IMG/VR virus record: IMGVR_UViG_3300043654_000019
Span: 1-44,929 of that record
Reading direction: 5' to 3' (one strand)
DNA from: a virus
Length of the DNA stretch: 44,929 nt
The translations under genes and the position numbers were made by a program. This document shows, one piece after another, positions 1 through 44,929 of the stretch (position 1 is its first letter; each line of letters opens with the position of its first letter). Under the pieces are notes generated by a model. It ran no database searches and was not told the origin of the DNA. It saw only the letters and a list, made by a program, of their open reading frames with translations.

Positions 1-127
1 AAAAGTCGGCGCGACACCGCTATTGACGGTTTGGGCAACGTGACATATATTCACGTCACCAGGGTTTTCTTGCCCACACTCAGCCCACAGCACCCGCTCC
101 CTAGAAGAAAAAGGACGAACCCAATGA
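1..127. repeat. terminal direct repeat, left copy (circular closure)
   Basis: Bases 1-127 are identical to 44803-44929. The repeat ends four bases into the integrase coding sequence, so the right end simply runs on into the left end. A length of exactly 127 equals a k-mer size widely used in short-read assembly, so this is most likely the overlap of a circular contig and not a biological terminal repeat. The unique circle is then 44,802 bp. Confidence 0.95.
23..56 (+). promoter_or_regulatory. integrase promoter with overlapping operators
   Basis: A near-consensus sigma70-type promoter is visible: TTGACG at 23-28, a 17-nt spacer and TATATT at 46-51. Two elements overlap it. One is a copy of the phage-wide operator, GGCAACGTGACATA at 34-47. 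The other is a 19-bp dyad, ACGTGA-N7-TCACGT at 38-56, centred on the -10 box. This geometry is what one expects of a repressed integrase promoter. The same sequence recurs at 44825-44858 because of the terminal repeat. Confidence 0.8.
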
Positions 128-1344
128 ATAAGCCGCTCACTCAGAAAATTATCGACACCACGCCAACGCCGGAAGCCGGCTTCAAGGAATTGCGCGAGCG
201 CGGGCTCGTGCTGCGCATTTCGGCCAGCGGCGCCAAGTCGTGGTCGTTTGAATTTCGGTCGCCGCTCACCAAGAAAAATGCGCGCATTTCGTTCAAAGCG
301 ACGTCGCTCGCCGACGCGCGCGCGATCGTTCACCGCCATCGTGTCGCGCTCACCGAAGGCAAAGACCCGAGCGTGGAACGAAAGGACGCGGTTGTTGCGG
401 AACGCGTTGAGTATGCGCGCGCCGTCAACGTGCGAACCTCGATCGATAAATATGAGCCGATCTTCAAAGCCGCCGCGCCGCTCAAGCAAGCTTCGCGTCT
501 CGATCGCCTCCACAGACTAAGGCGCGTCCTGGCGCCGTTCATGGATCGGTCCGTCTCCTCGCTGGCGCGCGATGAAATGTTGCGCTTCCTCGACGACGTG
601 CAAGCGAATAGCGGGCCTGTTGCTCGCAACCGCGCCCATGCCGAAATTTGCGCGTGGCTTGTTTGGGCGGCCGATCGCGGGCATGCGGCGAGCAACGTGC
701 TCGATCGCGCGCGCAAGGGCAAAGAGACGGCGAAAAAGCGCGTGCTGACCGACGCCGAGCTCGCCGCGATGATGGCCGGAACGGCGGACGGCTCGGCGTT
801 CTCCGATTTCATTCGCGTGCTCTTGCATACCGGCATGCGCCGAAACGAAGCCTCGAGCCTTCAACCGCGATGGCTCGACTTTGAAGCGCGGACAATCACA
901 ATCCCGGCCTCCGTAAACAAGACGACCCTCGACCGCGTGATCCCGATGGCTGACGCGATCGCGCCAATGCTTCAAGTTCGCATCGAAGGCCTGGCGCGCG
1001 ACGCCTATATCTTCGGCGAAGGATCGAAATTTCGGTCGCCGTTGTCGGGTTGGGGCAAGCCGACCGATCGGTTGCGCACCCTCATGCCGCCGTGTGACGA
1101 GGGCAACGGTTGGACGCTGCACGATATCCGCCGCACGGTTGCGACCCGCATGCACAAGGCCAAGGTCCATCCTTTGACGGTTGAGGATTTGCTTGGTCAC
1201 ATGACCGGCGTGCGGGCGGGCATGGCGGGCGTCTACAACCAGGCCGAGACGTTGGACGATCAAAGCCTCGCCGTCGCCGATTGGGCGGCCAAGCTGGCGT
1301 CGCTGACGACGAACGTCGTGCCGTTCAAGCAGCGGGTGGCTTGA
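124..1344 (+). CDS. int: tyrosine-type site-specific integrase
   Basis: This recombinase would integrate and excise the circular phage DNA at a host tRNA-Phe gene (attP lies immediately upstream on the circle). The product is 406 aa. Roughly residues 1-200 look like a DUF4102-type arm-binding domain and a core-binding domain. The catalytic domain follows, with Arg239 in GMRRNE, Lys266, His333 and Arg336 in HDIRR, His359 in LLGHM and the nucleophile Tyr371 in VYNQ, so the active site is complete. Start 124 is chosen because AAGGA lies 8 nt upstream. An in-frame TTG at 31 falls inside the promoter and is rejected. The next gene starts one base after the stop. Confidence 0.96.
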   Translation: MNKPLTQKIIDTTPTPEAGFKELRERGLVLRISASGAKSWSFEFRSPLTKKNARISFKATSLADARAIVHRHRVALTEGKDPSVERKDAVVAERVEYARAVNVRTSIDKYEPIFKAAAPLKQASRLDRLHRLRRVLAPFMDRSVSSLARDEMLRFLDDVQANSGPVARNRAHAEICAWLVWAADRGHAASNVLDRARKGKETAKKRVLTDAELAAMMAGTADGSAFSDFIRVLLHTGMRRNEASSLQPRWLDFEARTITIPASVNKTTLDRVIPMADAIAPMLQVRIEGLARDAYIFGEGSKFRSPLSGWGKPTDRLRTLMPPCDEGNGWTLHDIRRTVATRMHKAKVHPLTVEDLLGHMTGVRAGMAGVYNQAETLDDQSLAVADWAAKLASLTTNVVPFKQRVA

Positions 1345-1345
1345 C

Positions 1346-1780
1346 ATGGACATGGACAACCTTTGTTCGGCCCTTTGCCGCATGTCGGCAAACTTCATGC
1401 GCGTCACCCGTGGCGGCGGGGCGCCGGAAGGCATTATCGCTCAAGCGAAAGATATCGTGCTTGTGTACGAAGCCTTGAAAGCGGAGGGCGTCATCAAAGG
1501 CGGCTCTGACGACGCGACGCTCGACGTCTATTTCTCCAAGGCGTTGAACGGCTATGTCGGCAGCGACGCGGACGTCGTGCGCGCGATGAAAGGCGCGCTC
1601 GATATCAACAGAAAGCCGGCCCCCAAGGCGCCGGTCGACCCCTACAACCGCCGTGTTGAGCACATGGTCGCGGGTGCGTTGCGCATCGCCGCCGCCCGGC
1701 AACTCGGCGATCATCTTCAAGAGAATGCAGGCGAGAGAGACTTGACTAGCTCCCTTCCTGCTGGTTGGGCGGCGGGTTAA
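1346..1780 (+). CDS. unrecognised 144-aa protein downstream of integrase
   Basis: I do not recognise this product. It begins one base after the integrase stop on the same strand and has no good ribosome binding site of its own, so it is probably translated by coupling. It looks soluble and mainly helical, with cysteines at 7 and 11 and a glycine-rich turn near 23-26. Its last 35 bases overlap tail to tail with the excisionase-like gene on the other strand. Position suggests a role in integration or its control, but nothing in the sequence proves this. Confidence 0.6.
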   Translation: MDMDNLCSALCRMSANFMRVTRGGGAPEGIIAQAKDIVLVYEALKAEGVIKGGSDDATLDVYFSKALNGYVGSDADVVRAMKGALDINRKPAPKAPVDPYNRRVEHMVAGALRIAAARQLGDHLQENAGERDLTSSLPAGWAAG

Positions 1781-1970
1781 CTCGCCCGCTATCGAACCAG
1801 GCGTCGAGCTCGTTGGCCCACAAAAACCAACGGTTCGACCCTGGCCGCTTCGTCGCCGGCGGGCCCTTGCCGGCTTTCACCAAACGCCGAAAGGGTTCTG
1901 TGTGCATGCCGACGCGTTTCGCGGCGTCCTCGAGGGCCAACAATTCGCCGCGCGGGCTATGCGTGTTCAT
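1746..1970 (-). CDS. AlpA/excisionase-like HTH protein
   Basis: A 74-aa protein with the layout of AlpA/HTH_17 excisionase-type DNA-binding proteins: a recognition helix region around LEDAAKRVGM (13-22), a wing with KRPGSNRWFL, and a final helix NELDAWF. Proteins of this family bind and bend DNA at att sites or act as small transcription regulators. It is the last gene of the leftward recombination operon, starts by ATGA overlap with the gene before it, and lies about 1.7 kb from attP. It is the best candidate for the recombination directionality factor, although a purely regulatory role is possible. Confidence 0.7.
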   Translation of the reverse strand: MNTHSPRGELLALEDAAKRVGMHTEPFRRLVKAGKGPPATKRPGSNRWFLWANELDAWFDSGRVNPPPNQQEGS

Positions 1971-2308
1971 TGGAAACTCGGATCGCTGTCGACGCCGCCC
2001 GAGGCGTCGGCCATGCTGCGCAACAGCTCAAAGATTTTCCGCGTCACGGTCCCGTCGGGCCTTGAACAGACCCGGCGGCCGAGGCGCAGGCGATGGCGCG
2101 CAACGGTTTCGATCGCGTCGGCGAGCGCCGCGTCGAGCAAGCGCTCGCGCTCTTCCTCCTCGGTCGGGTCAAAGCGCTTCGGCGGCGGCGGCGGCGCGTG
2201 CTCCTCGAGCGCGACGGCGATCGCCTGGCCAATCTCCCGGCCAAGCTCGCTCTCGACCTCCGCGTCGGCGCGAGCGAGCGCCTCGCGCAATGATGGCCGT
2301 TGGTTCAT
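1967..2308 (-). CDS. unrecognised 113-aa acidic phage protein
   Basis: Not recognised. The start at 2308 overlaps the stop of the HNH gene by ATGA, and its own stop overlaps the start of the excisionase-like gene, so it is firmly inside a translationally coupled operon. The sequence is helical and charged, with a short proline run (about 40-44) followed by an acidic-basic helix (DPTEEEERERLL). No catalytic motif is visible. Confidence 0.7.
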   Translation of the reverse strand: MNQRPSLREALARADAEVESELGREIGQAIAVALEEHAPPPPPKRFDPTEEEERERLLDAALADAIETVARHRLRLGRRVCSRPDGTVTRKIFELLRSMADASGGVDSDPSFQ

Positions 2309-2715
2309 TGTCCATACTCCCTTGCCAGTCTCGGCTTGCCGGCGGCGACCTTGAGCGGGGCCTTGGGCTCGCGTTCGCGGCCCCAATTGATCTTGCGGCG
2401 CGGCGGCGTCGACACGCCGAGCCTGGCGGCTTCGAGGCGCTTGGCCTTGCCGATGTCGCCCTTGTCCGCTTCCGTCTTGATCGGGTGGCAGACCGCGACG
2501 CAAAGCAGCTGGCCGTCGGCCGGCGTGAGCTTGCGGGCAAGATCGGCGGCCGGCCGCATGCCCTCGGGGATAATGTGGTCGATTTGATAGTCGGCTTTCT
2601 TCCGACACCAAATCCCACACCGCTCGCAAAAAACCTTTCCGCTACCGTCGGTAGCGCGGCCGACGATGGCGATCCGATCGGCCAGCGTGAACTTGCGGCG
2701 CGCTCGAGGGCTCAT
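2305..2715 (-). CDS. HNH endonuclease-like protein
   Basis: A 136-aa protein with a zinc-bound HNH layout: CERC (30-33) and Cys37, then the Asp-His pair at 46-47 in QIDHIIP, then LLCVAVCHPIK with Cys72, Cys76 and His77. HNH proteins of this size are metal-dependent nickases or nucleases, often tied to phage recombination or packaging. This copy sits among NinB, exonuclease and annealing protein and far from the terminase, so a recombination role is more likely. Start 2715 overlaps the upstream stop by ATGA. Confidence 0.75.
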   Translation of the reverse strand: MSPRARRKFTLADRIAIVGRATDGSGKVFCERCGIWCRKKADYQIDHIIPEGMRPAADLARKLTPADGQLLCVAVCHPIKTEADKGDIGKAKRLEAARLGVSTPPRRKINWGREREPKAPLKVAAGKPRLAREYGQ

Positions 2716-3374
2716 GCGGGCAGAAAGCGCATGGCGTCCTCGTGCATGTGCTCGAGCTCGGCGACGCTCTCGGGCCCTTCTTTGGCCGCCATCTTCATGA
2801 GCTCGGGATAGCCGGTCGCGATGCTCTCCTCGATTTCCGCCCGCGTCGCGAGACGTCCTTGTGTCCACCAATCGACGCGGTGCGGCTCGCCGATCCGAAT
2901 GAGCCAACCGTTGTCGACTTTGAACGGCCGGTAAGTGCTCTCCCACAGCGCGATCGCGCCAGGATTGCGCTTAATCATCACGCCCGAAACCGAGTGCTCG
3001 ATTTCGTCGAGGCCGGCCTCGTTGCGCCGACGGGCGGGAACGGTCAGGAACGGGCAAGCGGTGGCCGAATATTCCATGCAAGCGCGATGGCCTGGCGGCT
3101 CCATCGTCGTGCGGTTGACGGCGCACATCGGGCCGATGGCAAACACTTGATGGACGCCGAGCGGCTCCCCGCAGACCCAACATAGGCGCTTCTTGACCGC
3201 GAGCTCGCGCTTGCCAGAGCCGAGGATGCGAAAGTCCGACTTGGCGCCGGGCACACGCGGGCCGACTTCACGGCCGTCGAGAAACCAGGCGACGAACCAC
3301 GGCACGGGATAGCCGCGCTCATCCTTGGGAAGGCGGGCGATGCGGATCGGCGGCGGGGGCAGTTTAACGCTCAT
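2712..3374 (-). CDS. Cys-containing conserved phage protein (220 aa)
   Basis: Function unknown. A CWVCGEP motif (Cys65, Cys68) followed by Cys84, Cys99 and Cys107 suggests a structural zinc site in the middle of the protein. The N-terminus is proline-rich. The C-terminal third is helical and ends in ELEHMHEDAMRFLPA. It lies between ninB and the HNH gene in a coupled operon, which points to DNA recombination or early DNA metabolism. Confidence 0.7.
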   Translation of the reverse strand: MSVKLPPPPIRIARLPKDERGYPVPWFVAWFLDGREVGPRVPGAKSDFRILGSGKRELAVKKRLCWVCGEPLGVHQVFAIGPMCAVNRTTMEPPGHRACMEYSATACPFLTVPARRRNEAGLDEIEHSVSGVMIKRNPGAIALWESTYRPFKVDNGWLIRIGEPHRVDWWTQGRLATRAEIEESIATGYPELMKMAAKEGPESVAELEHMHEDAMRFLPA

Positions 3375-3378
3375 GGTT

Positions 3379-3753
3379 TCACCCTGGAAACACGACGCCT
3401 CTTTGGAGGCCTTGCGAATAGATCGTCTCGATTAAGTCGCTGAATTTTTCCTTGTCGAGTTTGCTCGAGCGGTAGCCGAGCGCGACCACGCCGTTGCCGT
3501 CGAGCGCCGGCATGAACCGCAGCTTGTGGCCGGCCGCTTTCATGAAGGCGCATTTCCAATCTTCGGGCTCGCGGTGCTCGCCGCCCCAAGGCAGTTGAGC
3601 GGCAACCTCGGCGAGCAACGCCCACATGAGTTTGTTCTGCGCCAGCGTGCGCGGATCGTCGACAAGCTCGAAAACCGAGCCGACCGGCGCGGCCTTGAGC
3701 GCCGCGATGAGCTCGGCGCGGTTCGTGTCGGTTATGGTGCGCGTCAGCCTCAC
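3379..3753 (-). CDS. ninB: NinB-like recombination protein
   Basis: A 124-aa protein with the features of the NinB family, the lambda protein that binds single-stranded DNA and assists Red recombination: the motif RTLAQNKLMWALLAEVA at about 40-56, EDWKCAFM at 64-71, and a C-terminal LDKEKFSDLIETIYSQG segment. Its length is close to the usual family size. It starts by ATGA overlap with the small upstream gene and sits directly downstream of the exonuclease and Erf genes, the expected setting for a phage recombination module. Confidence 0.85.
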   Translation of the reverse strand: MRLTRTITDTNRAELIAALKAAPVGSVFELVDDPRTLAQNKLMWALLAEVAAQLPWGGEHREPEDWKCAFMKAAGHKLRFMPALDGNGVVALGYRSSKLDKEKFSDLIETIYSQGLQRGVVFPG

Positions 3754-3950
3754 TTGGCCGCCTTCCGCGCTTTCTCGGCGGCCTCGCGCTCAATCCTTTT
3801 TCTCTCCTGCGCTTCGTCCGCGAGCGCGGCCGAGCGGTGCACCTTCTTGTATTGGTCTGCCGTTAGAGGCAGGCCAGACTTCTCTTTTTGAAAGGCCATT
3901 TCAGCGAGGACGTTCGTTGGTTTTCGTCTCGTCATTGCGGCGGCCCCCAT
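3750..3950 (-). CDS. small basic coiled protein in recombination operon
   Basis: An unrecognised 66-aa, lysine- and arginine-rich protein ending in a long charged helix (DEAQERKRIEREAAEKARK). It begins 3 nt after the exonuclease stop and ends in ATGA overlap with ninB. A second start at 3935 (MTRRKPTN) is possible, with a GGGGG run 8-12 nt upstream. It may be a nucleic-acid-binding accessory factor; this is inferred only from charge and place. Confidence 0.6.
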   Translation of the reverse strand: MGAAAMTRRKPTNVLAEMAFQKEKSGLPLTADQYKKVHRSAALADEAQERKRIEREAAEKARKAAK

Positions 3951-3953
3951 ACG

Positions 3954-4565
3954 TTATGGATAGAGCTCATCGATCTTGAGGAGCACGCCGCCGACCTCGC
4001 CGAGGAAGTCGAGCGCCTCGGCTTCCATGCCGGCGATGATCGTCTCCTCGCGCAGGACGCGCTTTTGGAAGAATTGCAGCGGATCGGGAAAGCGCGGATC
4101 GTAACTGACGAAGTCCCACCATTGGCGGCCCGAGCATGCGAGCGCCCAATAGACTTGGGCTAGGTGGTCCTCGGGCACGGCTTGCTCGAGGAGCGTGCGC
4201 AGATGCGTCGCCGACGTCGGGCACTTTATCTCGAGGCCGCCCTCGTCGCCGACCAGGCTATCGGGCGACGCGTGCGCGTGAAGGATTGTCGGGTGCGGAA
4301 TGAGGCCGATCTTGACGACCGGCAAGTTGGTCAGGAAGGCGTAGGACGCGCGCGCCTCGTCCTCATGCTCGCGGCCCCAATACATCGGATTGGAGCGCTT
4401 CGCCGGCACGCCCGTAATCTGCTCGGCCGCGAGCTCATAGAGGTAATCCATCGCCGCCGCTGTGCGGTCGCCCGAGCGCTTAAGCCGCCCGAGCGCAACG
4501 CCGATCTTGGACGCGCCGAGCGAACCGGCGCGCGCCTCAAACCATTCACTGGACCGCTGTTCCAC
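3954..4565 (-). CDS. YqaJ/lambda-exonuclease family recombination nuclease
   Basis: A 203-aa protein of the YqaJ viral recombinase group (PD-(D/E)XK fold). It would degrade one strand of linear duplex DNA so that the annealing protein can load. Visible family motifs are SSEWFEARAG (5-14), GASK (17-20), YWGREHEDEAR (62-72), Asp102 in SPDSLVG, and the E-x-K pair Glu112/Lys114 in LEIKCP, giving a complete active site. Its start overlaps the end of the Erf gene by 20 nt, so the synaptase and exonuclease are made as a pair. Confidence 0.9.
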   Translation of the reverse strand: MEQRSSEWFEARAGSLGASKIGVALGRLKRSGDRTAAAMDYLYELAAEQITGVPAKRSNPMYWGREHEDEARASYAFLTNLPVVKIGLIPHPTILHAHASPDSLVGDEGGLEIKCPTSATHLRTLLEQAVPEDHLAQVYWALACSGRQWWDFVSYDPRFPDPLQFFQKRVLREETIIAGMEAEALDFLGEVGGVLLKIDELYP

Positions 4566-5388
4566 TCGTCGCTCTCCGCTTCTTCTCGTTCAAGAGGGCG
4601 ACCGCGCGCTTGAATTGCGCCATGCGCATTTCGGCGATGGAGGGCGCGCCGATCGTCTCGAGGAAAATGGCGAGATTGCTTTCCGTGTCGCGGATCAGTT
4701 GCTCGACATAGACGACGTCGTCGGGCTCAATGACAGGATCGACCGGCTCGGCGGCGGCGTCGTCATCGCGGCCGGCGCCGATCCCGAGCGCCTCCTTGAG
4801 CGTGTAGCGCTGCAGATAAGTGACCGTTGAGGCGATCGCCTGGTTGGGGTTTTTCTTGCCCGACTTGTCCTCGAGGCCCTCGAGGCTGTTCTCCTCGCTG
4901 TAGCCGTCCTCGTGGCTCAAGATGCACGTGACGCGAATTTTGCCGGCGTCCTGCGTCGACTTGTGGCGATAGCTCAGCCCGTGCTTGCTGAGCACCGGAT
5001 CAACCACGACCCCGATATCGGCGAGCTCCTCATAGCGGTAATTGGTGCGCCCCTGGCCGTCGCTATGCTCATAGTCGACGACGCGGGTCTTGAGGATCGG
5101 CCCAAACTCGCCCTTGGCCCTGGCGAGCGCGGCATAGAAGGATCGGCGCGCATCGGCCTGGCCGGCCCGCTCGCGCAGCGCCATGAGGCGCTCAAACTTC
5201 TCGATATCGACGGCAGGATCGCGCGCCGCGTTGGCGATCATGAGGAGGATCGGATCGGACGGCTGCGCCCCGGCGGAAGGGGATTGCGGCCGATCTTCCG
5301 CCGGGACTAGCTCGGCCGGCCTAGGGGGTTGGTGGCCGGCCGAAGCGTTCGGATTGGTGTCGGAGTGGGGGATTTGGGGGCGCCGCAT
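4546..5388 (-). CDS. erf: ERF-family single-strand annealing protein
   Basis: A 280-aa protein with the ERF core at about 55-190. It contains FYAALARAKGEF, the conserved turn NYRYEELADI, VLSKHGLSYRH, and LQRYTLKEALGI near the end of the domain. ERF proteins form rings on single-stranded DNA and anneal complementary strands, serving circularisation and recombination of phage DNA. The first 50 residues are proline-rich and not conserved-looking. An in-frame TAG just upstream limits the start to 5388, where AGGGG lies unusually tight to the ATG. It leads into the exonuclease gene by overlap. Confidence 0.88.
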   Translation of the reverse strand: MRRPQIPHSDTNPNASAGHQPPRPAELVPAEDRPQSPSAGAQPSDPILLMIANAARDPAVDIEKFERLMALRERAGQADARRSFYAALARAKGEFGPILKTRVVDYEHSDGQGRTNYRYEELADIGVVVDPVLSKHGLSYRHKSTQDAGKIRVTCILSHEDGYSEENSLEGLEDKSGKKNPNQAIASTVTYLQRYTLKEALGIGAGRDDDAAAEPVDPVIEPDDVVYVEQLIRDTESNLAIFLETIGAPSIAEMRMAQFKRAVALLNEKKRRATSGTAVQ

Positions 5389-5449
5389 CCCCTAAAGAGT
5401 TCATATGATGAAACCGAAGTCAAGCGCGTCTCGTGACGCTCATCCACAG

Positions 5450-5740
5450 CTAATTGTCCTCGGGTTCCTCATGCATGCGGCGGTGAAAGCGTTGTATGGC
5501 GCGCAATCTGGCGGCCGTTCGCTTCGCCCGCTTCGGATGATCGAAAAATTCCTCGAGCCCTATATTTAGAGCCTCGCAGGCTGCGAAGATGAGCTCGACG
5601 CTCATCGCGACGGTCCTCGCTTCGTAGCGGGAAATCAGGCTTTTTGCCGAACCGATGGCGTCGGCCAAGCCCTTTTGCGTCATGTCCCGTTCAAGTCGCC
5701 ACTCCTTCATATAGTGGCGCGGCGGGCGTCGCTTGGTCAT
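5450..5740 (-). CDS. XRE-family HTH regulator, leftward
   Basis: A 96-aa protein with a Cro/C1-type helix-turn-helix at about 10-65 (KEWRLERDMTQKGLADAIG, SLISRYEA) and a basic tail. It is the first gene of the leftward recombination operon and is transcribed away from a second XRE gene at 5857, so the pair forms a divergent switch. The control region between them carries repeated GGTTTC/GAAACC half-sites. A role as repressor of its own operon is inferred. It has no peptidase domain, so it is not a LexA-like cleavable repressor. Confidence 0.85.
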   Translation of the reverse strand: MTKRRPPRHYMKEWRLERDMTQKGLADAIGSAKSLISRYEARTVAMSVELIFAACEALNIGLEEFFDHPKRAKRTAARLRAIQRFHRRMHEEPEDN

Positions 5741-5763
5741 GGTGGCCGGTTCCCTTGTCGCTG

Positions 5764-5810
5764 TCGGTTTCTACAGAAGAAACCTAATACGTACGGAAAC
5801 CGAGTGTCAA
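5764..5810. promoter_or_regulatory. operator region between divergent XRE genes
   Basis: GGTTTC (5766-5771) and GAAACC (5779-5784) form an inverted repeat with a 7-nt spacer. A third half-site, GGAAACCG, lies at 5795-5802. On the minus strand TTGACA (5810-5805) is a consensus -35. The best -10, TATTAG (5789-5784), is only 15 nt away, so the promoter call is tentative. The half-sites lie within and just downstream of this promoter, as expected for autoregulation. Confidence 0.6.
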
Positions 5811-5837
5811 TAAGAACGTCTTGACGCGGGAGGGTAC

Positions 5838-5909
5838 ATGACGCGAAACTCTGTCGATGAGCTTGACCCCCCGCCGCCACCGCAATTCGACCAGGCTGCA
5901 ACTCATTAA
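5838..5909 (+). CDS. possible 23-codon leader peptide
   Basis: A short reading frame starts at ATG 5838, 3 nt after GGGAGGG, the best Shine-Dalgarno sequence in this interval. It contains a run of five prolines (DPPPPPQ) and ends at 5909, inside the XRE gene that starts at 5857 in another frame. A proline run can stall ribosomes. It could therefore be a leader that couples translation to the regulator, or the ribosome site may simply serve the regulator start further down. Confidence 0.3.
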   Translation: MTRNSVDELDPPPPPQFDQAATH

Positions 5910-6156
5910 GGCCCGTGAGCGGATCGGCCTGACCCGCCCGCAATTGGCGAAAAAAATGGGCCAGGCGCGCAGCTACATTTACAAGGTCGAAGTCGGCGAT
6001 AATAACCCCGGCGTCGCCACCATCCTTCGATGGCTCGCGGTTCTCGGGCCCGAGGCCTCGGTCGAATTGTTCGAGCCGCACCCGTTGCTCGAGCAATGGA
6101 CCGGCGTCCTCGGCAAAAAGGTTCGCCGTTCAATCGCCCAACAGCTAGTCGCCTGA
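5857..6156 (+). CDS. XRE-family HTH regulator, rightward
   Basis: A 99-aa protein with a helix-turn-helix at about 15-65 (LIKARERIGLTRPQLAKKMG, SYIYKVEVGDNNPGVATIL), followed by a short C-terminal extension. It heads the rightward replication operon and faces the leftward XRE gene across a 116-bp control region. ATG 5857 has almost no ribosome binding site of its own, so translation may depend on the overlapping small frame at 5838. It probably plays the Cro-like or antagonist role of the switch (inference from position). Confidence 0.8.
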   Translation: MSLTPRRHRNSTRLQLIKARERIGLTRPQLAKKMGQARSYIYKVEVGDNNPGVATILRWLAVLGPEASVELFEPHPLLEQWTGVLGKKVRRSIAQQLVA

Positions 6157-6164
6157 GGCCGCCC

Positions 6165-6518
6165 GTGGGCGCGCGGCGACGGGATATTTTTGAGCCGTCC
6201 GAGGATGAAATCACCGCCGCCGTGATCGAGCACTGGCGCATCTTCGGCGTGGCTCACTCGCTCGTCGCCTCGATCCCTCTCAAGCGCGCGTTCGGCCAGG
6301 CCGGCTTAACGCCAGGCCTGCCTGACTTGCTGGTGCTGTCGCCACAGCTTGGCGATCGGACTGGCTTCATCGAGCTCAAGCGCGCGCACGGCGGCCGGCT
6401 CAGCGACGCGCAACTGGTGATGCGCGAGCTCTTCCTCATGCGCCGGGCCCCCTACGCCGTTTGCTACGGCCGCGACGAGCCGATCGAGCGACTTCGGGCG
6501 TGGGGCGCGATCCGATGA
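6165..6518 (+). CDS. VRR-NUC domain nuclease
   Basis: A 117-aa single-domain nuclease of the VRR-NUC type (PD-(D/E)XK superfamily), which acts on branched DNA such as Holliday junctions. The motif GLTPGLPDLLVL carries Asp54, followed by GFIELKR with Glu70 and Lys72 and by RLSDAQ with Gln83, so the catalytic set is present. The GTG start at 6165 is chosen because TGAGG lies about 7 nt upstream and the domain begins soon after. The stop overlaps the methyltransferase start by ATGA. It likely resolves junctions made by recombination or replication. Confidence 0.85.
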   Translation: MGARRRDIFEPSEDEITAAVIEHWRIFGVAHSLVASIPLKRAFGQAGLTPGLPDLLVLSPQLGDRTGFIELKRAHGGRLSDAQLVMRELFLMRRAPYAVCYGRDEPIERLRAWGAIR

Positions 6519-7390
6519 GCGATCGCGCCGACGAAAAACTGACGAAGCTAACCGGCAGCGTGATCGCGGCGGTAAGCGCCCAAGTGCGCCATCTGGTGGA
6601 GGCCGGGCTCGTTGAGCCGGATAAGTTGCGCCTGACGATCGAGGCTCGGCGCGAGAAAGCGAAGGAGCTCACCGCCGCCGGCATGTCGCAGCGCAAGGCG
6701 GCCGAAGCGCTGGGGGTGACGCACACGACGGTTCAGAACGACTTGGCAAGTTTGTTGCCGCAAGGTGGCAATAAAGTTGCCACCGATCGCGACGAGCGAC
6801 GCGAGGCGGCGATCGTCGGCAACGAGGCCTTGGCTGCGGTCGAGGTTCTCGAGCCGATCCAGACGTTCGAAACCATCGTCCTCGACCCGCCATGGCCGAT
6901 GGAAAAGATCGAGCGGGACGTTCGGCCCAATCAGGTGGCGTTCGACTACCCAACGATGAGCGAAGAGGGGCTTCGCAAGTTCGGCGAGACGCTGAACCGG
7001 ATGGCGGCGGACGATTGCCATCTGTTCATGTGGACGACGCAGAAGTTCTTGCCGCTCGCCTTGCGATTGGTCGACCACTACGGGTTTCGTTACGTCTTGA
7101 CGATGGTTTGGCACAAGGCCGGCGGCTATCAGCCGACCGGCTTGCCGCAATACAATTGCGAGTTCGTCGTCTACGCGAGAAAGGGGTCGCCGAAGTTCGT
7201 CAGCACGCAGGGATTTTTTTGTTGTTTCAATGGCCCAAGGCGGGAGCACTCGCGCAAGCCGGATGAGTTCTATGACATCATCCGCCTCGTCACGGGCGCC
7301 CCTCGAGTTGACGTGTTCTCGCGTGAGGCGCGCGAGGGATTTGCGCAATACGGCAACGAGACGGCCAAATTCGCCGAGGCCGCGCAATGA
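6515..7390 (+). CDS. MT-A70 family adenine methyltransferase with N-terminal HTH
   Basis: A 291-aa protein. Residues 45-80 form a helix-turn-helix of the resolvase/ParB-like kind (ELTAAGMSQRKAAEALGVTH). Residues 115-285 are an MT-A70 methyltransferase with the catalytic DPPW at 124-127, a substrate-side TMVWHKAGGYQPTGL segment and the final VDVFSREAREGFAQYGNE. It would methylate adenine in DNA (or less likely RNA). In a phage this commonly protects DNA from host restriction. The fused HTH suggests it is targeted to particular sites. It is coupled on both sides by ATGA overlaps. Confidence 0.88.
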   Translation: MSDRADEKLTKLTGSVIAAVSAQVRHLVEAGLVEPDKLRLTIEARREKAKELTAAGMSQRKAAEALGVTHTTVQNDLASLLPQGGNKVATDRDERREAAIVGNEALAAVEVLEPIQTFETIVLDPPWPMEKIERDVRPNQVAFDYPTMSEEGLRKFGETLNRMAADDCHLFMWTTQKFLPLALRLVDHYGFRYVLTMVWHKAGGYQPTGLPQYNCEFVVYARKGSPKFVSTQGFFCCFNGPRREHSRKPDEFYDIIRLVTGAPRVDVFSREAREGFAQYGNETAKFAEAAQ

Positions 7391-7953
7391 GCTACCAGAG
7401 CGATAGGGCTTGGTCCGATCGCTTCATTCCCGCGATCAAGCGCATCGTCGGTCCGCACCTGCTTGAACCATCAAGCCTCAAGGTCGACACGCAACAGGCG
7501 GCTGACCTTGTCGTCTTGACTGCGCGCAACTTGACCATCGCGGCGCGGGTGCGACGGGCCCACTACGCCGAGCGCTTCCCCTTTGAGTTCACTCTCCGCG
7601 CGCATCGAACAAGCGGGGCGCGAACGGAACTGCAGAAGATTATCGACCGCTGGGGTGACTGGTTTCTCTACGGGTACGCGACCAACGATACCGACCCCGA
7701 GATCGGCCGCTGGATGATCGTCGACCTGCATTCGTTTCGATCATCGTATGCTCGCAGGATCATTACCGCCGGCGGAATGAGGAAAAACACCGATGGAAAG
7801 ACTTCCTTCGCGTGGTTCGATGTTCGCGGTTTTGCGCAATCCCGAGACCCTATCCTGATTGCGTCCAGTTTTACGCCCGATGAGCCGGCTGAGCCGCATA
7901 TGCCGCCGCCACCGCCGTCCAGCGGTAAGCAGCAACTGGACCTGTTCACATGA
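7387..7953 (+). CDS. conserved phage protein with C-terminal clamp-binding motif
   Basis: A 188-aa protein of unknown activity. The body contains DLVVLTARNLTIAARVRR, then FTLRAHRTSGARTELQKI and GDWFLYGYA, then RWMIVDLHSFR. This pattern recurs in phage proteins beside replication genes and is reminiscent of a small nuclease-like fold, but I cannot fix the active site. After a proline-rich linker the last residues are KQQLDLFT. QLDLF at 183-187 matches the consensus bacterial sliding-clamp-binding pentapeptide QL(S/D)LF. It starts and ends in ATGA overlaps, between the methyltransferase and the replication gene. Confidence 0.75.
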   Translation: MSYQSDRAWSDRFIPAIKRIVGPHLLEPSSLKVDTQQAADLVVLTARNLTIAARVRRAHYAERFPFEFTLRAHRTSGARTELQKIIDRWGDWFLYGYATNDTDPEIGRWMIVDLHSFRSSYARRIITAGGMRKNTDGKTSFAWFDVRGFAQSRDPILIASSFTPDEPAEPHMPPPPPSSGKQQLDLFT

Positions 7954-8666
7954 GCGTCGCGGCCGCCATTGAACGGATGATCGCCGAGGGCTTCACGCTC
8001 AAGGAGGCGATCAAAGCCGCCAAGATCGTCGAGGAGGAGCTCGAGGCAGGGCCTTTGTTGACCGCCCGTCAGGCTCGAAATCGACGGTACTATCAGACCC
8101 GCAAGCGTCTTAATTCAGACGCTTTAAGACGCCCGCAAGACGCGTCTGAAAACGTCTTAAAAGCGTCTGAAACCGTCTTAATTAAGACGCCCCTCGCGCG
8201 CGTAGAGGATAATAATCCTAATTTAGAGCTAACTGGAAAGAAGAAGAATATACGCCAAGAGCGTCTTAATCAGACGCCTCGCGACACCCTTCTCGAATGC
8301 CTCTCTCCTGAAAACGCCGACGGCGTCCTGGCTTCGCGGAAAGCCATGCGGCGGCCGCTGACCGGCCGCGCCGCCCAATTGCTGGCCAAAGGCTTCCTCG
8401 CGACCGCCGACCCGAATGCCGCCGCCGAGATGATGATCGCTCGAGGATGGCAGGGCTTCAAACCCGAATGGTTCGACAACGAGAGGCGCTCAAATGGACA
8501 ATCGCAATCGGGGAAAAAACGCTCAATTTCTGACGTTGCACCAGACTTCATCAAACGCATTGACGAGAAGTTCGCCTACCTCGACGACGTGCGACCCGCG
8601 CACGGCGGCGCGGAAGGCGGCCCAACTGTTCGGATGCTACCCGAGGAACGAGGCAAACGATCCTGA
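7950..8666 (+). CDS. replication initiator-like protein with internal origin repeats
   Basis: A 238-aa protein. Its start (MSVAAAIERMIAEGFTLKEA) and the ARQARNRRYYQTRKR segment resemble the N-terminus of replication proteins of alphaproteobacterial phages. A polar linker (about 50-108) follows, then a helical C-terminal domain (RPLTGRAAQLLAKGFLATAD). The linker is encoded by an iteron array (8105-8277), the arrangement known from lambda gene O. It is ATGA-coupled to the clamp-motif protein and overlaps the next gene by 173 nt. The initiator role is inferred from layout and repeats. Confidence 0.65.
   Translation: MSVAAAIERMIAEGFTLKEAIKAAKIVEEELEAGPLLTARQARNRRYYQTRKRLNSDALRRPQDASENVLKASETVLIKTPLARVEDNNPNLELTGKKKNIRQERLNQTPRDTLLECLSPENADGVLASRKAMRRPLTGRAAQLLAKGFLATADPNAAAEMMIARGWQGFKPEWFDNERRSNGQSQSGKKRSISDVAPDFIKRIDEKFAYLDDVRPAHGGAEGGPTVRMLPEERGKRS
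8105..8277. repeat. iteron array, probable origin of replication
   Basis: About eleven copies of a 9-bp unit, GCGTCTTAA or GCGTCTGAA, lie in both orientations: 8105, 8142, 8152, 8163, 8173 and 8261 forward, and 8114, 8124, 8135, 8182 and 8269 reverse, a few with one mismatch. Several form dyads, for example GCGTCT-N6-AGACGC at 8105-8122 and the palindrome GTCTTAATTAAGAC at 8175-8188. Between the main cluster and the last pair lies an AT-rich stretch (8203-8253), a candidate unwinding element. The units fall in different codon frames, so the repetition is selected at DNA level. Confidence 0.75.
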
Positions 8667-9159
8667 AATGTTCATCACGGCCGCGACGGCGATGCTCTCG
8701 AGCTATCCCGAGATTATCGCCGAGCGCGTTTGTGATCCCATTCGGGGGTTGCCGGCGAAAAACAAATTCTTGCCCGCGATCGCCGAAATCCGTGCGGCCT
8801 GCGAGACGGAAATGGTTTGGCATGACGCGGTCGAGCGGCGCGAGCGCGATCGGGCCCACACCGCGCAAGTGCTCGCCCCGCCGTTGCCGCCGCCGGCGCC
8901 CATGGATCGGCTGCGCGTGCGCCAGGCGGCCGATGAGCTCCTCGCCGAGCTCAAGGTCGCCGATCCGAAAGCGATCGATTTCAGGCCGCCGCGATCGCCA
9001 GGCGAGGCCGAAGTCACCCGCCGACATTTCGAGGCGCGGTTGCCGGAACTCGTGGCCGAATATGCGGCGACGCCGCCAAGGCTGGGGCCGGCGCTCGGTC
9101 AAGTCGCCAAATCTGTTGAGCCCCGGTCCAGTTTACAAGCAAGAAACGATGTTGTTTGA
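8494..9159 (+). CDS. probable replication accessory protein
   Basis: A 221-aa protein whose segment 38-105 (RKAAQLFGCYPRN, MFITAATAMLSSYPEII, CDPIRGLPAKNKFLPAIAEI) is a pattern common in phage proteins encoded next to replication initiators. Its biochemical role is not known to me; a helicase-loader-like function is a guess. The C-terminal half is proline- and charge-rich. ATG 8494 has GAGAGG 6-11 nt upstream. It makes the gene overlap the preceding one by 173 nt, and the conserved segment starts before the only shorter option (8668), which supports the long form. Confidence 0.65.
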   Translation: MDNRNRGKNAQFLTLHQTSSNALTRSSPTSTTCDPRTAARKAAQLFGCYPRNEANDPEMFITAATAMLSSYPEIIAERVCDPIRGLPAKNKFLPAIAEIRAACETEMVWHDAVERRERDRAHTAQVLAPPLPPPAPMDRLRVRQAADELLAELKVADPKAIDFRPPRSPGEAEVTRRHFEARLPELVAEYAATPPRLGPALGQVAKSVEPRSSLQARNDVV

Positions 9160-9231
9160 TCGCGCTCCCCAAGAAGCGGGGGCTTGCAGGGGTTGACGGT
9201 TGCGGTTCTGTATTAAACGCCGAGTAAAAAC

Positions 9232-9465
9232 ATGGCTACCATTGGGCGGGAACAAACGACGCGCGAAGTCGCGCGGATCGCTTACGGGATTGGCCTCGAG
9301 GCGAAGCGGACCGGCCTTCTCAAGAAGCTTGAAAAGAAGCCGAAATACCACAAGCTGGCGGCCGCATTGCGGGTGCTTATGGGGCTCGCGCTGACCGACC
9401 AGGCCGCCTATCTCGAGCTTAGGCGGCATCGCATGACGCTCGAGGCGAAGCTCAAGCGGGATTAG
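9232..9465 (+). CDS. small basic protein, end of replication operon
   Basis: An unrecognised 77-aa, lysine-rich, all-helical-looking protein (GLLKKLEKKPKYHKLAAALR). It is the last rightward gene before the transcription direction flips, and its stop overlaps the convergent gene at 9462 by 4 nt. The ribosome binding site is weak. It may bind nucleic acid, judging only by charge. Confidence 0.5.
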   Translation: MATIGREQTTREVARIAYGIGLEAKRTGLLKKLEKKPKYHKLAAALRVLMGLALTDQAAYLELRRHRMTLEAKLKRD

Positions 9466-9674
9466 GGGAGTGGCGGATCGGTCGGAGGCGTGCCCGCCGG
9501 CGGCGGTTCGCCCTTTTCGATCGCGTCGAGGCGACGCCCTGCGCGGCTGATCGCGTCGGCGGCGGCGCGCATTTCGTTGCGCAGCAAGAGCATCGTGTAA
9601 ATCTGCGCCATCATCGACACGACGAGCGCAGTGGTTTGGATCGCGTCAATGAACGCGCCAAGGTGATCTTCCAT
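9462..9674 (-). CDS. small single-span membrane protein
   Basis: A 70-aa protein with one likely membrane segment at about 10-32 (IQTTALVVSMMAQIYTMLLL), a short helix with arginines, and a proline-rich tail. It is the last gene of the long leftward operon. The size resembles small holin or spanin-like phage membrane proteins, but it is far from the lysis genes, so no function is assigned. Confidence 0.5.
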   Translation of the reverse strand: MEDHLGAFIDAIQTTALVVSMMAQIYTMLLLRNEMRAAADAISRAGRRLDAIEKGEPPPAGTPPTDPPLP

Positions 9675-9784
9675 CTTGAAACCCCCAAACGAGCGAGCCG
9701 CAGTTTCCAGTTAGTCAACCGCTTGGGGGCAGCGCAAGGCTCCATTTCGGGGGAGGCGTCGTCAGAAGCGAGGGCGCCTTCGCG

Positions 9785-10339
9785 TTAGGCGACGGCGATC
9801 GCGTTGCTGACGATCGGGGTTGAGCCGGCCGGATTGGTCGCCGTCACTCGGCAACTGACATTCGTACCGCTGTCGGCCGCCGCCAGGAGATAGCTGGCCG
9901 CCGTGGCGCCGGCGATGTTCGCGCCGCCGCGTAGCCACTGGTAGGCGTAGCCGGTCGGGGCATAGTTCCAAACGCCTTGCGTGCACGAGAGCGTCGAGCC
10001 GACCGTCGCCGTGCCCGAGGCGACCGGGGGCGTGGTGTTGAGCGGCGGGATTTCGAGCGACAGGCCGGCCGTGATCGCCGCCGCCATCGCGGCGTTGGTC
10101 AGGTTGCCGCCCTTGCCGGCGTTGACAACCAAAAGCACGTCATTGGTGAAATGCGAGTTGGCCGCATTGCCCGGCTGCAGGCCGACGGGCGCGTTCTCAA
10201 TGGTCGTATCGTGCGTGCTGGCGTCGCCGCCGAGCGCGGTTACGATCGCGTTGAGCTCGGTCGCCCGGTTGGGGTTGGCGTAGTGGATTTTGGTGTTGAG
10301 CAAGATTTGCCCGGCGAAGTCGGCGATTTGATAGCTCAT
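9785..10339 (-). CDS. Ig-like domain protein
   Basis: A 184-aa protein. The N-terminal 95 residues (MSYQIADFAGQILLN..., NAGKGGNLTNAAMAAAITAG) look like a small alpha/beta domain. Residues 98-184 form a bacterial Ig-like beta-sandwich, with VGSTLSCTQGVWNYAP, YAYQWLRGG, SYLLAAADSGTNVSCRVTATN and a closing strand. Ig-like domains in phages usually decorate virions and bind surface carbohydrate. It starts by ATGA overlap with the Gly/Pro-rich gene. Its place in a leftward operon away from the late genes is unusual. Confidence 0.75.
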   Translation of the reverse strand: MSYQIADFAGQILLNTKIHYANPNRATELNAIVTALGGDASTHDTTIENAPVGLQPGNAANSHFTNDVLLVVNAGKGGNLTNAAMAAAITAGLSLEIPPLNTTPPVASGTATVGSTLSCTQGVWNYAPTGYAYQWLRGGANIAGATAASYLLAAADSGTNVSCRVTATNPAGSTPIVSNAIAVA

Positions 10340-11049
10340 GTTCGGGCCCCGAAGAGATTGAGGGTCGAGTAGATCGGATTGCGGCTCAACGGGCCCCCCG
10401 AGCCTGGCACTTGATATTGCACCTGGCCGAACCTCGGATTGCTCTTCGCGGCCGCCGCAGCCGTGCGTGGTGTGCGCGAGGCGACATAATCGCTGCCAAT
10501 ACCGCCGCGCGATGATGGCGTTGGCGTGTCGCTCGGCTGGCCTGGCGGGGCGTTGGCCATGACCGTTGCCGGGGCGTGGATCGATGACAACGGGTCGTAA
10601 GGCGTGCGGCCCTGGCCGCCGACGTAGGGTCCGCCGACGCCGGCCGGCGCGGGGCCTGGCGGCGTCATGCCCGGCGGGCCGCTGCCGACATAAGGACCGC
10701 CTTGAGGCGGGTTCGCGCCCGCCGCCGCCATGTAGGGGTTGTTGAACCCGCCGTCATTGCCGGCGGATTGTTGCGGAAGCGCCTGGGCCGCGATCCCATA
10801 GGGGGTCGGGCCGCCGCCCATGCCCATTGGCGGGGGTTGGGCGCCCGGCTGGCCCATCGCCATCGAAGGCGCGCCTGGCGTGGCCGCCTGGTAGCCCGTG
10901 ACGCCGCCGCCTGGCACATAGGCCCCACGCGGCCCGACGCCGCCCCCTGGCGTTCCTTGTGGGCCGTAGGGCTGGCCCGCGCCATAGGCGGCTAACAACG
11001 ATTGCAGCCAATCGCTGCCGTCGCCGCCGCCGAAGCTGGTGACCGGCAT
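10336..11049 (-). CDS. Gly/Pro-rich low-complexity protein
   Basis: A 237-aa protein made largely of Gly, Pro, Ala and Gln (GQPYGPQGTPGGGVGP, GGPYVGGQGRTPYDP), with a more ordered C-terminal end (FGQVQYQVPGSGGPLSRNPIY). It resembles disordered linker or scaffold-like regions of podovirus internal proteins and is composition-wise close to 21893-22354 and to the ejection proteins. It is coupled to the Ig-like gene, so the two products may act together. No catalytic feature is seen. Confidence 0.65.
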   Translation of the reverse strand: MPVTSFGGGDGSDWLQSLLAAYGAGQPYGPQGTPGGGVGPRGAYVPGGGVTGYQAATPGAPSMAMGQPGAQPPPMGMGGGPTPYGIAAQALPQQSAGNDGGFNNPYMAAAGANPPQGGPYVGSGPPGMTPPGPAPAGVGGPYVGGQGRTPYDPLSSIHAPATVMANAPPGQPSDTPTPSSRGGIGSDYVASRTPRTAAAAAKSNPRFGQVQYQVPGSGGPLSRNPIYSTLNLFGART

Positions 11050-11054
11050 GGCCT

Positions 11055-11501
11055 TTAAGGCCGGTTGGCGGCGATGCGCTGGTCGACGTCGCCGGCGTCG
11101 ATTTGGGTCGGGCTCACGCCGGCGACGGTGCGTGGCCGGTCGCGCGGGTCTCGATCGTCGGACCTAGCCTTGAAGCGCTCGACGCCTTCGGCCGCCATGT
11201 CCTCGGAACGCTCGCGCTGTTCCTGCGCGACGGTGAGCACGGGCTCCTCTTGGGCGCGGGTCGCGGCGAGCTCGTAGGAGCGAAGCTTGCTCTCTTGCGG
11301 GTCGGGCCCGCCGCCGGGGATATCGCGCGCGTAGCGCGAGCCTGGCGGATAGGTCTGCGCCGGCGCGACGGTTGCGCGTTCGGTCGGGGCGTCGCCAGGC
11401 GCGGGCCGGTTGGGGGCCGTGTGGGCCACCGGTGGTTGCTGTGTTATCGGCGGCGGCTGTTGGAGGGCCGGCCTGGCCGGCGGTTGGGGGGTCGTCGGCA
11501 T
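11055..11501 (-). CDS. Pro-rich, helical-tailed protein
   Basis: A 148-aa protein with a proline- and glutamine-rich first half (ARPALQQPPPITQQPP) and a charged helical second half (LAATRAQEEPVLTVAQEQRER) ending in SPTQIDAGDVDQRIAANRP. Start 11501 is chosen for the GAGGAG site 10-15 nt upstream. Function unknown. It belongs to the same cluster of disordered proteins as its neighbours. Confidence 0.6.
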   Translation of the reverse strand: MPTTPQPPARPALQQPPPITQQPPVAHTAPNRPAPGDAPTERATVAPAQTYPPGSRYARDIPGGGPDPQESKLRSYELAATRAQEEPVLTVAQEQRERSEDMAAEGVERFKARSDDRDPRDRPRTVAGVSPTQIDAGDVDQRIAANRP

Positions 11502-11517
11502 GGTCGTCGCTCCTCGG

Positions 11518-11718
11518 TTAGCGCTTGGGGGGCTCGGGGGCTTTGGCTTTGTCTTTGGCCTCGCCCTCGGCGGCTTTATCGTTGAAGCCGGCCGTCGGGC
11601 CGCCGGGCTCGCCGGGAAGGGGGTTGTTGGGGCCGCTTCCTTTACGCGACGGGTCAGCGCGCGTGTCCTCGCGGCGCGGGACGTCTTTCGGGTCATTTGG
11701 ATTTTGGGGGGTTGCCAT
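11518..11718 (-). CDS. small disordered polar protein
   Basis: A 66-aa protein consisting almost wholly of Pro, Lys, Asp, Glu and Gly, with no hydrophobic core (NPNDPKDVPRREDTRADP). Start 11718 has AGGAG 8-12 nt upstream and is preferred over the in-frame ATG at 11742. Function unknown; likely intrinsically disordered. Confidence 0.55.
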   Translation of the reverse strand: MATPQNPNDPKDVPRREDTRADPSRKGSGPNNPLPGEPGGPTAGFNDKAAEGEAKDKAKAPEPPKR

Positions 11719-11775
11719 GGGTGTGCTCCTCTTTACGCACACAGGAAACGCACGAACGGCTGATTTGGTAGCACG

Positions 11776-12045
11776 TTATCGGCGACCCCTAAAGCGCCCC
11801 TTTAAGATGAGCGCGGCCGCCTCGAGGCGTTTCATGCGGTCGTCGCTCTTCATGCCGTCGCGAATGATTTGCTCGGCCCGGTCAAGATCGCGCTCGGCCG
11901 CCTCGAGCGCAACGGCGGTGAGCTCGGGATGGCGGGACATGAGCTTGCGCAAGTCGGCAGGCGGGACGCCGAGCGCAGTCGCCGCTTTGATGACGTTGGC
12001 GCCGCTTTCGACGAGCGCCTGCTGAGCCTCGCCTAGATCAATCAT
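11776..12045 (-). CDS. Fis-type HTH protein, paralogue of 19274-19684
   Basis: An 89-aa protein with a helix-turn-helix (SGANVIKAATALGVPPADLRKLM at 14-36) and a second helical half (DRAEQIIRDGMKSDDRMKRLEAAALILKG). The whole length aligns by eye with residues 10-95 of the 136-aa protein at 19274, which carries an extra C-terminal tail. Such HTH proteins often serve as small terminase subunits. This short copy lacks the tail that would contact a large subunit, so it may be a DNA-binding-only relative or competitor. GGAG lies about 10 nt before the start. Confidence 0.6.
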   Translation of the reverse strand: MIDLGEAQQALVESGANVIKAATALGVPPADLRKLMSRHPELTAVALEAAERDLDRAEQIIRDGMKSDDRMKRLEAAALILKGRFRGRR

Positions 12046-12502
12046 GAGGTAGCCGCTCCTGCCGTTGGACGAGCAACGCGCGCCTTAAGCCCAACTCGAG
12101 CCGGCGGCGCCGATCGATCGTTATCCTCACGCTCAAGCGCGGCTTATGCCGCGCCGGGCCGCCGTACAATAGCGCTTTGAGCCTGGCGAGGCGGAGCGAT
12201 TTGTCATGGTGCTGGCAGGCGTACAGCAAGCCATCGCAGCGCCGACAGCAAAGCCGATTGTCCTCAGTCAGCCGAAGAATGCGGGTGCGACGCTGGCATT
12301 GTGGGCAGACGAACCACGACCAGCCGCCGCCGTTGGGGAAGGTCGTATGCGTCAGGCCGATGGCGCGCTCGAGCTCGCCGATCTTGATCGCGATCGAGGC
12401 CATGTCGGGCCGAATGACGCCGGTCGCGCGGAGCCTCGAGACGCTGACCGCCGGCAAATCGTCCCTGGCGAGCGGCCTTATTCCGTTCGGTCGGCGGCCC
12501 AT
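12038..12502 (-). CDS. zinc-ribbon protein
   Basis: A 154-aa protein with two cysteine pairs forming a likely zinc ribbon: CPQC (66-69) and CRRC (86-89), flanked by Cys85 and Cys96. A basic helical tail follows (RLSVRITIDRRRRLELGLRR). The N-terminal part (MGRRPNGIRPLARDDLP) resembles a family common in Alphaproteobacteria chromosomes and prophages, whose function I do not know. The ATG at 12502 fits that family start; 12535 is an alternative. It overlaps its upstream gene by 25 nt. Confidence 0.6.
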   Translation of the reverse strand: MGRRPNGIRPLARDDLPAVSVSRLRATGVIRPDMASIAIKIGELERAIGLTHTTFPNGGGWSWFVCPQCQRRTRILRLTEDNRLCCRRCDGLLYACQHHDKSLRLARLKALLYGGPARHKPRLSVRITIDRRRRLELGLRRALLVQRQERLPHD

Positions 12503-12972
12503 ACTTGCGACCGGCTCGGAACGCAATTGCACCATAGCTCGGCGTTGATGAGGTTTTGCGCGCCAAGCAAGGCCGGGTTTTGCATGGCGGCGTATTGCGC
12601 CAGCTGCGCTTGCTGCGCGTTAGCCGCGTTCATCTGCGCCGTCTGCAGCTGCGCCTGCAGGGCGATTTGCGACGGCCGGAAGTCGGGCCCGGCCGGGTAC
12701 TGCTGGCCAAAGCCGGCGGGCGGAATGTTGGCGAGCGCCCGCTCGCGCCAGATATCGATGAGCTCTTGATCGCGTCGGTATTGGACATTAGCGCGCGCGA
12801 CGTCGTCCTCGAGCTCGGCGATCCTGGCCTGGGCCTCGCGGAGCTCGCGGGCCATCTGTTTCATCACCGCATGGCCTACCGGGTCATCCTCGGAGCGCCT
12901 AGCAACTTGGACCGATTTGGCCTTGGCGGCGACGCCGGCGAGCACGAAAGCCAGAATGCTTGAAACCGACAT
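12478..12972 (-). CDS. membrane-anchored coiled-coil protein
   Basis: A 164-aa protein with a hydrophobic N-terminus (SILAFVLAGVAAKAK, likely a membrane anchor or uncleaved signal), a coiled coil at about 33-75 (MKQMARELREAQARIAELEDDVA) and an Ala/Gln-rich second half. Start 12972 is chosen for the GGAGG site. The coil plus anchor layout could make a spanin-like or scaffold-like protein, but nothing more specific can be said. Confidence 0.55.
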   Translation of the reverse strand: MSVSSILAFVLAGVAAKAKSVQVARRSEDDPVGHAVMKQMARELREAQARIAELEDDVARANVQYRRDQELIDIWRERALANIPPAGFGQQYPAGPDFRPSQIALQAQLQTAQMNAANAQQAQLAQYAAMQNPALLGAQNLINAELWCNCVPSRSQVWAADRTE

Positions 12973-12996
12973 TTGGGACGCCTCCAATGCGCCTAA

Positions 12997-13650
12997 TCAA
13001 TCCGCCTTGGCGGGCAAGGTCAAGATCGGCGTGGCCTTGAACACTTCGGCCACCCAACGCGCATGACCGGCCTCGGCCTCCTCCCAAGTCGAATAGCGCT
13101 CCTGGCCGGCGGCCTCGTGGCCAACGAACGCCATGGTTTCAAACAGGAGCGGGGGGCCGTGGCCGAAAGAATGATCGAGGCCTAGAAACACCGTCGACAC
13201 GCGCACGTCGCCTTGAAAGCTATCGCGGACGTGCCGATCGGTCGTCTCGAGCCATTCGGCCCATTTGAACAAGTCGGGCTCGGCGACTGCGTCATGGCCG
13301 ACGCGCAGAAAAACCTTGTCGCCTTCGCCTTGAACCTTGGTGATGGAATAGGCCGGGTTGGCCTGATTGCTCATCGCGTCGCCGACGTACTCGGGCGCAA
13401 GATCGGCAATTTCGACGCCAAGCTTGGCCGCAATCTTTTTCAGGATGAGCGGGCTCGGGAACGCCTTGCCCCTGATATAGACGCTAATCCGATCGCGGTT
13501 CTTGGCGACCGTGTAGCCCTTTTTTGTCGTCGTCGAGCCCCACACTAACCGCGCAAGATCGCTACCGGTCATGCCCTTTTGATCAAGGAGTTGTTTCAGC
13601 CGCCGGCCGAAGGCTTTTTTAACTTCGTCCGACACGGCGCGCGAGCTCAC
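12997..13650 (-). CDS. XRE HTH fused to conserved phage C-terminal domain
   Basis: A 217-aa fusion. Residues 8-75 are a Cro/C1-type HTH (FGRRLKQLLDQKGMTGSDLARLVWG, with a basic insert, then ISVYIRGKAFPSP). Residues 135-205 are a domain found alone in many phages, recognisable by VSTVFLGLDHSFGHGPPLLF and RYSTWEEAEAGHARWV; its function is not established. There is no LexA-type peptidase segment. It is ATGA-coupled to a second HTH gene at 13647. It is a candidate for the lysogenic repressor or a co-regulator that reads the GGCAANRTGACTA operators. Confidence 0.75.
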   Translation of the reverse strand: MSSRAVSDEVKKAFGRRLKQLLDQKGMTGSDLARLVWGSTTTKKGYTVAKNRDRISVYIRGKAFPSPLILKKIAAKLGVEIADLAPEYVGDAMSNQANPAYSITKVQGEGDKVFLRVGHDAVAEPDLFKWAEWLETTDRHVRDSFQGDVRVSTVFLGLDHSFGHGPPLLFETMAFVGHEAAGQERYSTWEEAEAGHARWVAEVFKATPILTLPAKAD

Positions 13651-13862
13651 GACTTGATCCCGAGCTCGCGCCTGACCGTCCGATTGCGAAGCGCCATGCC
13701 GACGATAAGCGCCAGCGGGCCGGGGATTGTCGACGGGCGGCCGTTGCGCACGCCGGTTTCAAAGCCGCTGACCGTGCGCACGTCGACTTGAAAGACCTTG
13801 GCGAATTCGGCTTGCGTCAAGCCGAGCTCGGCGCGCGCGGCCTTGAGCTCATCGGGGGTCAT
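13647..13862 (-). CDS. small HTH regulator
   Basis: A 71-aa protein that is essentially one helix-turn-helix (TPDELKAARAELGLTQAEFA, then VRTVSGFETGVRNG). The HTH resembles antitoxin and NadS/XRE-type regulators. It starts by ATGA overlap with a 42-aa membrane peptide and ends by ATGA overlap with the XRE fusion gene, so all three are made together. No toxin-like partner is recognisable, although the membrane peptide upstream could be considered. Confidence 0.75.
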   Translation of the reverse strand: MTPDELKAARAELGLTQAEFAKVFQVDVRTVSGFETGVRNGRPSTIPGPLALIVGMALRNRTVRRELGIKS

Positions 13863-13987
13863 TTGATGATATGCGCGACGGTGAGGATCAAGGCGGATAC
13901 GGCGACGACGGCGGAAACAAACACCGCGACCGCCTTCCACACTTCCAAGCGTGCTTGCTTGCGATAAAGGTCAATTTCGACACTCAT
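13859..13987 (-). CDS. 42-aa single-span membrane peptide
   Basis: A short gene with ATG at 13987, AAGGA about 9 nt upstream, and a stop overlapping the HTH gene start as ATGA. After a charged N-terminus (MSVEIDLYRKQARLEVWK) come about 22 hydrophobic residues rich in Val and Ala, ending in AHIIK. One transmembrane helix is predicted by eye. Small membrane peptides beside HTH regulators can be type I-like toxins, superinfection-exclusion proteins or phage regulators; none of these can be chosen from sequence alone. Confidence 0.55.
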   Translation of the reverse strand: MSVEIDLYRKQARLEVWKAVAVFVSAVVAVSALILTVAHIIK

Positions 13988-14025
13988 GAGCTCAATCCTT
14001 AATTGGCGTTCTCTGTCGTTCTCGC

Positions 14026-14232
14026 TCACGCGGCCTCTCGGGCGAAACGGAGAATGGCGTCGCTGTAGCTCTCGCGCGGGCCCCTGACAGCCTTGAGCCG
14101 GTTTAGGGTCACTTTATCCAGCCAAAGGTAAAAGCCGCCTGTGGGGCTCGGAAGGGCTTCCAAACGCCTTTCGGGCGGGACGCCAACGCACAAGGCCGCA
14201 TAGGCGGCCGCGCTGATTTCAATCTGGATCAT
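14026..14232 (-). CDS. unrecognised 68-aa protein, first gene of a repressible unit
   Basis: A 68-aa alpha/beta-looking protein (MIQIEISAAAYAALCVG, GGFYLWLDKVTLNRLKAV). Start 14232 has AAGGA about 10 nt upstream. It is the first gene after a promoter that carries three copies of the phage operator. Its leader shares the string CCGCTCAAATGA with the ardC leader. Function unknown. Confidence 0.6.
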   Translation of the reverse strand: MIQIEISAAAYAALCVGVPPERRLEALPSPTGGFYLWLDKVTLNRLKAVRGPRESYSDAILRFAREAA

Positions 14233-14254
14233 TTGAGCGGGTTCCTTTTTTATA

Positions 14255-14354
14255 GGCAATATGACTGCCCTTGGCAGAAATTGCAACCGGGCAAAATGAC
14301 CCGCCCAAACCCGCCGGCCTTGCCGACCGACGGGCTTGAACTAGTCATTTTGCC
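14255..14354 (-). promoter_or_regulatory. leftward promoter with three operator copies
   Basis: On the minus strand TTGCAA (14286-14281), a 17-nt spacer and CATATT (14263-14258) form a promoter for the 14232 gene group. Operator copies are GGCAATATGACTG at 14255-14267 over the -10, GGCAAAATGACCC at 14290-14302 next to the -35, and reverse TAGTCATTTTGCC at 14342-14354 at the end of the upstream gene. The pattern is that of cooperative repression. Confidence 0.7.
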
Positions 14355-14838
14355 TAGTCGGCGGACACACGTAGGACCTTGCCCCCCGATCGATGCGGAC
14401 CGCGCAACCGGCGCGCAGCAAATCGACGGCGCTGCCAATGCCCCAAGGCATGGCCTCGTAATCGGGCAGGGTTTCAGGATAACGCGCCATGAGCGCCTCA
14501 ACGATCGTCTTGGCGGCCGACGTCGAATAGCCGTCATGCTCGCAGGCCTGGTAGTCATAGAAGCGCGCAAGCTTGGCGATCGCGGCCGGCTTGGCGCGCC
14601 GGCGGACAAAGCGATAGGCGCGCGCTTGGCGCAAGCTGCGCGCCATTTCGACGCGCATGCCGTGGCCTTTCGGCCGCCCGTGTACGCGGTAGCAGGCCTC
14701 AAAGCTCTTGACGTTCTCGCGCAAGAGCATGCGCCCGAACTTGGTCAGGTTGAGCAATCGGCGCCCGTGCGGCGCAAGCTTCTCAAACGCGGTCATGAGG
14801 ATATCGATATCGAAGTCAGAAACGACAAAGCAGGACAT
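14341..14838 (-). CDS. conserved accessory protein of the antirestriction region
   Basis: A 165-aa protein. The start MSCFVVSDFDIDIL, the middle segment ARFYDYQACEHDGYSTSAAK and the end of that domain (LPDYEAMPWGI) resemble a family often found near ArdC-type genes on mobile elements. Its biochemical role is unknown to me. It lies downstream of ardC in the same leftward unit, so a part in host defence evasion is plausible but unproven. An operator copy overlaps its last codons. Confidence 0.6.
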   Translation of the reverse strand: MSCFVVSDFDIDILMTAFEKLAPHGRRLLNLTKFGRMLLRENVKSFEACYRVHGRPKGHGMRVEMARSLRQARAYRFVRRRAKPAAIAKLARFYDYQACEHDGYSTSAAKTIVEALMARYPETLPDYEAMPWGIGSAVDLLRAGCAVRIDRGARSYVCPPTRQND

Positions 14839-14839
14839 G

Positions 14840-14911
14840 TTAAATCTTTCCAGTTGCGAGCATGTAGAGGGTGAAAAAGAGGGAAAGCGCGGTGAGGAGG
14901 CCGGGCAGCAT
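14840..14911 (-). CDS. 23-aa hydrophobic peptide
   Basis: A very short frame begins with the ATG of TGATG at the stop of the 137-aa gene and ends 1 nt before the next gene. Its product is almost wholly hydrophobic (LPGLLTALSLFFTLYMLATG), one membrane span with a C-terminal lysine. The exact fit between two coupled genes suggests it is real, but at this length chance cannot be excluded. Confidence 0.4.
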   Translation of the reverse strand: MLPGLLTALSLFFTLYMLATGKI

Positions 14912-15324
14912 CACGCGGCCTCGCGCATTGGCTCGAGCCGCGCGCGCTTGGCTTCCATCGCCAGGGCGTAGCGTTGCTTGATGTTGAGGCCTTGCCCGTC
15001 TTTCGACTTGCCAAGCGCCCAATTGAGCCGATCGCGGCCGGCAGCTGCGGCAAATTCCGCCCGACACTTGGCGGCATAATCCGGCATTTTGTAATCGAGC
15101 GAGAGGCGCGGCGCCGGCTTGATCGAATTGAGCGCCTTGATCCAATCGCCGACGGCTTGCCCATAAGCGCGCTTTTCATCGGCGCTCAACTCGCGGCCGC
15201 GCGCGGTCATGCGCCACTTCTCGACGCTGGCGCTGGCGGTTTTCGGATAGGCCGGGCCCCATGCGGCCGGCTCGGGCTTGCCGTTCAAATCTTCGAAGCG
15301 GAACGGTTTGGCGGTGTCATACAT
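14911..15324 (-). CDS. unrecognised 137-aa helical protein
   Basis: Function unknown. The product is basic and helical with tryptophans (YDTAKPFRFEDLNG, DEKRAYGQAVGDWIKAL, LNWALGKSKDG). It has its own ribosome site (AGAAAGGA) and an operator copy at 15338-15350 directly upstream, so it can be transcribed separately from ardC. Downstream genes follow by overlap. Confidence 0.65.
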   Translation of the reverse strand: MYDTAKPFRFEDLNGKPEPAAWGPAYPKTASASVEKWRMTARGRELSADEKRAYGQAVGDWIKALNSIKPAPRLSLDYKMPDYAAKCRAEFAAAAGRDRLNWALGKSKDGQGLNIKQRYALAMEAKRARLEPMREAA

Positions 15325-15337
15325 TGCAAATCCTTTC

Positions 15338-15350
15338 TAGTCACATTGCC
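15338..15350 (-). promoter_or_regulatory. operator copy upstream of 15324 gene
   Basis: TAGTCACATTGCC is an exact match to the reverse form of the phage operator. It sits 13 nt upstream of the start codon, next to the ribosome site. No convincing -35/-10 pair could be assigned here, so whether it controls a local promoter or blocks read-through from ardC is open. Confidence 0.6.
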
Positions 15351-15412
15351 TACGTTCGGGACACAAAGCGCCCGCCAATGCCCTCGATTGCGCGAGGGCA
15401 TAAGCTTGCGCT

Positions 15413-16315
15413 TTATGCAGCCTCCAGCATCGGCTCGAGCTCCTCGAGCTCCTCAACTGGCGCCGCAATCGCGGCCTCGCGCATGAATTCGACGGCGCGC
15501 GACGCTGCAGCTGCAGCGGCAACGATCGCCTTGTCATGTTCGGTCAGGAATTGCACCCAATGGGCGATGTAAGCCGCATCGGCGCCGTCATTGTCGAAAG
15601 CAAACTCAGCGCACAAAAACGCGCTGGTGAGCTCGGCCACGAGCTCCTCGGCAGAGTAAGCGCGATCGCCGAACTTCTTACCGAACGTGCGATTAAGCCG
15701 CTTCTCGGCGCCCGTCCAATGCCCGAGCTCATGGAACGCCACGCCATAATAGCTCGAGGCGGTCTTGAACGTCTCGAAGGCCGGCATGTTCACAAAGTCG
15801 GCGCCCGGCTGGTAATAGGCGCGCGGCTCGCCGTGACGATAATCGGCGCCCGTGGCTGCAATGAATTGATCGGCCAATTCGTCGCGCGCGTTGGCGTTGG
15901 CGACGCGTTGCGCGCCGTTCGGATCGGTCACGCGCGCCGGTAAATTGTCGCATTGCGCGACATTGAAAACCGTGTACGCCTTCAGGAACGAAATGGCGCG
16001 CCGCTCGCCGGTCGCGTCATCCTTCTTTATGAGTTTCGAAACATAAATGACGGTCTCGCCCTTTTCGCCCTTGCGCACGTTGCCGCCAAGCTCAAGGGCT
16101 TGTTTGAACGTCAACCATAGCGGCGCGGTAAACCCGCTTTCTTGCGCGCGCGACCACAGCAAAATGACGTTGGCGCCCGAATAGGCGCGTTGCGTGAGCG
16201 CGTTGCGCGGCATGACGCCAAACCCTTTCGACGACCATGGTTGACGCCACGGGACAACACCAGTCTTGAGCCGCGCGACAATGCGGGCGGTGATTTCAGC
16301 GTGAAGATTTCTCAT
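15413..16315 (-). CDS. ardC: ArdC-like antirestriction protein with zincin domain
   Basis: A 300-aa protein. Residues 1-120 form the ArdC single-stranded-DNA-binding region (LKTGVVPWRQPW, YSGANVILLW, WLTFKQALELGG, RKGEKGETVIYV, YTVFNVAQCDNLP). Residues 185-240 form a zinc metalloprotease-like domain with HELGHW (His195, Glu196, His199) and SAEELVAEL supplying the third ligand. ArdC proteins protect entering DNA from host restriction. Start 16315 fits the family start RNLHAEITARIV; a longer in-frame form from 16402 is less likely. It follows a 53-aa gene under the operator-rich promoter at 16.55 kb. Confidence 0.88.
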   Translation of the reverse strand: MRNLHAEITARIVARLKTGVVPWRQPWSSKGFGVMPRNALTQRAYSGANVILLWSRAQESGFTAPLWLTFKQALELGGNVRKGEKGETVIYVSKLIKKDDATGERRAISFLKAYTVFNVAQCDNLPARVTDPNGAQRVANANARDELADQFIAATGADYRHGEPRAYYQPGADFVNMPAFETFKTASSYYGVAFHELGHWTGAEKRLNRTFGKKFGDRAYSAEELVAELTSAFLCAEFAFDNDGADAAYIAHWVQFLTEHDKAIVAAAAAASRAVEFMREAAIAAPVEELEELEPMLEAA

Positions 16316-16344
16316 TTGAGCGGTTATCCTTTGCTTTGTGGGGA

Positions 16345-16506
16345 TTAGTGCGAGCGCGCGCCGTTCGTGGCGATGCGCCAAAAGTTGCGCGCCTCTTTCC
16401 AAGTCAGGACCATCGGCCCTTTGCCAGCTGCGCAGACGCGCGCGTCATGCGAAGCAATGGCCTCGCGGAAGAAAAACCGGCGAATATTGCGTTGGCGGAT
16501 TGTCAT
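16345..16506 (-). CDS. 53-aa basic protein, first gene of ardC operon
   Basis: A short gene with AGGAG 8 nt before ATG 16506 and a TAA stop at 16345. The product is basic and aromatic (MTIRQRNIRRFFFREAIASH, LTWKEARNFWRIATNG), with the look of a small nucleic-acid-binding protein. It lies between the operator-bearing promoter and ardC. Function unknown. Confidence 0.55.
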   Translation of the reverse strand: MTIRQRNIRRFFFREAIASHDARVCAAGKGPMVLTWKEARNFWRIATNGARSH

Positions 16507-16525
16507 CTGTTGAGCTCCTCTTTCC

Positions 16526-16597
16526 TAGTCACATTGCCTAGTAACGAGGCTTGATATAGAGGGCAATGTGACTAGTGTCAATAAGGCAAGGTGACTA
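16526..16597 (-). promoter_or_regulatory. leftward promoter with three operators (ardC unit)
   Basis: On the minus strand TTGACA (16581-16576), a 17-nt spacer and TATATC (16558-16553) make a strong promoter. Three near-identical operators surround it: 16585-16597 just upstream of the -35, 16562-16574 inside the spacer and 16526-16538 beyond the -10. The first two read GGCAAGGTGACTA and GGCAATGTGACTA on the plus strand; the third is reversed. This resembles the multi-operator PL/PR control of lambdoid phages and would silence ardC in the lysogen. Confidence 0.8.
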
Positions 16598-16633
16598 TTT
16601 ATGCGATTTGTGTGAAAATGTTTGCGCGAGGCC

Positions 16634-16661
16634 TTGCGCGCGCCTCGTCGAGTGCTAGACT
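16634..16661 (+). promoter_or_regulatory. possible promoter for a leaderless transcript
   Basis: TTGCGC (16634-16639), a 16-nt spacer and TAGACT (16656-16661) precede ATG 16671 by only 9 nt. Transcription would then begin about at the start codon, and no ribosome site is visible. Leaderless messages are known for phage repressor genes such as lambda cI. The boxes are only moderate matches. Confidence 0.4.
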
Positions 16662-16670
16662 TGACGGCTT

Positions 16671-16919
16671 ATGTCATTGAACGCGCAACAAAAAGACGCG
16701 CTCACAGTGCAGCTGAGCGCGCTCCTCGAGCATGACGAGCCACGCGCCTTCCTGGCGACATTGCACCGTATGGCCGAACGGCAAGCCTTCACCGAAACAC
16801 GCCGCGATCGTTACGACGATGCGTTCAACTGGCAAGCCATCGCCGACGCCCTAGCGCACGTCCGTCGCGAGCTCTTGCGCACACAGCAATCTAGCGAACG
16901 GTCTCAATCGGTCGTCTAA
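16671..16919 (+). CDS. 82-aa protein opposite the ardC promoter
   Basis: An unrecognised, mainly helical 82-aa protein (LNAQQKDALTVQLSALLEHD, NWQAIADALAHVRRELLRTQ). No helix-turn-helix is evident. It has no Shine-Dalgarno sequence and may be translated from a leaderless message. It is divergent from the operator-controlled ardC unit, the usual place for a regulator or a gene expressed in the lysogen, but that role is inference. Confidence 0.6.
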   Translation: MSLNAQQKDALTVQLSALLEHDEPRAFLATLHRMAERQAFTETRRDRYDDAFNWQAIADALAHVRRELLRTQQSSERSQSVV

Positions 16920-17147
16920 CCTCACGCGCCAACGCTGGCGTTTTTCGCAGGCTTAACAATGCATGCGCTTAAGCAAAGCGAACGCAACGCCGCCACAACG
17001 CAAAGCCTTCGTCTCAACCAAACCAGCCACAACGCTGCAGTTCGCTTCACTCAACCAAACCAGTCAGCAAAGCGCAACGCAGGCGGAAGTCGGCAACGCA
17101 TTTAACATCATCGCTCGTTTCAAGCATCGCAATGTGTGTGTGGTTAG

Positions 17148-17197
17148 TAGTCACGTTGCCGTGTTGATTGTATGCGTCACGTGATTATAGATCACGT
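17148..17197 (+). promoter_or_regulatory. rightward promoter with operator and 19-bp dyad
   Basis: An exact operator, TAGTCACGTTGCC, lies at 17148-17160. TTGATT (17164-17169), 16 nt and TATAGA (17186-17191) form a candidate promoter. The dyad ACGTGA-N7-TCACGT (17179-17197) is centred on the -10, the same arrangement as at the integrase promoter. It may start the rightward accessory operon. Confidence 0.65.
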
Positions 17198-17433
17198 GGT
17201 TTGTATTGCTAACACATTGATATCATTGATAATTGTGTGGTGACGTCATAGTCTGTGTGTGTGTGATGTGGACGACGGAAGCAAAGCGGATGGTCGACGC
17301 GAATTCCAGCCGAAAACGTTATGCCCCCCACTCCCCGCCCTCGACCGGAACCGGAACCGGGGGCCCCATCCACCTCGCCACGCGCTCCATATTCCACAAG
17401 TCAACCATGGGTTCGTATGGTGAAATATTGGGC

Positions 17434-17478
17434 TTGACGTGAGACTATGAGACGGTCTCAATGGTCTCAATTGTCTCA
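17434..17478 (+). promoter_or_regulatory. GTCTCA/TGAGAC array before accessory operon
   Basis: Two TGAGAC units (17440, 17448) face three GTCTCA units (17455, 17464, 17473). The last three are spaced exactly 9 nt apart. TTGACG at 17434-17439 could be a -35, with CTCAAT 18 nt further on as a weak -10. The array lies 46 nt before the first gene of the operon, so it is likely a binding site for a regulator different from the one using the GGCAA operator. Confidence 0.55.
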
Positions 17479-17523
17479 CACGCAGCGGGTTGTGGGGCGG
17501 TGAGCGAGCTTTTGGAGGGATCG

Positions 17524-17760
17524 ATGGGCAAGGGTAGGAATTTGGCGGCGGACGGGGTTAAGGCCAGGACCGACGAGTTAATCCACTATTTACGGACGGA
17601 GACGCAAGCGAGCGGGCCGTTGACGCAGGGTGCGGCGGCGCATGCGATCCAGGCTTACGAGACGGGGGCGTATTGGGCGGTGAAGGCGTTGCTCGAGGCG
17701 GACGCGATTGAGGGGGATGACGGGGGGGGCGAGCCGGCGAGCAAGGAGACGGACGCGTGA
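17524..17760 (+). CDS. unrecognised 78-aa protein, first gene of accessory operon
   Basis: A helical 78-aa protein (DELIHYLRTETQASGPLTQG, YETGAYWAVKALLEAD) with an acidic tail. ATG 17524 has GGAGGG 4-9 nt upstream, the strongest ribosome site of this operon. It opens a run of about 14 small genes coupled by start-stop overlaps. Function unknown. Confidence 0.65.
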   Translation: MGKGRNLAADGVKARTDELIHYLRTETQASGPLTQGAAAHAIQAYETGAYWAVKALLEADAIEGDDGGGEPASKETDA

Positions 17761-17813
17761 CGGATTTCCGCGACAACACGAGGCGTCTCCGGAGCGGGCG
17801 CAAGCTTTGGTGA
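17757..17813 (+). CDS. possible 18-aa basic peptide
   Basis: A GTG at 17757 overlaps the previous stop as GTGA and opens an 18-codon frame (MTDFRDNTRRLRSGRKLW). The coupling pattern is that of its neighbours and it fills the gap before 17833. The length is too short to be sure. Confidence 0.3.
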   Translation: MTDFRDNTRRLRSGRKLW

Positions 17814-17832
17814 AGCGCGACATGGGGCGGGG

Positions 17833-18111
17833 ATGACCCTGACCGAAAGCGAGTGCGATCGGCTCAACGAGGGCCGCAAGCAAGGGGTTCGCCCTTACCC
17901 GATCGTGCGCCATTGCTATCATTGCGCCCCCGTCAACCCGCCGGCCGACGAAAACGGCGTCGTGCATGCCGAGGACAATGTCAGCGACGCGGACGAGATT
18001 TATCTCAGCGACGATCACGACGTCGGCCTGACTTTCGCCTGCCATTGCCTCTGCGGCGACCTTGAGCACGAACGCTGCGAGTACGAGCGCGGCGGGGGAC
18101 TGCTGCATTGA
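17833..18111 (+). CDS. Cys-rich putative zinc-binding protein
   Basis: A 92-aa protein with cysteines at 8, 28, 31, 70, 72, 74 and 82 (HCYHC and CHCLCGD) and an acidic middle, suggesting bound zinc. ATG 17833 follows GGGCGGGG. Its stop overlaps the next start as TTGA. Function unknown. Confidence 0.6.
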   Translation: MTLTESECDRLNEGRKQGVRPYPIVRHCYHCAPVNPPADENGVVHAEDNVSDADEIYLSDDHDVGLTFACHCLCGDLEHERCEYERGGGLLH

Positions 18112-18383
18112 GCGCCGGCGACTGCATCCATAACTACGTCATCGGCAATTGTCCGATTTGTGGGATGCGCGAGGACGAGGTCAAGCTTGGCGCGACCGGC
18201 GAGTTGCGCGCGGCGCTCCAGGGGCTTGTCGACCGGCTCGACCAAATCCATGCCGACCCGGCCTATAAGAGCGTGTGGACGAGTTATCACGTTCATGGCG
18301 GGCGGTATGATGGCCCGACTTATGTCGAGGCTTTAGCCCGCGCTCGCGCCGCCTTGGCCGGCCTCGATGAGGTTCACGCATGA
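18108..18383 (+). CDS. small CxxC protein with TTG start
   Basis: A 91-aa protein with an N-terminal metal-site-like CIHNYVIGNCPICG (Cys6, Cys15, Cys18), a helical middle (LRAALQGLVDRLDQIHAD) and a YHVHGGRYDGPTY segment. The TTG start overlaps the previous stop (TTGA) and is preceded by GGGGGA. Function unknown. Confidence 0.6.
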   Translation: MSAGDCIHNYVIGNCPICGMREDEVKLGATGELRAALQGLVDRLDQIHADPAYKSVWTSYHVHGGRYDGPTYVEALARARAALAGLDEVHA

Positions 18384-18763
18384 GCACCAACATCTCGCGC
18401 CAATACGGCCTGCACGAAATCCCCGGCACGGAAGCCGAGGCCCCGAACATGGCGCGGCAGGTGAGCGCCGGCTTCGAAGGCCAGATGCGCGACTATGTCG
18501 GGGCGATTTGGGTCAAATTGGGCGAGCTCGAGCGCCAGGTGGTGAGCCTCGAGGAATGGCGCGAGGAGATGAATTATCGCCTCTTCAACCCTTCGTCACG
18601 GCCGTTGCCGTTGCTGGCGGCCGCCGACGACGGCGGGGAGGGGAAACGGCGACGGTCCCCTTCGGGAGTACGCGCTCCTCCCCGTGCGTCCAAGCCTTGG
18701 CTGGCCGAGGGGGTCAGCAAAGCCACGTGGTACCGGCGCCATCCCAAGGCGGTCGCGCCGTGA
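18380..18763 (+). CDS. coiled protein with C-terminal HTH-like motif
   Basis: A 127-aa protein. The middle is helical (VGAIWVKLGELERQVVSLEE). The C-terminal end carries PWLAEGVSKATWYRRHPK, a pattern typical of the recognition helix of small phage DNA-binding proteins. A basic, proline-rich linker separates the two. It is ATGA-coupled at its start. It may be a regulator or an adaptor to DNA. Confidence 0.6.
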   Translation: MSTNISRQYGLHEIPGTEAEAPNMARQVSAGFEGQMRDYVGAIWVKLGELERQVVSLEEWREEMNYRLFNPSSRPLPLLAAADDGGEGKRRRSPSGVRAPPRASKPWLAEGVSKATWYRRHPKAVAP

Positions 18764-19032
18764 CGATGTTCGAACAGGCCGCCGACGAGGCCGAAGCGCT
18801 GGCCAAGCGATGCTTTCCGATCCTCGCCGGCCACGACCGGATGGTCCAGGGCGCGGCCCTGGCCGAGCTCGTCGCCCACCATATCGCCGGCCACGTCATC
18901 CTCGGCGACAGGGGAAAAACCGAGGCGCTCAGGGCCATGTTGCTCAAGGAGTACATCAAGGCCGTCGAAGGCCTTATTCCGATCCTCGACGAGGACGTCA
19001 TTCAACCCGAAATCGCCCGGCGGGCGCAATGA
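18760..19032 (+). CDS. unrecognised 90-aa helical protein
   Basis: An all-helical 90-aa protein (MFEQAADEAEALAKRCFPIL, LAELVAHHIAGHVI). GTG 18760 overlaps the preceding stop as GTGA; ATG 18766 is the alternative. The end overlaps the next start as ATGA. Function unknown. Confidence 0.55.
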   Translation: MTMFEQAADEAEALAKRCFPILAGHDRMVQGAALAELVAHHIAGHVILGDRGKTEALRAMLLKEYIKAVEGLIPILDEDVIQPEIARRAQ

Positions 19033-19277
19033 GCGACGACACGCGCATCCCCCTCAACTGGTCGCCGTTTTGGGAAAGTCTGACCAAAGAGGAATGGCAT
19101 GAGCTGTTCGAAACCAGCCGGCTGACCGGGGACGTGCTGGCGCGCTACTGGCGGATGTCCGAATGGCAGGGCGAAATGCCGAGCTCGATCCTGATTGAAG
19201 TCTACCGGCCCGACGTCGAGCGGCTGGCGCGCAGGCTCAAGAAGGAAAGAGCCAAGGCGGCCAGGGCGCGCGCATGA
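19029..19277 (+). CDS. unrecognised 82-aa protein
   Basis: An 82-aa protein rich in Trp and Glu (NWSPFWESLTKEEWHELFET) with a basic tail (RRLKKERAKAARARA). It is ATGA-coupled on both sides and lies directly before the HTH protein that may be the small terminase. Function unknown. Confidence 0.55.
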   Translation: MSDDTRIPLNWSPFWESLTKEEWHELFETSRLTGDVLARYWRMSEWQGEMPSSILIEVYRPDVERLARRLKKERAKAARARA

Positions 19278-19684
19278 GCGTCGTTTCCCTGTTCGAGCCC
19301 GACGACGAGCAAATGATCCTGGCGCTCGAGCGCGAGGAGGGCAACGTCACCAAGGCCGCCGAACGGCTCGGCGTCGCCCCGGCGTGGCTCAGGCGCAAGA
19401 TCAATTCGACCCCAACGCTCGAGGCGGCGATCGCCGAAATCATGGAGCAAGACGTCGATCGCGCGGTCGCCATCATGCGCTCGGGCCTCAAGGAGGAGAG
19501 CTATCTGGTCCGGTTCTACGCCGCCAAGGAGTTCTTGCGCACCGAAACCGCGCGCCGGCGCGGCTTTGGCATGCCCCAACACCCGCAAGTCGAAACCACC
19601 AGCGGCGGCCGCGCCGTGATCGTGCTCAAATGGCTCGACGACGACAAAGCAGAGCCAAAACAACTGGAAGGCCCGCTCGAGTAA
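19274..19684 (+). CDS. Fis-type HTH protein, candidate small terminase subunit
   Basis: A 136-aa protein. Residues 18-45 form a helix-turn-helix (EGNVTKAAERLGVAPAWLRR), followed by a helical middle and a C-terminal strand-like end (GRAVIVLKWLDDD). Small terminase subunits have this order: DNA-binding HTH, oligomerisation helices, and a tail contacting the large subunit. No other candidate lies near terL, which is about 5.4 kb downstream. A paralogue without the tail lies at 11776-12045. The packaging role is inferred and moderately uncertain. Confidence 0.5.
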   Translation: MSVVSLFEPDDEQMILALEREEGNVTKAAERLGVAPAWLRRKINSTPTLEAAIAEIMEQDVDRAVAIMRSGLKEESYLVRFYAAKEFLRTETARRRGFGMPQHPQVETTSGGRAVIVLKWLDDDKAEPKQLEGPLE

Positions 19685-19696
19685 AGGAGAAACGTG

Positions 19697-19882
19697 ATGG
19701 TCGAGCCAACCGTATTGCATGCCAAACCAGAGCTAAGTCTTGAACGGCAGGACTATGAGGCCCGGCGCACCGAGGCGCGGCTCGAATTGATCCTCCGCTA
19801 TTGGAACGCTTGGGCCGCCAATGCCCCCGTTTCCACCATTCGGATGCAGGGGAAGTTTCCCAAGCCGGCGCGCAAGCAATGA
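19697..19882 (+). CDS. unrecognised 61-aa protein
   Basis: A 61-aa protein with a strong AAAGGAG site before ATG 19697 (GTG 19694 is adjacent). It has a charged helix (SLERQDYEARRTEARLELIL) and a basic tail. The stop overlaps the next start as ATGA. Function unknown. Confidence 0.55.
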   Translation: MVEPTVLHAKPELSLERQDYEARRTEARLELILRYWNAWAANAPVSTIRMQGKFPKPARKQ

Positions 19883-20202
19883 GCGCCAAGAAGCCGCTCG
19901 ACGAGGTTTGGGCCGCCGCCTTTGCGCATCCTGGCGTGGCGTTCCCGGTCGGCCGCGCCGTCGTGTGCGATCTATGCTCGAAGGATTGGACGGATAGCCC
20001 GCTCACCGGCGGCTTTCTGTTCTTGAGCAAGGGCGTCTGCCCCGACTGTGCGCCCCGCTTCATGCAGGACATCGTCAAATATAAAGAGCAAGAGTACATT
20101 CACGCGACATGCCCGCCGGGTGAAAGCTTCGCCGACATGGTGCGTCGGATGCGCGGCCCCGACGCCTTCATTCGCGTCACGGTGTCGGTCGGCAAGCCAT
20201 GA
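19879..20202 (+). CDS. zinc-ribbon protein of accessory operon
   Basis: A 107-aa protein with two CxxC knuckles (Cys30/Cys33 and Cys54/Cys57) separated by about 20 residues, a standard zinc ribbon. A helical, charged C-terminal half follows. It could bind nucleic acid or protein. It is coupled to both neighbours by ATGA. Confidence 0.6.
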   Translation: MSAKKPLDEVWAAAFAHPGVAFPVGRAVVCDLCSKDWTDSPLTGGFLFLSKGVCPDCAPRFMQDIVKYKEQEYIHATCPPGESFADMVRRMRGPDAFIRVTVSVGKP

Positions 20203-20465
20203 GCCACGCCACGCCCGGCTATTGGATGTACGAAACCAGCGGGGCCTTGCGCCCCGCGATCGTCCATTACCTCAAGGGGGGCGAGCTCACGCCGGCCGAG
20301 ATTGCCGCCATCCGCGCCTATCTCAGGCAATGGATCATGGCCGACGGGTGGTATGCCGGCCCAGCGGTCGACGCCCTCAGGACCGCCATCGACGGCCTCA
20401 ACTCGCGCCAGGCGATCCGTCGCTGGCTCGACATCGCCCTCGACGAGGATATCGATCCGCTATGA
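20199..20465 (+). CDS. unrecognised 88-aa protein
   Basis: An 88-aa helical protein with many aromatic residues (GYWMYETSGALRPAIVHYLK, AIRAYLRQWIMADGWYAGP). A similar composition occurs in small host-takeover or plasmid accessory proteins, but I see no diagnostic motif. ATGA overlaps at both ends. Confidence 0.55.
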   Translation: MSHATPGYWMYETSGALRPAIVHYLKGGELTPAEIAAIRAYLRQWIMADGWYAGPAVDALRTAIDGLNSRQAIRRWLDIALDEDIDPL

Positions 20466-20734
20466 GCGACGCGATTTACGACATCATCATCGCCCAAGCC
20501 GAGGCGGCGAAGCGCGGCGCGCTCAGCATGTGGACGGTCTACAAGCGGCCGAAAGACTATGCGTGCGGCTATGTCGCCAGGCGGTTCGAAGTCGCCGGCG
20601 ACGTCACGCCGACGGCGATGAGCCTCAAATGCCTCGAGCTCGAGCCGATCCGCCAGAAGCTCGCCCGCGCCGGCCTCACCCGCTTGGACCGCAATGAGGA
20701 CGACGAGCCGCAAATCGTGGAAACCTGGCTATGA
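20462..20734 (+). CDS. unrecognised 90-aa protein
   Basis: A 90-aa protein with a VYKRPKDYACGYVARRFEV segment, a small beta hairpin followed by helices (LSLKCLELEP-type turns, IRQKLARAGLTRL) and an acidic end. It is ATGA-coupled within the accessory operon. Function unknown. Confidence 0.55.
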   Translation: MSDAIYDIIIAQAEAAKRGALSMWTVYKRPKDYACGYVARRFEVAGDVTPTAMSLKCLELEPIRQKLARAGLTRLDRNEDDEPQIVETWL

Positions 20735-20967
20735 CCTATCGCGTCCGCCAGCATATCCCGAACTACGTCACGGGCCTCGATCCCGAAGAGGTCGTGGTCG
20801 AGGAGGCCGACATCGCCAACCCCGACAAAGTCCCCTGGATGAAGGGCTTCCAGCATGAGGGCTTCGTCGAGTTCACCACCGAGCCATACATCCACGGCGA
20901 GGTCCTGATCTCGGCGCGCTACGATGACGGCAAGTCCTGGGTCTGCTCAATCGCGAGGCCGCAATGA
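20731..20967 (+). CDS. unrecognised 78-aa beta-rich protein
   Basis: A 78-aa, acidic, beta-strand-rich protein (TYRVRQHIPNYV, PEEVVVEEADI, EGFVEFTTEPYIHGEVLISA). ATGA overlaps on both sides place it in the accessory operon. Function unknown. Confidence 0.55.
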   Translation: MTYRVRQHIPNYVTGLDPEEVVVEEADIANPDKVPWMKGFQHEGFVEFTTEPYIHGEVLISARYDDGKSWVCSIARPQ

Positions 20968-21290
20968 GAGCGCCGCAATTCGGTCCCGGCAAGGTCAGGC
21001 CGCCGCGCGTTCCCGAAAAACGGGACATATTCGGGAAAGATGTCCCGCCCGGTCCCAACCCCGAGGCCGAGCGCGGCCTTCGCGTCAAGCCGTTCGCCAA
21101 CATCTTCGCTTTGGTCGAAGGCCTCGGCGTGGTTTCGCTACATCAAACCGAACGGCAAGCAAAAACGGCGCGCGAGGGAGAAATCGCGCGCCGTTTAAGC
21201 TTCAACAAGCTCTCAAGCGATCGCCGCGCGCCGGCGGAAGCCGATGAGGCCGAGGACCCCGAAGCCCAAAGCGAGCATCGTCCAGGTTGA
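20964..21290 (+). CDS. last accessory gene, 3' end altered by the PEP-CTERM cassette
   Basis: A basic 108-aa protein with a FANIFALVEGLGVVSLHQ segment at about 44-61. The start overlaps the preceding stop by ATGA. From codon 67 onward the frame runs through a strong hairpin terminator and then antisense to the last 78 nt of the PEP-CTERM gene. Insertion of that cassette has probably replaced the original 3' end, so the last 40 residues may not be ancestral. Confidence 0.5.
   Translation: MRAPQFGPGKVRPPRVPEKRDIFGKDVPPGPNPEAERGLRVKPFANIFALVEGLGVVSLHQTERQAKTAREGEIARRLSFNKLSSDRRAPAEADEAEDPEAQSEHRPG
21161..21198. terminator. strong bidirectional hairpin terminator
   Basis: A 13-bp perfect stem, AAACGGCGCGCGA (21163-21175) with TCGCGCGCCGTTT (21184-21196), encloses an 8-nt loop. 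On the minus strand it is followed by a run of five T, so it mainly ends transcription of the PEP-CTERM gene. It can also stop rightward accessory transcription. Confidence 0.85.
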
Positions 21291-21773
21291 CGGCTCGGGC
21301 GTCGAGACCGCCGTGATCGTGCCGTCGATCGCAATATGGATCGGCGACGACCCGCTCACGCCCTCGACCAGGGCGAAGTAGTTGCCGGCGCCGAGCGCGT
21401 CGGGCGCGACCGTCGCTTCCTGGCCGCCGATCACGTTGAGGATCGACGAGCTTTCGATCAGCGAGCCGGTCGGCTGGAACGGCGAAACGCCAACATTGCC
21501 GGTCCAGTCGTTGAGCGACAGCACGCCGCCGACAATCTTCTGGTTGCCGATCGCGCTATCCGACACCGACACGGTGACCGTTTCCGTCACCGGCAACGTA
21601 AACTCGAAAAACTCCTGAAACCCGATCCCCGAGCCGGGCGTGTCCTGCGCCGGAAGCGCCAGGCTCTCGTTGAGAACCGAACCGATATTGTCGACGGTGA
21701 TTTGCGTCGCCGCGTAGGCAGGCGCGGCCAATGCGACGACGGCCGCAGCCAAGGCGAAAGTCAGCTTGTGCAT
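21213..21773 (-). CDS. PEP-CTERM sorted exported protein (moron)
   Basis: A 186-aa protein with a signal peptide (KLTFALAAAVVALAAPAYA, cleavage after about residue 21), a beta-rich body (about 22-155) and a complete PEP-CTERM tail. The tail starts with PEPST at 159-163, continues with a hydrophobic helix WTMLALGFGVLGLIGF and ends in RRR. Such proteins are exported and processed by a host exosortase and usually serve the cell surface or extracellular matrix. The gene runs against the phage operon, has its own ribosome site (GGGGAA) and its own terminator, and lies between two operons. It fits a moron expressed in the lysogen. Confidence 0.92.
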   Translation of the reverse strand: MHKLTFALAAAVVALAAPAYAATQITVDNIGSVLNESLALPAQDTPGSGIGFQEFFEFTLPVTETVTVSVSDSAIGNQKIVGGVLSLNDWTGNVGVSPFQPTGSLIESSSILNVIGGQEATVAPDALGAGNYFALVEGVSGSSPIHIAIDGTITAVSTPEPSTWTMLALGFGVLGLIGFRRRAAIA

Positions 21774-21839
21774 AATAATTCCCCAAGTTCACGAAGGCTT
21801 GATTTACGCACGTTCGAATGACGCCGGCAAGATGCAGGA

Positions 21840-21859
21840 AGGGCCGCTTGCGCGGCCCT
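21840..21859 (-). terminator. short hairpin downstream of Pro/Gly-rich gene
   Basis: AGGGCCGC (21840-21847), a TTGC loop and GCGGCCCT (21852-21859) form a perfect 8-bp stem. On the minus strand only TTCC follows, so it is a weak terminator. It lies between the stop of the 21893 gene and the PEP-CTERM gene and helps isolate the latter. Confidence 0.55.
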
Positions 21860-21892
21860 CCACAGTTGCACCAGAAGAAACCTACGTCAAGC

Positions 21893-22354
21893 TTATGACG
21901 GCGTCCCCGCGCCGGCCGGATAGGCGGTTTGCTTCCAGCCTTGGCCGGGCCTGTAGACGGCGACGACGACGTCGTCGGCATAGGCCGCCGGCGGGTCAGG
22001 CGGCGGCGGCATGACCTCGGGGTCAACCGGCACGCCAGGCGCGCCGCCCGGCGGCAAGCCCTGGCCGGGCCCCTCGCTCGGATAGCCATAGCCAGGATCG
22101 ACCGGACGGCCGCCGCCCGGCGCGATCGGATAGCCATAGCCAGGATCGATCGGCCGGCCCGGCCGCACCGGGCCTTGGCTCGGATAGTCAGGACGGCCGG
22201 GCCGGCCAGGCAAACCCTGATCGGGATAATTGCCGCCGCCGGGCAAACCCTGATCGGGATAATAGCCGCCGCCCGGCGGCTGCGGGTGCGGCAAGCCCTG
22301 GTCGGGCGCGCCGCCCGACAACGGGGTAATCAAAGCCAAAAACGGTTGCGTCAT
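21893..22354 (-). CDS. Pro/Gly-rich repeat protein
   Basis: A 153-aa protein built of repeats such as YPDQGLPGGG and DPGYGYP, with the DNA repeats near 22215-22265 and 22078-22150 still nearly identical. A short ordered C-terminal end follows (DDVVVAVYRPGQGWKQTAYP). Start 22354 has AGGAGG. It faces the late promoter and portal gene. Composition links it to the disordered proteins at 10336-11718. Function unknown. Confidence 0.65.
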   Translation of the reverse strand: MTQPFLALITPLSGGAPDQGLPHPQPPGGGYYPDQGLPGGGNYPDQGLPGRPGRPDYPSQGPVRPGRPIDPGYGYPIAPGGGRPVDPGYGYPSEGPGQGLPPGGAPGVPVDPEVMPPPPDPPAAYADDVVVAVYRPGQGWKQTAYPAGAGTPS

Positions 22355-22435
22355 TGCTTTCCTCCTTGAGCCTGTCCACGGGAAGGCCAATTGAGCCTCG
22401 CATGGCGACACGACGCCGACAAGACGCGGTCACAA

Positions 22436-22464
22436 TTGATCTTTGAATAGTTTGAGGCTCTAAT
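22436..22464 (+). promoter_or_regulatory. candidate late promoter before portal gene
   Basis: TTGATC (22436-22441), a 17-nt spacer and TCTAAT (22459-22464, five of six consensus bases) form a good rightward promoter about 90 nt before the portal start. Everything from 22554 to 43729 is on this strand with hardly a gap, so it may drive the whole late operon. Confidence 0.6.
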
Positions 22465-22553
22465 CCGCCTGCCTTCATGTGGCGCGCGAAGGGCGTTCTC
22501 GGCGCGTTCCTGATTTGGTCCGTGGTCACCGCCGAATGTGAGGGCGGAAGTCA

Positions 22554-24851
22554 ATGCTCGAGCGCATCTTCTCCACATTCAAAGAGGGCGGCGCCGGCGA
22601 CGCCTACGACCCGGCCGACCCCGACAGCTACGAGACCTATATCCAGGCCCTCATTCGCGACAGCCGCGACTATGAAGGAAGTATACTAGCCGCAAAGCGC
22701 AACGAGGCGCAGCTGTATTACTACGGATATTTGCCGTCGTTAAACCCCGACGGCACGCCCTATTCCGACACCATGATTATCCAAGACCCGAACGCCACTT
22801 ACGAGCAAATCCTCGGCGGCGACAAAGACACCCCGAACAAGTCCGCCTACGTCTCGACCGACGTTCGCGACGCCGTGATGCTCATGCTGCCGTCGCTCAT
22901 CCGCCTGTTCGCGGCCAGCGAAAACGTCGTTTCGCTCATTCCCCGCACCCAAGCCGACGTCGACAACGCCCAACAGCAAACCAATTACATCAATTACGTT
23001 TTTTGGCAGGATAATGCGGGTTTTTTGATCCTCTATGGCGCCTTCAAAGACGCCATGACGGTGCGCACCGGCTACGTCAAATGGTGGACCGACGACCGCA
23101 AGGAAAAGCGGCGCAAGACCTTCATCAACTTGGGCCCGCAACAGCTTTCGCTCATCGCTCAAGGCGACCCGAGCGCCAAGCTGATCGAGCACGAGGACCC
23201 CGACCCGCAAACCGGCCTCTTCCCCCGCGTCGTGCTCGAGTTCGAAGTCGACAAGCCGATCATCAAGGTCGCCGGCGTGCCGCCCGAGGAAATGCGCCTC
23301 GACCGCTTTGCGCGCTCGTTTCAAACCTCGCGCATCGTCGGCCATGAGCGCGTGGTGCCGATCGATGAGCTCGTCGCCATGGGCTACGACCGCGAGCAAT
23401 GCCTCGATTATCTGCAGGGCCCGGCGATCAACGAATTCACCATGGAGGCGACGCTGCGCAACCCCGGCCGCTACGCCGGGACCCGGCTCGGCGACGGCGT
23501 CAACTACGGCGAGTGGTACATCAAGGTCGACGGCGATCGCGATGGCTTCCCCGAGCTCCGCTACATCTGCACCATGGGCGACGACTACAAGATCGTCCAC
23601 GACGAGCCGGCCAACCGGGTCAAATTCGCCGTGTTCGGCGTCGACCCGATCAGCCATACGATCGTCGGCGACAGCATCACCGATTACACCAAAGACATTC
23701 AGAAAATTAAAACCAATATGACCCGCGCCGTGCTCGACAGCGCGGCCGAAAGCATCAACCCGAAAACCGTCGTCAACGAACTCAACACCGACCTCGACGA
23801 CGTGCTCAACGATGACGTCGGCGCCGTGATCCGCACGCGCGGCGACGTCCACAACGCCGTCGCCTTCAACAACGTGCCCTTCCTCGGCCAGCAAATGCTG
23901 CCGCTGTTCGAGCTCATGAACGACATTTTCCAGCGCCGCACCGGCTTGTCGGACGCCGCCAAGGGCCTCGACGCCAAGGCGCTGCAGAGCTCGAGCCAGA
24001 TCGGCGTCGAGGCGATCATCAACGGCGCCCAGGAGCGGACCGAGCTCGTCGCCCGCGTGCTCGCCGAAACCGGCTTTAAGGATTTGTTCACCGGCCTCTA
24101 CAACGAGGTTTGCGAGGCCCCCAACCAACGTCGCTCGCTCCGCATCAATGGCAAGTGGAGCGACGTCGACACCGGCACCTTCGACGCCTCGATGGGGGTC
24201 GAAGTCAACTCGACCTTGGGCAAGGGGTCGGACACCGTACGCATGATGACGCTGCAGAACATCAAGAACGACCAGATGACCATTTTCACGCAATTCGGAC
24301 CGAACAATCCGGTCGTCGGCATCCCCGAAATGCTCAACACCATTTCCGACATGCTCGACATCGCCAACATCAAAAACGTCGGCCGCTACTTCAAGACCCC
24401 GACCCCGCAACAATTGCAGGCGATCGCCACCGCGCCCAAGGAGCCGGACGCGATGACGCTGGCCGCGCAAGCCCAATTCCAGAAGGTCAAGGCCGACACC
24501 GCGACCGCCGTCGGCCAACAGAATTTGGCCCAGGCGAAGCAACAGGCCGACGACGATTTCCGCAAGCAACAGCTGGCCGAGAAAACCGCCAACGACCAGG
24601 CCAAGATCGAGCTCGAGCGGCAGAAACTCCACGCCGGCCACGTCGAGAACCTCGGCAGGATGGCGGCCGATATGTTCGGCTCGACGATGGACGCCGACGC
24701 GCAGCATCACCAGGCGATGCAAGACGCGGCGGTCGGCCATCACCAGGCCTTGGTCGACGCTGCGGTCGGTCACCACCAGGCCAACGCCGACGTCCAGGCG
24801 GCGCAAATCCAGGCCGACGCGCAGCCGGCCGATGATGGCGGCGGCCAATGA
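22554..24851 (+). CDS. portal protein (P22/SU10-type)
   Basis: A 765-aa portal, the dodecameric ring through which DNA enters and leaves the head. It has the N-terminal YETYIQALIRDSRDYEGS, the stem-side segments VRDAVMLMLPSLIRLFAASE and FLILYGAFKDAMTVRTGYVK, and the core DPISHTIVGDSITDYTKDIQ, all typical of podoviral portals of this type. The C-terminal 130 residues form a long Gln/Ala/His-rich helix with repeated GHHQA units, longer than needed for the core and probably the barrel. The stop overlaps the next start as ATGA. Confidence 0.9.
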   Translation: MLERIFSTFKEGGAGDAYDPADPDSYETYIQALIRDSRDYEGSILAAKRNEAQLYYYGYLPSLNPDGTPYSDTMIIQDPNATYEQILGGDKDTPNKSAYVSTDVRDAVMLMLPSLIRLFAASENVVSLIPRTQADVDNAQQQTNYINYVFWQDNAGFLILYGAFKDAMTVRTGYVKWWTDDRKEKRRKTFINLGPQQLSLIAQGDPSAKLIEHEDPDPQTGLFPRVVLEFEVDKPIIKVAGVPPEEMRLDRFARSFQTSRIVGHERVVPIDELVAMGYDREQCLDYLQGPAINEFTMEATLRNPGRYAGTRLGDGVNYGEWYIKVDGDRDGFPELRYICTMGDDYKIVHDEPANRVKFAVFGVDPISHTIVGDSITDYTKDIQKIKTNMTRAVLDSAAESINPKTVVNELNTDLDDVLNDDVGAVIRTRGDVHNAVAFNNVPFLGQQMLPLFELMNDIFQRRTGLSDAAKGLDAKALQSSSQIGVEAIINGAQERTELVARVLAETGFKDLFTGLYNEVCEAPNQRRSLRINGKWSDVDTGTFDASMGVEVNSTLGKGSDTVRMMTLQNIKNDQMTIFTQFGPNNPVVGIPEMLNTISDMLDIANIKNVGRYFKTPTPQQLQAIATAPKEPDAMTLAAQAQFQKVKADTATAVGQQNLAQAKQQADDDFRKQQLAEKTANDQAKIELERQKLHAGHVENLGRMAADMFGSTMDADAQHHQAMQDAAVGHHQALVDAAVGHHQANADVQAAQIQADAQPADDGGGQ

Positions 24852-25066
24852 TGTCGGTGTGCAACTGCACCGGGGCTTGCCGTGTGCCGCCCTATCGCTG
24901 CCCCAATGCGCCGCAGCAGTATTCAATGCCGCAATGGCCGGTTGTGCAGCCAATGGGATGCATCTGCCCGCCAACGTCCGAGCAGACGTGCGAGGCGCTG
25001 GCTTGTCCGCGCAGAAACCCCTTCAAGCACGCGCAAGGGCAGCGTAGCGTGACGCATCCCATATGA
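24848..25066 (+). CDS. small Cys-rich protein between portal and terminase
   Basis: A 72-aa protein with eight cysteines (5, 7, 11, 18, 38, 40, 48, 53) in CxC and CxxxC arrangements and many prolines. Coupling to portal and terL by ATGA on both sides indicates it is a genuine part of the packaging cluster. Metal binding is likely; function unknown. Confidence 0.6.
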   Translation: MMSVCNCTGACRVPPYRCPNAPQQYSMPQWPVVQPMGCICPPTSEQTCEALACPRRNPFKHAQGQRSVTHPI

Positions 25067-26376
25067 CCGACCCCGCCGCGCTCCTCGAGCGCGAAATCGA
25101 AGTCGCCTACCGGCCGCGCTCGTTTTTCAAGCCATTACACAACAGCGATAAGCGTTGGATTTTCGAGTGCTGCCACCGCCGCGCCGGCAAGACGGTGGCG
25201 ATCGCCAACCACCTCATCCGCGCGGCTTCTAAAAACCCCCGAAAATGGCCGCCTCCGCGCTATGGCTATGTCGGCCCTTCTTTCGACCAAGCCAAAGATT
25301 TGGTGTGGGGCTACCTCAAACAATACACCGAAGCCATACCGGGCGTCGTCCATCTCGAGGGCGAGCTCAAGACCATCCTGCCGAGCGGCGCCTCGATCAA
25401 ACTCTATGGCGGCGCCGGTGCTTACCAGCGCATGCGCGGCATGTATTTCGACGGCATCGCGCTCGACGAATATCCCCTCCTCGAGCCGACCGTGTTCGGA
25501 ACCGTGGTGCGGCCCTGCCTGGCCGACTATCACGGCTGGGCGATCGTGTCCGGCACGTCGAACGGCGACGACCATTTCAATCAGCTGCGCCTCAGAGCCG
25601 AGCTCGATCCGCGTTGGGACGTCCTCATCATTCCGCTCTCGTCGACCGGCGAGGAGGCGCTCTCCAAGGCCGAGACCGACGAGCTCGTGCAAGACATGAC
25701 GCCCGAGGAATATGCGCGGGAAATGGAGTGCTCCTTCGATGCGCCGGTCGAAGGCGCGTATTACGCCGAAATCCTCAACAAACTCGCCAGCATGGGCCGG
25801 ATTACCAAGGTTTCTCCCGACCTTTCGCAGCCCGTTATTACCGCGTGGGATCTTGGCATTCACGACTATACCTGCATCTGGCTCTATCAAGTGGCCGGCC
25901 GCGAAGTCCACTTCATCGATTACATTCAGGACAACAACAAAGACTTGGGCCATTATACCGATTTGCTGCGGTTGAAGGCCAAGGCCGGCGGCTTCGTCTA
26001 CAAGGCCCATTGCCTGCCGCACGACGTCGAGGCGCGCGAGCTCCAAACCGGTCAAAGCCGGCGCGCCTTCCTCGAAAACGAGCTCGACGAGGCGATCATC
26101 ACCGCCCCAATGTCGAGCCCCGAGGACGGGATCGCCGCCTCGAGGGGCCTCCTCGGCCTGTCATGGTTCGACGCCACGAATTGCAAGAAGGGCCTGGCGA
26201 TGCTGCGCGGCTACCGGAAGTCGAGAATGGGCAAGCCCGTGCACGGCCCCGAGCCCTACAGCCACGGCGCCGACGCCTATCGGACCTTCGCTTGCTCGTT
26301 TCACATGGTCGGCGGCTACCGCTCGCGCCGGCTCGGGCAGGGCGCGCTGCGGCGCAAAATTCGGGGCCTGGTGTGA
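25063..26376 (+). CDS. terL: terminase large subunit
   Basis: A 437-aa packaging motor. The ATPase domain shows Walker A CHRRAGKT (37-44), Walker B GIALDEYP with Asp135/Glu136, and the coupling motif VSGTSNGDD. The nuclease domain has RNase H-fold acidic residues Asp263 (AWDLGIHDYT), Asp321 (HDVEAR) and Asp404 (HGADAYRT). It translocates DNA into the head and cuts concatemers. Length and motif order match terminases of podoviruses with headful or cos packaging; which of the two cannot be told from this gene alone. Confidence 0.95.
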   Translation: MTDPAALLEREIEVAYRPRSFFKPLHNSDKRWIFECCHRRAGKTVAIANHLIRAASKNPRKWPPPRYGYVGPSFDQAKDLVWGYLKQYTEAIPGVVHLEGELKTILPSGASIKLYGGAGAYQRMRGMYFDGIALDEYPLLEPTVFGTVVRPCLADYHGWAIVSGTSNGDDHFNQLRLRAELDPRWDVLIIPLSSTGEEALSKAETDELVQDMTPEEYAREMECSFDAPVEGAYYAEILNKLASMGRITKVSPDLSQPVITAWDLGIHDYTCIWLYQVAGREVHFIDYIQDNNKDLGHYTDLLRLKAKAGGFVYKAHCLPHDVEARELQTGQSRRAFLENELDEAIITAPMSSPEDGIAASRGLLGLSWFDATNCKKGLAMLRGYRKSRMGKPVHGPEPYSHGADAYRTFACSFHMVGGYRSRRLGQGALRRKIRGLV

Positions 26377-26654
26377 CCCGCACGACCAAGCCGCGCGAGC
26401 AACGCACCTTGGAAGAGAAGCGCGCGCTCAGCGAGGGGGCCAAGGCGATCCTGGACGATCCGGCGTTCCTGCACGCCCGCGAAGAGGCCGAGGATCGGCT
26501 CATCAAGGCGCTCATCTCGTCCAATGACAACGAGGAAAAGCTCGACCTAGTTGCGCGGTTAAAGTGTTTGATGCAGATTGCCGCAGAAATTGCTGTACTC
26601 ATGAACGATTACAGGATGGCTGCGGACCGTGCCCGAGGGGCTAGATCAAGCTAG
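26373..26654 (+). CDS. small helical protein between terminase and scaffold
   Basis: A 93-aa charged helical protein (EEKRALSEGAKAILDDPAF, AREEAEDRLIKALISSND). GTG 26373 overlaps the terL stop as GTGA, and its 3' end overlaps the scaffold gene by 26 nt. It may assist packaging or assembly; position is the only evidence. Confidence 0.6.
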   Translation: MTRTTKPREQRTLEEKRALSEGAKAILDDPAFLHAREEAEDRLIKALISSNDNEEKLDLVARLKCLMQIAAEIAVLMNDYRMAADRARGARSS

Positions 26655-27807
26655 TTCCGCTTTTCAAGCGGCCATAAGCCCGCAGGCGACGCAGCCTCGG
26701 GACACCGGCGGCCGTTTCCAGGCCACCGCCGCCAAGCCCGAACCGATGTTCGAACCGAGACCCGTAGAGGGCGACGAGCTCACCGGCGATACGCGCGACG
26801 GTGGCGAGGATGCGCGGCTCGCCGCGCGCGAGAGGAGAATTGCCGATGGTCGGGCTGACGAGAGGGACGAGCGGGACGAAGGGCCCGAGCGGCGGCGCGC
26901 TGGCGAAACGGCCGCCGAAACTCAAGGGGAGAGTGGCGAACGACGTGTTCAGCGGCGGGGCGAGGAGCGCGGTGATGCCGGCGCCGACGACGGACACGAG
27001 CCCGACGAAGGGGAGAAGCCCGAAGGCGAAGGGGAAGATGACGCCGCCGAGCCGGGGCCAACGTATGAAGTAACGGTCGACGGGGCGACCGAAATCGTCC
27101 CGCTCGAGGAGGCGCTGAAAGGCTACATCCGCGAAGCCACATTCCAAAAGCGGATGAACCAAGTCGATCTGGCCCGCCAGGCGATCGAGCACGAGGCCGG
27201 AAACGTCGGCCAGGCGCGCGACGCCTACGGCCAAAAGCTGCAATATCTCGACCGGTTGATCGCTGAAATGACGCCGCCCGAGCCCGATTGGGACAAGGAA
27301 TTCGCGGCCGATCCGCACGCCGCGCACGTCAAACAGAAAACTTACGCGGAAATCTACCAAAAGCGCCATTGGATCGACAGCGAGCTTCACCGCGCCGCGC
27401 ACGAAACGCAGGCGGAATACGACAGGAGGTCAAAAGACTACGCGGTCAAGGAATTCACCCAATTCGTCGCGGACGCGAAAATCCCCGACGAAAAAGCGCT
27501 CACCGAAACCCTCACCCTCATGCGCGCCTATGGCCGCAAGGAAGGGTTCTCCGAGCGTGAGCTCGCCGAAACCTACGACCGGCGCATGTTGCGCGTGTTG
27601 AGGAAGGCGGCGCTCTACGACCAGGGACAGGCGCAGACGCCAAAGCCTGTCCAGCCTGGAAAAGGCAGGACGTTGATACCCGGAGTTGCTACCCCCGCGA
27701 CGAGCGGGAATGGAACACGCCGACACATCGACGAAGCCCAAAGCAAATTGGCAAAATCGGGTCGCATCGACGACGCGGCCCAAGTCATGGCTAGGCTTAT
27801 TCGATGA
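26629..27807 (+). CDS. putative scaffolding protein
   Basis: A 392-aa protein. Residues 35-145 are a highly charged, disordered stretch (RRIADGRADERDERDEGPER). Residues 150-330 form a mainly helical domain (VPLEEALKGYIREATFQKRM, DKEFAADPHAAHVKQKT), and the tail is helical and basic (EAQSKLAKSGRIDDAAQVMA). Charge, helicity and place directly before the capsid gene are those of scaffolding proteins, which shape the procapsid and then leave. The GTG start at 26629 lies inside the preceding gene. Confidence 0.75.
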   Translation: MPEGLDQASSAFQAAISPQATQPRDTGGRFQATAAKPEPMFEPRPVEGDELTGDTRDGGEDARLAARERRIADGRADERDERDEGPERRRAGETAAETQGESGERRVQRRGEERGDAGADDGHEPDEGEKPEGEGEDDAAEPGPTYEVTVDGATEIVPLEEALKGYIREATFQKRMNQVDLARQAIEHEAGNVGQARDAYGQKLQYLDRLIAEMTPPEPDWDKEFAADPHAAHVKQKTYAEIYQKRHWIDSELHRAAHETQAEYDRRSKDYAVKEFTQFVADAKIPDEKALTETLTLMRAYGRKEGFSERELAETYDRRMLRVLRKAALYDQGQAQTPKPVQPGKGRTLIPGVATPATSGNGTRRHIDEAQSKLAKSGRIDDAAQVMARLIR

Positions 27808-27816
27808 GGTTCCATC

Positions 27817-28803
27817 ATGCCCAAGGTAACGAACGCCTTTACGACTTACCAAGCGGTCGGCAATAGAGAAGATTTATCCAACGCCATCTATAACATTGAC
27901 CCGTTCGACACGCCGGTTATGTCGGCTATTCGTCGGCGCAATGTAAAGAACAGGATTTTCGACTGGCAAACTGAGAACCTGCCGATCGTCAACCCGAACA
28001 ATGCCCAATTCGAAGGCTTTGTGCTCGCCAACGGGCCGTCGCAGCCGACCATTCGCCAGAACAACGTCACGCAAATCAGCGAGCGCGACGCGACCGTTTC
28101 GGGCACGCAGGAAGAGAGCGACGCCGCCGGCAAGGGCTCGGAAATGGCGCACCAGATGGCGCTCGCCTCCAAGGTGCTCAAGTCGGACATGGAAACGATC
28201 TTGTGCGGTCGCCAGCAACGCAACGATGGCAATGACACGGGGCCCACAGCGAGAACTACGGAAGCCTTTAGTCATTGGCTTGCGAGAGCAAAGGACAAGA
28301 CCGGCGCGGTCAACGCGGCGATCGCGCCCGGCACGGTCACCGCCGGCGTTCCGGTCCTGGCGACCGATCCGTTCGCCGCCGTCGCCGCCGGCTCGCAAGT
28401 GTCGATTACCGAGGCGATGCTCGGCGATGCGATGCAACAGGCCTACACCAATGGCGCGAGCCCCTCTCTGTGGATCGTTCCGCCAGGCCCGAAACGCACA
28501 ATCTCGACCTTCGTTGGCCGGTCGACCACCCAAGTCTTGGTCGGCAAGACCGAAGTGGTGAGCACGATCGATGTCATCGCGACCGACTTCGGCCGGATCA
28601 AGGTCGCGCCGTCGCGGTGGGTCCCGGTCGACGTCGCGCTGCTGATCGATCCTGACTATGCGGCGGTCGCGTTCTTCCGCGCCTTCCGCCAGTATTTGAT
28701 GGCGCGCACCGGCGACGCCGAAACCCGCATGATCGTGGTCGAGTGGGGCCTCGAGATGAGGAACAGCGTGGCCCACATGCTCTTCAACGGCATCAAGAAA
28801 TAA
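27817..28803 (+). CDS. major capsid protein (DUF5309/SU10-type)
   Basis: A 328-aa protein of the DUF5309 capsid family, recognisable by NREDLSNAIYNIDPFDTPVM, RIFDWQTENL, SERDATVSGTQEESDAAGKG, ASKVLKSDMETILC, and the C-terminal FFRAFRQYLMARTGDAETRM with the closing RNSVAHMLF. It forms the HK97-fold shell. GAGG lies about 8 nt before ATG 27817. A hairpin follows the stop and may set the ratio of capsid to downstream products. Confidence 0.92.
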   Translation: MPKVTNAFTTYQAVGNREDLSNAIYNIDPFDTPVMSAIRRRNVKNRIFDWQTENLPIVNPNNAQFEGFVLANGPSQPTIRQNNVTQISERDATVSGTQEESDAAGKGSEMAHQMALASKVLKSDMETILCGRQQRNDGNDTGPTARTTEAFSHWLARAKDKTGAVNAAIAPGTVTAGVPVLATDPFAAVAAGSQVSITEAMLGDAMQQAYTNGASPSLWIVPPGPKRTISTFVGRSTTQVLVGKTEVVSTIDVIATDFGRIKVAPSRWVPVDVALLIDPDYAAVAFFRAFRQYLMARTGDAETRMIVVEWGLEMRNSVAHMLFNGIKK

Positions 28804-28828
28804 AAAAAGGGGCGGCGCGAGCCGCCCC
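28802..28828. terminator. hairpin after capsid gene
   Basis: Seven A residues precede GGGGCGGC (28809-28816), a GCGA loop and GCCGCCCC (28821-28828). No T-run follows on the plus strand, so it is at most an attenuator or a 3'-end protector of capsid mRNA. On the minus strand it would be a full terminator, but no leftward gene is present to use it. Confidence 0.5.
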
Positions 28829-28877
28829 CAACCCTTCGCTCTTCCCGCTCAAAGGAGAACCGAAGGGATCATAAGCG

Positions 28878-29177
28878 ATGCAGCGCGCCTTTGTCTATTC
28901 GGATGCAAACGGCGTGCGGCGGACCCTGATCGCCGACGACGAGCGCCCGGATCAATTCACCGTCAAAACCGAGCAAGACCTCGAGCCGGTCCTCGACGGC
29001 ATCGCTCGCGATCGCGAGCTCATGGCCAACAATGGCGACAACGTCGTGCTCGGCCGCGTGCCGGTGGGCGTCTACGAGCGCGCCGTTCATGAGCAATGGG
29101 ACGAAAGCGATTGGCGGAAATGGTGGAACGGCGAAGGCCGCGCCTTTCGCATCTGGAAGCCATGGGCGAACGTATGA
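28878..29177 (+). CDS. conserved small protein after capsid gene
   Basis: A 99-aa alpha/beta protein (QRAFVYSDANGVRRTLI, PDQFTVKTEQDLEPVLDGIA, SDWRKWWNGEGRAFRIW). Small proteins of this kind often follow DUF5309 capsid genes and may be head accessory factors, but I cannot name the family. A strong AAAGGAGAA site lies upstream. The stop overlaps the endolysin start as ATGA. Confidence 0.65.
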   Translation: MQRAFVYSDANGVRRTLIADDERPDQFTVKTEQDLEPVLDGIARDRELMANNGDNVVLGRVPVGVYERAVHEQWDESDWRKWWNGEGRAFRIWKPWANV

Positions 29178-29764
29178 GCACGACCCTGACCGACGAGGAC
29201 TTTGCCCGCGCGGCCAAAGAGCTCGGCGTCGAAGTCGCCGCCATTCGCGCCGTCGCCGAAGTCGAGGCCGCCGGCGCCGGCTTCCTGCCCGACGGCCGGC
29301 CGGCGATCCTCTATGAGGCCCACATTTTCCACAAAGAGACCGGCGGCAAGCACGTCAGCGCCAAGGACCGGCGCGGCGTCGCGTTGAGCTCGCCGACATG
29401 GAACCAAAAGCTCTATGGCGCGACCGGCGCGGCGCAGCACGCCCGCTATGAGGATGCTCGAGCGCTCGACCCCGACGCAGCCAATAAGGCGTGTTCGTGG
29501 GGCACGTTTCAAATCCTCGGCCAGAACCACAAGGCTTGCGGCTTCGACACGTCACAAGCCTTTGTCGACGCCATGTGGACCGGCGGCGAGGCGGCGCATC
29601 TCGACGCCTTCGTCGCCTTCGTCAAGGCCAACAAGCTCGACGGCGCCCTGCGCAACAAGAATTGGGCGACCTTCGCGCGCGGCTACAACGGCCCAAGCTA
29701 CGCGGTCAACAAGTACGACACGAAGATGGCATCGGCTTACGCGCGATGGAAAGCGAAAGGCTGA
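29174..29764 (+). CDS. N-acetylmuramidase-type endolysin
   Basis: A 196-aa protein of the DUF3380/N-acetylmuramidase family, which cleaves the glycan backbone of peptidoglycan. It has AAIRAVAEVEAAGAGFLPDG with the presumed catalytic Glu31, RPAILYEAHIFHKETG, KACSWGTFQILGQNHKACGF and the C-terminal KNWATFARGYNGPSY. No signal peptide is seen, so it needs a holin. Two to three small membrane proteins follow at once and complete a lysis cassette. Confidence 0.93.
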   Translation: MSTTLTDEDFARAAKELGVEVAAIRAVAEVEAAGAGFLPDGRPAILYEAHIFHKETGGKHVSAKDRRGVALSSPTWNQKLYGATGAAQHARYEDARALDPDAANKACSWGTFQILGQNHKACGFDTSQAFVDAMWTGGEAAHLDAFVAFVKANKLDGALRNKNWATFARGYNGPSYAVNKYDTKMASAYARWKAKG

Positions 29765-29769
29765 TCCCG

Positions 29770-30126
29770 ATGGAAGCGATCTTCGCCGAAATCCAAACGC
29801 TGGTCACGACCTGCGCCGCTGCGGCGGTCACCGCGCTTTGCGTCTACGCGATGAATTGGCTGCGTACCTATCTCGGCATCAAAGAGAGCGACAGCAACGA
29901 AGAGGCGATCCGGCGCGCGGCGCTCACCGAAGCGGGCAAGCTCGTGCAAACCGGCGCGATCGCCGACCCTGACAAGCTCGCCGAGGCGGTCCGCAAAGTG
30001 GTCGCTGACCTCAAGCCGCAAGTGAAGGCCGAGGGCTACGACACGGGCGACATCAAAGACATGATTATCGGCGCGGCCGCGACCGTCTTTCCGCCGGCGG
30101 CCCTGCTCAAGCTCTTCATCAAATGA
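29770..30126 (+). CDS. LLH-type holin
   Basis: A 118-aa protein with one N-terminal membrane span (AEIQTLVTTCAAAAVTALCVYAMNW region) and a helical, charged cytoplasmic part (EEAIRRAALTEAGKLVQTGA, DIKDMIIGAAATVFPPAALL). This layout is that of the phage holin LLH family, which opens the inner membrane for endolysin. It follows the endolysin by 5 nt with a GAAAGG site. Confidence 0.75.
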   Translation: MEAIFAEIQTLVTTCAAAAVTALCVYAMNWLRTYLGIKESDSNEEAIRRAALTEAGKLVQTGAIADPDKLAEAVRKVVADLKPQVKAEGYDTGDIKDMIIGAAATVFPPAALLKLFIK

Positions 30127-30446
30127 ACGCCATGGCCGCCAACGACCTCGTCATCCCGCCGCCGAGCCCGAAGCTCCTCGACTATCCGGCCTCGGTCGGG
30201 CTCATGATCGCGGTGGTTTTGGTGACGATCTTGTTGGTTGTCACGAACCGCTTTGATCCGACCGGCGGCACGCTCACCATTTCGCTCCTCGTCGTGCTCG
30301 GCTTTCTCGGCCTGGTCACCTTCTGCGCCTTGTTCACCGTCCCAACCGACGAAATCACGTCGGGCGCGATCGGCGGCTTGGTCGCCGCGTTCGGCGCGGT
30401 CGTCGCCTACTGGCTCAGCCGCAACAGAAAGGACGGTCCCTCATGA
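30123..30446 (+). CDS. three-span membrane protein, holin-like or antiholin
   Basis: A 107-aa protein with membrane segments at about 25-42, 53-72 and 80-97 and a basic tail (SRNRKDGPS). It is ATGA-coupled to the LLH holin and to the DUF3309 gene. A role as a second holin or as an antiholin is suggested by place and topology only. Confidence 0.65.
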   Translation: MNAMAANDLVIPPPSPKLLDYPASVGLMIAVVLVTILLVVTNRFDPTGGTLTISLLVVLGFLGLVTFCALFTVPTDEITSGAIGGLVAAFGAVVAYWLSRNRKDGPS

Positions 30447-30625
30447 GCCCGCTCGGCCTTATCCTTCTCATCATCCTCATCATCGTGCTGCTTGGCGGGG
30501 TCGGTCCGCATTTCTATCAAGGCGCGCCGTGGGGGCCCGGCTACGGCTTCGGCAATGGCGGCATCGGGGTCGTCGGGGTCATCCTCATCATCGTCGTCGT
30601 GCTCTTGGTGATGAGGGTGATTTGA
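30443..30625 (+). CDS. DUF3309 family membrane peptide
   Basis: A 60-aa protein with two hydrophobic spans around a Gly/Pro/Tyr-rich loop (LGLILLIILIIVLLGG, then WGPGYGFGNGGIG, then VILIIVVVLLVM). This is the DUF3309 layout, common in Proteobacteria and of unknown function. Here it is locked into the lysis cassette by overlaps with both neighbours. Confidence 0.8.
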   Translation: MSPLGLILLIILIIVLLGGVGPHFYQGAPWGPGYGFGNGGIGVVGVILIIVVVLLVMRVI

Positions 30626-31248
30626 CCGACTTCTCGGACCTCAAAACCTCGATTGCCGAGTGGGCCAACCGCCAGGATTGGACCGACGCGCTGGTCACGT
30701 CTTTCGTGCGCATGGCCGAGCAAAAATTTAACGCCGAGCTTCGCGTTAATCGGATGATCCTGTTCTCGGAAAACATTGTCACGCAGCGCTGCTCGACCGT
30801 GCCCGACGATTGGCTGGCGATGGACTTCGTCAAGGTTGAAAACCCCAACGGCGCCGACGGCTTTCTGCCCATTCGCTACCTGGCGCGCGACGAGTTTTTC
30901 AACCTCCCCGACAAGTGGGCCAACCCATATTACACGATCGAGGGTCGCACGATCTTTTTCGGCGGCTATCCCGACGACACCGAGGGCATTCAATATCGGA
31001 TCGCCTATTACGGCGAAGTGCCGGTTCTTTCCGACACGCAGCAAAGCTGGCTCTACACCAAATATCCGAGCCTCTATCTGCACGCCTCGCTCATGCACGC
31101 CAACTTGCACGCGGTCGGCGAAGAGCAATCGGCCGGCAACATGAAACAGCTGACCGAGGATGAAATTCAGAAGCTCAACGCGCTCGACTTGCGCGCCAAA
31201 GCGAGCGGTTCACGCGTCACCCGAACGCGCAGCCGGAGCTTCGGATGA
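30622..31248 (+). CDS. head-tail adaptor (SU10-type adaptor protein)
   Basis: A 208-aa protein with the pattern of podoviral adaptor proteins that bind below the portal: DLKTSIAEWANRQDWTDALV, FVRMAEQKFNAELRV, WLAMDFVKVEN, the hydrophobic IRYLARDEFFNLPDKW and LYLHASLMHANLHAVGEEQS. The TTG start at 30622 overlaps the DUF3309 stop as TTGA and follows GAGGGTG, and no in-frame ATG fits the domain start. It is the first gene after the lysis cassette that returns to virion assembly. Confidence 0.82.
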   Translation: MTDFSDLKTSIAEWANRQDWTDALVTSFVRMAEQKFNAELRVNRMILFSENIVTQRCSTVPDDWLAMDFVKVENPNGADGFLPIRYLARDEFFNLPDKWANPYYTIEGRTIFFGGYPDDTEGIQYRIAYYGEVPVLSDTQQSWLYTKYPSLYLHASLMHANLHAVGEEQSAGNMKQLTEDEIQKLNALDLRAKASGSRVTRTRSRSFG

Positions 31249-33503
31249 GCGACGTGTGGGTCCCGGCCCCGCCGCAACCGCCGAGCCCCGAGCCGCCGGC
31301 CGGCCTGCCGACGCCCAACTCGTGGTCGACCGTCACGCCCTGCGCGGCCGCCGATAGTCCCTCGATCGCCGACGGCGTCATCATCACCGGCCGGCCGGCC
31401 GTGGTCGCCGCCATGCCGTGGCAAATCACGGTCAACGATGGCTTAAACCCGCCGAATTTCACCATCGATCATTACGACGCCAGCGGCGTGCTGATCGAGC
31501 ACCCGATCGCCATCGCCGGGACGAGCGGCAACGTCACGCTGACGCACGATCCGACGCAGCCGTTGGGGGTGGCGACCAAGCAATACGTCGACAACACCGG
31601 CTTGCGCGAAGCGCCGATGGACAACACGACCTATGGCCGCGACAACGGCGCTTGGGTCCCGCTGCCAGGCAACTACATGCCGGAAGCGCCGAACACCAGC
31701 CAGCGTTACGGGCGTTTTAACAGCACTTGGCAGTTAGACGCGATCCAGGCCGACGCGCCGTCGGACGGCGCGGCCTATGCGCGCCAAGGCGGCGCTTGGA
31801 CGGCGGCGGTCACTGGCGGCCCTTACCTCCCGCTGAGCGGCGGCACGGTTACGGGAAGCCTGACGGTCAACCAAGTTCTGACCGTGCAGGGTTCGAACAG
31901 CATGGTCCTGAACGCCGCGAGCGGCAATCAACGCGCCATCCTCGGCCAGACGTCGGGGATCACGCGCTGGCAGCTGCAGCTTGGCGACGGAACAACGGAT
32001 GGTTTGAACAACGTCGGGTCGAACTTCAGTCTGACAGCCTACAGCACCACAGGCACATTTCTCGGCAACTGGCTGACCGTCGCGCGCGCCGACGGCTCGA
32101 CCGTGCTCAATGGTCCGGTGAACATGAACGCGGGCGCGGCGGTCAACGGCGCGTTCGCGCTGCAGGGGCCCGGCGCGTTCATTCTTCCCGGCGGAACACC
32201 GGGGCAGGTGTTGTCGACCAATGGTGCGGGCGTGCTGTCGTGGGCGACCCGCCTCGCCGACGCGCCGAGCGACGGGCAATTCTACACCCGGCAAAACGCC
32301 GCTTGGGCGGTTGCTCCCGGCGGCATGACCGACGCCCCTAACGACGGCACCGCTTACGCCCGCAAGAGCGTCGGTTGGGCGCATCTGACGCACACCGACA
32401 TCACCGATTGGACGGCGACGCTGGCCCCTTACGCGCTGACCGCCAGCGTCCCGGTCGCCTCTTCGACCTTGCCGCTGGCGGATGGCGTGGCGGCGGTCGG
32501 GACCGCGGCGACTTATGCTCGCGCCGACCATGTCCATCCGTCCGATGCTTATCCGCACGACAACCGCGTCGTGAACGGCGACATGCGGATCGACCAGAGA
32601 TGGAACGGCGGTGCGGGATCAGCGGTTGGCTACACGGTTGATCGGTGGGCCTATAATTCTAACCAGGCGGGCAAGATTGGCTGGCAACGCAATGCTGGCG
32701 GGCCGGTTGGATTTCCATATTCGTTATTGGCTTCGTCGGCGTCTGCTTATGCGTCGCTGGCTGGCGACTATTTCATGTTCTACCAGCCCGTTGAAGCCGA
32801 TGCGGTTAGCGACTTCGTGTGGGGAACGAGCGGAGCGCAGCCGGTTACGCTGTCGTTTTGGGTGTTTTCCAGCCTGACTGGCACATTTAGCGGCTCGATC
32901 CGCAATGGCGCTACCACGCGCTCATATCCATTTACGTACGTCATTCCGACTGCGAGCGTTTGGACAAGGATCGCCATTGCGATCCCCGGCGACACTGCCG
33001 GAACATGGGTGATGAGCGGCAACGGCGCGGGGCTGATCATCGCCTTCGATCTCGGTTCCGGCTCGACCTTTCGCGCTCCAGCCAACGCATGGGCGGCGGG
33101 CAATTTCGTTGGCGTGACCGGCGCAGTTAGCGTCGTCGCCACCAACGGCGCGACCTTCTACGTGACCGGCGTCAAGCTGGAGATCGGCAGCGTAGCAACG
33201 CCGTTCAACCGGCAGTCGCTGGCCAAGAGCATGGCCGATTGTCAGCGGTATTATCAATCCATCCCAGGAGTACTTGTGTTTAACAGCTATGCGGCAGCAG
33301 GCTCTAATTTAGTGCAGCCGTTTACGTTTCAGACAATGCGCGCCACTCCGACTGGAAATGTAACAGGCGCGACAGGGATTGTTAATTGCACTGCGCAGGC
33401 TATCTCACCTTATGGTCCAAGCCTGTTCTATTTGACCCATGCAAATACTGCGACTGGCTATTCACAGTGGGTTACGAACGTCAGCTTGAGCGCGGAGCTT
33501 TGA
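31245..33503 (+). CDS. tail fibre protein
   Basis: A 752-aa fibre. The N-terminal region is Pro-rich and then contains PTQPLGVATKQYVDN, a motif common at phage fibre attachment ends. Five or so repeats of the form DAPxDGxxYARxxxxW lie at about 120-380 and form the shaft. The C-terminal 280 residues contain a jelly-roll-like binding region and the module GVKLEIGSVATPFNRQ with MADCQRYYQ, seen in many receptor-binding fibres. Base composition falls from about 32640 onward and codon use changes, a sign that the tip was exchanged. Confidence 0.85.
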   Translation: MSDVWVPAPPQPPSPEPPAGLPTPNSWSTVTPCAAADSPSIADGVIITGRPAVVAAMPWQITVNDGLNPPNFTIDHYDASGVLIEHPIAIAGTSGNVTLTHDPTQPLGVATKQYVDNTGLREAPMDNTTYGRDNGAWVPLPGNYMPEAPNTSQRYGRFNSTWQLDAIQADAPSDGAAYARQGGAWTAAVTGGPYLPLSGGTVTGSLTVNQVLTVQGSNSMVLNAASGNQRAILGQTSGITRWQLQLGDGTTDGLNNVGSNFSLTAYSTTGTFLGNWLTVARADGSTVLNGPVNMNAGAAVNGAFALQGPGAFILPGGTPGQVLSTNGAGVLSWATRLADAPSDGQFYTRQNAAWAVAPGGMTDAPNDGTAYARKSVGWAHLTHTDITDWTATLAPYALTASVPVASSTLPLADGVAAVGTAATYARADHVHPSDAYPHDNRVVNGDMRIDQRWNGGAGSAVGYTVDRWAYNSNQAGKIGWQRNAGGPVGFPYSLLASSASAYASLAGDYFMFYQPVEADAVSDFVWGTSGAQPVTLSFWVFSSLTGTFSGSIRNGATTRSYPFTYVIPTASVWTRIAIAIPGDTAGTWVMSGNGAGLIIAFDLGSGSTFRAPANAWAAGNFVGVTGAVSVVATNGATFYVTGVKLEIGSVATPFNRQSLAKSMADCQRYYQSIPGVLVFNSYAAAGSNLVQPFTFQTMRATPTGNVTGATGIVNCTAQAISPYGPSLFYLTHANTATGYSQWVTNVSLSAEL

Positions 33504-33505
33504 CC

Positions 33506-33811
33506 ATGACCTACACGCAAGTTTGGGACCACATACAAAACCAAGTCAGCGACCAGATGATCGTTCGCGACGAGGATCAAGCGCACATCCCCTTCGACCC
33601 CGACAACACCGACTATCAAGACTATCTGGCGTGGCTTGACGAGGGCAACGAGCCGACGCCCTACACCCCGCCCGCGCCATCGACCGAAGGCGCAATCGCT
33701 GACAGCGCGCAATCGCTTGAACTCGCCAACGCGCAATCGCTTGCGGCGCAGGGCCGCACCGACGAGGCGCTCGGCGCCGTCATCAACATCCTGGAGGCCC
33801 AAACGACATGA
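33506..33811 (+). CDS. small acidic protein after fibre gene, possible fibre assembly factor
   Basis: A 101-aa acidic protein (SDQMIVRDEDQAHIPFDPDN, DYQDYLAWLDEGNEPTPY) with an Ala/Gln-rich helical end. Proteins with a DYxxYLAWxxEGN pattern often follow tail fibre genes and are thought to help fibre folding or attachment. GGAG precedes ATG 33506. Confidence 0.6.
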   Translation: MTYTQVWDHIQNQVSDQMIVRDEDQAHIPFDPDNTDYQDYLAWLDEGNEPTPYTPPAPSTEGAIADSAQSLELANAQSLAAQGRTDEALGAVINILEAQTT

Positions 33812-34128
33812 CCGCGACCATCATCTCCAACACCCCGCCGTTCGGCTTAATGACCAACAAGACCGTCGCCGCATTGCACAGCGCCAACGAAGCGATTGAG
33901 CGGCTGGCCGAAGCGGTAGCCACGGCGGCGAGCGGCTATGAAGGCACGCCCGGCACCGAGTACGAGGGCGCGAACACCAATTTCGGCGTCGTCGCGGGCG
34001 CTACGCCGGGCGAGAAGGGCTCCGACTATGCCTACGCCATCGGCCAATTGTCGAACGCCTGGGCGACCTTCTGGACCGCCGCGCTGCCGTCGATCCAGCA
34101 AATCGACAACGGCGTGACGTTGCCCTGA
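33808..34128 (+). CDS. unrecognised 106-aa structural-region protein
   Basis: A 106-aa protein with a helical N-terminal half (TVAALHSANEAIERLAEAVA) and a Gly/Thr/Tyr-rich rest. ATGA-coupled to the previous gene. It lies between fibre and collar genes, so a minor tail component is likely, but nothing more can be read. Confidence 0.55.
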   Translation: MTATIISNTPPFGLMTNKTVAALHSANEAIERLAEAVATAASGYEGTPGTEYEGANTNFGVVAGATPGEKGSDYAYAIGQLSNAWATFWTAALPSIQQIDNGVTLP

Positions 34129-34141
34129 AAGGGCTTGAACG

Positions 34142-34858
34142 ATGGCTGACACTCTGACGCCAAATTACGGTTGGGTTAAGCCGGAAGTCGGCGCGAGCTC
34201 GGCCACGTGGGGCGCGAAGCAAAACGGCGTGTTCGATCAAATCGACGCGCAAGTGTTCGCCAACCAGCAAGCCGGCGTTGCGATCGGCTCGGGCGCTCTG
34301 TGGTTCACCGCGACGCCGCCGGTCAACTGGCTCATTTGCGATGGCTCGTCGCTCGACACCACGACTTACGCCAAGCTGTTCGCCGTCCTCGGCTATACGC
34401 AGGGGGGCTCGGGCGCGAACTTCAATCTGCCGAACCCCCTCGGCAAAACGCCGATTGGCGCCAACGCGACCTATGCCCTCGGGGCGACCGGCGGCGAGGC
34501 GACGCACCTCCTCACCACCACCGAAATGCCGGTCCATACCCACCCGATTAGCGATCCGGGGCACAACCACGGCGATCCCGGCCACACGCACGGGATTAAC
34601 CAGACGTTCCATACCCACCCGATGGCGGTCCCCGACTTATTCTTGGCCGGCCAGAGTGGCGTGGCTTCGGGCGTCGGGTGGGGATGGGGAACCCTCGACA
34701 GCGGCGGGGCCGCCGCCAACATCACGATTAATGGCGCCGGGACCGGCATCCAGGGCGCCTACACCGGCATCACCGGCCCTCAGAATGCCGGCGGCGGCGC
34801 GGCGCACAACAATATGCCGCCCTACCTCGCGATCAATTTCATCATCCGGTATCAATGA
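34142..34858 (+). CDS. phage tail collar domain protein
   Basis: A 238-aa protein. Residues 55-115 are a tail collar domain (VNWLICDGSSLDTTTYAKLF, FNLPNPLGKTPIGAN). The remainder contains His-rich loops (HTHPISDPGHNHGDPGHTHG) as in the metal-binding needles of short fibres, and ends in NNMPPYLAINFIIRY, the usual terminus of this family. It probably forms a short trimeric fibre or tail spike base. The last four bases overlap the next gene. Confidence 0.85.
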   Translation: MADTLTPNYGWVKPEVGASSATWGAKQNGVFDQIDAQVFANQQAGVAIGSGALWFTATPPVNWLICDGSSLDTTTYAKLFAVLGYTQGGSGANFNLPNPLGKTPIGANATYALGATGGEATHLLTTTEMPVHTHPISDPGHNHGDPGHTHGINQTFHTHPMAVPDLFLAGQSGVASGVGWGWGTLDSGGAAANITINGAGTGIQGAYTGITGPQNAGGGAAHNNMPPYLAINFIIRYQ

Positions 34859-36405
34859 GCTCGCAATTTCAGCCCTTGGAAATTCCGCCGGGCGTGGTCG
34901 CCAAGGCGACCAAAAAGATGCGCTCGAGCAATTGGGCGGAAATCAATTGCATGCGGTGGGTCGAGGGCCAAATGGGCCCGATCGGCGGCCAGGCGCAATA
35001 CAATTACGCCTTCGCCTCGCGCTGCAAACGCATTCATTCGTGGTATGGCCTCGATCAAGTGCTCCACATCGCTTATTTGTGCGAGGGCCATCTTTACGTC
35101 GACACCGGCGGCACGCTCACCGACATTTCGCCAACCCCGCCGATTGTCATGCCCGCCCCGCCGGCGACCGGCGGCTTTGGCGACGGCGATTTTAGCGCCG
35201 ATGACTTCGGCACGCCGCGCATCATCTCGACCATCCAGGCGCTCGACAAAACCCCTGACGCTTTCAGCCTCGCGAATTTCGGCGCCATCCTCTACGCGAT
35301 GACCTCGCCCGACGGGCGCTTGCTCATGTGGGACCCCGCCGTCGGCGGCCCGGCGATTGTGCAGCCGGCGGCCTCGGGGCGCGGGCCGGTTCCCGAAGGC
35401 CGCCTGTTCGTCGTCACGCAAGAGCGCTTCCTCATGATCTTCGGCTCGGCGGCGGACGGCACGGCCGGCGGCGGTTCGTTCCGGCGCTTCGCCTGGTGCG
35501 ATCAAGAGAACCCCGGCGCGTGGGACTATGCCAACGTCACGTCGCAAGCCGGCTTTCTCGATATCGAGCCGGCGAGCCCGATCATCGCCGCGCTGGCGAC
35601 CCCCTCGGGCGTGCTCTTCTGGACGGGGAAAAAGGCCTATGTCAGCCAATTCCTCGGCGCGCCCTACATCTACAATTACGTCGAGCGCGCCGAGGCGTGC
35701 ACGCCCTGGTCGCCGCAATCGGCCGTCAACACGGGCGGCCTGGCGCTGTGGTTTTCGCAGCAAGGCGTGTTCTCATTCGACGGCACGTCGATCATGCCGG
35801 TTGCTTGCAACGTGCGGCCGTGGATTGATGACGATGTCGATCTTCTCAACGTGCGCTATCAGGCTTGCGCGGTGCACGTCGCCAATTTCAGCGAGTTTTG
35901 GTGGTTTTTCCCGCAAAACGGTCAGCCCGGAAACACTCGCGCTGTAATCTACTGTTACAAAGAGGGATGGTGGGGCCAGGCGCGCTTGCCGCGATCGGCC
36001 GGGATCACGTCGAGCTATGCGTCGCACACCATCATGGCCGACGGCCTGGTCGCCTACGAGCACGAGGCGGGCAACGTCTACCCCGCCGGCGTCGACTTGC
36101 CATGGGCCGAGACGTTCGACTTGAACCTCAATTCCGGCGCGAAGCTCACGACGGTCAAGCAGCTTTTGCCCGACGTCGAGGGCGATATAACAAATTTGTT
36201 ATATTCGTTGTTCTACCGCAACTCGCGCTCGACCGGCCTGGTCGAGCTCCAAACCACGCCCAAGCCGGTTCGCCCTGACGGTTACGTCGACTTGCGCACG
36301 ACCGGCCGCGACATCCGTCTCCGCATCGCGCTTGCCGGTCCGCAAGTCCTGCCGGTCACCGTTGGCCAGCATCTTGTCGACAGCGTCGCTCGAGGAGATC
36401 GCTAA
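34855..36405 (+). CDS. tail nozzle/gp10-like beta-propeller protein
   Basis: A 516-aa beta-rich protein with several repeats of short strands separated by Gly/Asp turns (GRLFVVTQERFLMIFGSA, GVLFWTGKKAYVSQFLGAP, GLALWFSQQGVFSFDGTSIM, WWFFPQNGQPGNTRAVIY). The pattern suits a beta-propeller like P22 gp10 or the SU10 nozzle, which closes the tail tube below the adaptor. The assignment is by fold impression and genomic place. It is ATGA-coupled to the collar gene. Confidence 0.6.
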   Translation: MSSQFQPLEIPPGVVAKATKKMRSSNWAEINCMRWVEGQMGPIGGQAQYNYAFASRCKRIHSWYGLDQVLHIAYLCEGHLYVDTGGTLTDISPTPPIVMPAPPATGGFGDGDFSADDFGTPRIISTIQALDKTPDAFSLANFGAILYAMTSPDGRLLMWDPAVGGPAIVQPAASGRGPVPEGRLFVVTQERFLMIFGSAADGTAGGGSFRRFAWCDQENPGAWDYANVTSQAGFLDIEPASPIIAALATPSGVLFWTGKKAYVSQFLGAPYIYNYVERAEACTPWSPQSAVNTGGLALWFSQQGVFSFDGTSIMPVACNVRPWIDDDVDLLNVRYQACAVHVANFSEFWWFFPQNGQPGNTRAVIYCYKEGWWGQARLPRSAGITSSYASHTIMADGLVAYEHEAGNVYPAGVDLPWAETFDLNLNSGAKLTTVKQLLPDVEGDITNLLYSLFYRNSRSTGLVELQTTPKPVRPDGYVDLRTTGRDIRLRIALAGPQVLPVTVGQHLVDSVARGDR

Positions 36406-36680
36406 TGGCGACGCCGACGCCGCGCACCCTTCAGCCGCCGCCCGATCTTCCGAGCATGCCCGACGTTTCGGACAAGCTATCTGGCTATCTGCGCAATTTT
36501 TCGCTGTGGTGCCGGCACGGCTTCGCCGACAAGATCAGCGGCTCGACGGCGCAGCCTGGCTTGATGCTCTCGGCCTATGACGCGCCCGCCGGCACAATCC
36601 CGCCCGTGTTCATTATCCGCGTCAACAGCGCCGGCGTGGTCAGCGCGACGCCGATCGGCCTCGGCGGCGGCAAGCCATGA
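36405..36680 (+). CDS. small minor virion protein
   Basis: A 91-aa protein with a helical middle (DKLSGYLRNFSLWCRHGFAD) and a C-terminal beta region (TIPPVFIIRVNSAGVVSA). The start codon shares one base with the preceding stop (TAATG). It lies between nozzle-like and ejection genes. Function unknown. Confidence 0.55.
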   Translation: MATPTPRTLQPPPDLPSMPDVSDKLSGYLRNFSLWCRHGFADKISGSTAQPGLMLSAYDAPAGTIPPVFIIRVNSAGVVSATPIGLGGGKP

Positions 36681-37057
36681 ACGCGCCCGTCCCCAACGCG
36701 GACATCTATCGCGCCAAGCTGGCCAAAGCGCTCGCCCGCGCCGGCGATCTTTACTCGCTCGCCGACCTCCTCGAGCGCATCGCCGACGGTCGCATGCAAG
36801 CTCATGTTTCACGTGAAACAATCGCCGTAACTGAAATCAGCGTCTACCCTAAAAGACGCGTCCTCACTATCATCCTCCTCGTTGGCGACTTGGAGGACGG
36901 CGAGAGCTTGCACGCGCAAGTTCTCGATTTCGCGCGCAAAATGGAGTGCGACGCGATCGTCACTCAAGGACGGGTCGGGTGGGCGCGCCTGGCGAAATCC
37001 CATGGCTGGAAAACCGTGTCGACAAACATGGTGTTCCGCAAAGAGGTTTCCCCATGA
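36677..37057 (+). CDS. GNAT-like internal virion protein carrying parS
   Basis: A 126-aa protein. Its C-terminal half (VLTIILLVGDLEDGESL, ECDAIVTQGRVGWARLAKSHGW) has the pattern of a GNAT-type acetyltransferase fold, as in internal virion proteins of several podoviruses, where it is structural and probably not enzymatic. Codons 43-48 (HVSRET) coincide with a perfect 16-bp parS palindrome. The codons used there, GTT TCA CGT GAA ACA, are unusual for this GC-rich gene. Coupled by ATGA on both sides. Confidence 0.7.
   Translation: MNAPVPNADIYRAKLAKALARAGDLYSLADLLERIADGRMQAHVSRETIAVTEISVYPKRRVLTIILLVGDLEDGESLHAQVLDFARKMECDAIVTQGRVGWARLAKSHGWKTVSTNMVFRKEVSP
36805..36820. promoter_or_regulatory. 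parS: perfect parS site (ParB loading site)
   Basis: TGTTTCACGTGAAACA is a perfect 16-bp palindrome and equals the chromosomal parS consensus TGTTNCACGTGAAACA recognised by bacterial ParB. It lies within the coding sequence of the GNAT-like virion protein. By chance one such 16-mer is expected about once in 4.3 billion positions. No parA or parB gene is recognisable in the phage, so host ParB is the likely ligand. Confidence 0.85.
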
Positions 37058-38496
37058 GCACCGGCGGAACAACTCAATCCACGCAACAGCAACAAACGAC
37101 GCAGCTGCCGCCGTGGATCAACGACGCGGCGCAACAGAACTACGCCTTTGCGCAAAACGTCGCCAACCAGCCGTTGCAGCAATATCAGGGGCAAATGGTC
37201 GCCGATCCTGGCGCTCAAATGCAGCAAGCTTGGAACACGGCGGCCGCCGGCGGCAACGCCGGCCAGGATCAATATAACGCCGCGCAGGCGGGCTATCTCG
37301 GGGTCATGGGGCAGACGCCGCAACAGGTAACGCCGGGCTCGTTGGCGAGCACCAACCTCGCCCCGTACATGAACCCGTACACGTCGAGCGTCATCAACGC
37401 GACGCTCCCCGTGATGCAGCAAAATCTCGCGCTCTCGCAAAACCAAAATCAAAACCAGGCCGCTTCCGCCAACGCCTTCGGCGGCTCGCGCCAGGGCGTT
37501 CAACAGGGCGTCACGCAAGCCCAAGGCGCGCAGGGCATGGCGCAGATGGCGGCGCAGCTGAACCAGGCCAATTTCGGCCAGGCGCAGACCGCCGCGCAAA
37601 GCGACATCGCGACCAATCTCCAAGGGCAACTCGCCAACCAATCGGCGCAGCAAAACCAGGCCGGCCTCAATCTGCAGGCCTCGGGCGGCTTGAGCACGCT
37701 CGGCAACGCCGCGCAGGCGAACCAAATCAAGAATTTCGGCGAGCAAGTGACCGCCGGATCGCTCGAGCAACAGCAAGCGCAAAACCAGATCAACGCGCAA
37801 ATGGCCAAGTTCCAAAACGCTTGGGCCTACCCCGGCCAGCAATTGGGCGTTCTACAGTCGGCGCTCGGAATGACGCCCTACGGGCAGTCGACAACCAGCA
37901 CGGGGCAGACGCAGACGCAGACCTCGCCCGATCTCGCGATGAGCGCGCTCGGCGGCCTGCAGACGCTTGGCTCGCTGTTCTCCGCGCCGGCCGGCGGCAT
38001 GAGCGCGGCGAGCGGCCTCATGGGCATGTTCTCCGATCGCAGCATGAAAACCGACATCACCAAGGTCGGCGTGCACGCGCCGACCAAGCTGCCGATTTAC
38101 GCCTATCGCTACAAGGGCGACCCCAAATCGTACCCCAAGGCGGTCGGCCCGATGGCCGAGGACGTCGGCAAGACGTTCGGGCCCGGCTCGATCGCGCCGA
38201 TCCCCGGCGGCGGCGGCAAGATGATGGTGCATCCGGCGATCATGGGCGCGCTTGGCATGGCCGGCAGCGGCGCGACGCCAGGCGGCGGCATGACGCCCGG
38301 CGCGGGCCTCACGCCCAACCGGCCTCGAGGCGTGAGCCTGCCGACCCCGAACCTTGGCGCGCTCGCCAGCGGTCCGCTCGCCGCGCCGGTCCCGATCAAT
38401 GGCGTTGGCGCGCTCGGCGCCAATATGGGCGTCGCCGGCGGCCCTCGAGCTCGGCGACCGCGCATGCCGCAAATCCGAGGGGCGCTCGGTGGCTGA
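37054..38496 (+). CDS. Gln/Asn-rich ejection protein with S74-like chaperone motif
   Basis: A 480-aa protein. Residues 1-300 are rich in Gln, Asn and Ala with long amphipathic helices (MSTGGTTQSTQQQQ..., MAQMAAQLNQANFGQAQTAA), as in podovirus ejection proteins. At 326-375 it contains FSDRSMKTDITKVGV and LPIYAYRYKGDPKSYP with GPMAEDVGK, the core of the peptidase S74 intramolecular chaperone usually found at the end of tail spikes. A Gly/Pro-rich tail follows. Start 37054 overlaps the previous stop as ATGA. Confidence 0.7.
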   Translation: MSTGGTTQSTQQQQTTQLPPWINDAAQQNYAFAQNVANQPLQQYQGQMVADPGAQMQQAWNTAAAGGNAGQDQYNAAQAGYLGVMGQTPQQVTPGSLASTNLAPYMNPYTSSVINATLPVMQQNLALSQNQNQNQAASANAFGGSRQGVQQGVTQAQGAQGMAQMAAQLNQANFGQAQTAAQSDIATNLQGQLANQSAQQNQAGLNLQASGGLSTLGNAAQANQIKNFGEQVTAGSLEQQQAQNQINAQMAKFQNAWAYPGQQLGVLQSALGMTPYGQSTTSTGQTQTQTSPDLAMSALGGLQTLGSLFSAPAGGMSAASGLMGMFSDRSMKTDITKVGVHAPTKLPIYAYRYKGDPKSYPKAVGPMAEDVGKTFGPGSIAPIPGGGGKMMVHPAIMGALGMAGSGATPGGGMTPGAGLTPNRPRGVSLPTPNLGALASGPLAAPVPINGVGALGANMGVAGGPRARRPRMPQIRGALGG

Positions 38497-40015
38497 CGCC
38501 TCAAGCAACGCCTACACGCAGGCCATCAATAGCGCCCTCGCGTCGGCAAAGGGGATGCTCGGCAAGAACGAAGTGCCGAACCATGCCGAATTGCAGTCTT
38601 ATCTCAAGGACGGCGGCCAGGACCTCGACCCGCATAAGCTCGCCTGGTGCGCGGCGTTCGTCAGCGCCTCGTTGCAAAAGGCTGGCCTTCCGGTCCCGAC
38701 GCAAGTCGTCAAGGACAGCGCCTTTGGGCCGGGGGCCTATGCGCCCAATTACCTGACCTATGGCTCGGCGGTCGACCCGAAAAACGTCCAGGCCGGCGAT
38801 ATCCTCGTCGCCAACAATGGAACGCATGTCGGCTTCGCCGAGGGGCCGACGCGGCAGGGGCCGAACGGTCCCGAGGCTCAATTGCTCGCCGGCAACGAGA
38901 GGGACGCGAGCGGGCAATACGCGCCTGGCTCGTACACGAACCCCGCAACCGGCGCGGTCGCCAATCGCGCGCAAGTCGGGATGGTTGGCGAGCGATGGGT
39001 GCCGCTGTCTCAATATAGCCCGCGGCGCTACCAACCGAGCGACAGTCAAGCCAGCGCCACGCCCTCGGCCTCAAGCTCGAGCGCGCCCGCCACAACAACG
39101 GCGTCGACGCCGTTTTCTCTCTCGGCGCCCGGCGCAGGCATTCCATCGGCGGGACAATATCAACCGCTGATCGACGCTGCGGCAAAGAAATACAGCCTCG
39201 ATCCGAATTTCCTCTCCCGCCTACTTTATCAGGAGAACCGATTTCGGCCGCAAGGAACAAGCCCGGCCGGCGCTCAAGGCATTGCGCAATTCATGCCGGC
39301 GACGGCTGCGCGCTACGGCGTCGACGTCAACGATCCGGGCTCGTCGATCGAAGGCGCGGCGCATTACCTATCGGACCTCTCTGGTCGCTACGGCGGCAAT
39401 CTTGGGCTCACCGCCGCCGGCTACAATTGGGGCGAGGGCAACGTCGACAAGTGGCTGCAGGGTAAGAACCAGCCGCCGGCCGAGACGACGGGCTATGTCA
39501 ACACCATCACCGGCCACTCAATGGACGAGTGGAAAAAGGACCCGAGGCTTCCGCTCGGGTCGTTCACCGGGCCTGGCCGGCCGCCGACAGGGCCGGCCAC
39601 ACCCGCCGCACCCGCCACGCCCGGCACGAGCCTCGCGGGGATAACGCCCGATCAATCGAAAGCCTTGATGGGCGACTTGTCGCAGCTGGACAAGTCGATG
39701 GGCGGCAAGGGGCTCGGCGGCGCTGGTCAGACCGCCGGGGACGAAGAGCCGCAACCGGCGCCCATGGGCCCGGCCCCGCCGATCCGCAACATGTCCAACC
39801 CGGCCGCCTTCGCGCCGGCGCTTTGGGGCAACACGCTCAACAGCATGCGCGAGCCGGCTCAGTGGGGTGCGACGCCGCCCGGTCAAAACCCTTACGCCAA
39901 CGCCGGCGGCCAACCGATCGGCCAGCAATTCGGCATGCAACTGAGCTCAATGCAACAGATGCAACAGATGATGGCGATGATGGGCAATCCTTACGGAGAC
40001 GCCGGCTATGGCTGA
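38489..40015 (+). CDS. virion-associated lysin: CHAP-like domain plus lytic transglycosylase
   Basis: A 508-aa ejection protein with two muralytic parts. Residues 15-120 form a cysteine-peptidase-like domain (LAWCAAFVSASLQKAGLP with Cys54; DILVANNGTHVGFAEGP with His113). Residues 225-345 are an SLT-type lytic transglycosylase (KKYSLDPNFLSRLLYQENRF with Glu249; GAQGIAQFMPATAARYG; GYNWGEGNVDKWL). It would locally open peptidoglycan during DNA entry. The GTG start at 38489 follows GAGGGG and overlaps the previous gene by 8 nt. The C-terminal third is Pro/Gly/Met-rich. Confidence 0.88.
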   Translation: MADASSNAYTQAINSALASAKGMLGKNEVPNHAELQSYLKDGGQDLDPHKLAWCAAFVSASLQKAGLPVPTQVVKDSAFGPGAYAPNYLTYGSAVDPKNVQAGDILVANNGTHVGFAEGPTRQGPNGPEAQLLAGNERDASGQYAPGSYTNPATGAVANRAQVGMVGERWVPLSQYSPRRYQPSDSQASATPSASSSSAPATTTASTPFSLSAPGAGIPSAGQYQPLIDAAAKKYSLDPNFLSRLLYQENRFRPQGTSPAGAQGIAQFMPATAARYGVDVNDPGSSIEGAAHYLSDLSGRYGGNLGLTAAGYNWGEGNVDKWLQGKNQPPAETTGYVNTITGHSMDEWKKDPRLPLGSFTGPGRPPTGPATPAAPATPGTSLAGITPDQSKALMGDLSQLDKSMGGKGLGGAGQTAGDEEPQPAPMGPAPPIRNMSNPAAFAPALWGNTLNSMREPAQWGATPPGQNPYANAGGQPIGQQFGMQLSSMQQMQQMMAMMGNPYGDAGYG

Positions 40016-40769
40016 CGACACCAGTAACAAGCCTTACCCGTTCCAATTCGATCCGTCGCAATGGACGAACCCGTATTCGAATTTCTACGGCAAGGCGCTA
40101 CCCTGGCCGAGCTCCTACGCCGGCATGCCGACCAACGCGCTCGGCCAGCCGATCCAGGCGCCGCAGGGGCAAGCGCCGCAGGGGATGACGCTCAACGCGA
40201 CGCCGGCGCAGCCGCAAGCGCCGGGCGGCGCCTCTAATCCGTTCGCCGGCGTTCAAATCCCTCAAGGCCAGAATACGGCGGTCGCTCAGCCGCGCGGCGG
40301 GTTGAGCATTCAGGATTGGCAAGCCCTATCGCCCGCTCAGAGAGGCGCCGCGATGGGGCCCATGGCTCAGTATGCATCCGGGTTGGCGATGATGCCGTCC
40401 GGCAACAATTTCGTCGCTTCCGGCAGCAACCCGAGCGGCGCCAACCCGCAGGCTTCAACGGCGTTGGCGTTGATGAACGCTGGCGGGGCTGGCTTCGGTC
40501 AGATGCAAGGGCAGCAAGCCGCGCCGCAAGCGGCCGCGCCGGCCGCGCCCAACAACTGGCAGAACACGCTTTCGATGCTCGCCAACCCCGGCCACGTGAC
40601 CACGCCCGGCGCGACCATTCCGCAAGCGCCGCCGGGGAGCGCGCAGCCGTCGCCCGGCGTGCTGCAAAACTTCCTCGCCAACTGGCAACCGGCGCAAAGC
40701 GGGCCGGGCTCGGGCTTCACGCAAAACTTCAACACCATCTTGCGCGGCCTGCAGGCGAAGGGGAGTTGA
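40008..40769 (+). CDS. Gln/Pro-rich internal virion protein
   Basis: A 253-aa low-complexity protein rich in Gln, Pro, Ala and Gly (QAPQGQAPQGMTLNATPAQP) with short ordered patches (SIQDWQALSPAQRGAAMG) and a helical end (FTQNFNTILRGLQAKG). It lies among ejection genes and overlaps the previous one by 8 nt. Probably part of the ejected protein set; no motif defines its job. Confidence 0.65.
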   Translation: MADDTSNKPYPFQFDPSQWTNPYSNFYGKALPWPSSYAGMPTNALGQPIQAPQGQAPQGMTLNATPAQPQAPGGASNPFAGVQIPQGQNTAVAQPRGGLSIQDWQALSPAQRGAAMGPMAQYASGLAMMPSGNNFVASGSNPSGANPQASTALALMNAGGAGFGQMQGQQAAPQAAAPAAPNNWQNTLSMLANPGHVTTPGATIPQAPPGSAQPSPGVLQNFLANWQPAQSGPGSGFTQNFNTILRGLQAKGS

Positions 40770-40772
40770 GCC

Positions 40773-42110
40773 ATGCCTGGCAGCATCTTCGATTTGATCC
40801 AAGGCGCGATGGGCCGGCCAGACCCGTCGATGCAACTCCGCGCGGCCCTTAACCCTCTCGCCGGCGTACCTTCCGCAGGCGCGCCGGCGGGGCCTGGCGG
40901 CGGTCCTGGCGCCTCGGGACCGTCGCCAACGCCGGGCGGCCCGGCCCCTCCCACCGGACCGCCTGGCGGTCCGCAGCAAGCGCAGCAGCAACAAGCGCCG
41001 CCGCAGCCTATGGCCACGCAAACGCCGCCCGACCTCGGCTCCATGTTCGTGCAACTCATGCAGCATCAACAGGCGAATGAGGGTTTCAATCGCGGCCTCG
41101 GCATGATGGCGGCCGGCTTCGCTCAGCCGCGCGATCGCGCCACCATGATCGACGCGATGAGCGGACAGAGCGGCGGCGATCCGGCCTCGCTCATCGGCAA
41201 TGTGATGAAGCTGCAGGTGTATAACCAGCAGCAGCAGCGCTACGCCGACCTCGTCAACAATTCGGACGCTTACGCGAAGTCTTTCAACATGGACCCCGCC
41301 ATGTTCAAGGCGGCGATCACGGCCGCCGGGCCCGCCGGCGCGGGCGACGTTCTCGGCAAGATCGCCGAGGCGAAAATGGGCCTCACTGGGACGCAGACCG
41401 ACAAGGAATTTCGCAACGCGCAACAGGCTTGGCAGCAGCAAAACCCCGGCCAGCCGTTGCCCACATATTTGCAGACCGAGGCGGGCTTCGGCCAATGGCA
41501 GGTTGGCAAGGTCACCGAGGAAAAGGCCAAGGCCGACGACGTCGTCAAGGCGAAGACCGACTTCTCGACGCAAAACCAGCAATTTGGCCAGGCCGAGGGC
41601 TTGGTCAACAAATTGCTCGCCACGCCGGACACAACGCTCGGCGAAGTCACCAAGACGATCATTCCGTCGACCGGCGTCGGCGGCGTCTTGAAGTCGACGT
41701 TCGGCCAGCTATCCGATGAGGGCGGCCAGGCGGCGGGAAACCTGCAGCAATTGAAAAACATCCTCTATTCGAAGGCCTTTCAATCGACCGGCTCGAGGCG
41801 CACGCAACAGGAAGTTTCAAATCTCAGCGCCGCGATTTCGCAACTCGACAACGTCAACCTGTCGCCGCAGCAATTGCGCGACCAGCTTGGCGCCATCCGT
41901 GACATGTTGAACCAGACGCACGCCAACATTTACGGCGCGGCGGGCCAGGCCGCCCCTGACAATCTCTACGACCTCATGGACCCGATTTATAAGAAGGAGG
42001 GCGACACGCCCGGCGACCTCTATGCGGGCGCGGTCCGCGCGAAACCGAAAGGCGGCCCGGCCCCCCCGACGATCAAGACCTATAACCCTAAGACGGGGAT
42101 GATCGAATGA
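40773..42110 (+). CDS. internal virion/ejection protein
   Basis: A 445-aa protein with a Pro/Gly/Gln-rich N-terminal third and a long helical remainder (GFNRGLGMMAAGFAQPRDRA, EVSNLSAAISQLDNVNLSPQ). Helical, Gln-rich proteins of this size at the end of podovirus late operons form the channel ejected into the host envelope. The terminal segment (DNLYDLMDPIYKKEGDTPGD) is more conserved-looking. ATGA-coupled to the last late gene. Confidence 0.7.
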   Translation: MPGSIFDLIQGAMGRPDPSMQLRAALNPLAGVPSAGAPAGPGGGPGASGPSPTPGGPAPPTGPPGGPQQAQQQQAPPQPMATQTPPDLGSMFVQLMQHQQANEGFNRGLGMMAAGFAQPRDRATMIDAMSGQSGGDPASLIGNVMKLQVYNQQQQRYADLVNNSDAYAKSFNMDPAMFKAAITAAGPAGAGDVLGKIAEAKMGLTGTQTDKEFRNAQQAWQQQNPGQPLPTYLQTEAGFGQWQVGKVTEEKAKADDVVKAKTDFSTQNQQFGQAEGLVNKLLATPDTTLGEVTKTIIPSTGVGGVLKSTFGQLSDEGGQAAGNLQQLKNILYSKAFQSTGSRRTQQEVSNLSAAISQLDNVNLSPQQLRDQLGAIRDMLNQTHANIYGAAGQAAPDNLYDLMDPIYKKEGDTPGDLYAGAVRAKPKGGPAPPTIKTYNPKTGMIE

Positions 42111-43729
42111 TCGTCAACACGCCCGACGGGCAAGTCAATTTCCCTGACAGCATGTCGGCTGACGACATCCAGGGCGTCTTGCGCCAGAAATACGGCCACC
42201 CCAACGCTCCGGCGGCCGAGGCCCCGGCAGCGTCGGCCGCCCCCGCGCCGCCAACTTCGGCCGCGCCAGGGCTTGGCTCTCGGATTTATGACTATTTCAC
42301 CAAGCCGACGACGGGCGCCGTGTCGCCCGCGATGGATCAGGCGCTCAACCAGCCATCGAACCTCGGCCAGCAAAGCTTGCTCGAAAAGCCGGCCGACGTC
42401 TCAATGCAAGACTTCATGCTCGCCCACCTTTCCGAGCTCGGCAAAGGCGCCGGGCAAATGGGCCAGGCGGCGGACGATTACGCGCGCGTCGCTTCCAACA
42501 CCTATGGCCTCGGCGATCGCTTCGCCTCCACCATGAGCGGAACCGATATCGCCGACGAGCGCGCCAAGACGGCAGCCGCGCGCGAGCGCCTCGGCCCGAT
42601 CGCTTACGCGGCTGACATGACCGGCGGCGGCCCGTTGGGCAAGCTCGCCGAGCTCGGCGGCGGCGGCTTCCTCGCCAACATGGGGGTCGGCGGCGCGGCT
42701 GGCTATGCCGGCGGGGTTGGGCGCGGCGATGCGAGCCCTGGGATGGACGCCGCTATGGGCGCCGGCGGCGCAGGCCTAGGGACGGCGGCGGGGAAATACG
42801 TTCTCGGGCCCCTGGCGAATTGGGGAATGAAAGGCGCGAGCGCGCTCGGGCAAAAGCTCGGCTTCCTCGACAATCCCGAGGACGTCACGGCGGCGACCAA
42901 GGCCGCGCGCGACGCCGCCTTTGACACGATGAAAGCCACGCCGCTCAACGTCGGCGACACGCGCCAGGCTTTGCAGGGCGTCCGCAACACCGTGAACGCG
43001 ATGGACCCGACCGGCGGCTTCCAAAAGAACGCGCCGCGCACAATGGCCGTACTCGACAACCTGCAGGACTTCGCCGCCAACACCAACGATATCAACGCCC
43101 ACGACCTCGTGTCGTTGGGGCTCGACAAACTGAGGAACATTCCCGACACGGCGGCCACCGGGGGCGAGAACGAGCTCAGGCCGGCGATCCAGGCCGGCCT
43201 AAAGAATTTCCTCGAGAGTGGCCCGGCCGCCGGCCAGTTGGGCGACGCGCAAGCCGCGCACCAAACCTATGCGAACGCCAAAGCGCTTCAGGATTGGAGC
43301 CAGGGCTTGAAGGATTTCGGCGCCTCGCCGGCGAGTGAAGCGCAGAGCACGGCGCAAACTTTCTACAACGACCCCTCGAGCGAGCCATACAAAGCCCTGG
43401 CGCGGATCGCCAACGCCGGCGGCGGCGGCCAATCCGCTTACGGGCTCATGCACGCCGCGCACGAGCCGATCGACATGGCGGCGGCTGCAGCTGGGCTTGG
43501 CCACATGGCGGGACCGGTCGGCGCGGCCGTTTCCTATGGCGCGATCAAGCCGGCGATGGGGGCGCTGTTGAAACGAGGCCAGGCGGGCGCGGTGCAAAAC
43601 GCGATCACGTCGGCCTATCCGGCGCTCACCGGGAGCACGACGGCGTTTCAGACGCCGGAAGCGTTCGGCGATGCGATGCGGCAACTCATGCTCAGCCGAG
43701 CGGCCGCCGGGCGGGTCAAGGCGTATTAA
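42107..43729 (+). CDS. internal virion protein with hydrophobic Gly-rich region
   Basis: A 540-aa protein. The start (MIVNTPDGQVNFPDSMSADD, IQGVLRQKYG) is a small domain seen in other podovirus ejection proteins. Residues 185-240 are Gly/Ala-rich and hydrophobic (FLANMGVGGAAGYAGGVG), suitable for membrane insertion. The rest is helical (MAVLDNLQDFAANTNDINAH). It is the last gene of the late operon and ends tail to tail with a leftward moron. Confidence 0.7.
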   Translation: MIVNTPDGQVNFPDSMSADDIQGVLRQKYGHPNAPAAEAPAASAAPAPPTSAAPGLGSRIYDYFTKPTTGAVSPAMDQALNQPSNLGQQSLLEKPADVSMQDFMLAHLSELGKGAGQMGQAADDYARVASNTYGLGDRFASTMSGTDIADERAKTAAARERLGPIAYAADMTGGGPLGKLAELGGGGFLANMGVGGAAGYAGGVGRGDASPGMDAAMGAGGAGLGTAAGKYVLGPLANWGMKGASALGQKLGFLDNPEDVTAATKAARDAAFDTMKATPLNVGDTRQALQGVRNTVNAMDPTGGFQKNAPRTMAVLDNLQDFAANTNDINAHDLVSLGLDKLRNIPDTAATGGENELRPAIQAGLKNFLESGPAAGQLGDAQAAHQTYANAKALQDWSQGLKDFGASPASEAQSTAQTFYNDPSSEPYKALARIANAGGGGQSAYGLMHAAHEPIDMAAAAAGLGHMAGPVGAAVSYGAIKPAMGALLKRGQAGAVQNAITSAYPALTGSTTAFQTPEAFGDAMRQLMLSRAAAGRVKAY

Positions 43730-43908
43730 AGCGGAAGAACCTTGTAGCCCATTTCCCACCACCACCAGAAACCCAATCCGACGACGATGGCGCTGAGAAC
43801 GCCCTGCAGATTTTCGTTGCCGCGAACTTCTCCGACAATCGCGAAAATTATCCAAAAGACGATAAGGCCGAGCACGACGCCAGCGGCGACCAAGAGAACG
43901 AGCGTCAT
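43726..43908 (-). CDS. two-span membrane protein (moron)
   Basis: A 60-aa protein with two membrane spans (LVLLVAAGVVLGLIVFWIIF and VLSAIVVGLGFWWWWEM) and a short polar loop. AGGAG precedes ATG 43908. It is transcribed opposite to the late operon and beside attP, so it can be expressed from the prophage. A superinfection-exclusion role is conceivable but unproven. Confidence 0.6.
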   Translation of the reverse strand: MTLVLLVAAGVVLGLIVFWIIFAIVGEVRGNENLQGVLSAIVVGLGFWWWWEMGYKVLPL

Positions 43909-44019
43909 TACGATTTTTTCTCCTAAAGTGAGCGGTTGTTAGAGGGCAATTTCTGCTCAATGGTCCCGGAACCGATTTGCTTACGAAGCAGGCGGCGGTT
44001 TTAACAATGTCGGGCAGGG
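43909..44019. other. short intergenic segment before coiled-coil gene
   Basis: This 111-bp gap contains the ribosome site of the 43908 gene and a CCGCTCA string also seen in the ardC and 14232 leaders. No convincing promoter or terminator could be assigned. Confidence 0.4.
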
Positions 44020-44283
44020 TCATGTGTGGGGCGGCCAGTAATGCAACGCCGCGAATAGGGCGCTCACCGCTGCGGCAGCGACGCCGCCCGTCCAGATTTT
44101 GAGCCGTTGCTCGGTAATCGCTAAGTCCTTGCGGACGAGCGCAACATCGCTTTTGGTCGCCACGCCTTCCCGCAGCGCTTCGTCAAGCGCGTCCGCATGC
44201 GCCCTGGCAGTGGCTTCCGGCACGCCGGAGGCGGTCAGCTTGTCCTTGTAGGCGAGTTTGTCGAACAGCAGATCAGTCGCCAT
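44020..44283 (-). CDS. DUF1640/CCDC90-like coiled-coil membrane protein
   Basis: An 87-aa protein with the layout of the DUF1640 family: an N-terminal helix hairpin (FDKLAYKDKLTASGVPEATA), a coiled coil (VATKSDVALVRKDLAITEQR) and a C-terminal membrane span (WTGGVAAAAVSALFAALHYW). AAGGAAA precedes ATG 44283. Small members occur widely in prophages; their function is not established. Confidence 0.75.
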   Translation of the reverse strand: MATDLLFDKLAYKDKLTASGVPEATARAHADALDEALREGVATKSDVALVRKDLAITEQRLKIWTGGVAAAAVSALFAALHYWPPHT

Positions 44284-44341
44284 GGAGTTTCCTTGTGCGC
44301 AACTCATATAGCGCCGCGCGCCGAGCTCGGCAACGGTTCCG

Positions 44342-44563
44342 CTAGGCCATTCTGTTGCTTTCACGGGCCAACGGGGATAGCAACTCCCACTGCAGATGCT
44401 CGCGCTTGGTCGCCTTAGAGCCGGTGTCCCCGCCGTAGCGAACGAACACCATTGTCGCGTTGAATGAGGTAATAAGCCCGCGCGCAGGAAGCCCAAGCGT
44501 TAATCCGCTTCCGGGGTGATAGAGCACCGCGCGGCCTATATCTTTCTCCGTAGGCTCGATCAT
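44342..44563 (-). CDS. small beta-rich accessory protein beside attP
   Basis: A 73-aa protein (IGRAVLYHPGSGLTLGLPAR, GLITSFNATMVFVRYGGDTG) that resembles small beta-barrel proteins scattered in Alphaproteobacteria and their prophages; function unknown. GGAGGACAGGG precedes ATG 44563. It is the gene nearest to attP on the side away from the integrase, and likely expressed in the lysogen. Confidence 0.6.
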   Translation of the reverse strand: MIEPTEKDIGRAVLYHPGSGLTLGLPARGLITSFNATMVFVRYGGDTGSKATKREHLQWELLSPLARESNRMA

Positions 44564-44581
44564 CCCTGTCCTCCGTTCCTT

Positions 44582-44802
44582 GCCCACATGGCGCCCACAT
44601 AGAGCCGGTTTTTTGTGTGGGCAGACCCTTTATTTAAGCGTTTGCCTAGGGCATTTTTCTTATTTCTTTTCAGTGGGTTAAGTGGTGGTGCCCAGGGGGT
44701 GAATTGAACACCCGACACCGTAATTTTCAGTCCCGTAAATGGACCCGTGTGGGCCGGATGTGGGCCGACTTTTCCAACCTTACATTCCTCGCTGTCAGTT
44801 GG
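44582..44802. other. attP: attP region with paired integrase arm-type repeats
   Basis: The 7-mer GCCCACA/TGTGGGC occurs in four groups around the tRNA-like core: reverse at 44582 and 44593, forward at 44616, forward at 44748 and 44759, and reverse at 72 and 83 past the circle join. Within each pair the period is exactly 11 bp, one helical turn. Direct repeats in phase on both sides of a core next to int are the hallmark of arm-type sites for a tyrosine integrase. The assignment does not depend on any database. Confidence 0.8.
44686..44735 (-). other. attP core: 3' half of a tRNA-Phe(GAA) gene
   Basis: Read on the minus strand this is the 3' part of a tRNA: anticodon loop CTGAAAA with anticodon GAA, a 5-nt variable loop, T arm GGGTG-TTCAATT-CACCC, acceptor strand CCTGGGC, discriminator A and CCA. 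The 5' half is absent and the anticodon stem is imperfect, so it is not a working tRNA. It would restore the host tRNA-Phe 3' end after integration. Confidence 0.85.
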
Positions 44803-44812
44803 AAAAGTCGGC
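44764..44812. repeat. 15-bp inverted repeat at the circle join
   Basis: GCCGACTTTTCCAAC (44764-44778) and GTTGGAAAAGTCGGC (44798-44812) are perfectly complementary with a 19-nt spacer. There is no T-run, so it is not a standard terminator. It lies between the attP core and the integrase promoter and could bind the excisionase or another accessory factor. Confidence 0.6.
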
Positions 44813-44929
44813 GCGACACCGCTATTGACGGTTTGGGCAACGTGACATATATTCACGTCACCAGGGTTTTCTTGCCCACACTCAGCCCACAGCACCCGCT
44901 CCCTAGAAGAAAAAGGACGAACCCAATGA
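44803..44929. repeat. terminal direct repeat, right copy
   Basis: This is the same 127 bases as 1-127. It contains the integrase promoter, two arm repeats, the ribosome site and the first four bases of int. It should be counted once in the circular genome. Confidence 0.95.

Follow-up and report, generated by a model that had tools for sequence, protein, structure and literature searches.

What is a bacterial protein-sorting signal doing in the genome of a phage, presumably one of soil type? The current view of bacterial PEP-CTERM proteins is that Sec exports them, the tail holds them and an exosortase sorts them; links to exopolysaccharide binding, flocculation and adhesion have been described (PMC1569441, PMC12188702, PMC9850573). 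The window (the whole stretch of DNA analysed here, an IMG/VR virus record of 44,929 bases) contains a gene whose product has such a tail (Table 1). The first-pass annotation had called this gene a moron, i.e. a cargo gene of the lysogen. Our analysis makes it probable that PEP-CTERM genes are exchangeable phage cargo whose products are exported by the exosortase of the host and cover infected or lysogenic cells.

Both ends of the protein proved to be as that annotation had described them, a signal peptide and a PEP-CTERM tail. The N-terminus is hydrophobic and ends in AYA/A, an A-x-A site that by inspection is kept in the family, and a structure model places a helix at residues 3-15, in the signal-peptide region. 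The tail TPEPSTWTMLALGFGVLGLIGFRRR matches PF07589 (32.9 bits, cut-off 20.7) and TIGR02595 (19.4 bits, cut-off 16); NF035944 gave 27.1 bits, below its cut-off of 35. A six-frame search found this one PEP-CTERM match in the window and none in 14 control genomes.

Table 1. Features of the PEP-CTERM locus and principal phage genes of the window
Feature	Positions	Strand	Basis or remark
PEP-CTERM protein gene, family 1 (FxDxF-like), 186 aa	21213..21773	-	ORF and profile matches
Signal peptide, ~residues 1-22, A-Y-A/A cleavage site	21708..21773	-	inspection; A-x-A conserved in family alignment
Ectodomain, residues 23-157, predicted beta-sandwich resembling PPC and collagen-binding domains	21303..21707	-	model; median dN/dS ~0.27
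PEP-CTERM sorting tail: PEPSTWTM motif, hydrophobic helix, arginines	21228..21302	-	profile matches; invariant P-E-x-x-T-W-x-M
Hairpin then T-run, terminator-like	21163..21196	-	sequence and fold
Promoter-like block TCTTGC-N4-GTCA-N6-CGTGCGTAA	21804..21832	-	conserved upstream of the PEP-CTERM gene in close relatives
GC-rich hairpin separating proline-rich ORF and PEP-CTERM gene; likely terminator of the proline-rich ORF	21837..21861	-	
Proline-rich ORF, neighbour of the PEP-CTERM gene in the window group, without family match	21893..22354	-	
Tyrosine integrase (phrog_1)	31..1344	+	
Repressor-like regulator	12997..13650	-	
Portal protein (phrog_1216), first plus-strand gene beyond the cargo site	22554..24851	+	
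Terminase large subunit (phrog_2)	25063..26376	+	
Major capsid protein (phrog_1328)	27817..28803	+	

Is the gene a transcription unit of its own? In the window its strand opposes that of its neighbours, with plus-strand early genes running to 21290 on one side and the plus-strand portal gene on the other; only the adjoining proline-rich ORF shares its strand. That ORF, which is rich in glycine as well as proline and is kept in many relatives of the window, may be part of the same cargo unit. The promoter-like block occurs in full (TCTTGC-N4-GTCA-N6-CGTGCG) only once in the window; no sigma-70 consensus was found, and the sigma-54 type upstream box known from Proteobacteria was not recognised by eye. 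A 34-nt hairpin of -23.8 kcal/mol leads into a T-run 16 nt past the stop of the gene. It was absent from the output of a simple terminator scanner, so the terminator call rests on sequence and fold. Transcription against the phage operons and a private hairpin terminator, both claimed previously, are features of the window that do not extend to the whole family: elsewhere the gene is found inside or at the end of a series of late genes and has their direction, a terminator-like hairpin follows it in only 8 of 44 members, and its own promoter and terminator are visible in only part of the family.

The record has an integrase, a repressor-like gene and portal, terminase and capsid genes, and the window phage is therefore very likely temperate. 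Its major capsid protein is 66% identical to the capsid protein of Ochrobactrum phage vB_OspP_OH. Gene neighbours were called with simple ORF rules, and the labels of the small early genes are provisional. Two further minus-strand genes of the window have relatives among these phages: an anti-restriction protein (15413-16402; phrog_7245, ArdC-like) has 77-83% identity to its counterparts in L003 and L026, and a protein with Ig-like sequence (9785-10339) has relatives in many otherwise different PEP-carrying phages.

The first-pass annotation had suggested searching phage genomes for PEP-CTERM tails. Two families of phage PEP-CTERM proteins came to light. Homologues of the window protein (family 1) occupy 52 loci on 51 other IMG/VR viral contigs, at 56-86% identity; with the methods used, none was found in the genome (84,980 genomes), cultured-phage and plasmid collections searched. 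In an alignment of 36 non-redundant members (A3), residues P159, E160, T163, W164, M166 and G170 are invariant in all 36, and the motif P-E-x-x-T-W-x-M stays constant while the hydrophobic helix around it is among the most variable parts. A fixed motif in a drifting helix is what one sees when a sorting motif is in use. At the third place of the motif 26 members have proline and the other 10 have T, A, L or I, a departure from strict PEP. With a median dN/dS of ~0.27 the ectodomain is, by this measure, under purifying selection, and it varies less than the membrane helix; constraint on the signal peptide and tail is weaker (~0.5). NF038126 (FxDxF PEP-CTERM) is matched by all 36 phage members at E up to 0.001. 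The window protein matches the full model with 48.3 bits (E 1.3e-12) and does not reach the curated cut-off of 50; it is a close relative of that family, not filed as a member. Many of the aligned phage proteins have a short extension past the arginines, such as ARFAF, PRYAL or SRFAEV, unlike the bacterial tails examined, and this extension might be a marker of host exosortase type.

Could this simply be a gene picked up from the host by accident, or a piece of host DNA on a contig wrongly labelled as viral? PEP-CTERM proteins are ordinary in matrix-forming bacterial species (PMC1569441), but we give this account almost no credence, given that phage genes flank the gene on both sides in the window and surround it on many other viral contigs, and that the family was not found in the 84,980 genomes searched and is under purifying selection. 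Misassembly or host contamination at the window was rejected on the strength of conserved phage flanks in its relatives.

The place of the gene differs from phage to phage. In the window group (L002-L004, L019, L027, L033, L034) family 1 genes are antisense and directly precede the portal gene. In G781, G786 and G789, which share 82-85% capsid protein identity with the window, the gene sits at the end of the tail genes, beside the integrase. In phages with unrelated terminases it lies upstream of a TerS/TerL pair of the phrog_9 type, or else between the endolysin and a phrog_38-type terminase or between portal and capsid genes. An integrase is present in 12 of 23 sampled records. In the gene tree members from the same site cluster, yet 11 changes of phage lineage are needed where the minimum would be 6, which implies that unrelated phages have exchanged the gene. 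One 52-kb record (IMGVR_UViG_3300021475_000019, G786) has two different integrase and PEP-CTERM pairs 42 kb apart (L022 and L030, at ~4.4-6.2 kb and 46.7-48.3 kb), which looks like tandem prophages or an assembly join.

These placements bring in a rather unlikely alternative, that the protein appears late in lytic growth and serves as a surface factor of the dying cell, in matrix release or in association with the virion, its tail being used during infection and not in lysogens. Late expression is possible, and agrees with these positions as well as lysogenic conversion does, because in several phages family 1 genes lie in, or end, runs of late genes with the same direction: between portal and capsid genes (L031, L032, L038-L045), after the endolysin or nearby late genes (L006, L020, L021), and after the tail genes in the integrase-adjacent copies; most of the copies in late runs have no terminator of their own. 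In the window group, on the other hand, the gene is antisense to the late genes and has its own promoter-like block and putative terminator, and a signal peptide with an inner-membrane sorting tail is ill-suited to a virion protein.

The other family came to light when relatives of the window were collected via the portal protein (best 80 matches). Among these, a PEP-CTERM gene is present in 11 of the 14 relatives of at least 38 kb; ten are above the PF07589 cut-off, and the eleventh (G794, L046) has family 1. The second type of protein (family 2) has ~240 residues and an ectodomain with the signature LQLSI..TFTCxDGxLSCD...FSMTE, with no detectable homology to that of family 1 (hhalign probability 0.2%). 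It is found on 39 viral contigs (L122, L243-L280), none of them among the 51 family 1 contigs; as viral contigs are often fragments, the lack of a second cassette on any one of them is weak evidence. In three relatives of the window (L090:4435-5181, L094:235-975, L099:2469-3197) a family 2 gene stands where the window gene does and with the same orientation, and in L099 the block TCTTGC-N4-GTCA-N6-CGTGCG is kept upstream. Two more PEP-CTERM proteins of this phage clade, one of a further type (L222) and one divergent (L224), have other ectodomains again. The conserved item is the sorting tag, not the ectodomain.

Such a swap of unrelated ectodomains on a shared tail at one site is also what one would see if the phage protein were a decoy, competing for the host exosortase so that the host's own PEP-CTERM proteins were kept off the surface and the matrix loosened or receptors removed, with the ectodomain of minor importance. 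The concentration of the most invariant residues in the motif suits this idea as well. We nevertheless judge it quite improbable, since a pure decoy would have no need of an ectodomain that is under purifying selection and better conserved than the membrane helix.

The gene is an extra one between phage genes, placed differently or missing in relatives; in the window it has a conserved promoter-like block and a hairpin. Moron status, which the first-pass annotation had proposed, is well supported: the position varies, the window copy has a putative terminator, unrelated phages have exchanged the gene, the second PEP-CTERM gene can take its place, and the phages are temperate. From the spread of the same or an interchangeable gene across many related and unrelated phages, it would seem that phages of this kind alter the surface of the bacteria in which they live.

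Where would the sorting enzyme come from? An exosortase encoded by the phage was rejected, none being found in 24 phage records, so the supply would have to come from the host. In view of this result and the invariant sorting motif, family 1 proteins are likely to depend on a host exosortase, as the earlier annotation had claimed; that this restricts the likely hosts, its further point, we infer. Of 385 sampled Alphaproteobacteria 51 carry an exosortase, and all four with PEP tails matching the phage profile are among the carriers (by our calculation a chance of ~3 in 10,000), a result that links such tails with exosortase but does not make those four bacteria the hosts.

Attempts to find the host itself gave little. 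A profile search of genome contigs with the family alignment had no matches, and the capsid alignment found just two distant prophages there, in Enterovirga aerilata (53%) and a Caulobacteraceae MAG (49%). Searches of 397 genomes of one order, 385 of the class and the small order of G721 returned tail matches only. Eleven distant prophages with a related capsid gene (at most 53% identity) have no PEP-CTERM gene, and 8 of the 11 bacterial genomes with these prophages lack an exosortase, which counts against the favoured reading. The integrase and anti-restriction proteins indicated no genus, and no host flank was seen by inspection on the long virus contigs examined.

The ectodomain of family 1 was modelled as a beta-sandwich (mean pLDDT 75) with structural matches to PPC, collagen-binding and enterotoxin C-terminal domains (Z 10-11); the model for family 2 was too poor for use (mean pLDDT 44). 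The predicted fold is a common binding sandwich and does not in itself indicate function. We favour a phage-coded, exosortase-sorted surface protein because of the bacterial PEP-CTERM precedent, the lack of an exosortase in the phage records, the association of such tails with exosortase and the predicted binding fold of the ectodomain. That an exosortase processes the protein, that it is displayed on the surface and that lysogens express it are predictions, as is the eventual phenotype. The protein would be exported and sorted to the surface by the exosortase of the host, where its beta-sandwich would alter binding by the infected or lysogenic cell, most likely masking or blocking receptors against other phages or fixing exopolysaccharide. 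The first-pass annotation had made similar proposals, an altered host surface or biofilm and perhaps a block to competing phages. On a broader proposal we are evenly divided: unrelated lineages of uncultured phages would use the host exosortase pathway as a general port, with one slot, interchangeable ectodomains and a common tail, making up a new class of lysogenic conversion that rewrites the surface or matrix of bacteria with an exosortase.

Most of what is known about prophages altering the cell surface comes from a few cultured bacteria, where O-antigen enzymes and small membrane proteins are responsible. The phages described here are uncultured, and as a whole group they seem to rely on a bacterial system for protein sorting that is itself poorly understood. 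If this is true, the hosts of many orphan phages could be narrowed to exosortase carriers, and the phage genes would offer a handle on the role of PEP-CTERM proteins at the surface and make it possible to test directly whether prophages influence how environmental bacteria aggregate and resist phages.

How does the phage gene compare with known systems? No earlier report of phage PEP-CTERM proteins was found in the open-licence PMC papers searched. The gene shares with the bacterial PEP-CTERM/exosortase system (Haft et al. 2006, PMC1569441) a signal peptide, PEP motif, hydrophobic helix and basic end, and in that system too the gene is often a single-gene unit. It differs in lying on temperate phages without an exosortase and without nearby exopolysaccharide genes, and in that the third motif position of phage members is often not proline. 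The likeness of the window protein to the FxDxF family (NF038126) spans ectodomain and tail; a bacterial copy of that type close to the phage clade was not found. PepA of Zoogloea and Aquincola, a secreted, floc-forming PEP-CTERM protein thought to hold exopolysaccharide to cells, is chromosomally encoded (PMC9850573), whereas family 1 is carried by phages; the PepA-type model matches 6 of the 36 phage members, and the window protein falls below its cut-off.

Among phage morons the nearest counterparts are lysogenic conversion genes for surface change. Examples in lambda are bor and lom. P22 has gtrABC and SieA (PMC10883804). Family 1 shares with such morons its status as an extra gene of temperate phages, a product predicted to be exported, a varying position and exchange between phages; unlike them, it would take its product to the surface by means of an exosortase sorting tag.
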